The notes under the pieces are model-generated. The model did no database searches and was not told where the DNA came from. It was given only the letters and a program-made list of their open reading frames with translations. Below are positions 1 through 33,292 of a DNA stretch of 33,292 nucleotides, piece after piece. This DNA is from a virus, in IMG/VR virus record IMGVR_UViG_3300035698_019983, positions 1 through 33,292 of that record. One strand, given 5' to 3'. Both the position numbers and the translations under genes were made by a program. Within the stretch, counting starts at the first letter, position 1. The number at the start of each line of letters is the position of its first letter.

Positions 1-34
1 TAGCCTACGGCGACTTTGCTAGGTTGAATGACGT

Positions 35-493
35 TTAAAGTTTCTTGTCCACCAACTTCCAACTCACGCCGCCAGTTGTGACAGACCTAAGAACTAGATT
101 TAGAATAGCGAACGCAACTCCGAAAGTGGTTGGGTTTTGCGATATCCATTCGGTAGCGCCAGGTATGAATGGTGCAATACATGCAATACCATTAGCCCAC
201 ACCGTCCGGCTTTTCCAAGCTGCTTTTTTCGCTATGTCTATGCCCATAATTCTTCCCTTCGAGGTTGCGGATTTTCGCAAACGCTTGATTGATGTCTTTT
301 CTTCGAGGTCGCGGATTTTCGCAAACGCTTGATTGATGTCTTTTCTGTTGTCGAGGCTACGCTTCCACGTCATCAACGCCGCCGCCGACACCGCAATGAA
401 GGTCGCGCAGAAAGCTTTGAATCCCGCGTCGATACCCATGTTGATAATTGCGTCAGCGTCGATGTTCTTGTTCCAATGCATATGCGGCCGCAT
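35..493 (-). CDS. Holin-like membrane protein, apparently a fusion of two small ORFs
   Basis: 152 aa with two hydrophobic segments, about residues 24-42 and 97-137. The C-terminal part (TVWANGIACIAPFIPG, then a second helix ending LNLVLRSVTTG) resembles small phage holins, which permeabilise the inner membrane to release endolysin. Starts are possible at 493 or 481 (the latter would overlap the preceding ORF). A second start, ATG at 247, has a strong Shine-Dalgarno sequence (AAGGGA) 7 nt upstream and would give a 70-aa holin alone. The 44-bp tandem repeat at 257-344 changes the frame: without it the N-terminal ORF would stop shortly after this internal ATG. The long ORF therefore looks like two overlapping genes fused by duplication. 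Function is inferred from topology and position at the end of the late operon. Confidence 0.6.
   Translation of the reverse strand: MRPHMHWNKNIDADAIINMGIDAGFKAFCATFIAVSAAALMTWKRSLDNRKDINQAFAKIRDLEEKTSIKRLRKSATSKGRIMGIDIAKKAAWKSRTVWANGIACIAPFIPGATEWISQNPTTFGVAFAILNLVLRSVTTGGVSWKLVDKKL
257..344. repeat. 44-bp tandem duplication
   Basis: Two adjacent copies (257-300 and 301-344) with one mismatch (T at 265, C at 309). The period, 44, is not a multiple of three, so the second copy is read in another frame and joins two small membrane ORFs. Confidence 0.9.
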
Positions 494-695
494 CGTCGAT
501 CATGACAGGCTTGGGATGGTTCCCCCTATGCCTGAACGACTTGCCAACCTTGCTTATTATTATACCATCACTTTGATTTGTCTCTGTTGGGGGCTTGGTC
601 AATGCGGTAAGTTTCCACAAAAGTATCGAATTTAGAGCGGTTAAGGCTATACAGGTTAGCATCAATCCAAGCGCCGTCGCGGTAATAAAAGTCAC
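453..695 (-). CDS. Small single-span membrane protein, possible lysis accessory
   Basis: 80 aa with one N-terminal hydrophobic helix (about residues 3-28), then a charged tail rich in His, Lys and Glu. This is the topology of an inner-membrane spanin or lysis-associated protein, but no specific family is recognised. The GTG start at 695 places the first 128 nt inside the acetyltransferase 3' end; an internal ATG (residue 12) would shorten the overlap but cut into the membrane helix. The 3' end overlaps the next ORF (holin-like) by about 40 nt. Overlapping genes of this kind are typical of phage lysis cassettes. The role is inferred from topology and neighbours only. Confidence 0.5.
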   Translation of the reverse strand: MTFITATALGLMLTCIALTALNSILLWKLTALTKPPTETNQSDGIIISKVGKSFRHRGNHPKPVMIDDAAAYALEQEHRR

Positions 696-1137
696 GTCTC
701 ACCCCTTCGTGGTCCATTCCAATTTTTTCAAATAGTCGATTCGCGGGATTGCCGTCAAAGCATTCACCCCAGATTCTATTAAGACCAAGATCGTAGAAAC
801 CGTATCCAAACAAGTTGACCAACGATGATGTCCCGAATCCTTTGCCGATATATTCTGGATCAATCCAAAGGCTGAATTCAGCTCGGCGGTTCACCAAGTC
901 AATTGATGTGAGACCAGCGCAGCCAAAAGCATACTTGTGTAATGCGTGTTGTAAAATAAACATATCAATACTGGGGTCGGTGGCTTGTTTCTTCATCCAC
1001 GCCAGGTGGTTGTCCATATGGAGCGGCGCGTACTGGCGGCACCAATTCATAACGTCAGGGTGGTTTCGTCCTTCGAATAGAAAATCAGCGTCGTCGCCTC
1101 TAATCCTTCGCAGCCTCGTTTGCGTCTGGATGCTCAT
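568..1137 (-). CDS. GNAT-family N-acetyltransferase (RimJ/PseH-like)
   Basis: About 189 aa covering a complete Acetyltransf_3-type GNAT fold. The N-terminal RLRRIRGDDADFLFEGRN segment is the usual first strand and helix. The acetyl-CoA pyrophosphate loop appears as YIGKGFGTSSL, and the C-terminal part has the family-typical NPANRLFEKIGMDHEGVRR and the GAWIDANLYSL strand. Such enzymes move an acetyl group from acetyl-CoA to an amine; PseH-type members acetylate the amino sugar in pseudaminic-acid pathways. The adjacent sugar genes suggest that role here, but ribosomal-protein acetylation cannot be excluded. I chose ATG 1137 (GAGG about 9 nt upstream); a GTG lies at 1143. The start region sits within a 49-bp duplication. 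Confidence 0.8.
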   Translation of the reverse strand: MSIQTQTRLRRIRGDDADFLFEGRNHPDVMNWCRQYAPLHMDNHLAWMKKQATDPSIDMFILQHALHKYAFGCAGLTSIDLVNRRAEFSLWIDPEYIGKGFGTSSLVNLFGYGFYDLGLNRIWGECFDGNPANRLFEKIGMDHEGVRRDFYYRDGAWIDANLYSLNRSKFDTFVETYRIDQAPNRDKSK

Positions 1138-1192
1138 CTTCACCGCCTCTAATCCTTCGCAGCCTCGTTTGCATCTGGATGCTCATCTTCAC
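1095..1192. repeat. 49-bp tandem duplication at a gene junction
   Basis: Two adjacent copies (1095-1143 and 1144-1192) differ at one position (G/A). Read on the minus strand, one frame encodes the GNAT N-terminus and another the C-terminus of the preceding small ORF. Without the duplication these two genes would overlap in different frames; the duplication gives each its own copy. Confidence 0.9.
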
Positions 1193-1340
1193 CGCTTTTC
1201 TCCACCGAGCACCGAGCCCAGTGCATAGCTTCTGATAGTTTATAAAAAGCCTGGTCCCGCAAGTATCCCTTAGGGAATTGTTGCAACTGTTGGACAGCGT
1301 CGTTTACCGTTTCGATATAGTTACTGAATATAGTTTTCAT
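1149..1340 (-). CDS. Small helical protein, possible Acb2/Tad1-like hairpin domain
   Basis: 63 aa from ATG 1340, which is preceded by AAGG and overlaps the aminotransferase 3' end by 20 nt; a longer in-frame extension to 1421 has no better ribosome site. The segment RDQAFYKLSEAMHWARCSVE resembles the signature of the Acb2/Tad1 hairpin domain: an Arg, then a helix with a hydrophobic pattern ending in M-W-A-x-x-A-type residues. Family members sequester cyclic nucleotide signals and block CBASS or Thoeris immunity. The protein ends in an acidic tail (GEDEHPDANEAAKD). Its place in the sugar cassette is unexpected for this function. Family assignment by eye is tentative; it could be an unrelated helical protein. 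Confidence 0.5.
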   Translation of the reverse strand: MKTIFSNYIETVNDAVQQLQQFPKGYLRDQAFYKLSEAMHWARCSVEKSGEDEHPDANEAAKD

Positions 1341-2967
1341 CACGTACCTTGTTCGCAAATGGACTTTTTGGCATTTCACCCTCAAGGGTGACGCCGTCGT
1401 TTTTAATTCTGAGCAAAACATCGTTTGCTATATTGATAACGTTTTTTCGTTCTGCCTCTAAATCGATGTTGTAAAACCACGATGGACCAAACAGTATTCC
1501 AGCCTTGACCATCTCTTGGAAGAAAAGCGCCAAGGTCTGAGGCTCGCCAACAAACCTGCCACGAGTGTTGTAACCGGCTATTTGAACCCCGTCCCATATG
1601 GCGTTAAAGTCGTCTTTGAAACATCGGCCGAAAGTCCACAAGTTATCAACATGGTATTCAGGCTTTTTGATAACAGTGTCGATGGTGGCGCACATCGCTG
1701 CCAAGGCCGTCGACTCCCCGGCGTAGGTGGACGATACAAAGTAGTCACCATCCATCACATCGGCTTGGCCACAAACCGCACTGAGCGCGTGACCGTTCGC
1801 TATCGCTTTGCCAAGAAGTAACAAGTCTGGCCTGCACTTGTAATACTCAGACACCGTCAGCTTGGGGACGCGCATCCCGGTGATGATCTCATCGAAAATA
1901 AGCAGGGCACCGCTGCTATCGCATTCGTGCCGTAACTTTCTCAAGTATTCTCGATTTTCAACGCTATCATCTAACAATATTGGTTCGACTATTACGCCGG
2001 CCGCGTATTGGATCAAATCTTCATTGCCAGTCAGTGGAAGTATGCCTATGTTTTTGACTATGCCGTGATGTGGTGGATTCAATGAACTGAACTCGTCGGA
2101 CCAGCCATGGTAGTGATCACTTAGGATTAGAAACTTCGGTGAATTTCCCCGTGATGCCTGGGACACAACCACATCACGGATAATGGTTTCGAGTAGTCCT
2201 CGTGATGCGCTTGAATATTTTGTGTAATGCCACAAACTTGACAAGGTTTCTTCTTTATTATCCCCATGTCTTTGGCCGATCTCAACTTCTGATAAACTAG
2301 ACTCTTCCCGTTTTTGGTAACTTTCATATTTCTTATCTGAGAATATCTCTTCTCCGTCGCTATGCCCTTTGCCGTTTTTGCGTATTTCCTTTGGGATATT
2401 CTCATTATTTCCATTATTTCCGGTTTTTTGCGGTACTCCTGGACGCATGTCTTGCAGTCGTTCCTCAGGTTTCCCTTTTTGATTTTGTCTTTGTGAAAAT
2501 CTTCTAATGATTTCTTCAGCGAACACTTCGAATAAATCTTCGTTTCCATCTCTGACCCCATGGTAAGCACGAGCTATTATAATTGACGCGTTACAAGCCT
2601 CGCTCCCCGTCTTAAGAAACTTCACCCGTTCGACCCACGGGACAATCGACTGCACTTTTTTTGCGGCCTTTATCTCCAGAAGAGTTGGCAGGCTGTGACT
2701 GGCACCATCTTTGGCGGCGTCGTAAACGGCTCGGCATATGGTCTCGTTACCGTAGCCGGCTATGTTGGTTCCTAGCCCGCAGATGAAGTCAATGTATCTG
2801 TTACCCTGGACATCGTAAAGGTAGCAGCGTTTGCCGTTTTTGATGTGCGTAGGGTAAACGCCGTAAACGTGGGAGCTTGGGTGCTTGCTGTTGGTCAAGG
2901 CACCTTGAGCTATTGATGCCTGAGCGTCCCGCCATGGACTAAAATCTGAAGATTCCAATGCCCGCAC
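1321..2967 (-). CDS. Class III PLP-dependent aminotransferase (glutamate-1-semialdehyde aminotransferase-like), interrupted by an HNH gene
   Basis: 548 aa, against roughly 400-430 for the family. The fold-type I landmarks are present: KTGSEACNASI (119-129), SDHYHGW (283-289), LIFDEIITG with the PLP-binding Asp (356-364), and LLLLGKAIANG with the probable Schiff-base Lys387. Residues about 138-277 match nothing in the family; the usual protein runs almost directly from ARAY to the SDHYHG strand. This insert is the alternative frame of an HNH endonuclease gene, yet stays in frame without a stop. The GTG start at 2967 overlaps the cytidylyltransferase end by 29 nt. Relatives beside SpsF- and NeuB-like genes act on sugars, so an amino-sugar step is inferred. 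Whether the protein works with the insert is uncertain. Confidence 0.8.
   Translation of the reverse strand: MRALESSDFSPWRDAQASIAQGALTNSKHPSSHVYGVYPTHIKNGKRCYLYDVQGNRYIDFICGLGTNIAGYGNETICRAVYDAAKDGASHSLPTLLEIKAAKKVQSIVPWVERVKFLKTGSEACNASIIIARAYHGVRDGNEDLFEVFAEEIIRRFSQRQNQKGKPEERLQDMRPGVPQKTGNNGNNENIPKEIRKNGKGHSDGEEIFSDKKYESYQKREESSLSEVEIGQRHGDNKEETLSSLWHYTKYSSASRGLLETIIRDVVVSQASRGNSPKFLILSDHYHGWSDEFSSLNPPHHGIVKNIGILPLTGNEDLIQYAAGVIVEPILLDDSVENREYLRKLRHECDSSGALLIFDEIITGMRVPKLTVSEYYKCRPDLLLLGKAIANGHALSAVCGQADVMDGDYFVSSTYAGESTALAAMCATIDTVIKKPEYHVDNLWTFGRCFKDDFNAIWDGVQIAGYNTRGRFVGEPQTLALFFQEMVKAGILFGPSWFYNIDLEAERKNVINIANDVLLRIKNDGVTLEGEMPKSPFANKVRDENYIQ
2127..2549 (-). CDS. HNH homing endonuclease embedded in the aminotransferase gene
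   Basis: 140 aa from ATG 2549 (GGGG 6 nt upstream); in-frame ATGs at 2561 and 2570 are alternatives. The N-terminal half has a zinc-ribbon-like element (SKC, then CKTCVQEY about 25 residues later) followed by a basic region. The C-terminal half is a clear HNH module: CQVCGITQNIQAHHEDYSKP, then WLCPRHHGEIH, with paired Cys and His metal ligands. Such enzymes cut uninserted alleles and spread by repair. It occupies essentially the whole insert in the host gene and is read in a different frame. I see no space for a group I intron core, so it looks like a free-standing HNH gene invading an ORF. Confidence 0.88.
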   Translation of the reverse strand: METKIYSKCSLKKSLEDFHKDKIKKGNLRNDCKTCVQEYRKKPEIMEIMRISQRKYAKTAKGIATEKRYSQIRNMKVTKNGKSLVYQKLRSAKDMGIIKKKPCQVCGITQNIQAHHEDYSKPLSVMWLCPRHHGEIHRSF

Positions 2968-3430
2968 TCCTTGTGTCTTTTATTTTCTGGATTATCCGCC
3001 TTTTGTTCTCACGACATTTTTCTAGTTCTTCTTTTGTGTCGACGCTGAATTTTATATCTGACAAATCAATGTGCCCGATTACAGCGCCATACTTACCCCA
3101 TGCCGGTTTGTTTTGCCGAAGGTATGTCGTGACGTGTTCTTTGTTTGCGGCGTCCAGGTCCTGTTCTGTCATCCACCAGAACAGCTTGCGACTGATCACC
3201 TCGCAATCCATGCCGTCGATATAGGTTCTGGCGTTTTCAAAAACATTCGAGCAATAATCTAGTTTGTTGTTTAGGGCCGTCGCTATGTGTTTGCTGATTA
3301 TAGCCGGCGATATCAATGGGCAGTCTGAAGTTATCCGGACAAAGTAGTCGGGCTCATGAAGGGCACCAGCGTTGATGTAGCGAGAAAGAACGTCCTCCTC
3401 ATCGCCTTCGATGATGTCGTTTTTTAACAC
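2939..3430 (-). CDS. SpsF-like CMP-sugar cytidylyltransferase, C-terminal part (frame-split)
   Basis: 163 codons that continue the nucleotidyltransferase begun in the upstream frame. It contains the family block GDEEDVLSRYINAG, then VRITSDCPLISP with the Asp that binds metal, and the C-terminal DTKEELEK region. SpsF/NeuA-type enzymes activate a sugar acid with CTP to form CMP-sugar. The nominal GTG start at 3430 lies inside the fold and has no convincing ribosome site; the real protein should begin at 3647. The frames join at a run of six A (3420-3425): five would give one uninterrupted protein of about 230 aa. Sequencing error, mutation or slippage are all possible. Confidence 0.75.
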   Translation of the reverse strand: MLKNDIIEGDEEDVLSRYINAGALHEPDYFVRITSDCPLISPAIISKHIATALNNKLDYCSNVFENARTYIDGMDCEVISRKLFWWMTEQDLDAANKEHVTTYLRQNKPAWGKYGAVIGHIDLSDIKFSVDTKEELEKCRENKRRIIQKIKDTRSAGIGIFRF

Positions 3431-3647
3431 TATACTTGTGAATTAGACTATCACCCCTAGGTATCAGCAACGCGACCCTACAATCTATTCCCGTTATGTT
3501 TGATCGGCGGTTTAGGTGGTCCGCGCTTTCGTGGCATGCCTGAAGTACATGGTCAACCATCGTCGTTGTATCAATTAGGGCCATGCATTTATTGGGCAGC
3601 CGTGTCGATGTCGACCGTGCCTGAATGCCTATTACAACTTTCACCAC
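3399..3647 (-). CDS. SpsF-like CMP-sugar cytidylyltransferase, N-terminal part (frame-split)
   Basis: Carries the N-terminal nucleotide-binding signature of the SpsF/NeuA superfamily: VVIGIQARSTSTRLPNKCM, where the R-x-x-S-T-R-L-P-x-K element contacts CTP. The frame then runs to LIPRGDSLIHKYS and ends in a short basic tail (VKKRHHRRR) that does not belong to the fold. The family sequence resumes one frame over at 3425. The GTG start at 3647 overlaps the oxidoreductase stop by 7 nt, indicating translational coupling. Together with the next ORF this would make one activating enzyme of the sugar cassette. If the frameshift is real and not bypassed, only an inactive fragment of about 82 aa is made. 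Confidence 0.75.
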   Translation of the reverse strand: MVKVVIGIQARSTSTRLPNKCMALIDTTTMVDHVLQACHESADHLNRRSNITGIDCRVALLIPRGDSLIHKYSVKKRHHRRR

Positions 3648-4255
3648 TTACCCGTTATATATTTAGCCACCTTGAGGTGTGCTTTGCTAGCGTACGCCCA
3701 GTTTGATTTCGGTTCGTTCACCCAACGCCGAAGCATTGCAACATAGGCTAGGTCCATATTCTCAATTGAAATCTTGTAACCATTAATCATGCACTGCCAG
3801 TAAGGGCTTTGGTTGTCGATGTATTCGGGGCGTTTCTCGCTTAGGCCAATGATATTCAAACAATCCCAATCCAAACCATCCTTACCGCTATTCCAGTACG
3901 AATAGTGTGTTTCTCCGTAGCTATGGGGTTTGGCTAGGAACTCGTATTGGTTTACCATCTGAACTTGAGAACAGATCGGTCGGTGTTCGTTCTCGAATGC
4001 GTCGAGGTGGGCGAGGTTTGTAGTCAGTGGTTTTTCGCATAGGATTGGAAGATTGAAGCCTTGCAAACGTTTGATCATCGCAAGGTGGTTTTGTGTTGGT
4101 GTCGCAATAATGACGCCGTCACAATCTTTTATGCCCTGCAGTGAAGCGGATCCTTTGTCGAAAATGACCACGTCTTTTTTTATGACGTTCTCAAGAATAC
4201 ACTTGTATCGCCGTCCCATATTGCCTTCGCCACCCATGATCGCAATCTTGTTCAT
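3641..4255 (-). CDS. Gfo/Idh/MocA-like NAD(P)-dependent oxidoreductase, short form
   Basis: 204 aa, shorter than the usual 320-380. The N-terminal Rossmann motif IAIMGGEGNMGRRY (4-17) replaces the common GxGxxG with a related Gly-rich loop. IIATPTQNHLAMI and ILCEKPLTTN follow, the latter being the EKP signature with the Lys that helps bind cofactor and substrate. The substrate-binding half is reduced: it keeps an aromatic-rich section (YSYWNSGKDGLDWDC) and a C-terminal helix ending at the stop. Similar proteins lie beside SpsE/SpsF-like genes in surface-sugar clusters and oxidise or reduce sugar intermediates. The start overlaps the upstream stop as ATGA. The substrate is unknown. Confidence 0.78.
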   Translation of the reverse strand: MNKIAIMGGEGNMGRRYKCILENVIKKDVVIFDKGSASLQGIKDCDGVIIATPTQNHLAMIKRLQGFNLPILCEKPLTTNLAHLDAFENEHRPICSQVQMVNQYEFLAKPHSYGETHYSYWNSGKDGLDWDCLNIIGLSEKRPEYIDNQSPYWQCMINGYKISIENMDLAYVAMLRRWVNEPKSNWAYASKAHLKVAKYITGKW

Positions 4256-4461
4256 TGACGCCTCAGGAAAAGGTCCTCTGGAGCAACACGTTCAACTCTA
4301 ATGATCGCATTACCACGAAACATATCGGACAGAATAAGTTGTGTTTTATAGTCTGGGTTGTCTTTGGTTTTTTTTAGGATGGAATAATATAGGAACGAAA
4401 ATATGGCTGTCGAAACAGCTAAAACACCACAAATTACACTTAAAATAATAATTACACTCAT
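4252..4461 (-). CDS. Small single-span membrane protein of unknown function
   Basis: 69 aa. Residues 2-29 are strongly hydrophobic (Ile, Leu, Val, Phe) and form one membrane helix; the remaining 40 residues are polar and probably cytoplasmic. No known family is recognised. There is no strong Shine-Dalgarno sequence; upstream is an AT-rich spacer with an imperfect palindrome (CCTGAT/ATCAGG, about 4478-4497). The stop overlaps the oxidoreductase start, so it opens the coupled sugar cassette. It might anchor cassette enzymes at the membrane, but nothing in the sequence proves this. Confidence 0.5.
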   Translation of the reverse strand: MSVIIILSVICGVLAVSTAIFSFLYYSILKKTKDNPDYKTQLILSDMFRGNAIIRVERVAPEDLFLRRQ

Positions 4462-4507
4462 ATTAATAATATTGCCTGATATTCGGGCATCAGGTCAAGA
4501 TAATTTT

Positions 4508-5665
4508 TTAAGCCCACTCTGAAATGGGTATCTGGTACCTAGTATAGAAGGCATCGCCCGAACCAATTGTGATAGGGACAGCCTGAGTTACATCGGTAGG
4601 GGATCTAACGTAAGTTGAACTAGCTTGCCATGTTCCGGGCTGAACGGTTGTTGCGCTGGCGTACCTTACACCTCCATAGTAAGCTGTTCCAGACCCGTTG
4701 TTCTCAAGTGTGAAACTACCTAGGTTATAATCGTATACGCTGGTACTCATTTTAGAAGTGTCAATATTTAGGCTCTCGGGGACAGTCAGTATTAGCGTGG
4801 TAGTATTTGTAGCTCCAGCAAACGATATCCTAGTCCATACGTGCATAGTATCGTCTTCTCTCTTAAAGAATCCAGTGTACGTTGAATTAGTCGAAAAGGT
4901 TCCCGTAGGAGTGAAGGCGGCCCAATTCCATTTATTCTCAAATATTAACCATTGAGTGCCATCACATACAATTTTTAAGTTATCGTATTGAGCATAAAGA
5001 TCTAAAGTTGTTTTTCCGTTTATTGTTTCTGAACCTTCACCATCTATAATGCATTTACCAGACGCTGAATCAACCTTCATTATTTTAAGCTCACGGTTCG
5101 TATTGGCGGATGCTGTAGGAAGTGTAATTGTCCTATCCGTCGTGGAAGTAGTCATCAAAATAGTACCGATATTATCAGAATCGGTGATAGTATAATCGGC
5201 GGATTTTGCGCTTGTGGTAGCAATCGAAACGGCTTGAAAAGTTAAAGATCCACTCGTGTTGGTTATTGGGGCTTGGTATGGCAGCGTTCCAGATGAAGGT
5301 GGAAGTGTCAGTGTATATGTTTCCGAAATGCTTGCTGATGCCACAACCCGAACTGTTTGGCTATTGGCCCCGAAATAAACACCAGCAAGACCAGTGGTAG
5401 AACCACCAATGTTATATAATGCCGTTGTCTTTACGGGCAGGCTCGAAGCCATAGAACCCGTGAAGGTTATGTCGTCACTACCGGCGTTTCCTAGGGTAAC
5501 GTTACCGTTTAGGTTTGTGGCACCAGCCGCCGTCAACGCGCTTATAGATATGTCTTTGGTGCCGTCCGATAGCCCATCGGTCAGGTTGGTGAAATTTGTA
5601 TTCATCTCGTCAGCGTCGATTGTCGTGCCGTTTGAAAACGTGTGGGTTACTGCGATTGACGCCAT
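4508..5665 (-). CDS. Tail fibre / receptor-binding-type virion protein
   Basis: 385 aa, rich in Ser, Thr, Gly and Asn, with a beta-strand pattern typical of trimeric phage fibres. The N-terminal segment MASIAVTHTFSNGTTIDADE followed by NTNFTNLTDGL is a common opening of phage fibre proteins and probably the virion-attachment part. The middle (ITFTGSMASSLPVKT, then YNIGGSTTGLAGVYFG) resembles repeated shaft elements, and the C-terminal third looks like a receptor-binding head ending ISEWA. Start ATG 5665 has AAGGAAAA upstream. It is the last virion gene before the sugar cassette. Receptor specificity cannot be read from the sequence. Confidence 0.72.
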   Translation of the reverse strand: MASIAVTHTFSNGTTIDADEMNTNFTNLTDGLSDGTKDISISALTAAGATNLNGNVTLGNAGSDDITFTGSMASSLPVKTTALYNIGGSTTGLAGVYFGANSQTVRVVASASISETYTLTLPPSSGTLPYQAPITNTSGSLTFQAVSIATTSAKSADYTITDSDNIGTILMTTSTTDRTITLPTASANTNRELKIMKVDSASGKCIIDGEGSETINGKTTLDLYAQYDNLKIVCDGTQWLIFENKWNWAAFTPTGTFSTNSTYTGFFKREDDTMHVWTRISFAGATNTTTLILTVPESLNIDTSKMSTSVYDYNLGSFTLENNGSGTAYYGGVRYASATTVQPGTWQASSTYVRSPTDVTQAVPITIGSGDAFYTRYQIPISEWA

Positions 5666-5666
5666 G

Positions 5667-7694
5667 TTAATTTTCCTTTTTTTCTCTAGAAATCTGTTGA
5701 GGTAACCTTAAACCAACTGCTTCCCTTGGACCAATTGCTCTCGGTCCAAACGAACGAACGCCAAATTTCGGCGCTGATCTTAATGCTCTGCCACGTTGAA
5801 GATTTAGAGCTCCGCTAAGTAAACCTGAAGTGTTAGCTATCTCCCTAACTCCGCCCCTGAGAATGTTAAGAACACCTGTTTCAGATGCGTTTAATATAGC
5901 AGGACCGAAAGCGTCACCAAGATCAATGATGTTTGTGAACTCTGAAAGATCTTCAGGCTCAACAAAATTACCAACCCGCTCCATTAAAGTTCTATTTCTT
6001 AAGCTGTTCGCTGTTTTAGGAAAACTAAACTCAACGGCGTCACCGGTACGGTCCCTAGACAGAAGATCATCTAGCATAAATCCTTGGGTTTGCTTTAGCT
6101 CTGGAGAGTCTTTAAGTATTGTTTTCACGGAATCTAGGGTGTTCTTGTCACCGTTTTTTATCAGTTTATTATAGACTAATTCTGACCCGCCCTTACCGTC
6201 GGTGAACCTGTTTATGGCGTCGTTCAGGGGTTTGTTGTCGTCGAAAAACTTTGACATTCTCTTGTTAGCATCGACAAGTTTATCGGCAATTGTAGGGTCA
6301 ACGTTCACCCTCACGGTGTCGACCAATGCGTCCTTCACCGTGCTACTTAATGCGCGAAGTGAATTTATATCTTTGGATATAAAAATTTCTCTTGCTTGTG
6401 GAGAAAATATGGTTTCCCTAAGGTTTTGTAATAGGTCAACCGTCGTCGCGTAGTCTCCACCGGACTGGATAAAATCATCTATGTTTTCTTGTAAAGCGAC
6501 TGCTCGTGGACGTGAAGCCCTGCTTTTAAATAATCTTTTTGACAGATCGTCAATTTTTAGAAGCTGATCAAGGATATCATCCTGAGCCTTTGATGATAGC
6601 TCAAGTCCAGGGTTTCCTTGCGCCACGCGCTGGTAACTTGTGTCGATTGCTGAAAAGAATTTCTTTCTCTGATCGATGATTGCGTTAGCGAGTGACTCGC
6701 CGGCTTGCGCTACCGTCGACGGCTTGGTACCACCTGAGACGTTATCGGTGAAGTTAATAGCCGCTTGCTGAACTTGCTGTATCTGTTCGTTGAATTCTTC
6801 TGATAACTTTTCACCACCTATGGATTGTTTTTTGGCTCGAGACAGTCTATTTATAGAACTTTGTCGACCGAATTTTATAGCGTCGGTATTTGAGACGTCG
6901 ATACCGTATTTTTGAGCCATCGAAATAAATTTATTAGCGTCTTTAGAAACGCTCGCGCTGGTTAATGACTTTAACGATGACTCAATACCTTCTTTCACAC
7001 CGGCTGCCAAATCAGCCGCTGATTCTGCGCCCAAAAGTCTCGTTGCGTCTATTCCGACATCTGTAGCCTTACTTGCGGCCTTTACACCACCGGCCAATGC
7101 TTTGCCGACTCCCTTTGCTAAAGTTCCCACCGGTATAATATTTAGAGGGTCTAAAATCATCTCGATCGGTAACGCTAGGTTTCCCGCTTCGCTGCGGACT
7201 TCCGTCTTAAGACCGCCGCCGACACCCTGAACTGATGAAGGGTCAAAACCACCGCCGAGACCAAAACCACTACCAGCGCCAAGCCCTATCTTTTCTTTTT
7301 CCTCGGTGTCCGCGCCAAATGACGCCGCTATCTGCTCACCTGTTGGTGCCTTTTTAGGGTCGGATCCAAATTGCTCGGAGAATGCGCTACCAGCATTTAG
7401 TAACCTACCGCCAAAAGTTGGTGCACCGCCAAAGTCTCTTGTCAACTCAAACGTTGCCGATCGGGTCGGTGCCCCAGTGAATTTGTCGACAAACTCACCG
7501 ACAGCCTGCACGCCGCCTAATGCCGCACTGCCAACCTGAGTAAGAACACCGGGTGCTTCTGGTGGGGATCCAAGGACAAGTTTATTTAGTTCCTCGTCGC
7601 TCAAGTTAGATACCTGTGAAGGTTCTTTCGTTGAACTAGAAACGCTGGTTAGTCGGTCTAGTTCTTCATCTGATATGTTTTCAATACCTGGCAT
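5667..7694 (-). CDS. Large internal virion / ejection-type protein
   Basis: 675 aa. The N-terminus holds two copies of an acidic motif, NISDEELDRL and NLSDEELNKL (5-14 and 29-38), often seen at the start of phage internal virion proteins. A Gly/Ala-rich region follows (about 50-210) with GLGAGSGFGLGGGFD. From about 215 to 560 the protein is mainly helical and charged, with probable coiled coils. The C-terminus is basic. No lytic transglycosylase motif is evident. Size, helicity and position next to other Gly/Gln-rich virion genes suggest a DNA-ejection protein carried in the capsid. Assignment is by composition and context. Confidence 0.55.
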   Translation of the reverse strand: MPGIENISDEELDRLTSVSSSTKEPSQVSNLSDEELNKLVLGSPPEAPGVLTQVGSAALGGVQAVGEFVDKFTGAPTRSATFELTRDFGGAPTFGGRLLNAGSAFSEQFGSDPKKAPTGEQIAASFGADTEEKEKIGLGAGSGFGLGGGFDPSSVQGVGGGLKTEVRSEAGNLALPIEMILDPLNIIPVGTLAKGVGKALAGGVKAASKATDVGIDATRLLGAESAADLAAGVKEGIESSLKSLTSASVSKDANKFISMAQKYGIDVSNTDAIKFGRQSSINRLSRAKKQSIGGEKLSEEFNEQIQQVQQAAINFTDNVSGGTKPSTVAQAGESLANAIIDQRKKFFSAIDTSYQRVAQGNPGLELSSKAQDDILDQLLKIDDLSKRLFKSRASRPRAVALQENIDDFIQSGGDYATTVDLLQNLRETIFSPQAREIFISKDINSLRALSSTVKDALVDTVRVNVDPTIADKLVDANKRMSKFFDDNKPLNDAINRFTDGKGGSELVYNKLIKNGDKNTLDSVKTILKDSPELKQTQGFMLDDLLSRDRTGDAVEFSFPKTANSLRNRTLMERVGNFVEPEDLSEFTNIIDLGDAFGPAILNASETGVLNILRGGVREIANTSGLLSGALNLQRGRALRSAPKFGVRSFGPRAIGPREAVGLRLPQQISREKKEN

Positions 7695-7695
7695 C

Positions 7696-8679
7696 TTATT
7701 GACCCGCTGTGTTTTGTCGGCGTTGTCGTTCTTCTATAAGTTCTTGCATTGAAAATTCACCGGCCGAAGTTTCGAAACTCGGATTACGTTCTTCGGCGGC
7801 TATGGATTGTTCACCGTTTTTAGATATTTGTTCAAAAAGTTGGTTAAATACAGGGTTAACCACGAAATTAGAATCGACCCCGAACTTGTCCGACGCTTGC
7901 CTGAATCTATCGTCAATTATTGCTTGTGTCTTAAGCTGAGACGCCATGGTCCTTCTGGCTTCGGCTAGAAAATTGTTTCGACCTTCTGGAGTTAATCGTT
8001 CGCCTTTTAACACGCTATTATAAAGGTTTTTAGTCTTTTCACCGACACCCTGAGAGTTTTCAGCGTTCGCGAATTCGCCTTCACGGACCGTGGATCCTGG
8101 GTCAATTGTTTTCATAAAACCAAAGATACCGGCTAGGTCCGTCGCACCCGTTGGGTTAGGATTCGTGAAAGCTGATTCAACCCTACGAAATCCATCGACT
8201 GCCTTTGATGTCTCTTTTGAGACAGCGCGATAGTCATCCGCCAAACTGTTTGTTCTGTCAAACTCCTGTTTGCTAGCCGCTTTCTTTTCTGCCTTGGCTA
8301 CTTTCGCTAGCTTACTGTTAAGATCGCGTTCCTCTTCCAAAGCTTTTGCTGGCACAAAAAATGGTTTACTATCGTTTTTTGAAAAACCAGGAGGGGCCTG
8401 TTCTTGACCTAATACAGGAATATTCCTGTTTTTTAGTTCTTCAGCTTTAGATTCCGTGACAGGAACAAAGTCCCTAGAAAAACTAACACCTTCTTTTCTC
8501 TGATTTTCTTGAGCTACAAGTTTATTTGATTCTTGTTTGGCCTGTAATTGTTCTCGAGATAATTTGTCTTGTCCACGTTGCCGAACTACGCCAAAAATAG
8601 TCGACGCTATATTAACAGCGTTCGCAATCTCTGACGCCGTATCACGTTTAGCCTGCGGCTGTTGTACTGCTACCGGCAT
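7696..8679 (-). CDS. Probable internal virion protein, helical
   Basis: 327 aa from ATG 8679, chosen because AAGGAGACGAA lies just upstream; an in-frame ATG at 8703 lacks such a site. The N-terminal part is Gln- and Ala-rich, with a long charged helix rich in Lys, Gln and Glu at about residues 40-70 and another with KLAKVAKAEKKAASKQEF. The middle includes DLAGIFGFMKTIDPGSTVREG, a sequence type seen in phage injection or tail-needle-region proteins, and the C-terminus is again charged. The start lies inside the upstream Gly-rich gene. I cannot name a family; an ejection role is inferred from position. Confidence 0.55.
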   Translation of the reverse strand: MPVAVQQPQAKRDTASEIANAVNIASTIFGVVRQRGQDKLSREQLQAKQESNKLVAQENQRKEGVSFSRDFVPVTESKAEELKNRNIPVLGQEQAPPGFSKNDSKPFFVPAKALEEERDLNSKLAKVAKAEKKAASKQEFDRTNSLADDYRAVSKETSKAVDGFRRVESAFTNPNPTGATDLAGIFGFMKTIDPGSTVREGEFANAENSQGVGEKTKNLYNSVLKGERLTPEGRNNFLAEARRTMASQLKTQAIIDDRFRQASDKFGVDSNFVVNPVFNQLFEQISKNGEQSIAAEERNPSFETSAGEFSMQELIEERQRRQNTAGQ

Positions 8680-9013
8680 TTCGTCTCCTTGAAAGTGCGC
8701 CATCAGTTACTAGTGATTGGCTTTTGTTGGCGGCTCGCTGAAGTGCTTCCTGGATTATCGCAGAACTCTGCGTATCACCTTGAGCGTCTGCAGATTGAAG
8801 ACCTTTTTGCAGCTGACCCGTTGCCTGCTTTCTTTGCGTTGCCGATAGTGATTGAGGTCCAGGCTTATTAGCGTCAGCAGCTAAACCACCACCAATCGCA
8901 CCGCCAGCGGCCGTACCTACCGGACCAAAAATAGAACCAACGACACTGCCAATTGTTCCGAGATTGGAGGTTATGGGATCAGGCTTTTTTTGAATAGTGT
9001 TAACACCAGCCAT
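8648..9013 (-). CDS. Small glycine-rich virion protein
   Basis: 121 aa. Residues about 18-50 carry a glycine-zipper pattern (GTIGSVVGSIFGPVGTAAGG), as in membrane-interacting phage ejection proteins. A Gln/Ala-rich helix follows (about 56-95), then a basic tail (LSRRRNAGSS). Small glycine-zipper proteins with larger helical partners often help form the DNA channel across the envelope during infection. The gene overlaps the next one (327 aa) and follows a 44-aa gene closely. The function is inferred from composition and context. Confidence 0.55.
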   Translation of the reverse strand: MAGVNTIQKKPDPITSNLGTIGSVVGSIFGPVGTAAGGAIGGGLAADANKPGPQSLSATQRKQATGQLQKGLQSADAQGDTQSSAIIQEALQRAANKSQSLVTDGALSRRRNAGSSTTAAG

Positions 9014-9018
9014 TTTTA

Positions 9019-9153
9019 TTAATCCTTCTTCTCATTTTTCTTACCTTTGGACGCCAATCTTCTTTTGATAGCTTCCATGCTTACCTGGCTAGCCACCGAC
9101 AACAGCGCTTTGTCTTTCTCGTTATCTTCTGTGATTTTTAATACTTCAGTCAT
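9019..9153 (-). CDS. 44-aa charged protein of unknown function
   Basis: A 44-aa ORF that starts at ATG 9153, overlapping the previous stop as TAATG, and ends 6 nt before the Gly-rich gene start. The sequence (MTEVLKITEDNEKDKALLSV, later IKRRLASKGKKN) is strongly charged, acidic at the N-terminus and basic at the C-terminus, and probably helical. The precise coupling on both sides supports a real gene. It may be a small virion or assembly component; no family is recognised. Confidence 0.6.
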   Translation of the reverse strand: MTEVLKITEDNEKDKALLSVASQVSMEAIKRRLASKGKKNEKKD

Positions 9154-9929
9154 TATAGAAATCCTCCACCACCGCCGCCGCCGCCGCCGCCAAAAGCGCC
9201 GCCGGGACTAAAATTATTGCCACCGCCAAAAGCGCCGGCAGAACCGCCAAAACCAGGAGTTACCGGGGAGAATGTTCCGCTATCAGAATTGAATCCTGTC
9301 AAAGAATCAGTCATCGACTTTTTGTTGAACTGTTTTTTAGCCATGTCCATATTGAAATTGCTTATACGCTTGTCTTCGTCGAACTGCTTAAGAGCCTGTT
9401 CGAATTGTTGACCAAACTGACTTCCTTGGATGTCTATTTTCCTCTGCTCCATTATTTGTTGTAAATCGAATAGTTGTTTAGAAAAACCACGCTGATTTTT
9501 AGCTTCTAAACTTTGAAAATTTTGAGATTGTAAACGTTCTCCTGATGCGAAGTCCTGAGAACTGAGCCGCTCGCCCCTAGCAAAATCCCGACCTAAACCA
9601 GCTTGTTGGGCCGAGAAATCCTGTCCCGCCTTACGCTCGCCACTCTGAAAGTCACGTTGAGCCTGAATTTGTTCCTGCTGGAAACGCTCACCGCTTTCAG
9701 CTACGTCGATACCTTCGCGGGCATTTGCGGCGTCACGACCTCTGGCGTCCCTAGCCTTTTGGGCTTGTTTCAAAAAGATGCCACTACCGCCAAGACCGCT
9801 GCGAGCCTCTGCACGTTTCAATTGGTCACCCTCGCTTTGAGTTCTTGCGGTGTTCTGTTGTTCCGTCTTCTTTCTAAGCAGCGCAAAGCGCCGTCCAATG
9901 GCGTCGTCGCCCGGTACTCTTTGTCCCAT
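9153..9929 (-). CDS. Gln-rich repeat virion protein with poly-Gly tail
   Basis: 258 aa. The central part (about 75-150) repeats short units built on Q-D-F and G-E-R, such as RDFQSGERKAGQDFSAQQ and RDFARGERLSSQDFASGER, predicting a long helix or coiled coil. The C-terminus is extremely Gly-rich (GGAFGGGGGGGGGGGFL). Similar helical, Gln-rich proteins lie beside ejection genes in podoviruses. It starts 1 nt into the preceding tail gene. The repeat unit and Gly tail are unusual, but no catalytic motif is present, so a structural or ejection role is inferred. Confidence 0.6.
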   Translation of the reverse strand: MGQRVPGDDAIGRRFALLRKKTEQQNTARTQSEGDQLKRAEARSGLGGSGIFLKQAQKARDARGRDAANAREGIDVAESGERFQQEQIQAQRDFQSGERKAGQDFSAQQAGLGRDFARGERLSSQDFASGERLQSQNFQSLEAKNQRGFSKQLFDLQQIMEQRKIDIQGSQFGQQFEQALKQFDEDKRISNFNMDMAKKQFNKKSMTDSLTGFNSDSGTFSPVTPGFGGSAGAFGGGNNFSPGGAFGGGGGGGGGGFL

Positions 9930-11839
9930 TATCTGCGCCTCCCCTTGCGGTTATAAATATATTGAAGTCCGTGGATTTTGAATTTTTGACCGACCGTGTT
10001 TTGGTTGCTGAACTGAAATTGAATTCGCTCACCACGAGTGGATGCAAGAGTTTCCTCAATGCGGCCCTCTTCTTGGCCGCCACCCCAATCATCGGTGCCT
10101 ATTTTGGCTGTGCCCCAAAGACTACCACCAGGGTTTAAATCAATGCTCGTAGGAGTTCCCGCACCAGTTTGCGAATCGGTACGGTAGCGCACCGTCATGT
10201 CATAGTCACCTGGCTTGCCATAGATCATGTTGAAGGCGCGAAAGTCTTTTGTGATCCTGTGATCGACCGGTAGTCCAGAGAAGTTTTTGGTCCAGTAATA
10301 ACTATCGATCGCCGTGCCATCATCGCTCAACGTGGACACGTTCATCTTGTAAACGAATCCGTTGGCCGTGGAACTGATGTAGTAAAGGTCGCCGTCATAT
10401 TCAACAAACTGCTCGGCGTTGATCCCGGTCCACGGTATCCAAACACCCTCTTTACGCTTCCTTGCGAACAAATTATCCACCGAGAAGTCGAATACATATA
10501 TTTGGTTGTTACTAGTCGACCCGCTACCCTTGGTCACGGTGATGTAAGCTTTTTGCTTGTGAACAAATGCCGATATTCTGCCCTGAAGGCTTTCGACAAC
10601 ATCAAACATATCCGTCTCGACGCGGTCTGTTTTTACCAGACTACCAAGAGATGATACGGTTCCGAAAGTCGCGTCAGGCTCGTTGGCCGCGCCTTTGATC
10701 GCTGCGAAGCCAACGAACTTACCTTGCTCGTGAGCGGCGTGCATGATTTTGTTGTTGTACTTAAACCAGCCGAAGGGTGACTTGGTGCCGTAACTCGCCT
10801 TTGTCTCTACTTGCTGCCAACTAGTATCCGTGTCGGTAGCCATGTGAACGAACCAAGGCTTATTATCACAGCCAATCATCATGCCCGTGTCATATGCCAT
10901 GATCGAGCGGACTAGGTCACTTGCGTTATCGCCAACTCTGATGAAATTGGTTGAAGCGACGACGTAGGGGTTGGCAAGATCCGTATACCAAACCAGGTTA
11001 CGGTTTGCGGTGTCGTTCATCCAAAGGCGGTTCCTCGAGTATGTAATGATCGAATACTTAGGAGGTAGGCCGTTATCGGTCGGTGCAACAACGCCTAGGC
11101 TACCATCTGGGATGGCATCGTCGTATGTCGTCGTCGTGTTATCGCTGATCTCAGCTACCCGCTTGAACTCGGTGCCGCCGTTAGTGGTTCTATAAATACG
11201 CCGTGAGGAGACGCCGTGGCTGACTGGTGCTGTTGGAATGGTCACGGTGGCGTCTTCTGTCGCGCCCGTCCAGGTCGCTGTGGCGGTCGATACGTCGCCC
11301 TCAACGGCTTGGCTATTAACATAGGTGACCTTCCACTGATAATCACCGGTCAGGTTATTGCCTGTCCCGGCAGTGGCTGCGGTTACAACACCACCCGCTT
11401 CAATCCCATGACGGGTAAAATTCGAGCCGTTCCACTTATATGGTTGGCCCTCGCCGTTGTTGAAAAATATGTGATTCTCGTACTCAGCCGAGCAAACCCT
11501 TTGGGATGCAGTGTATACAGATTGAGCCGAAGCAATTGTGGTGAAAGTCGACGCCGTCCAGGTATATGCAGAACCATTAAACCAAGCCACCATCGTTTGA
11601 GTTTCATTATCAGAATCATGGCGCGTGTAAAGACCTTCGCCAACAAACGATCCGACCGCGTTGGCGTTTAGCGCTGACGTTCCACCCCTGGTCTCAACCG
11701 TGTGATCACCGAAGACCACGTTGCGACAATCCGGGGATTCGTCGTCATCAATTTCGTGGCGGTCAAATTTGGTATTGAGCCCACCAACCAACTCGATGCG
11801 GCCCTTGGCCGGGTAAACGACGTCATAGTTTTTCGCCAT
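9929..11839 (-). CDS. Large tail hub / nozzle-type structural protein
   Basis: 636 aa, beta-rich, with many Trp, Tyr and Gly-Asp turns and few charged helices. The N-terminus (GRIELVGGLNTKFDRHEI, then SPDCRNVVFGDHTVETRGG) is a recognisable opening of podovirus tail nozzle or stabilisation proteins and of beta-propeller-like hub proteins. The body contains repeated strand motifs such as YKWNGSNFTRHG and YSRNRLWMNDT. It directly follows the adaptor gene, as expected for a protein that extends the connector below the portal. Homology to one named tail protein cannot be fixed by eye. Confidence 0.65.
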   Translation of the reverse strand: MAKNYDVVYPAKGRIELVGGLNTKFDRHEIDDDESPDCRNVVFGDHTVETRGGTSALNANAVGSFVGEGLYTRHDSDNETQTMVAWFNGSAYTWTASTFTTIASAQSVYTASQRVCSAEYENHIFFNNGEGQPYKWNGSNFTRHGIEAGGVVTAATAGTGNNLTGDYQWKVTYVNSQAVEGDVSTATATWTGATEDATVTIPTAPVSHGVSSRRIYRTTNGGTEFKRVAEISDNTTTTYDDAIPDGSLGVVAPTDNGLPPKYSIITYSRNRLWMNDTANRNLVWYTDLANPYVVASTNFIRVGDNASDLVRSIMAYDTGMMIGCDNKPWFVHMATDTDTSWQQVETKASYGTKSPFGWFKYNNKIMHAAHEQGKFVGFAAIKGAANEPDATFGTVSSLGSLVKTDRVETDMFDVVESLQGRISAFVHKQKAYITVTKGSGSTSNNQIYVFDFSVDNLFARKRKEGVWIPWTGINAEQFVEYDGDLYYISSTANGFVYKMNVSTLSDDGTAIDSYYWTKNFSGLPVDHRITKDFRAFNMIYGKPGDYDMTVRYRTDSQTGAGTPTSIDLNPGGSLWGTAKIGTDDWGGGQEEGRIEETLASTRGERIQFQFSNQNTVGQKFKIHGLQYIYNRKGRRR

Positions 11840-12477
11840 CAGAAATACTCCCTGTCGTGGGTCGGCATATCTGATTTTACCACCGGGTATTGGTCGGATA
11901 TCTTGCGCTTCATCTCAATACCCTTGACGTCATTGACGAGTCTGTCCCACAAATTTCGGTGGTACGAAGCCATCTGGTTGTTGCCGTCCTTTGCAAACAT
12001 CGCTGATAAAACATAGTCTTTTAAAAACGTATGATAACGAACCGGGATATCAAGTGTTGACGTGTTAGAAACCACGTCGGGAAAATCAACGCTGAATATC
12101 TTTAAAGATTGAACCGCATCTGGGTTTGGTCGAAGATACAAAACCTCGCTATAAATAGCGTAATATCGCGGCTCTCCAGTATTTGTCGTGTTAAAATCAT
12201 TCCCAGTGTGGAAGTCATCTTCCATAAAATCAACGGGGTCAAGTCTTACACCGTTCCATTGGATTCTATGAACTTTATAAGCTAGTGAGGGGAAAGCATA
12301 TTCCCTGGTCCCGATAACCGTGCTCACCGTGTAAACGTTTTCTATGCACTCCGTTTTTGTGGATAGCTCCATCGATGCATCGTAAACCAAATCATACAGT
12401 TCGGAGTCGCTGAAAAATTTATCACCGACCGCGTTATAGCGTTCTCGACAGTCTGTTATTAAGTCGTTTGGAGTCAT
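11839..12477 (-). CDS. Head-tail adaptor (gp6-like connector) protein
   Basis: 212 aa resembling phage adaptor proteins that bind the underside of the portal. The N-terminal helical part (NDLITDCRERYNAVGDKFFS, then SELYDLVYDASMEL) is the family's usual opening: a short helix bundle with F-S-D-x-E-L. A beta-rich middle (YTVSTVIGTREYAFPS, RIQWNGVRLDPV) and a C-terminal helix follow. The adjacent tail nozzle-type gene starts at its stop. The order adaptor then nozzle fits podovirus head-tail assembly. Confidence 0.7.
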   Translation of the reverse strand: MTPNDLITDCRERYNAVGDKFFSDSELYDLVYDASMELSTKTECIENVYTVSTVIGTREYAFPSLAYKVHRIQWNGVRLDPVDFMEDDFHTGNDFNTTNTGEPRYYAIYSEVLYLRPNPDAVQSLKIFSVDFPDVVSNTSTLDIPVRYHTFLKDYVLSAMFAKDGNNQMASYHRNLWDRLVNDVKGIEMKRKISDQYPVVKSDMPTHDREYF

Positions 12478-12873
12478 TTATTCCTCTGTCCATGAGTCAG
12501 ACGGCTTTGTCACTTTGCTGCTACCGTCCGTTGGTTTCGTGGTAGCCGCGAAAGCCGCCAAGTTTCTATTTTCGCCGTCAGTAGCTGGTCCCGGAAAAAC
12601 ATGGTTGTAGCCATTGCTATCAAACAATTCTTGGCCACTCATCAGGCCGTTTGCGGTTATCGTCTCAGCAAATGTTCTTTTAAACGTTGCCTTGAGTGAC
12701 CAATCGTCGCTCACGGTGACCGTATCGTCTTCGCCAACAAAAACCGTGACAATCAAATCTTCAGTGCCAAAAGCCCATTTGTAGCTACCGAACACCGCAA
12801 CGCCGTACTTACTTGTCGGCTCGCCGCCCCAGACATTGATCGCTTCGCTGATGGTTTTGGTGAATGCAGCCAA
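12478..12873 (-). CDS. Small virion-associated protein of unknown function
   Basis: 131 aa starting at TTG 12873, preceded by AGGA. It contains alternating hydrophobic and polar residues (YGVAVFGSYKWAFGTEDLIV) suggesting beta strands, and an acidic C-terminus. It ends directly at the adaptor start. The lack of Cys and the abundance of Thr, Gly and Asp are typical of head or tail completion proteins. No family is recognised; context suggests a structural role. Confidence 0.5.
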   Translation of the reverse strand: MAAFTKTISEAINVWGGEPTSKYGVAVFGSYKWAFGTEDLIVTVFVGEDDTVTVSDDWSLKATFKRTFAETITANGLMSGQELFDSNGYNHVFPGPATDGENRNLAAFAATTKPTDGSSKVTKPSDSWTEE

Positions 12874-12881
12874 ATCCGTTC

Positions 12882-13388
12882 CTAGCTAAAAGTGATTTGC
12901 GTTGTAGCCTCAAGGGTGTCGCTTTCGCCCTTGTTTATTACACTCTCGGTCGAGCGATTTAACATCGTCCCACCAGTATTGGCACTAAAAAGACCGTACT
13001 CAGTAACAGCGCCAGTACCACTACCAGCAGCAAACGTTGCCACGACCTCATAGATTCCCCCAGAGGTGTAAGATGCCGTCCCAGTATGGCGGCTCGATTC
13101 GGTTCCAAGCGCCGTGTCGGAATTCACCTCGGTGGTCGAGTTCGTTCCGATAGCTACGTAGTTCATGGTCCACGAACCGGATGTGTTTGCGGAATGCAGG
13201 AATGAAGACAGGTATTCGAGACCGTTCGTTGTGATAACGTTCTCGCCGTTTCGCTCGTCTTTTATGCGACCGTCAGGACCTCTAAGAACAACTTTCCAGA
13301 TGCCCTTGATGGTTACGCGCTTTTTATTGCTCTTAGGCTTGTTTTCTTTTTTTTCGTTTTGCCGCAACTTCCTGATCCTCAAGTTCAT
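12882..13388 (-). CDS. Phage virion protein of the fibre/decoration type
   Basis: 168 aa from ATG 13388; no perfect ribosome site is visible. The basic N-terminus (KLRQNEKKENKPKSNKKR) is followed by a beta domain that begins IWKVVLRGPDGRIKDERN and has NVITTNGLEYLSSFL, a pattern common in small phage virion proteins that read as a G-x-W-x-V strand followed by V-T-N-x-G-L. Later segments (YVAIGTNSTTEVNSDTALG, VTEYGLFSANTGG) are strand-rich. The start lies within the zinc-finger-like gene upstream, with an A8 run (13347-13354) at their frame junction; a single extended protein is possible if one A is extra. Confidence 0.6.
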   Translation of the reverse strand: MNLRIRKLRQNEKKENKPKSNKKRVTIKGIWKVVLRGPDGRIKDERNGENVITTNGLEYLSSFLHSANTSGSWTMNYVAIGTNSTTEVNSDTALGTESSRHTGTASYTSGGIYEVVATFAAGSGTGAVTEYGLFSANTGGTMLNRSTESVINKGESDTLEATTQITFS

Positions 13389-13710
13389 CGAGGTGATGGC
13401 GGTCAATATGGTCGTCGAGATCTGATGCATTCGCGAACTTGTCTTTGCAAGATCCACAAACTACCTCAGTAACAGCAGAACCCGCAAGATGTGGTGGCTT
13501 GCCAACAATTCTTAGCATCTTGAAACTTTCGCGCAATTGCGTACCGTTTCCGTCATACTGAGGTGGGTAAAACAAGCTCTTGAAATCTTGCGCTTCGTCC
13601 CATTGCATCTCGCGTTTTTCACCGGCTGGAATAGTGATAGTCGTGTCCTGAAACTTCTGAGAAAAAGGAAGACTATTATCATTCCAAACTTCAACCATAT
13701 TCGCTGCCAT
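13333..13710 (-). CDS. C2H2 zinc-finger-like small protein
   Basis: 125 aa from ATG 13710 (GGGGTGAG upstream). The N-terminal 80 residues form a hydrophilic domain with no recognised family. A single finger-like element follows, VCGSCKDKFANASDLDDHID, then RHH, with C-x2-C and an H-x3-H-type spacing close to C2H2 zinc fingers. The C-terminus is basic (AAKRKKRKQA) and ends just past an A8 run. Such a protein in the structural module might bind DNA or another virion protein through zinc. Its 3' end overlaps the next gene by 56 nt. Confidence 0.55.
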   Translation of the reverse strand: MAANMVEVWNDNSLPFSQKFQDTTITIPAGEKREMQWDEAQDFKSLFYPPQYDGNGTQLRESFKMLRIVGKPPHLAGSAVTEVVCGSCKDKFANASDLDDHIDRHHLDELEDQEVAAKRKKRKQA

Positions 13711-13724
13711 ACACTCACCCCTAG

Positions 13725-14033
13725 TTATGCAGTAACGAAGTGAACAGAACCACCATTGGTCACTGTTGCCGCCGCTATCACTTTTACGTATCTCGGCAAC
13801 GGTGAAACCTCTACAAGGCTGCCACTATGTGCCGTTGCTATCGTTAAATCAACCCAGTTGGCATTACCGCTTGCGACACTGACTGGATAGTAAGCGTCAC
13901 CGGCTTGGGCGTGAACCCCAACAACGTTGGCAGTCTCGTTGTTGATCCAAATGCGTTCGTATGTTTGCACTCCAAAGTCAACCGTACTCGAGGTTGCTCC
14001 TGAAGCTATGACCACTTCAAAATATTGCTTCAT
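13725..14033 (-). CDS. Small beta-rich virion protein
   Basis: 102 aa from ATG 14033, which overlaps the upstream stop as TGATG; an extra in-frame start at 14045 is less likely. Strands alternate with small residues throughout (FEVVIASGATSSTVDFGVQT, YVKVIAAATVTNGG), with no helix or catalytic motif. This looks like a capsid-stabilising or head-tail joining protein. It lies between other small structural genes of similar composition. No named family is recognised. Confidence 0.55.
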   Translation of the reverse strand: MKQYFEVVIASGATSSTVDFGVQTYERIWINNETANVVGVHAQAGDAYYPVSVASGNANWVDLTIATAHSGSLVEVSPLPRYVKVIAAATVTNGGSVHFVTA

Positions 14034-14302
14034 CAGTGACCCCAAACAGTTACATAAATTTCGTCCCCGCTGGTAGCTCCTGTTACAGCAAACGCGCCGT
14101 TATCAGCAACCGCTGCAGAAGTTACGTTCTTCTGGACTAGGAACGGACTTGACGCCATCGACGCGGCTGTTGCTTGGATGTGATCAATTACACCCAGACC
14201 GGTGTCGAGCTCAAGAGTCGCACTATCAGCAGAAAGTTCCCAGGCTTGCACCTTGTGGTTTCCTGCAGCATATTCAAATTTTTTCGTTGTAGTCCACGCC
14301 AT
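14033..14302 (-). CDS. Small structural protein, beta-rich
   Basis: 89 aa beginning at ATG 14302 with a perfect AAGGAGG site, indicating high translation. Its sequence (KFEYAAGNHKVQAWELSADS, then LDHIQATAASMASS) is beta-rich and lacks known motifs. It is coupled to the next small gene. Position 12 nt after the Maf-like gene and close to capsid genes suggests a virion component. The exact role is unknown. Confidence 0.55.
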   Translation of the reverse strand: MAWTTTKKFEYAAGNHKVQAWELSADSATLELDTGLGVIDHIQATAASMASSPFLVQKNVTSAAVADNGAFAVTGATSGDEIYVTVWGH

Positions 14303-14314
14303 GGCGCGTCCTCC

Positions 14315-15355
14315 TTAGTAAAGAATTTTGGGTGAATCACATTTTGGATCGGTCATGCACTCTTCAATCTCTAAGTGCATGTTAAGCTTTTTTATTGCGT
14401 CGACAAGACTCAAATAATGGAACGATGCAAGATTGCCTTCAGGGTATGCACCCATACAACCACCCTCGCTGCAATTCCAATAATCCCCTGGGACGGTCAA
14501 AGACAACCAATCGAAGAAATTCTTGAAGTTGTAATAAGACGGCCAGGTGTGAACCTTGTTACCAAAGACATCCGTGACCCTGATGGTTTTACCCATCTCT
14601 TTGTCATACTTACTTTTCCAAGAATGGAAACGATGCGTTGCCGTATCGCCGTCAATATCTGGATACCCAAAACTGAAGTCGGCACCAACGAATATAGTTG
14701 TGTAACAACCCAAGATAGCTTTCGCTAAATAGGTGCAAGTACCGAGCACATTACCGCCACTCGATATACCTGCGTAAAACTTTTCGATGGCGTCGACTTC
14801 AACATTTAGGCTTTGGTCAGGTAAGGGAGCGTTGAAAAGAAGAATCTCGCCTTTCCACTTCTCAAGCAACTCTGGATCAGATCCAACGTATGCAACCAAG
14901 GTTCTATCCTCGGTCCGATCCCAATACCATTCAGTATCTTTTGTTCCGCCTTCGGTAACCTCTTCAATCGTCACTTTCTGGCAGTCAAGGGTACAGTAGT
15001 ATTCCGGCTGCAAATCTAAGTCTTCAAAATAGTGAAAGTTATGCAGACAACTAACCAAGGGTATGTCACCACGATTGGCCAACTCGGCGGCGTTGTGCTT
15101 TAAACTCGGTCCGCTGCCCGCAACAATACACGGCTTGTGTTCATACTTGCGATAATGTGAGCCAACCGAAAAATCGGAAAATTCACCGAATCGCTTTTTG
15201 TTCTCCGTGATATTGCCTATCCACTTGTCTCGCCAGTGGTCAACCGTTGTCTGATCATTGGAACAAGCCTTACCGCGCATCTGAGATGTCTTGATAGGTG
15301 GCCGATGAATCAGAGGTTGATACTCTAGAGCTACACTTTGAATTCTTACCGTCAA
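14315..15355 (-). CDS. DUF115/MptE-like protein, candidate Maf-type nonulosonic-acid transferase
   Basis: 346 aa from TTG 15355 with AAGGGAG upstream. The DUF115 (MAF_flag10/MptE-like) core is visible: a Rossmann-type strand and loop CIVAGSGPSLKHNAAEL (76-92), EYYCTLDCQ (118-126), SSGGNVLGTCTYLAKAILG (198-216), IFVGADFSFGYP (221-232) and the C-terminal NCSEGGCMGAYPEG (294-307), which corresponds to the N-x-T-E-G-G element of Maf proteins. Maf proteins transfer pseudaminic or legionaminic acid from CMP donors to flagellin Ser/Thr; MptE relatives are pterin pyrophosphokinases. With NeuB- and SpsF-like genes in the same phage, a transferase is the better guess. The location among capsid genes suggests a virion acceptor. 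Confidence 0.7.
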   Translation of the reverse strand: MTVRIQSVALEYQPLIHRPPIKTSQMRGKACSNDQTTVDHWRDKWIGNITENKKRFGEFSDFSVGSHYRKYEHKPCIVAGSGPSLKHNAAELANRGDIPLVSCLHNFHYFEDLDLQPEYYCTLDCQKVTIEEVTEGGTKDTEWYWDRTEDRTLVAYVGSDPELLEKWKGEILLFNAPLPDQSLNVEVDAIEKFYAGISSGGNVLGTCTYLAKAILGCYTTIFVGADFSFGYPDIDGDTATHRFHSWKSKYDKEMGKTIRVTDVFGNKVHTWPSYYNFKNFFDWLSLTVPGDYWNCSEGGCMGAYPEGNLASFHYLSLVDAIKKLNMHLEIEECMTDPKCDSPKILY

Positions 15356-15365
15356 ACTATCTCCC

Positions 15366-15833
15366 TTAGAAACAATTGATGTAAACGGAACCGCTTGCGG
15401 CGGTGGCTATAGTGTTCAAAGCTTTACCAACAGCCGGCGCAAGGTTTCCAGTGGTGTTCGACACCGGACCAAAATCACCGTTAGCGCTGACTTCAATCAA
15501 CTCACCTGTAACCATCGTTTCGCCGGCTTCGACGTTAACAACACCACGAGTGGCGAGCCAACCGAAAGTACCTGTTGAAAGTGAAACAACCGCAACACCG
15601 ACAACCGCGTCCGCACTGGTAACTGCTGAAACCGTAACCGACATGGCTGTCATGCCTGCATTTGGAACCGCTGCGAAACCAGCAGGGATAACTTCTCCGC
15701 CTTCGTTGTAAACAAAGACGTAGTCTTTGCCGCCAATGGTAGCTCGTGTTCCAACCTCTGGATCATTCTGACCAAGGGACGTAGTCGTGGCCGTGACCGC
15801 ACTAAATCTAACTGGACCAACTGAATTACTCAT
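15366..15833 (-). CDS. Capsid decoration-type protein
   Basis: 155 aa from ATG 15833 (AAAGGAG upstream), small-residue- and beta-rich. It contains TRATIGGKDYVFVYNEGGEV and VPNAGMTAMSVTVSAVTSA, the pattern of phage head-decoration or head-fibre proteins that sit at capsid symmetry axes. It immediately follows the major capsid gene, the usual place for a decoration protein. Ser and Thr are abundant, so it is an attractive hypothetical acceptor for the neighbouring Maf-like protein, though nothing in the sequence shows modification. Confidence 0.6.
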   Translation of the reverse strand: MSNSVGPVRFSAVTATTTSLGQNDPEVGTRATIGGKDYVFVYNEGGEVIPAGFAAVPNAGMTAMSVTVSAVTSADAVVGVAVVSLSTGTFGWLATRGVVNVEAGETMVTGELIEVSANGDFGPVSNTTGNLAPAVGKALNTIATAASGSVYINCF

Positions 15834-15843
15834 GATTTCTCCT

Positions 15844-16779
15844 TTATGCGGTTAGGGCAGTCGCCATAGCGTGGTACCGGTTGTTTGAAGATCCCAAGAC
15901 GCCCATCCAGTAGACTTTAGCTACCTTGACGTTTTGGTTGATGGGCTCGTCGAAATCGGTCATTCGCATGTTTTCGTCATTATGGACGATCAAGTGCAAG
16001 TGGTTCTCGTTAGGAAGAACCAAGTGACTTGCAGGGACATTCGAATCACTTAGGATAGGAATTCCGTTGAACATAAGGGATTTAAAGCCGCCCTTGGCCG
16101 TATCACCATCGGTGAAACGTTGTTGGGGCTGAAGCAAAGCGTAGTAACTGTTGAAGATTGACTTCGTAGTTACGCCCACCGTTGGCTGCTCATCATCTTC
16201 GCTTGCAAGGTTGTACAACGTTTGCATTGCAGAAATGGTGAGAGTCGTAGTGGTGCTATCGACTTGACCTTGATACCAAGAGTTTGTCGATTGGCTGATT
16301 CCGCCGGGAGAACTGGCTGTGCCAATCCAAGAACGAAAACCAATGATAGAAGATGCGTCGGTTGTTCCATCGGAATAGATACCAACTGAAAGCTTTTTCT
16401 TCATCGTCTTTTCTGCGTTCTTCATCTTGCCTTTGACAAAGTCAACAACCTGGGCTTTTCCCATGTTCTTAAGTTCGTCACGCCGTGAGATAGTGATCGG
16501 TGCATAAAGCTGCTTCCAATCCAATTCAGCGGCGGTGAAGGTGTCAGAATCCGAAACGTTCAGTGTATCGGCACCTGAATACCAATCACTGTTACCAATT
16601 TCTGCGTACTCAAGTGGAATGATCACTTTTTCGCCACCGTCGGCCTTGCGTTCCCATCCCTGAGTTTTCGAACGCCGAAGCATTGGATTACCCAAGAATA
16701 CGTTATCTGCAAGACGAGGAAGAAAAAAACGACGTGAAACCGCTTGAATCTGCCCAATATTACTATTTGGCTGAGTCAT
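15844..16779 (-). CDS. Major capsid protein
   Basis: 311 aa. The N-terminal arm (VSRRFFLPRLADNVFLGNPM) and the early strand (ADGGEKVIIPLEYAEIGNSD, WYSGADTLN) are typical of HK97-fold capsid proteins of this type, which start with an extended arm rather than a long pro-domain. The long helix region KGKMKNAEKTMKKKLSVGIY matches the spine helix, and the C-terminal half includes FNGIPILSDSNVPASHLV. Start ATG 16779 has GAGG upstream. It follows the scaffold and precedes the decoration protein, a standard arrangement. About 300 copies or more would build the head. Confidence 0.85.
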   Translation of the reverse strand: MTQPNSNIGQIQAVSRRFFLPRLADNVFLGNPMLRRSKTQGWERKADGGEKVIIPLEYAEIGNSDWYSGADTLNVSDSDTFTAAELDWKQLYAPITISRRDELKNMGKAQVVDFVKGKMKNAEKTMKKKLSVGIYSDGTTDASSIIGFRSWIGTASSPGGISQSTNSWYQGQVDSTTTTLTISAMQTLYNLASEDDEQPTVGVTTKSIFNSYYALLQPQQRFTDGDTAKGGFKSLMFNGIPILSDSNVPASHLVLPNENHLHLIVHNDENMRMTDFDEPINQNVKVAKVYWMGVLGSSNNRYHAMATALTA

Positions 16780-16807
16780 GATTTACCTCGATTAAAAAGT
16801 TAAAAAG

Positions 16808-17746
16808 TTAAGCCTGTCGTTCCAGTTGTTCCAGATAATTAATCGCAGCTTGGCTTGCTTCTCGTTCATTACGCGGAACGCGACCTTGCGGCTGGGCGCT
16901 GGTAGGTGTGTCTGACACGCCGACGATCCCTTGTTTTGCCTGTTTCTGTCGCTCCTGAGCGCTTCGTTCGAGTGCTTTGGAACTTGACCGTTCGATGATC
17001 TGATCTTGGTATAACTCAACCACTGCGCTCTTAAAGTTTTTGATCCCGGTTTTTTCCATGTGATCAATTACACGCATTTCGATTGTGTTGCCGTCGTCAC
17101 CCACCTGGTCAAAATCAATGAAGTCATATTGTTCTTTGACCGCGTTGATTTGTCCGTCTAGGACGTTGTCCTCCGCTGTTGCTTTGTTGCTCTGAATATA
17201 ATTATCAACCTCACCGAAACGTTGCTCGTACTGAGTTAAACGTTCTTGTAGTGGTTGGATCAACCTTTGGACTTGCTGGTATTGAGGATCTTTGGGATCA
17301 ACGTTCGGATCGTTTAGAGCTTCGCGTTGTGTCCACTGGGTTTCTACGTGCTCGGCCCATTTCGGATTATTCTGGGCATAGTCATCGTATTGTTTCCATC
17401 GGCCTAGCTTGTCGTGTTCGGCTTTTGGAACGTACCCGGAATCTAATTCTGATCTTGGAATGTAGTTGTTTTTAATATCGGCCATCTTCTGGGCGTAGTC
17501 GTATCCCATGGATGAACGCTGCAGTGCTTGTTCAAGGCTTTCGCTTACGTCTTTACCGTTGGCCTTGTAAGTTACATGGTGGCCTTTAAGCTGCTCGAAA
17601 TCTATGAATGGCGTTTCGGTTTGATCCGCGCCTTCCTTGGCTTCCATATTCGCGGTATGGTCGCCGTCCGTGGCAATCGGATCATTCTCAACCGGCTCGT
17701 CACCCAGTTGTTCTAAGATTTCGTCTGTGCTTGGAAAACCTGCCAT
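16808..17746 (-). CDS. Scaffolding protein
   Basis: 312 aa, highly charged, no Cys, rich in Gln, Glu, Asp and Lys, and predicted largely helical. Coiled-coil-like stretches occur at about 150-215 (QVQRLIQPLQERLTQYEQRF) and near the C-terminus (ERSAQERQKQAKQG). The C-terminus (NYLEQLERQA) has the basic and hydrophobic helix often used by scaffold to hold capsid subunits. The position immediately before the capsid gene, size and composition fit a scaffold that guides procapsid assembly and then leaves. ATG 17746 has AGGAG upstream. Confidence 0.75.
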   Translation of the reverse strand: MAGFPSTDEILEQLGDEPVENDPIATDGDHTANMEAKEGADQTETPFIDFEQLKGHHVTYKANGKDVSESLEQALQRSSMGYDYAQKMADIKNNYIPRSELDSGYVPKAEHDKLGRWKQYDDYAQNNPKWAEHVETQWTQREALNDPNVDPKDPQYQQVQRLIQPLQERLTQYEQRFGEVDNYIQSNKATAEDNVLDGQINAVKEQYDFIDFDQVGDDGNTIEMRVIDHMEKTGIKNFKSAVVELYQDQIIERSSSKALERSAQERQKQAKQGIVGVSDTPTSAQPQGRVPRNEREASQAAINYLEQLERQA

Positions 17747-17761
17747 TTATGCTCCTGATGT

Positions 17762-18067
17762 TTATCTCGTTTGGGGAGTTTGCGGAATACCGCCCGCGCC
17801 GCCTTCGAGCGATTGTGGTTGTGATCCACCGGGGGCTTGTTCGCCTCCGCCAGAAATCTCTTGAATGATTGAATCAAATTCACCGGCTAATGCGGCTACC
17901 CGTTGAGAAATCTCTGGATTAATTCCACTTTCGTTCAACACTTCACCCAGCATAGCCATGCCCTGTGAAAGATTGCCAAGAAGATCGCCGAGCTGACCTT
18001 GGCCGCCGCCGTCTTCTGCTGGTGGTGCCGCTTGCTCTTGTGGTGCTGGTTGTTCTAGTCCTGGCAT
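17762..18067 (-). CDS. Pro/Gln/Gly-rich protein between portal and scaffold
   Basis: 101 aa with low-complexity ends (EQPAPQEQAAPPAEDGGGQG at the start; Gly, Gln and Pro at the end) and one helical core (LGNLSQGMAMLGEVLNESG, then ISQRVAALAGEFDSIIQE). The start ATG overlaps the previous stop as TAATG, so translation is coupled. Small proteins of this composition often sit between portal and scaffold in podoviruses, where they may assist assembly. No family is recognised. Confidence 0.55.
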   Translation of the reverse strand: MPGLEQPAPQEQAAPPAEDGGGQGQLGDLLGNLSQGMAMLGEVLNESGINPEISQRVAALAGEFDSIIQEISGGGEQAPGGSQPQSLEGGAGGIPQTPQTR

Positions 18068-18264
18068 TAGTTGTTACCTCTATGCGAAAAGCTTTTGGTT
18101 AAAAACATTTGGGCCTCTTCCAGCTTGGTTAGCGCCAAAGCGGTGTACCTGCCTGGAACGGTGTGCTCTTTGATCTTTTCGCCAATAGTATCAAAGCAAC
18201 CCCTAAGTTCGTTGTTTGCTTTGACTTGTTCCTCGGTCATTGGCTGGCTTTGAAATACTGACAA
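18067..18264 (-). CDS. Acb2/Tad1-like hairpin-domain protein (candidate anti-CBASS/anti-Thoeris sponge)
   Basis: 65 aa from TTG 18264 with GGGAG upstream. The C-terminal 30 residues, GRYTALALTKLEEAQMFLTK, closely match the known signature of the Acb2/Tad1 hairpin domain: R-x-T/S-x-A-L-T-x-L-E-E-A-x-M followed by a basic end. Upstream is a helix with NNELRGCFDTIGEKIKEH, as expected for a two-helix hairpin. Characterised family members oligomerise and bind cyclic oligonucleotides or gcADPR, hiding immune signals from effectors. Here the gene follows portal directly, a site where small unannotated members are common. Ligand binding cannot be inferred from sequence alone. Confidence 0.72.
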   Translation of the reverse strand: MSVFQSQPMTEEQVKANNELRGCFDTIGEKIKEHTVPGRYTALALTKLEEAQMFLTKSFSHRGNN

Positions 18265-18265
18265 G

Positions 18266-20125
18266 TTATTGTGCTCCCTGTTGTGCTGCTAAATCAGCGT
18301 CTTTTTGTTCCATGCGTTCGTTAATTTCTTCCCAACCCTGCATCTCAGTGCCTTTGAATACTTCGATACGGTCAATGATGCCGCGATCAAACAGAGCCAG
18401 AAGTTTCTTCTCTCGCTCGCCCTTGAGAAACGGCAAGCCGGTCTGGGTGTTGACTTTCACGTCCATTGCACCCCTGATTAAAAACTTCTTTGCTTCCAGG
18501 TCTTCAACTAAGTTACCCGTTTCTATATTTTTGTTAAAGTTTTTAATAACGCCCTGCCTTACAGGGTCACCCTTCGCATCAATTTCGTCGCTTTGTTCCA
18601 CGTGAAAACGAAAGAATTTTTCGGTGTCGTTTTTGTTTGTTAAACGGTGGATTCTTGGAACGCTGTAGTGCTGAAGCACAAGCTGCGCATACTGTTGACC
18701 CTTTGCGGTAAGCATTGAATCTAGGTTTCTCATCTTCTGTTTTGTGCGCATCGATGCCGCATCTTGCAGACTTTCAATTGCACTGGCTGCAGTTACGCCG
18801 CCCGGCTTGTTGCCTCGAGTCACGCCCTGGCTGCCTGAGATATCTTGGAAGTATTGAACCATTCTATCAATTAACTGAATAACGTAGGGCTGAAGTTGAG
18901 TGCCCTCTTGGCGGCTCGGTGGGGTTGCGCCGTCGTAGTTCACCTGCATACCAGGAGCGTTATGAAACGACCCAGGCTTAACACCACTTGACGATGGAAT
19001 CATCCAAACCGGATTACCTGTCAGGGTGAGAACATCCAAGGTGAAGGACATCAGTTTATTAAAGATGCGTTGCGGTGACTCTATGGGCTCGACTTCTGAG
19101 ATGCCGAAGAACTGACGGGGATCTATATAGTTGGCATATCTAAAGAAAGGGAATTTGAGGTCGTCGTTCTTAAGCGGTCCGTCTTCAAAAATTCGGTTAT
19201 TGATCATCACCAGACGCCGGCCCTTGGGGAACTTCTTCTTGGTGATGTGACGGATTGTTACCTTACCCTCTGGGCCCGTCTCTTCTTTGGCTTCCTCAAC
19301 AACATCGGATGGCTTTATTAAAACCGTGAATACCATGACCTTGTCCGATGATGGATGTTCCTCGTTGCCAAAACTCTCAGCCGGCATTTTCCTATCCGTC
19401 TGACGGGTGAACTGAGGCCGCGCCATTCCAACACCAGAGTCGCGGTCGGTGAAGTCCATCAAATCAGGCTTAATAGCGCCCACATTTGGGTGATTTGAAT
19501 ACTCGCTTTTGATCTTCTCAACATCCCTAGGCTCGGCATGCACAAACGAATGAGAATAACGTTCATCATTCACGTCCCTAGCCTCAGGGTCGGGGTAACA
19601 CTGGAACAGGTCTTCGCTATCGTAAACAATACGGCCCAAACCAAAGTCGAGATCCGGATCAAACTTAAGAGAACCAAGACCCGTGCCAAAGAAGTGCCCG
19701 TCGAAAAGTATTTCTGCAGTCTTATACAGCCAGTTACCTTTTTGGGAGTCGGCCTCGTATAGGTCACCCAGGATAGCCGCAAATTCAATATCGCTTGGGT
19801 CTTCAGGCACAAACGACGACCTTGGACGGCTATCCAACATCTGGGGGACTATCGAAAGAATGTGCATGGCTATGAAGTTAATAACCTCGGCGTGTCGGTA
19901 GCTCGGCCGCTTTTCTCGCCACTGATCACCGCGAAACATCTTGTAATAGTCCAACCACTTGCAATCGAATTTAGAGCGGTGCTTTTTGGCTTTGTTGAAT
20001 ATGTGGTTGGCTAGCTTTACAGCCTTTTTCTCTTCTGGCGTTGGTTCGGGTGCGTCTAAATCACCAATGTCATCGATACCATCGGTGTCCGCGCCTTCGT
20101 GCTCATTTAAAAGTCCTGAACTCAT
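18266..20125 (-). CDS. Portal protein
   Basis: 619 aa, within the size range of podovirus portals. The start ATG overlaps the zinc-ribbon gene stop as ATGA. The N-terminal half has the familiar portal opening: KLANHIFNKAKKHRSKFDCK, WLDYYKMFRGDQW and EVINFIAMHILSIVPQMLDS. The middle has FFGTGLGSLKFDPD and FRYANYIDPRQFFGISEVEP, and the stem and wing part contains QRIFNKLMSFTLDV and GVTAASAIESLQDAASMR. Dodecameric portals form the DNA gate at a unique vertex and bind terminase. The gene order TerL, zinc ribbon, portal, scaffold, capsid is consistent. The C-terminal residues are Gln/Ala-rich. Confidence 0.88.
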   Translation of the reverse strand: MSSGLLNEHEGADTDGIDDIGDLDAPEPTPEEKKAVKLANHIFNKAKKHRSKFDCKWLDYYKMFRGDQWREKRPSYRHAEVINFIAMHILSIVPQMLDSRPRSSFVPEDPSDIEFAAILGDLYEADSQKGNWLYKTAEILFDGHFFGTGLGSLKFDPDLDFGLGRIVYDSEDLFQCYPDPEARDVNDERYSHSFVHAEPRDVEKIKSEYSNHPNVGAIKPDLMDFTDRDSGVGMARPQFTRQTDRKMPAESFGNEEHPSSDKVMVFTVLIKPSDVVEEAKEETGPEGKVTIRHITKKKFPKGRRLVMINNRIFEDGPLKNDDLKFPFFRYANYIDPRQFFGISEVEPIESPQRIFNKLMSFTLDVLTLTGNPVWMIPSSSGVKPGSFHNAPGMQVNYDGATPPSRQEGTQLQPYVIQLIDRMVQYFQDISGSQGVTRGNKPGGVTAASAIESLQDAASMRTKQKMRNLDSMLTAKGQQYAQLVLQHYSVPRIHRLTNKNDTEKFFRFHVEQSDEIDAKGDPVRQGVIKNFNKNIETGNLVEDLEAKKFLIRGAMDVKVNTQTGLPFLKGEREKKLLALFDRGIIDRIEVFKGTEMQGWEEINERMEQKDADLAAQQGAQ

Positions 20126-20478
20126 GATGCAAATCCATGATTATAAGCGTCGGTTGCGGCTTGCTCCAACCTAGTGTCGGCATCCCTTCGGCGCTGGCTT
20201 TCTTGTTCTTTATTAATTTTATTCATGTCCTGGTTTCCGATTTCTTCCATCCCCTTGGATTTAGCCAACTGACGGCGGTGTTTGTCGGATTTCACAACCT
20301 GGCCCATGGCGGGGCAGTATTGAGCGTTATCCCAGTCGTCGGCACCGGAAAATGATGACCTAGATATTATACGGCGTGCTGGTTCTTTACACTTGGGACA
20401 GTGTTCGGGACGGTCAAACTCTGAAAATGGCTTGATAACTTCGAAGATTTCGTCGCAACAGTCATATTCGTATATCAC
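20122..20478 (-). CDS. FmdB-type zinc-ribbon protein
   Basis: 118 aa from GTG 20478, chosen because GGAG is upstream and the protein then begins IYEYDC, the usual FmdB opening. The zinc ligands are in the first 40 residues: a CC pair (YDCCDE) and CPKCKEPARRI. The remaining 75 residues are charged and helical (RRRDADTRLEQAATDA). FmdB-like ribbons are common small regulatory or assembly factors; in phages they are often found next to terminase. The start overlaps the TerL stop by 4 nt and the stop overlaps portal. Confidence 0.75.
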   Translation of the reverse strand: MIYEYDCCDEIFEVIKPFSEFDRPEHCPKCKEPARRIISRSSFSGADDWDNAQYCPAMGQVVKSDKHRRQLAKSKGMEEIGNQDMNKINKEQESQRRRDADTRLEQAATDAYNHGFAS

Positions 20479-21824
20479 CAAGTCTCCGTGAGATTGTGAT
20501 TCTTAACTGAAGTAAGCCGATTCATGCGATCTTCGTAACTTTCATTCGCTTTATTAACCAATACTTCTCCAACGATAGCAGGCTTGCTGCGCTCGTGTCT
20601 ATGTGTATGGGCCGATACATACCTCGATGCGTCCAAAATATGGTCGTCACGTTTAACAGGAAGACGCTCGCGGTGGTCCTGATTCGGGCCGCGTTGGTCC
20701 TCGTCGTTGGGGTAACGATAGGTTTCTAGCTCGTCGACCGTGTATTTATTCCGACCCCGAAAAAGCTTAAGACGGCGTGACTTCAGCAGTTCGTAGTGAA
20801 TATCGATACCGATACGTATGCCATTTTCAGCGCCCACCGCCGATAAACCCGCCCGGTTGAATTCCTCAATGTAGCCAGGTTGCGAGGGATCGCAGTAAAA
20901 CAGTTGAATATCATAGTTGTTTTTCAGTAGCAGCGCCGCACTCTTCATGTCGGTTATAGTAAGTCCCGTCTGGTAAACCTCGCACGGTTGATAATGGTTA
21001 CCATCTGGGGTGATCGCCCTAACCGCAATGGCGAAGGGGTTGGTCGTGCCCCAATCGACACCGGCGTAAAACTCGGTGCCGGCCGGGAAGTTGAACGGTT
21101 CGCACTGGTTTTCGTCTTCGTCGTAGCAATCGTAAACCAACCCGGCAAATTTTGACCACTCGCCACCAAACATCATTTGGAACCGGCGCGGATCCATGCT
21201 CAATCGTTTCTTCTCGTAATAGTCTTTTGGAAAATATGGGTTTTCGTTAGATCGAGCGCGAATCAGTTCGACGTCGGGAAGTGATTCTTCACCATTCTTC
21301 ATGATCGGCCGGATCATTTCCTTATAGATCCAGTTTAGCGTATATGGCGAAGTAGTGAGCGTAATTGGTGCTTGTCTAAAGGCAGCCCTGGCCTGCATAT
21401 TTTCCCAAAAGTAAAGTGAAAATAAACCGGCTTCGTCGCCCCAAACGTGACGGATATTTGTAATGCCGACGATTGAATCTGGATCGGTCCCCGTCCTGAA
21501 GTATACGTGCTGACCGGTGTGCAAGCGGAATACCATGTCACCTTTGGCAAACGTACCCATGCCGCGCATGATCTCCAGGAACGCCGGCAAACTGCTTTGA
21601 GCCATGATTTTATAAGTTGGAGCTGTGATAAGGAAGTTATCCGTTTTATCTGTTGACTGATGGATTGCCATCTTCATGCGCCAACCGCCAACGGTGGTCT
21701 TCCCCCATTGGATGCCGGTAGCTGTGACGACTATGTCTTTTTTGGAGAATATCGCTGATGACTGCTTTTCGCTATGAGGGATGAAACCTTCATCTTCATT
21801 TAAAATCACCCTCGCCAATCGCAT
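20475..21824 (-). CDS. terL: Terminase large subunit
   Basis: 449 aa. The ATPase half has a Walker A-like TGIQWGKTTV (36-45) and a Walker B with catalytic acid, IRHVWGDEAG (124-133). The nuclease half has the RNase H-like Asp triad: AGVDWGTTNP (Asp257), FYCDPSQPG (Asp312) and RDDHILDASRY (Asp398). It translocates phage DNA into the procapsid using ATP and cuts the concatemer. The start overlaps the NeuB-like gene by 29 nt, so the two are coupled. The packaging type (cos, pac or direct terminal repeats) cannot be told from this protein alone. Confidence 0.93.
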   Translation of the reverse strand: MRLARVILNEDEGFIPHSEKQSSAIFSKKDIVVTATGIQWGKTTVGGWRMKMAIHQSTDKTDNFLITAPTYKIMAQSSLPAFLEIMRGMGTFAKGDMVFRLHTGQHVYFRTGTDPDSIVGITNIRHVWGDEAGLFSLYFWENMQARAAFRQAPITLTTSPYTLNWIYKEMIRPIMKNGEESLPDVELIRARSNENPYFPKDYYEKKRLSMDPRRFQMMFGGEWSKFAGLVYDCYDEDENQCEPFNFPAGTEFYAGVDWGTTNPFAIAVRAITPDGNHYQPCEVYQTGLTITDMKSAALLLKNNYDIQLFYCDPSQPGYIEEFNRAGLSAVGAENGIRIGIDIHYELLKSRRLKLFRGRNKYTVDELETYRYPNDEDQRGPNQDHRERLPVKRDDHILDASRYVSAHTHRHERSKPAIVGEVLVNKANESYEDRMNRLTSVKNHNLTETW

Positions 21825-22722
21825 CGCCTTTCATCAAACCACTCGCCGCCCTAGTCCCATCGACTTCATTATAACGGCTTGGATCTAAACCCATGCTTTT
21901 TTGCTGTGATCTAAATATGCCAAAATTCCTGCCAAACTGCAAAGCGTCGCCAACGTTGAGGTTCTGAGTCGCGATCAACCGGCGGTTATACATTGACGTG
22001 GCGTCACCCTCGTCGGGTGCTGGATGGGTTGGTTTAGCGCCTTTTATACGCTGCACAATAAGTGCAAGATCATTAAAACTGACACTATGCTGCCGATCAG
22101 GACCGCTAGTAATACTGTCGAGACAAACGTGTTTCTCCACAACCTTGGCTCGGTAGGTGTGGCAAGCGCTATAAGGAGTAAAACAATCGATAGTGTGATC
22201 GCTGAAACCCACGCCCACGCCGCTAAACCTATTAGATAGTTCAGTGATGTTGCGCAGATCGTGCTGTCGAGACGGATAGGCATTCGAACAATATAACAAC
22301 ATAAACGGATGATCGCCAAGATGTTCGACGGTCTTCGCAATTGCGTCGAAGTTGTGGCCACCCACCGAAACCAGTGCGGGTTTACCCGATGCCTTTATCT
22401 CGTCGATGAGACCGACGTGGCGCATCTCGCTGCTAGCCAACTTGTGGCGCTTCACATATTTGTTTACGTACTTGAATGTTTCGACATCGAAGGCCGAGCA
22501 CATGAATTCAATACCTACGGTATCGCAATGTCTTTTGATCTTGGGTATCCACTCAAACGGTAAGTTCGGATGCGAATTCCCGAAACCATAGAGCGACGTT
22601 TCACTGAAGCACTGAAACTTTACGGCGTCGGCACCGGCTGTATTGGCAGCACTACATGATACCAAGATGTCTTGATACGTTTCCCAGTTCGATCCAACTT
22701 CTGCGATTATAAAAACGCTCAT
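21796..22722 (-). CDS. NeuB/SpsE-like nonulosonic-acid (sialic-acid-type) synthase
   Basis: 308 aa. NeuB catalytic-domain landmarks are clear: FIIAEVGSNW (4-13), AGADAVKFQCF (29-39), FMCSAFDV (73-80), KLASSEM (94-100), VGFSDHTID (171-179) and VVEKHVCLD (194-202, with the metal-binding His). The C-terminus, MGLDPSRYNEVDGTRAASG onwards, resembles a shortened antifreeze-like SAF domain. The enzyme condenses phosphoenolpyruvate with a hexosamine-type sugar to make a nine-carbon acid. The family normally has about 340 residues. Its place between the small and large terminase genes is unusual for a sugar gene; the start follows the previous stop directly (TAAATG). Confidence 0.87.
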   Translation of the reverse strand: MSVFIIAEVGSNWETYQDILVSCSAANTAGADAVKFQCFSETSLYGFGNSHPNLPFEWIPKIKRHCDTVGIEFMCSAFDVETFKYVNKYVKRHKLASSEMRHVGLIDEIKASGKPALVSVGGHNFDAIAKTVEHLGDHPFMLLYCSNAYPSRQHDLRNITELSNRFSGVGVGFSDHTIDCFTPYSACHTYRAKVVEKHVCLDSITSGPDRQHSVSFNDLALIVQRIKGAKPTHPAPDEGDATSMYNRRLIATQNLNVGDALQFGRNFGIFRSQQKSMGLDPSRYNEVDGTRAASGLMKGDAIGEGDFK

Positions 22723-22931
22723 TTATAATTTGTCCTTATCCTCGCATCTGGGTTGTGGTTGTTCACTGATCCCTTTGGCTTTCAGTGCCGCTAGGCAGAT
22801 GGCCATGGGTAAAGTATCGGCTCGCGCCCTAACTTCATCGTCTCCAGCATTCCCATCTTCATCTTCACCCCAAAGCCAATGAAATAAACACTCCCACTTC
22901 TCTTCTGTCTCGTCGCTTTTCCATCAATCAT
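22723..22931 (-). pseudogene. Small phage protein with a probable one-base deletion near its start
   Basis: ATG 22931 overlaps the stop of the preceding gene (ATGA), but its frame becomes unlike a protein after five codons. In the next frame a convincing ORF runs to TAA at 22723: KSDETEEKWECLFHWLWGED, then RARADTLPMAICLAALKAKG. Adding one A to the AAAA run (plus-strand 22917-22920) would join them into a 69-aa protein with no further change. No start codon exists in the good frame. A missing base in the sequence is therefore likely; a true mutation is possible. The family is unknown. Confidence 0.6.
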
Positions 22932-23134
22932 CCCCCAGTAATCCCACCAAGCAGCGTTTTGCGCTTTCTCGTTTTTACTTCTGGTTTGTCCGCTAATGAT
23001 TCGCCACCGTTGGCTAGCTCCTGCTTCAACCAATCAATTTCGTCACCATCGAAACGACTGGCGTTGCCGTTTTTGTCCAAAATCTTAACGACACTCTCGC
23101 CACCCCTAAGTTTTCCAAATTCAACCTTCATCAT
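22928..23134 (-). CDS. 68-aa protein of unknown function
   Basis: Begins at ATGATG (23134 or 23131) with AAGGG upstream. The sequence starts MMKVEFGKLRGGESVVKILD, has FDGDEIDWLKQEL in the middle and ends in a basic/Gly tail (KTRKRKTLLGGITGG). Alternating strand and helix and the charged tail suggest a small cytoplasmic or DNA-associated protein. It sits in the terminase operon, coupled to the next gene. No family is recognised. Confidence 0.6.
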   Translation of the reverse strand: MMKVEFGKLRGGESVVKILDKNGNASRFDGDEIDWLKQELANGGESLADKPEVKTRKRKTLLGGITGG

Positions 23135-23145
23135 CGAAGCCCTTT

Positions 23146-23244
23146 TTATAATGTGGATACCAATACACCATCTAAAGATGCGAAAACATTTGTGTTGTTT
23201 GCACTCAAACCAGTAATGCGAACCACGAAGTCAGATTTCTTCAT
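23146..23244 (-). CDS. Possible 32-aa peptide overlapping the small terminase 3' end
   Basis: A 32-aa ORF starts at ATG 23244, inside the small terminase stop region. It reads MKKSDFVVRITGLSANNTNV then FASLDGVLVSTL, a beta-strand-like peptide with balanced composition. It fills the otherwise empty 97 nt before the next gene. Short length makes it uncertain; the upstream purine tract is within the terminase gene and could serve for ribosome binding. Confidence 0.4.
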   Translation of the reverse strand: MKKSDFVVRITGLSANNTNVFASLDGVLVSTL

Positions 23245-23632
23245 CTGCGTTTATCTCCTCTGCGCCTAATTCAATTATCTCCGTGCCGTCGTATCGTCTG
23301 ATAAACGTCGGTTTTACCACCGTATGTTCCGTCTTTTCTTTAACCTTACCAACTAGCCGGTTCAGCAAGAAGTCCAACCTCGTCTGGTCACCGTTCTTTG
23401 CGGCCATCAGGACGATGCGCCCAACCATCACGTCCAGCATAGGTGATCTGGAATCCTTCAGAAGATCGCTTAACTCGCCGCTATCCATACGCAAAAACCG
23501 AACAAGCTTTGTCTCGAGTTCGGTACGTGTTAGTTTAGCAGCACGTTTCATATCCTCTGATTTTTTCGGCCGCCCAGGTCCACCCTTGTAGCCTTTGACG
23601 AACCTGCCAGTTTTTGGATCCTTATCAGCCAA
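23231..23632 (-). CDS. terS: Terminase small subunit-like protein
   Basis: 133 aa from TTG 23632. The N-terminus, DPKTGRFVKGYKGGPGRPKK, is the basic Gly/Pro/Arg opening found in many phage and bacteriophage-like small terminase proteins of this group. Helices follow (RAAKLTRTELETKLVRFLRM, VGRIVLMAAKNGDQTRLDFL), with LNRLVGKVKEKTEH at the C-terminal side. Small terminases recognise the packaging start and control the large subunit. The gene lies upstream of terL, separated by small ORFs and the NeuB-like gene. A pattern-based assignment. Confidence 0.68.
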   Translation of the reverse strand: MADKDPKTGRFVKGYKGGPGRPKKSEDMKRAAKLTRTELETKLVRFLRMDSGELSDLLKDSRSPMLDVMVGRIVLMAAKNGDQTRLDFLLNRLVGKVKEKTEHTVVKPTFIRRYDGTEIIELGAEEINADEEI

Positions 23633-23646
23633 ACGCCATTACCAAT

Positions 23647-25380
23647 CTATTTTGACTGCCTTTTTACCAGCTGCTCAACACGTGCCATCATTATATCGCA
23701 ATATTCTGGCTCCATCTCAGCACCGATAAACTGAAACCCATTCTTAAGAGCCGCGAGTGCTGTTGTCCCAGAGCCTGAAAAACAATCCAGCACCACGCCA
23801 TTAGTCGGCGTAACAAGCGTTGCGAAATATGACATGAGGCGGATTGGTTTGACGGTTGGATGGTGGTTTGTTTGATTTGATGATCCTTCATTACGCTCAG
23901 ACTTACTTGGCTTGGCGCAATAGAAAAACCGTGAAGCGCCGCCGGTGTCGCCGAATCTAACGCCATTACTCTCATGATTGCCAATGCCAAACATCCCACC
24001 GTCATTTTCTTGTACCGAGTTACCCTTAGACCTTTGCTTACCAGCGCCATGCATACCACCAGCTAAACTCTGCGCATCCAACAACGCCGGTGCATCGCCA
24101 GACAAAACTAGGTTCGCGGGAAAGCGGCCTTGGGTGTTATCCGGCTTTGGATCTCTTGCGTAATTTTTACCACTCATTGACGTGTTGCTGGATTCTTTGC
24201 TACCAGACTTAGACCATCCTGATTTAAATTCACCTTCAACCCTACACCCATCGATATTAATCCCACCAACACCCCATTTCAAAACATTCGCGGCCACCGT
24301 CTTTTCACTGCACGGTTTGCGCACCAATATCCAATGCTCGCTTGCGGGCTTAAGCGCCGTTCCCCAACCATCGTAGCCGTAATCTCCGGTTGCCTGATCA
24401 CCAAGCTTACCCTTGCTTTTATCAATCGCCTTTGAAATGTCGATTGACTTCGGAAACCCAGAACCAAACAAATGCGTCACCACATCTCTAATCTCAAAGC
24501 CCGCGTCCTCTAACGCCGTTGCAGTCCAATGCGATGTTCTAGGTATCGCCCAAACCAAACCATGCGCGCCGGGCTTAAGAACCCGAAGCGTTTCACTCAT
24601 GACTTCAGTGAGCCAAGCAATCCACTGCTTCGAACCGCCTTTATCATCGTCCCATTCTTTACCCATAAAGCTGATACCAGCCGGTGGATCTGTCACAAGC
24701 GAATCAACTGAATTGTCTGGCAAACCCTTCAGCATTTCCAAGCAATCGAGGTTAAACAGTTTGAAACCATCCAACTCGAAAACATCGCCGGGTTTGGTTC
24801 TGGGCTCAATTTTTTCCGGGATTGAATCATCGGGGTCGTCATCTTCTTCTTTAGTAGCCGCTTCCTTCTTACCACCCTCGCCGTCACTGAAGTCAAAATC
24901 ACCGGGATCGAAACCAAGCGCACCAATATCGTAGTCGTCTTCATGCAGCGATTGAAGCAGTGAGCCGAGAGCGTCGTCGTCCCATTCTTTACCCATAAAG
25001 CTGATACCAGCCGGTGGATCTGTCACAAGCGAATCAATATCGTAGTCGTCTTCATGCAGCGATTGAAGCAGTGAGCCGAGAGCGTCGTCGTCCCACTCAC
25101 TCATGTCCGTCGTGCGGTTGTCAGCCAGGGCGTAGGCCGTGGCGTCTGCGCCGGTGAGTTTAGTTCTAACCACGCCGATCTTGTCCCAACCCAAAGAGCG
25201 CGCTGCTTCTAACGTACCGTTTCCCGCAAGTACGACCCCGCCCTTGCCGACCACGATGGGTTTTTGTTGGCCGAATTTGGCCAGGCTACCTTTGATGGCC
25301 TCGAGGTTTTTCTCGGGATGCCGCCGGGCGTTGGACGGATCCATCACCAGTTTGTCGAGAGCTAGCTGTTCAACTCGCAC
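23647..25380 (-). CDS. ParB-like domain fused to a DNA methyltransferase
   Basis: 577 aa from GTG 25380. Residues 1-95 are a ParB/sulfiredoxin-type domain (DPSNARRHPEKNLEAIKGSL, GGVVLAGNGTLEAARSLG, ALADNRT). Residues about 205-577 are an N6/N4-type DNA methyltransferase: motif IV VTDPPAGISFMG (229-240; DPPA in place of DPPY), a long target-recognition region, HPTVKPIRLMSYF, and the SAM-binding motif VVLDCFSGSGTTALAA near the C-terminus. Such fusions are frequent in phages and probably protect phage DNA from host restriction. Residues 116-152 are an in-frame 111-bp insertion made of copied pieces, including a second copy of motif IV. The upstream 57-aa gene overlaps the start. Confidence 0.85.
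   Translation of the reverse strand: MRVEQLALDKLVMDPSNARRHPEKNLEAIKGSLAKFGQQKPIVVGKGGVVLAGNGTLEAARSLGWDKIGVVRTKLTGADATAYALADNRTTDMSEWDDDALGSLLQSLHEDDYDIDSLVTDPPAGISFMGKEWDDDALGSLLQSLHEDDYDIGALGFDPGDFDFSDGEGGKKEAATKEEDDDPDDSIPEKIEPRTKPGDVFELDGFKLFNLDCLEMLKGLPDNSVDSLVTDPPAGISFMGKEWDDDKGGSKQWIAWLTEVMSETLRVLKPGAHGLVWAIPRTSHWTATALEDAGFEIRDVVTHLFGSGFPKSIDISKAIDKSKGKLGDQATGDYGYDGWGTALKPASEHWILVRKPCSEKTVAANVLKWGVGGINIDGCRVEGEFKSGWSKSGSKESSNTSMSGKNYARDPKPDNTQGRFPANLVLSGDAPALLDAQSLAGGMHGAGKQRSKGNSVQENDGGMFGIGNHESNGVRFGDTGGASRFFYCAKPSKSERNEGSSNQTNHHPTVKPIRLMSYFATLVTPTNGVVLDCFSGSGTTALAALKNGFQFIGAEMEPEYCDIMMARVEQLVKRQSK
24925..25035. repeat. 111-bp in-frame templated insertion with two internal source copies
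   Basis: The segment encodes DSLVTDPPAGISFMGKEWDD then DALGSLLQSLHEDDYDI. Its first part equals 24643-24705 (true motif IV of the methyltransferase); its second repeats the neighbouring sequence (25036-25097). The shared EWDDD-coding bases could be the switch point. The match to the source is essentially exact, so the event is recent or an assembly join. Confidence 0.85.
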
Positions 25381-25543
25381 GCTTAATCCTTTCGCGTTTC
25401 TCCAACCTCAAAAGGCTCATGATGAAACCACGGCCTGATTGATCACCCTTGAGACGGTCGTAAAGCTCAGCTTCGCCAACGGTGAAGTTCGCCGAACGGA
25501 CCACCCACTTCATACGGCCTTTGTTCTTACTTATTTTCTTCAT
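25370..25543 (-). CDS. 57-aa basic protein at the head of the late operon
   Basis: ATG 25543 begins MKKISKNKGRMKWVVRSANF, continues TVGEAELYDRLKGDQSGRGF and ends LRLEKRERIKRAS. The stop lies 11 nt inside the ParB-methyltransferase gene, as in coupled genes. The protein is basic with a probable helix at the C-terminus, which would suit a small DNA- or protein-binding factor. It is the first gene after the large regulatory gap, so it may be the first product of the minus-strand transcript. Family unknown. Confidence 0.65.
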   Translation of the reverse strand: MKKISKNKGRMKWVVRSANFTVGEAELYDRLKGDQSGRGFIMSLLRLEKRERIKRAS

Positions 25544-25753
25544 GCCCAAATTCTATTTTCCTCATTAGTGACCAAGGGCCGGTCGCTACACCGGCACCCC
25601 TGTGATCTAGGATGAATACAGGGGCCGGGTGTCCCTAGAACCAAACCTTTGCGCTTGCTGCCTTGGCAGTTCCATTATTAACGGATTCAAGCAATCACCA
25701 CAACAGCCGAAGCCAGGACGGGAACAAAAGTGTTGAAGTAAGCAGACTCCTTT

Positions 25754-25799
25754 CTTGTGGCCGCTGCAATTGAGCGGGCGGCCACATCCCCGCCACAAG
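25754..25799. promoter_or_regulatory. Overlapping, mutually exclusive inverted repeats
   Basis: TGTGGCCGC (25756-25764) can pair with GCGGCCACA (25778-25786), while CTTGTGGC (25754-25761) can pair with GCCACAAG (25792-25799). The two hairpins share their left arm and cannot form together. This could be an attenuator, a small RNA or a protein-binding site. No T-run follows either hairpin. Confidence 0.45.
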
Positions 25800-25897
25800 C
25801 CACTGCCAAAAGTGACAAAACCAAGGACAAAATAGACAAAAATAAGTGTATCCGATTTCGATATACGATGGTTCTCCAATGATTCCATGGTTTTACA

Positions 25898-25930
25898 CGA
25901 TTGTGCTTCGATTGTGCTAAAGGTTATGCA
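25898..25930 (+). promoter_or_regulatory. Possible early promoter with tandem operator-like repeat
   Basis: Two copies of CGATTGTGCT (25898-25907, 25909-25918) with an 11-bp period, one helical turn, suit a small repressor such as the ribbon-helix-helix protein nearby. TTGTGC (25901-25906) and TATGCA (25925-25930), 18 nt apart, are a weak sigma70-like pair. Confidence 0.3.
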
Positions 25931-25989
25931 ATAGTTGCCGATAAGTCTAGTATGAGCAGGCAATCAAGCCACCTCGAAAGGCAAGCCAA

Positions 25990-26070
25990 ATGCCATGTCA
26001 ACAATGCAAAATCGACGAAGAAACTTGCGACGAATGCAAACGAAAAATGAGAAATGACGAGGAGGAATGA
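25990..26070 (+). CDS. 26-aa zinc-ribbon-like micro-protein
   Basis: ATG 25990 (AAAGG about 8 nt upstream) begins MPCQQCKIDEETCDECKRKM and ends in acidic residues. Two C-x2-C pairs spaced 8 residues apart are a complete minimal zinc-binding set. It stops just before the next gene start, whose GAGGAGG-type ribosome site lies inside this ORF's end. Small Cys-rich proteins are common in early phage operons and may bind host factors. The function is unknown. Confidence 0.55.
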   Translation: MPCQQCKIDEETCDECKRKMRNDEEE

Positions 26071-26071
26071 A

Positions 26072-26245
26072 ATGCGCAAAAAACCAGGACCAAAAAACCC
26101 GAAAGGCTACATCCGCAAAGCGATCATGATCCAGCCCATATTGTGGGCAGCGCTTGAGCGGTTGGCCGAAGCCAAGAACCAATCAATCTCGGAATACATT
26201 CGCCGCGTCCTAACGCCGCACATTGCAAAGGAGATCAAGAAATGA
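26072..26245 (+). CDS. Ribbon-helix-helix (CopG/Arc-type) regulator
   Basis: 57 aa from ATG 26072, preceded by GAGGAGG. The basic arm (MRKKPGPKNPKGYIRKA) is followed by a ribbon strand and two helices: MIQPILWAALERLAEAKNQS and ISEYIRRVLTPHIA. This is the typical RHH layout, with a strand that pairs in a dimer and contacts the DNA major groove. It probably regulates the divergent control region just upstream. The stop overlaps the next gene as ATGA. Confidence 0.65.
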   Translation: MRKKPGPKNPKGYIRKAIMIQPILWAALERLAEAKNQSISEYIRRVLTPHIAKEIKK

Positions 26246-26637
26246 AAACACTAATAACAGTCATAACAATTTTGATGTTGGTTGGTTGCGGCACCGACGA
26301 GGACAAGAAGGTCGAGGTTCCGAAACTGACCGTTGCTAGCCATAGCGTTGACCAAACTGCGATTGATGACACAAATTACCATGTCAGCATCAAAACCAAC
26401 CTCAGCGACTCGATTGTGGTCGGCTACAAAACCCGCTTTGCGATTGTCACGGGCACGATGGAACCGCCGGCCGATTGCGACACCGGGGAGAAGATAACAT
26501 CCGAGGACTACCTCACATCGTTCAAGGTGGCACTAGGCGTTGAGGTATCTTACCGGGTTTGCGCCCACCACCTGCCCACCGACTACAAATCACTAGGGAA
26601 AACCGGTGCCTTTATAGTTGGCGAGGGATTGTTATGA
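26242..26637 (+). CDS. Probable phage lipoprotein
   Basis: 131 aa with an N-terminal signal peptide (MKTLITVITILMLVGCG): a Lys, a hydrophobic core and a lipobox LVGC with Cys at 16. The mature part is beta-rich with two further Cys (ADCDTG and YRVCAHH) that might form a disulfide. Surface lipoproteins of early phage genes often serve superinfection exclusion; that role is only a guess here. The start overlaps the RHH stop (ATGA), indicating one early operon. Confidence 0.65.
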   Translation: MKTLITVITILMLVGCGTDEDKKVEVPKLTVASHSVDQTAIDDTNYHVSIKTNLSDSIVVGYKTRFAIVTGTMEPPADCDTGEKITSEDYLTSFKVALGVEVSYRVCAHHLPTDYKSLGKTGAFIVGEGLL

Positions 26638-26876
26638 AAACCTGTAACACCTGTGGGGTTGTCTGGCCCCACGCCAAATTTTTGGAAAACGACAAACTCT
26701 GGGTCACCGAGACGAGCAAAGGAGTCACAAAAATGCTGATGCTTAACTGCACATGTGACAGCACCCTGGTCGTCAAACTCAGCGACCTCGAGGAACCGAT
26801 GACAGCCGAAGATTCCCAGGACATGGACGACGAGGTCATGGATCTCGAACACCCAGGATGGAGGCTAAACCCATGA
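26634..26876 (+). CDS. Small Cys-containing acidic protein
   Basis: 80 aa from ATG 26634, which overlaps the lipoprotein stop (ATGA). The N-terminus, MKTCNTCGVVWPHAKFLEND, has C-x2-C, and NCTCD supplies two further Cys at 44 and 46, so a zinc ribbon is possible. The C-terminal third is acidic (EDSQDMDDEVMDLEHPG). Acidic zinc-ribbon proteins in early phage operons can act on host polymerase or nucleases, but no family is identified. The stop overlaps the next start. Confidence 0.55.
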   Translation: MKTCNTCGVVWPHAKFLENDKLWVTETSKGVTKMLMLNCTCDSTLVVKLSDLEEPMTAEDSQDMDDEVMDLEHPGWRLNP

Positions 26877-27100
26877 GAGTATTAATAATCACAGCTTTAC
26901 TAAGTCAATTAAGCTGCGTTGAGACAACCCAAGCAGAGGATGATAACAAGAAAGTGACCTGCGAAACTTACAAACATAACTCTTCAATTTACAGAGCGTG
27001 GGAACGCTGCGAAATGCCAGACGGTACCGTTTGTTGGATTGCAGCCGGTAAGATGGGTTATGGCGGGAGCTCACAAGTCGAATGCACGTGGAGTAAATAG
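26873..27100 (+). CDS. Small secreted protein with signal peptide
   Basis: 75 aa from ATG 26873 (overlap with the previous stop). The first 20 residues (MRVLIITALLSQLSC) are a signal peptide; the Cys has a weak lipobox, and cleavage near TTQA is an alternative. The mature part has four Cys (VTCETYK, RCEMPDG, VCWIAAG, VECTWSK), enough for two disulfides. Such exported Cys-rich products in an early operon may act on the envelope. Function unknown. Confidence 0.55.
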   Translation: MRVLIITALLSQLSCVETTQAEDDNKKVTCETYKHNSSIYRAWERCEMPDGTVCWIAAGKMGYGGSSQVECTWSK

Positions 27101-27160
27101 CTGATATTTAATGTCATTTAAGTTTTGTATAAACTCAGATGTCAAACCTTCGTCAAACGT

Positions 27161-27829
27161 TCAACCATCCTTTTGATCCAAGTACGCCATGAGGCATGCC
27201 TCGATCAGCCCGTCATCGGGCTTCCGCTTTTTGCCGGGGATAAACGTCAGCGGGTGGTCCTTCTCAAAGTGATCCGGCCAGATAGATTTGGCGACCTTGA
27301 TTGATTGCTCTTTCGGCGTCAGGCTCTGGTCGATACCCTTCTTGATATCGCGGCACCAGACTGAGGGCTTCACCTCACGTATTGGCCACCCCCACAAAGC
27401 GGGCATATGCAACATTCCGGCACCTTTCGCGTAGCTCAGCAGCCCGACACGGCCGTCGACCCTCAGGACGGCGTTGCGATAGCCCACCACCTCGGCGTAT
27501 TGGGCCCGTACCCGGTCCAAATGATCAGACTGTGAATAATCCCCATCCACGGAATCCAGGTAGTCACCGACCCGCTCAGCCAGTTCTAGCGCCGAGGCCA
27601 GGGCTTTCTTCGATGTGGCGTCCGACGGTGGTGTGTAGAGTTCTTCGATAATGACTCGGACATCGTCTTCAAAGCTTGTGAGGGCACGAACCTCTCTGAA
27701 GATCTGGGCCAATCCGAGGGCACATACCCGACGGCCGTCGGTTGGCATCGCCCACAATCCCACAATTTTAGAGCTCGCATCCAGCAAGCCAAGTCCGCCA
27801 GTTTTACCTGGGTCGATCCCTAAATTCAA
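27161..27829 (-). CDS. RuvC-like Holliday junction resolvase
   Basis: 222 aa from TTG 27829 (GGAG about 8 nt upstream). The RNase H-like fold residues are visible: GIDPGKTGGLGLLD at the N-terminus (catalytic Asp), VRVIIEELYTPP (Glu on the second strand) and the C-terminal KPDDGLIEACLMAY (Asp pair). Such enzymes cut branched DNA during replication and before packaging. The gene lies downstream of the helicase on the same strand, across the AT-rich candidate origin. It converges with the early plus-strand genes. A specific phage subfamily cannot be named. Confidence 0.75.
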   Translation of the reverse strand: MNLGIDPGKTGGLGLLDASSKIVGLWAMPTDGRRVCALGLAQIFREVRALTSFEDDVRVIIEELYTPPSDATSKKALASALELAERVGDYLDSVDGDYSQSDHLDRVRAQYAEVVGYRNAVLRVDGRVGLLSYAKGAGMLHMPALWGWPIREVKPSVWCRDIKKGIDQSLTPKEQSIKVAKSIWPDHFEKDHPLTFIPGKKRKPDDGLIEACLMAYLDQKDG

Positions 27830-27845
27830 AATCTCAACTCCATCA

Positions 27846-27988
27846 GTTACTGGGTCACCAGGTTACCGACTAAAAAATAAAAAAAGGATATATATACGTA
27901 ATATGTATATATATTATACACTATATATATATAATATATATATATTAACTATTTAGTATTTAATCTAGTAACCTAGTAACATAGCTAA
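27846..27988. other. Candidate replication origin: AT-rich core flanked by 8-bp iterons
   Basis: On the left are three adjacent 8-bp units, GTTACTGG (27846-27853), GTCACCAG (27854-27861) and GTTACCGA (27862-27869). On the right are two CTAGTAAC units (27965-27972, 27973-27980), the inverse of GTTACTAG. Between them lies about 95 nt consisting almost only of A and T, including long alternating TA runs, which should unwind easily. It is the only such stretch in the window and sits directly beside the SF3 helicase gene. No gene is present. Confidence 0.6.
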
Positions 27989-27993
27989 TATCA

Positions 27994-29412
27994 TTACTCT
28001 TTATCTGGTTCAGAACCGACAGTAATTGGGTATCCGCTTGGTGTATTTTTTTTGTTTATCGCAATGTCCGGCCAACCGTCATCCCTGATAACCAGTTTGT
28101 AGGATTTTATTGTTGGCTCGGTAACCAGCCGAACGGGTTTGTGCTCCCAACCTTGTAACTGTTGTTCGATCGTCACTGCCTTCGTATCGCGCAGCGATAT
28201 GCCTTCGATCACCTTGAACGTTTTGCTTTTGTGCTCGTCAGTTTGACTGACCGCTTTGACCGCTTTCTTAACGATGCCGTGATTCTGCTCGACCCACCGG
28301 TAGTAGTCGGCGGCCTGTCGGTTGTTTATTTTTTCAACACCCATGAAATACTGAACGTCCGACGTGCGCAAAAAACCACCAGACTTTGGCTTAAAGTACG
28401 TCATCCAAAACCGTGAACAATCGTTGTCGAGCCACTCGCTCGCTTCGTTGAAACTTGCGGGGTCGACCTCGATCTGGGGAACGGTGCATTCGGACCACAT
28501 CTTTTTGCACCTATGCAGAAAACTCGCGCCCTCGGTTAATAACAGGTCCTCGAACCCCTCGACGAAGTCCCAATCACCTAGTTCGCTCATTTTACATATG
28601 ATCCCCCGTCGACGGTCGGCCTGAAGCGGTCCAATGTCGGGCGGGTTGTTCGAGAGAAACATGAACTTACACTTCATCCGGGTCGTGTAGGCGGGCTGGT
28701 TTTTCGGATTAACCTCGACCGGGTCGTCGCCGGTCATCATTTTGAAGTGACCCGACCTGATGTAGCCGCCCCCGTTGACGTCGGGAAACGCTACAAGTCG
28801 CTTCCCCTCGAGGGACTGGGTCCAGTGGTTGTCCGAGGTCCCGGGTGGGGTTTTACTTGCTAGGGCCGGTCCGAAGATCCTGTGCAAAAACCTTAGGATG
28901 GACCCTTTGCCGTTCTGGCCCTCGCCGTATATCCAGAGGTACTGTTGATTCGGCGAGGTCTCGTCAAACAGACTACCGATAAAAGTCTGGAACGACGCCG
29001 CGTTGTCCATCCGCGACAGTAGGCCGTCCCAGGTGGGGCACTCACCTTGGGCGAGGTCGAAGGGAAGCCGGCAAAACGTGGTCACCGGGTCCGAGCGCTC
29101 GCCTAGCATACTAATCCTGTCGATCGGGAACGTCCGGTTTCGCCACGACAGGGCGACCTCCTTCGCTTGTCCGGCGGTTATCTCGCATTCTGTCCCTTGC
29201 TCCTCGGCGTAACGCTCGACTATCCCAGCTAGCTCGTCGTGACTGATCGGTCGCGCCGAATTGGTAGCTGGATCGATTTCAACAGGAACTCGAGAGCCGA
29301 CGTGGGGCACGTGGACGTGGATCGGTTTTTCTAGCCGGCCCATCGACGTTACAACCCCATTCAAACCAAATACCAGCAGACGGAAATGATCGGTTTTTTT
29401 TACTTTTGCCAT
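27994..29412 (-). CDS. SF3 replicative helicase (D5/P4-primase C-terminal type)
   Basis: 472 aa. The D5-N-like region (FCRLPFDLAQGECPTWDGLL) is followed by the ATPase: Walker A YGEGQNGKGS (162-171), Walker B LVAFPDVN (206-213), the motif C strand FMFLSNNPPDIG (250-261) and the arginine finger ADRRRGIICKM. These hexameric helicases unwind phage or plasmid DNA; the family often carries an N-terminal primase, absent here. ATG 29412 has GGAG upstream. It begins inside the 100-codon upstream ORF, next to an A8 run (29394-29401); one fewer A would join the two in one protein. The adjacent iteron region is a likely site of action. Confidence 0.88.
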   Translation of the reverse strand: MAKVKKTDHFRLLVFGLNGVVTSMGRLEKPIHVHVPHVGSRVPVEIDPATNSARPISHDELAGIVERYAEEQGTECEITAGQAKEVALSWRNRTFPIDRISMLGERSDPVTTFCRLPFDLAQGECPTWDGLLSRMDNAASFQTFIGSLFDETSPNQQYLWIYGEGQNGKGSILRFLHRIFGPALASKTPPGTSDNHWTQSLEGKRLVAFPDVNGGGYIRSGHFKMMTGDDPVEVNPKNQPAYTTRMKCKFMFLSNNPPDIGPLQADRRRGIICKMSELGDWDFVEGFEDLLLTEGASFLHRCKKMWSECTVPQIEVDPASFNEASEWLDNDCSRFWMTYFKPKSGGFLRTSDVQYFMGVEKINNRQAADYYRWVEQNHGIVKKAVKAVSQTDEHKSKTFKVIEGISLRDTKAVTIEQQLQGWEHKPVRLVTEPTIKSYKLVIRDDGWPDIAINKKNTPSGYPITVGSEPDKE

Positions 29413-29581
29413 AAATTCTTTGCTCCAATATTTGCTCGATATCGTCGATGTTCATCTCTAAATATGTGATGGCCAGGCAAGCGCGGTCGTTGAGGTCGTG
29501 ATTTTTGCGGGTTGATTTGGCAAGTAATTCTAGGGGAACTTTTGATTTCTTGCGGTAGAGGTCCGTCTGGGGTATGTTCAA
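29279..29581 (-). CDS. Small ORF upstream of the helicase, possibly its N-terminal part
   Basis: TTG 29581, preceded by AGGTGAACC, starts a 100-codon ORF. The first 60 residues look like real coding sequence (YRKKSKVPLELLAKSTRKNH, CLAITYLEMNIDDIEQILEQ), with helices and a low-complexity-free profile; the last 40 overlap the helicase in another frame and are Pro/Arg/Ser-rich, a likely shadow. A frame junction lies at an A8 run. Either it is a separate small replication protein or the helicase N-terminus separated by a one-base error. Confidence 0.5.
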   Translation of the reverse strand: MNIPQTDLYRKKSKVPLELLAKSTRKNHDLNDRACLAITYLEMNIDDIEQILEQRIYGKSKKNRSFPSAGIWFEWGCNVDGPARKTDPRPRAPRRLSSSC

Positions 29582-29618
29582 GGTTCACCTATTGGAACTG
29601 GGTTGAAAATTATTCGAT

Positions 29619-29655
29619 AAAACGCCGATGGTTACCGCCCGCGGCGTTTTTTTTT
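29619..29655 (+). terminator. Rho-independent terminator-like hairpin
   Basis: AAAACGCCG (29619-29627) pairs with CGGCGTTTT (29642-29650); the loop is 14 nt and five more T follow on the plus strand. The plus strand has no gene just upstream, so it may stop antisense transcription or act in both directions. Confidence 0.55.
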
Positions 29656-29787
29656 GTCAAGATCTCAGTTTGTGGATGTCTTGGATAACCACATTAAACA
29701 ATCCCACCTCTAGAATAAACAGCTATATATGGCCTATTAAAACAGTTCACAGCGCTACCAGTAGTGTGTTAATAATGGCGGCACCGG

Positions 29788-29818
29788 AAAAAAAAGGCCC
29801 ACTGTTTGGGCAGTGAGC
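29788..29818 (-). terminator. Rho-independent terminator, minus strand
   Basis: On the minus strand GCTCACTG and CAGTGGGC pair (one G-T wobble) around a 6-nt loop, followed by C and eight T. It would stop transcripts coming from the endolysin gene (30092-30442) through the FlbD-like region. Confidence 0.65.
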
Positions 29819-29891
29819 GCATTTTCGCAGGGCAAGCAGACAAAAGAAAATATGAAGTTACAACCGATCCTATTTTAGCACGGATGGTCAA

Positions 29892-30095
29892 ATGATGATT
29901 GAAGTGACAAAAGTTGATGGTGAGCTGTTGGGCGTGCGCATTGAGTTGATCAAGTCGGTGGCACCGTTCACCACCGTTGATGGCAGCAAGTCGTGGAGTG
30001 AGCTAGAAATATCCGGCTACCGTTACCCCGTGGTGATACAAGAATCATATATCAAACTAGTAAAATTGCTCGACTCGCCCATGAGGATTCACTAA
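29892..30095 (+). CDS. FlbD-like small protein
   Basis: 67 aa. The sequence MMIEVTKVDGELLGVRIELI followed by KSVAPF and then a strand-turn-strand ending in YPVVIQESYIKLVKLL resembles the bacterial FlbD family: M-I-x-V-T-x-x-[DN]-G near the start and V-x-E-S near the end. FlbD-like proteins are small, single-domain and found in flagellar loci; their biochemical role is not settled. The phage copy may have been taken from a flagellated host. It converges with the endolysin by 4 nt. Confidence 0.5.
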   Translation: MMIEVTKVDGELLGVRIELIKSVAPFTTVDGSKSWSELEISGYRYPVVIQESYIKLVKLLDSPMRIH

Positions 30096-30442
30096 CCATA
30101 TATAAACATCTTCGGCTTTCCAGGCCGCATATCCAAATGCACGAACCCATCTGAAATACCGATTCCATTAAATTGCGTCATTGCTATCTGGACCAATTTA
30201 TAGCGGTCGAAAGACACCGATATATCTGCAGCCAAGCCCTTCATGTGATAGCTGTTTTCCGCACCGCCTACGGCCTTATTGTGGTCAGGGCACCGGTAGC
30301 CTGAAGTGACCACCATTGGCCCGAAATCATTCCTGACCATTTGCAGCCTATTTATAAATATCGGATTTATATTGTTATCGCATTTGCCGCATTTGCACGC
30401 GAATTCTGAAAGCTTAAAATTCTTGGTGATCTGGTCATTCAT
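30092..30442 (-). CDS. M15 peptidase endolysin
   Basis: 116 aa. The peptidase M15A core is complete: VTSGYRCPDHNKAVGG, SYHMKGLAADISV (His and Asp ligands in H-x6-D) and GFVHLDMRPG (His in H-x-D, catalytic/ligand). Such zinc enzymes cleave D-Ala-containing peptide cross-links of peptidoglycan. There is no signal peptide or separate binding domain, so it needs a holin for release. It is the only minus-strand gene in its plus-strand surroundings and lies far from the holin-like gene at the left edge. Confidence 0.85.
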   Translation of the reverse strand: MNDQITKNFKLSEFACKCGKCDNNINPIFINRLQMVRNDFGPMVVTSGYRCPDHNKAVGGAENSYHMKGLAADISVSFDRYKLVQIAMTQFNGIGISDGFVHLDMRPGKPKMFIYG

Positions 30443-30444
30443 GG

Positions 30445-30473
30445 TTTACATTTCTCCCCGTTAATAATAGATA
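30445..30473 (+). promoter_or_regulatory. Weak sigma70-like promoter candidate
   Basis: TTTACA (30445-30450) and TAGATA (30468-30473) are separated by 17 nt, 39 nt before the RHH gene start, in an AT-rich stretch. The -10 match is only partial. Confidence 0.3.
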
Positions 30474-30511
30474 TACAAGCACGTAATGCAAATAAAGGAA
30501 ACCCCTACCAT

Positions 30512-30703
30512 ATGAGCACACAAAAAACCAAGCGTCTGGTGGTTGATTTGCCGGCCCCGCTCCACGCCAAGTTTACCAGAATGATCGACCGCCACGGCCT
30601 GAAAAAAAAACGAGTTGTTGCCGACGTGCTTGACTACTGGATAACAAGAAACGAAGCCAACCCGCACTACTTTCAGTGGCTCAAAGAGAATAGAGAGAAG
30701 TGA
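30512..30703 (+). CDS. Ribbon-helix-helix-like DNA-binding protein
   Basis: 63 aa with AAAGGAAA upstream of ATG 30512. A basic arm and ribbon strand (TKRLVVDLPAPLHAKFTRMI) are followed by two helices (DRHGLKKKRVVADVLDYWIT). The V-D-L-P pattern and helix spacing are those of RHH regulators. It is likely a repressor or activator of the downstream replication operon. The stop overlaps the next GTG start. Confidence 0.65.
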   Translation: MSTQKTKRLVVDLPAPLHAKFTRMIDRHGLKKKRVVADVLDYWITRNEANPHYFQWLKENREK

Positions 30704-30930
30704 TTGACCTGGCTAAATATACCGGCGGTGCTTTGTCGACTGGTGACTATATAGCGATGGCCAAATATCGCGACCGGTCAAAGTGGTACTACCCAGATTG
30801 TCCGCTTGAAAAAAAACTCTGGAATATTATCGAACGTAAGCAAAAAATAGAACGCTACTACACCTATCCAATCACAGAAGAACTATTAAGGACACTCGAT
30901 GACTACGGATTTACAACAGGAATCTATTGA
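30700..30930 (+). CDS. 76-aa protein of unknown function in the recombination operon
   Basis: GTG 30700 overlaps the RHH gene stop. The sequence is aromatic-rich (YRDRSKWYYPDCPLEKKLWN, then ERYYTYPITEELLRTLDDYG), with a helical end. It overlaps the ERF gene start by 32 nt, so translation is coupled. A role in recombination or replication is suggested only by position; no family is recognised. Confidence 0.55.
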   Translation: MIDLAKYTGGALSTGDYIAMAKYRDRSKWYYPDCPLEKKLWNIIERKQKIERYYTYPITEELLRTLDDYGFTTGIY

Positions 30931-31579
30931 TCATGCAACGCACCACCTCGACACTGCACTGAGCAAGGCGCAGCAAGAATGTGCGAAGGTATTTAAGAAT
31001 GAAAAAAACCCGTTCCACAAATCATACTACGCCAACCTCGAGGCAGTCAAAAACGCAAGTGACGACGCACTGCAAAAAAACCAGCTCATGTTTACAAGTT
31101 GGCCAACTGATCATGGTCTTACGTGCCGGCTTTCTCATTTTTCAACTGGCCAGTCTCGCGAATGGGTTAGTCCGTATTTTATGGAAAAGAAAAACCCTCA
31201 GGCACTTGGTAGCTGTATTACTTATCTTCGCCGGTACAATCTTCTTAGTATATTGAACCTAGTGGCTGAAGACGACGAGGGTAATCATGCAAGCGGTAAA
31301 ACCGACGAGCCAAAGAAAGCCCCTGTCCAACCTGCCCTGCCCTCGGTTGTAAAAAATCCTACAACCCATGTTGTTTACGAGGGTACGCCGGAACAAAAAA
31401 AGCTACTCGCCGTAATATTTTCACGCGATGAGATCACATCAGTTGATATCAAGAAAGCCATCCACCTAGCCCTCATCAATTGGAAAGTAAAATGTGAAGA
31501 AATTGCAATGCACGACGCCGTCAGCAAAGCAGTTGAAATAATCGCATCCGGCGAAGACCTACCAACGGTTCCGTTTTGA
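30899..31579 (+). CDS. ERF-family single-strand annealing protein
   Basis: 226 aa. The ERF core is clear: a helical start (LDTALSKAQQECAKVFKNEK), the signature NPFHKSYYANLEAVKNA (residues 37-53), WVSPYFMEKKNPQALGSCI and TYLRRYNLLSILNLVAEDDE, which corresponds to the family's Q-x-x-G-S-x-x-T-Y-x-R-R-Y and D-D-E/D-G end. ERF proteins anneal complementary single strands for recombination-dependent replication and circularisation. The C-terminus (about 125-226) is a variable, Lys/Pro-rich linker and helix. SSB downstream is a usual partner. Confidence 0.88.
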   Translation: MTTDLQQESIDHATHHLDTALSKAQQECAKVFKNEKNPFHKSYYANLEAVKNASDDALQKNQLMFTSWPTDHGLTCRLSHFSTGQSREWVSPYFMEKKNPQALGSCITYLRRYNLLSILNLVAEDDEGNHASGKTDEPKKAPVQPALPSVVKNPTTHVVYEGTPEQKKLLAVIFSRDEITSVDIKKAIHLALINWKVKCEEIAMHDAVSKAVEIIASGEDLPTVPF

Positions 31580-31785
31580 CTGAAGACGACAAGACGATCA
31601 TAGGAATAAAGATACGGGGAACTCGTAAAACTAGGGAATGGTTTTCTCTCTTGGTGATTTTCCTCATCGTGGGTTTTTTACTTTCCATTATTGGTGGTGT
31701 GCAAGTTGTATTGTGTAGGGAAGCAAAGCCCGAAGCCACGGTGATGGAGTGTCTTAAGAATAGAACCATGAGGTTACAACGATGA
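31576..31785 (+). CDS. Small single-span membrane protein
   Basis: 69 aa from TTG 31576, overlapping the ERF stop. Charged N-terminus (TEDDKTIIGIKIRGTRKTR), one hydrophobic helix (SLLVIFLIVGFLLSIIGGV), then a short tail. No family is recognised. It is coupled to the next ORF, another membrane protein, so they may form a pair that acts at the inner membrane. Confidence 0.5.
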   Translation: MTEDDKTIIGIKIRGTRKTREWFSLLVIFLIVGFLLSIIGGVQVVLCREAKPEATVMECLKNRTMRLQR

Positions 31786-32060
31786 GTGAATTAGAATCGA
31801 AGACACTTTTGATGTTGGTATTGTTTGTTGTTTATTTGTGTATGAATTCAATCATTGATGGGAAAGATAAAGTGGAAAAAATAACTAGGTCAGTGTCGAT
31901 GGTACTTCTCTTCGTGGGTGTTTTACTTCTTAGCGGATGTACAACTACCGACTGCTTTATATGCCAGACCGAGTTGCAGCATTGTAGAGAAAAATTAGTA
32001 GAACAAGCAGACAAGCAATTAGCTCAAGAGATTAAGTGTTTGAATGTTGATAGGGATTGA
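31782..32060 (+). CDS. Membrane/lipoprotein-like protein
   Basis: 92 aa with two hydrophobic stretches: about 8-22 (LLMLVLFVVYLCMNS) and 38-52 (SVSMVLLFVGVLLLSGC). The second ends in a lipobox-like LLSGC, followed by a Cys-containing soluble tail (DCFICQTELQHC). A start at the internal Met (SM-VLLF) would give a standard short lipoprotein resembling an outer-membrane spanin; the full form is a double-spanning protein. Both alternatives are open. Confidence 0.5.
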   Translation: MSELESKTLLMLVLFVVYLCMNSIIDGKDKVEKITRSVSMVLLFVGVLLLSGCTTTDCFICQTELQHCREKLVEQADKQLAQEIKCLNVDRD

Positions 32061-32062
32061 AA

Positions 32063-32128
32063 TTGAAAACGACAATTAATTTTACAAAAGAAGAAGTGTT
32101 TCAAATAGTGTTTTGTGAGGATTCGTAA
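32063..32128 (+). CDS. Possible 21-aa peptide with TINFTKE N-terminus
   Basis: TTG 32063 (AGGGA upstream) starts LKTTINFTKEEVFQIVFCED and the stop overlaps the next start as TAATG. The same beginning, TINFTKE, recurs in the short ORF at 32768, within an 18-bp direct repeat. This favours a real short gene or a duplicated 5' end over chance. Function unknown. Confidence 0.4.
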   Translation: MKTTINFTKEEVFQIVFCEDS

Positions 32129-32778
32129 TGAACGCGTACCACGGTAGTCAAAAAATTAAAGACAAGTATCTGCATCGGGTGAAGGAACACGCCAGGCTTG
32201 ATCGCATCATCCAAGGAACGGGTTGGGACGGGACAAACGGATGTGCGATCGGGTGTATTTTTGAAGAGTACGACCATGACCTGGCCCCAAAAGAAATTGG
32301 AATGCCAATTTGGTTGGCGAAGGTTGTGGATAAATTCCACGAAGGTCAGTCTTTAGACAATGCTAAAAATTGGCCTGTTGTGGTTATTAACGCTATTAAA
32401 CCCGGTAAAAATCTCGAACTGGTTAAAGCGCCGTTTTTGATATTCGTACTTGAATCAACGCTGAAAACTTTTAATCATGATGATTTTCCTGCAGTAAAAC
32501 AATCAATCGATACGGTTGTAGAGCTATACAAAACAGGAGAAACAGACAAAGAAAAATTCAGGTCTGCTGCTGCTATTGCTGCTGCTATTGCTGCTGCTAT
32601 TGCTGCTGCTGCTGATGCTGCTGCTATTGCTGCTGCTATTGCTGCTGATGATTATGATGCTATTGCTGCTGCTGCTGATGCTGCTGCTATTGCTGCTGCT
32701 GATTATGATGCTTCACGGAAAGATACATACAAAATATTGGCAGACAAGTTGATTGAGATTATTGGATATGACAATTAA
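32128..32778 (+). CDS. Protein with a long Ala-rich trinucleotide-repeat segment
   Basis: 216 aa with GAGG upstream of ATG 32128. Residues 1-145 form an ordinary helical domain (NAYHGSQKIKDKYLHRVKEH; IGMPIWLAKVVDKFHEGQSL). Residues 147-195 are an imperfect repeat of Ala with Ile, Asp and Tyr (AAAIAAAIAAAADAAAIAAA), encoded largely by GCT, ATT, GAT and TAT codons, followed by a normal helical C-terminus (KILADKLIEIIGYDN). Similar Ala-rich repeats are known in phage and bacterial proteins of unknown role and should form a long helix or a pentapeptide-like coil. The repeat DNA is prone to length change. Confidence 0.65.
   Translation: MNAYHGSQKIKDKYLHRVKEHARLDRIIQGTGWDGTNGCAIGCIFEEYDHDLAPKEIGMPIWLAKVVDKFHEGQSLDNAKNWPVVVINAIKPGKNLELVKAPFLIFVLESTLKTFNHDDFPAVKQSIDTVVELYKTGETDKEKFRSAAAIAAAIAAAIAAAADAAAIAAAIAADDYDAIAAAADAAAIAAADYDASRKDTYKILADKLIEIIGYDN
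32566..32712 (+). repeat. GCT-rich trinucleotide microsatellite within a gene
   Basis: 147 bp made almost wholly of GCT units with ATT, GAT and TAT interspersed. All repeat units keep the reading frame, so length changes would add or remove residues without breaking the gene. Confidence 0.85.
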
Positions 32779-32799
32779 TTTTACAAAGGAGTGCGATCA

Positions 32800-33165
32800 A
32801 TGTTGAACAATTTTACAGGTATTGGAAACCTCGGGAAAAACCCAGAGCTACGCCACACAAACTCCGAGAAAGCAGTATGTAATTTCTCGATTGCCTGCAC
32901 CGAAGGCTCTGGCGAAAAGAAAATAGTAGAATGGGTTAACGTTGTGTGCTGGGAAAAAACAGCCGAGAACGTCCAGAAATTTCTAAAAAAGGGCTCAAAG
33001 GTTTATATTGAAGGCAGACTTGCCACAAGGAGCTGGGATCAAAAGGATGGGAAAAAAAGATACACCACGGAAGTTGTGGCTCGGCGCGTTATTTTTCTCG
33101 ATATCGCCGCTGATTCTCCTAAGGACACTACTACGCAAGATGCACTTGCTGATGTTAATTTTTAA
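32800..33165 (+). CDS. ssb: Single-stranded DNA-binding protein
   Basis: 121 aa from ATG 32800, with AAAGGAG 8 nt upstream; an in-frame GTG at 32791 overlaps that site. The OB-fold is typical: NNFTGIGNLGKNPELRHTNS, WVNVVCWEKTAENVQKFLKK, GSKVYIEGRLATRSWDQKDG, RYTTEVVARRVIFLD. It protects single strands during replication and works with the ERF protein. The C-terminus ends LADVNF rather than the classical DDDIPF, but keeps an acidic residue before a hydrophobic end, which may still bind partner proteins. Confidence 0.9.
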   Translation: MLNNFTGIGNLGKNPELRHTNSEKAVCNFSIACTEGSGEKKIVEWVNVVCWEKTAENVQKFLKKGSKVYIEGRLATRSWDQKDGKKRYTTEVVARRVIFLDIAADSPKDTTTQDALADVNF

Positions 33166-33256
33166 GGGCCGCCCAAGCGCCGATCTCGCCACGAAGTTGT
33201 GGCGGTCGGTATTCATCAAACCAAGATCAAAGCCCAAAGTGAGGTTTAGAAAATAA
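33152..33256 (+). CDS. Possible 34-aa basic peptide overlapping the SSB end
   Basis: ATG 33152, inside the SSB 3' end, starts MLIFKGRPSADLATKLWRSV and ends with many Lys and Arg (KPRSKPKVRFRK). The stop overlaps the next start as TAATG, the same coupling used elsewhere here, and this supports it. It is short and overlaps SSB by 14 nt, so it may be chance. Confidence 0.4.
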   Translation: MLIFKGRPSADLATKLWRSVFIKPRSKPKVRFRK

Positions 33257-33292
33257 TGTCTAACATTAAACACCTGCAAAGCAGAAGAGGGA
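33256..33292 (+). CDS. Start of an unidentified gene, cut by the window edge
   Basis: ATG 33256 begins MSNIKHLQSRRG and runs to the edge. A TGAGG site lies 14 nt upstream. Twelve residues are too few to identify it; downstream of SSB a nuclease, polymerase or primase gene would be usual. Confidence 0.5.
   Translation, partial: MSNIKHLQSRRG

Follow-up and report, generated by a model that had tools for sequence, protein, structure and literature searches.

How can an HNH endonuclease gene persist inside a phage aminotransferase gene when it comes with neither an intron nor an intein? A selfish endonuclease gene is generally believed to need an intron or an intein, which removes it, in order to live safely within a conserved gene. 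The window, by which we mean the whole stretch of 33,292 nucleotides analyzed here, comes from a virus (IMG/VR contig, 33.3 kb) and encodes a portal protein, a terminase, a major head protein and a primase; close to its left end the minus strand carries a nucleotide-sugar cluster. The genes of this cluster and the features within its aminotransferase gene are as follows.

568-1143, minus strand: GNAT acetyltransferase of the nucleotide-sugar cluster
1321-2967, minus strand: aminotransferase of the same cluster, a GSAM-like class-III aminotransferase ORF of 548 aa, open through the insert (Pfam Aminotran_3 E=2e-34; PRK00062/HemL-like)
1321-2136, minus strand: aminotransferase residues 278-548 plus the stop codon, forming the C-terminal exon (from alignment with viral homologues lacking the insert)
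2137-2556, minus strand: insert, 420 nt or 140 aminotransferase-frame codons with no stop, without counterpart in 68 viral homologues
2557-2967, minus strand: aminotransferase residues 1-137, forming the N-terminal exon (from alignment with viral homologues lacking the insert)
2127-2549, minus strand: HNH endonuclease gene in the +1 frame, likely start ATG 2549 (phrog_2340 E=6e-24; 55% identity with the HNH of a second carrier, L002)
2139-2210, minus strand: HNH core AHHEDYSKPLSVMWLCPRHHGEIH (invariant or nearly invariant alignment columns)
2556-2559, minus strand: SD-like GGGG, 6 nt before ATG 2549, a putative ribosome-binding site from its sequence context
2939-3647, minus strand: cytidylyltransferase of the nucleotide-sugar cluster, frameshifted
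3641-4255, minus strand: oxidoreductase of the nucleotide-sugar cluster

The initial annotation had noticed an HNH gene nested in the aminotransferase in another frame, with both frames open, and this arrangement is borne out: the HNH open frame, which reaches upstream of the likely start to GTG 2570 (ORF 2127-2570, minus strand), lies in the +1 frame within the aminotransferase ORF. The junctions could be defined, as it had proposed, through uninserted homologues. Viral loci encoding relatives of the aminotransferase number 76, L002's own contig among them, and in 68 other loci the N- and C-terminal halves are directly joined at ..A-T-G|R.., placing the insert at 2137-2556; six of the remaining loci gave no detectable N-terminal match and one (L105) has an intein-like insertion nearby. 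The extra segment is aminotransferase residues 138-277, between ...IARAYHG and KFLILSDHYHGW, so that the about 140 additional residues estimated earlier become exactly 140 codons. The range given earlier, 2127-2967, does contain the nested HNH gene but also takes in the whole N-terminal exon. No relative with an intact family-specific domain at the insert site, which would have spoken against an insertion, was found; the 68 relatives are without the insert. The HNH ORF fills the whole insert, which contains little else, and through it the aminotransferase frame has no stop and the third frame has many.

L105 (1501-3900) is an observation in its own right. Its homologous aminotransferase contains an in-frame intein-like insertion of about 330 residues (from ..CYDDKTEIL.. 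to ..WSGN|S), recognized by eye and not by a profile, some 10 residues past the HNH site, and hence two kinds of mobile element target one gene segment.

The same nested arrangement was observed in L002, a phage from another metagenome, in which an insert of 139 codons (417 nt) occupies the identical site and frame and the host frame is also open. Scans with the HNH, the aminotransferase, the 3' junction and the 5' junction gave no carrier beyond L002.

Is the host frame open merely by chance? A host-frame stop arises where an HNH codon ending in T precedes a codon starting with AA, AG or GA. Before such codons a third-position T was found in 0/52 cases in the window and again in 0/52 in L002, compared with 24/91 (window, Fisher p = 9e-6) and 18/90 (L002, p = 1.6e-4) at other places. 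When the HNH protein was held fixed and codons were drawn from each phage's own usage, which is our main null, about 10 host-frame stops were expected over the whole HNH ORF of the window (simulation mean 9.9) and about 15 over that of L002, and the exact probability of zero host-frame stops within the insert was 1.5e-5 and 2.6e-9, respectively. Shuffling each gene's own synonymous codons gave P=7e-4 for the window and 5e-5 for L002. The suspicion that about 140 stop-free codons had a low chance of arising by luck is thus confirmed by numbers, and recurs in the second phage. Eleven HNH relatives carry 7-20 stops in the equivalent frame, and among a further 65 the median is 12, with zero stops in none.

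Two kinds of apparent nesting elsewhere were considered and set aside. An HNH relative, L197 (1870-2361), has its other alternative frame open over 164 codons, but its upstream gene ends at the HNH and the median for that frame among the 65 loci checked is only 5 stops, so that this open frame is probably due to chance. Nesting also seemed to be indicated by the labels 'baseplate wedge', 'recombinase' and 'ssb' under HNH matches in phage records, all of which turned out to be misnamings or short overlaps.

The initial annotation had offered either selection for an open frame or a recent insertion as the explanation. The former is supported, since stops are avoided codon by codon in two divergent phages, but the latter is not: the HNH proteins of the window and L002 are only 55% identical and the exons 48-49% identical, with synonymous sites of the exons at the random level (20 identical codons vs 21.2 expected, and 47 vs 42.4 expected), and this saturation together with the HNH divergence makes a recent insertion unlikely. 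A single ancestral insertion inherited with the host gene was also rejected, unless the insert was lost many times. In the host-gene tree, built from 38 exon-only proteins, the sister of L002 is L072, which lacks the insert (99/94), and a clade of window and L002 was rejected by the AU test with p=0.005, although with two carriers only the distribution is weakly sampled. Thus, the insert is old, site-specific and discordant with the host-gene tree, as expected of homing. Its GC content, 0.41 in the window and L002 alike, is below that of the window exons (0.49), which fits lateral arrival.

Both HNH proteins match the phrog_2340 profile (E=2e-25 for L002) and keep the conserved HNH/zinc core residues, except for one N-terminal Cys missing in the window copy: in the N-terminal CxxC zinc knuckle, the window has Tyr in place of the first Cys (IYSKC, residues 9-13 from ATG 2561), whereas L002 retains the Cys. 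Judging from this Cys-to-Tyr change, the window copy may be decaying or impaired. A search of solved structures with the HNH returned no credible relative. ATG 2549 sits 7 nt inside the insert and the HNH stop codon lies in the downstream aminotransferase exon. L002 has GGAG at the position equivalent to the GGGG of the window, and the SD-like motif together with the ATG suggests, at the level of sequence, internal initiation of the HNH. In L003 (1447-1890), L049 (2241-2630) and L055 (3810-4286) a free-standing HNH gene of this family flanks the aminotransferase gene directly, on one side or the other, and in L049 the 3' end of the HNH overlaps the aminotransferase start.

The host protein is a class-III aminotransferase of the GSAM-like type, with fold type I and a PLP lysine (K387, invariant), as seen in Pfam, PDB and Foldseek matches, and its best structural matches are GSAM chains (2hoz_B, TMt 0.81). 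The PLP residues of the aminotransferase are conserved, as are the HNH core residues. AlphaFold2 predicted the core of the fused window protein with pLDDT mostly >90 on both sides of the insert and the insert itself with 33-83, and it predicted helices at both insert ends in the window and L002; the L002 protein was otherwise similar, with an additional weak stretch at residues 290-301. The insert is placed between the helix that begins with the GSEA motif and the strand that runs up to YHGW. In fold type I enzymes the end of this helix presumably faces away from the PLP site, and from this general knowledge of the fold the loop is probably located on the enzyme face opposite the active site. 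Terminal branches in the host-gene tree are ordinary (0.72 for the window vs a median of 0.70; 0.60 for L002 vs 0.59 for its sister L072), and therefore show no pseudogene-like acceleration.

Taken together, it is quite probable that this homing endonuclease gene persists without an intron or intein since selection keeps the host frame open, giving a one-chain enzyme and an internally started HNH. The minimal mobile element would consist of a phrog_2340-type HNH gene together with the few bases needed to start its translation, seated in the +1 frame in a helix-to-strand loop of the phage aminotransferase. The ribosome would read through it to make a single, still active aminotransferase of about 548 aa with a loop of about 140 residues, and internal initiation on the mRNA of the aminotransferase (SD-like GGRG, then ATG after 6 nt) would yield the HNH. 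The HNH could then nick or cut uninserted alleles at the insert site, and repair would copy the insert across. Several points count against this reading. The element would have had to enter without breaking the host gene, although a dozen or so stops in this frame are typical of HNH relatives; in addition, there are two known carriers only, a zinc Cys is missing from the window HNH, and the window cytidylyltransferase is frameshifted.

Among the alternatives, the one that survives best, although we regard it as improbable, is that selection acts on a function of the host-frame peptide, which would make the locus a true overlapping gene that provides the enzyme with a useful loop domain. The host-frame insert peptides of the window and L002 are 37% identical, compared with 27% in a codon-randomised null (P=7e-4), even though the exon synonymous sites are saturated, and the helices predicted at both insert ends of both proteins would fit this reading. 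This excess may reflect selection on the loop peptide, but inserts whose common ancestor is younger than that of the exons, as a result of homing, would give an equal excess, and the relatives do well without the loop; the signal is weak and we do not rely on it.

It is very unlikely that the insert is removed from the product by a self-splicing intron, with the HNH as its intron ORF, or by ribosomal bypass. Phage group I introns commonly carry HNH genes and T4 gene 60 is a known case of bypass (PMC5009743), but here the HNH ORF occupies the entire insert and ends in the exon. The earlier judgment that there is no room for an intron core holds: hardly anything but the HNH ORF makes up the insert, and no match to any Rfam family, including group I intron core RNA, was obtained at gathering thresholds or even at E<=1. 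Moreover, the strong avoidance of host-frame stops favors read-through over splicing or bypass, since an open frame is of no use in a sequence that is removed.

Chance combined with decay, with a host frame that merely happens to be open and an aminotransferase gene that is either a pseudogene or broken and dispensable, is highly unlikely as well. That there are two carriers only and that the cytidylyltransferase next to the window aminotransferase is frameshifted would fit such a reading, but the probabilities given above were obtained in two divergent phages, the frame is open in 0/65 HNH relatives, branch lengths are ordinary and the catalytic residues intact, and the operon of L002 is intact, cytidylyltransferase included. 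Finally, removal at the protein level, with the host-frame peptide as an unknown intein-like or protease-cut segment, is scarcely credible, because, although the insert lies in a loop with ends predicted to be helical and a homologue has an intein-like insertion about 10 residues away, there is no Hint domain (Pfam finds Aminotran_3 only on the fused protein), the residue after the insert is Lys and not Cys/Ser/Thr, and the sequence of the host-frame peptide follows mostly from that of the HNH.

Read-through of an insert under selection for an open host frame has a precedent in arrangement. In DNA methylases of mycobacteriophages, the ShiLan domain and the Pacc40 gp60 insertion are HNH elements read out of frame (Arsenault, Gosselin and Gogarten 2025, PMC11855218), and they share with the window an HNH ORF in another frame of a phage gene, an open host frame and the lack of any signature of an intron or intein. 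For the ShiLan insert, PMC11855218 describes a disjunct distribution and predicts a loop away from the host fold; in the window we likewise find an insertion at a defined site missing from relatives, a stop-free host frame (0 in 140 codons, and 0 in 139 in L002), an HNH in another frame and discordance with the host tree. In other phages, free-standing relatives of the Pacc40-type HNH lie upstream of the host gene (PMC11855218), which is comparable to what is seen in the HNH family of the window. On the other hand, the host gene is a PLP aminotransferase here and a methylase there, the HNH frame is +1 here and the third frame there, the HNH stop codon lies in the host exon only here, and an SD-like site is present here, whereas the ShiLan authors found none (PMC11855218). 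BLASTP against the ShiLan and Pacc40 HNH gave matches with E>=0.3 only, indicating a like arrangement in a separate lineage. The same codon test applied to ShiLan gave 0 stops with 2.45 expected (P=0.04) and to Pacc40 0 stops with 1.16 expected (P=0.21), and because of the high GC there an open frame is fairly likely to arise by chance in these two cases, unlike in the window.

Other known systems are more distant. Aeh1 nrdA is a gene-in-pieces case of the mobE type. In mobE-type insertions (phage nrdA genes-in-pieces; T4 gene 39/60) a homing endonuclease gene likewise lies in or beside a phage metabolic gene without an intron, but the host gene becomes two ORFs, whereas the window aminotransferase stays one uninterrupted ORF of 548 aa; such split genes are described in PMC10448857 and PMC5009743. 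Inteins and intron-encoded HNH endonucleases (e.g. I-PfoP3I, PMC3428280) likewise occupy a conserved site of a host gene, but carry a splicing element, and the window insert has neither kind. Free-standing phage phrog_2340 HNH endonucleases, finally, are the sequence family of the window HNH, and differ in the stops that they carry in the equivalent frame.

Among open-access PMC papers, we found one earlier description of an out-of-frame HNH in a host gene without splicing, the ShiLan report of 2025. As judged from sequence comparison, the window case is new in its host gene and in its HNH, which is unrelated to that of ShiLan, and the window and L002 provide, to our knowledge, the strongest evidence of selection on the host frame in this arrangement. 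The ShiLan report proposed dual coding as a third way from GC-rich phages (PMC11855218). With 47% GC in the window and about 40% in L002, 10 and 15 stops expected and 0 present, and recurrence in a non-sister allele, the proposal of dual coding gains measurable selection, in an unrelated gene and with an unrelated HNH. A broader idea, which we put forward tentatively and hold to be rather doubtful, is that dual coding could be a third stable route besides introns and inteins, by which a nuclease gene is purged of host-frame stops and its read-through peptide becomes a selected mobile loop domain. A simple screen follows from these observations, namely for HNH genes with an open alternative frame that continues a conserved protein on both sides; annotation pipelines will call just one of two such nested genes.

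The remaining observations concern the contig itself. The window cytidylyltransferase is split by a frameshift near 3420, at a run of six A, and a sequencing (homopolymer) error, decay or recoding are possibly all compatible with it; with this gene frameshifted, the pathway may not be intact in the window. Two near-perfect tandem duplications of 44 and 49 bp (97-98% match) are located at 257-346 and 1095-1195, in adjacent genes of the nucleotide-sugar cluster. Elsewhere, the protein encoded at 23647-25380 on the minus strand matches ParB-like nuclease profiles with its N-terminus and DNA methyltransferase profiles with the remainder, and a tandem array of 12-bp and 51-bp units at 32564-32712 lies within an ORF (32128-32778, plus strand) that encodes a repetitive protein.
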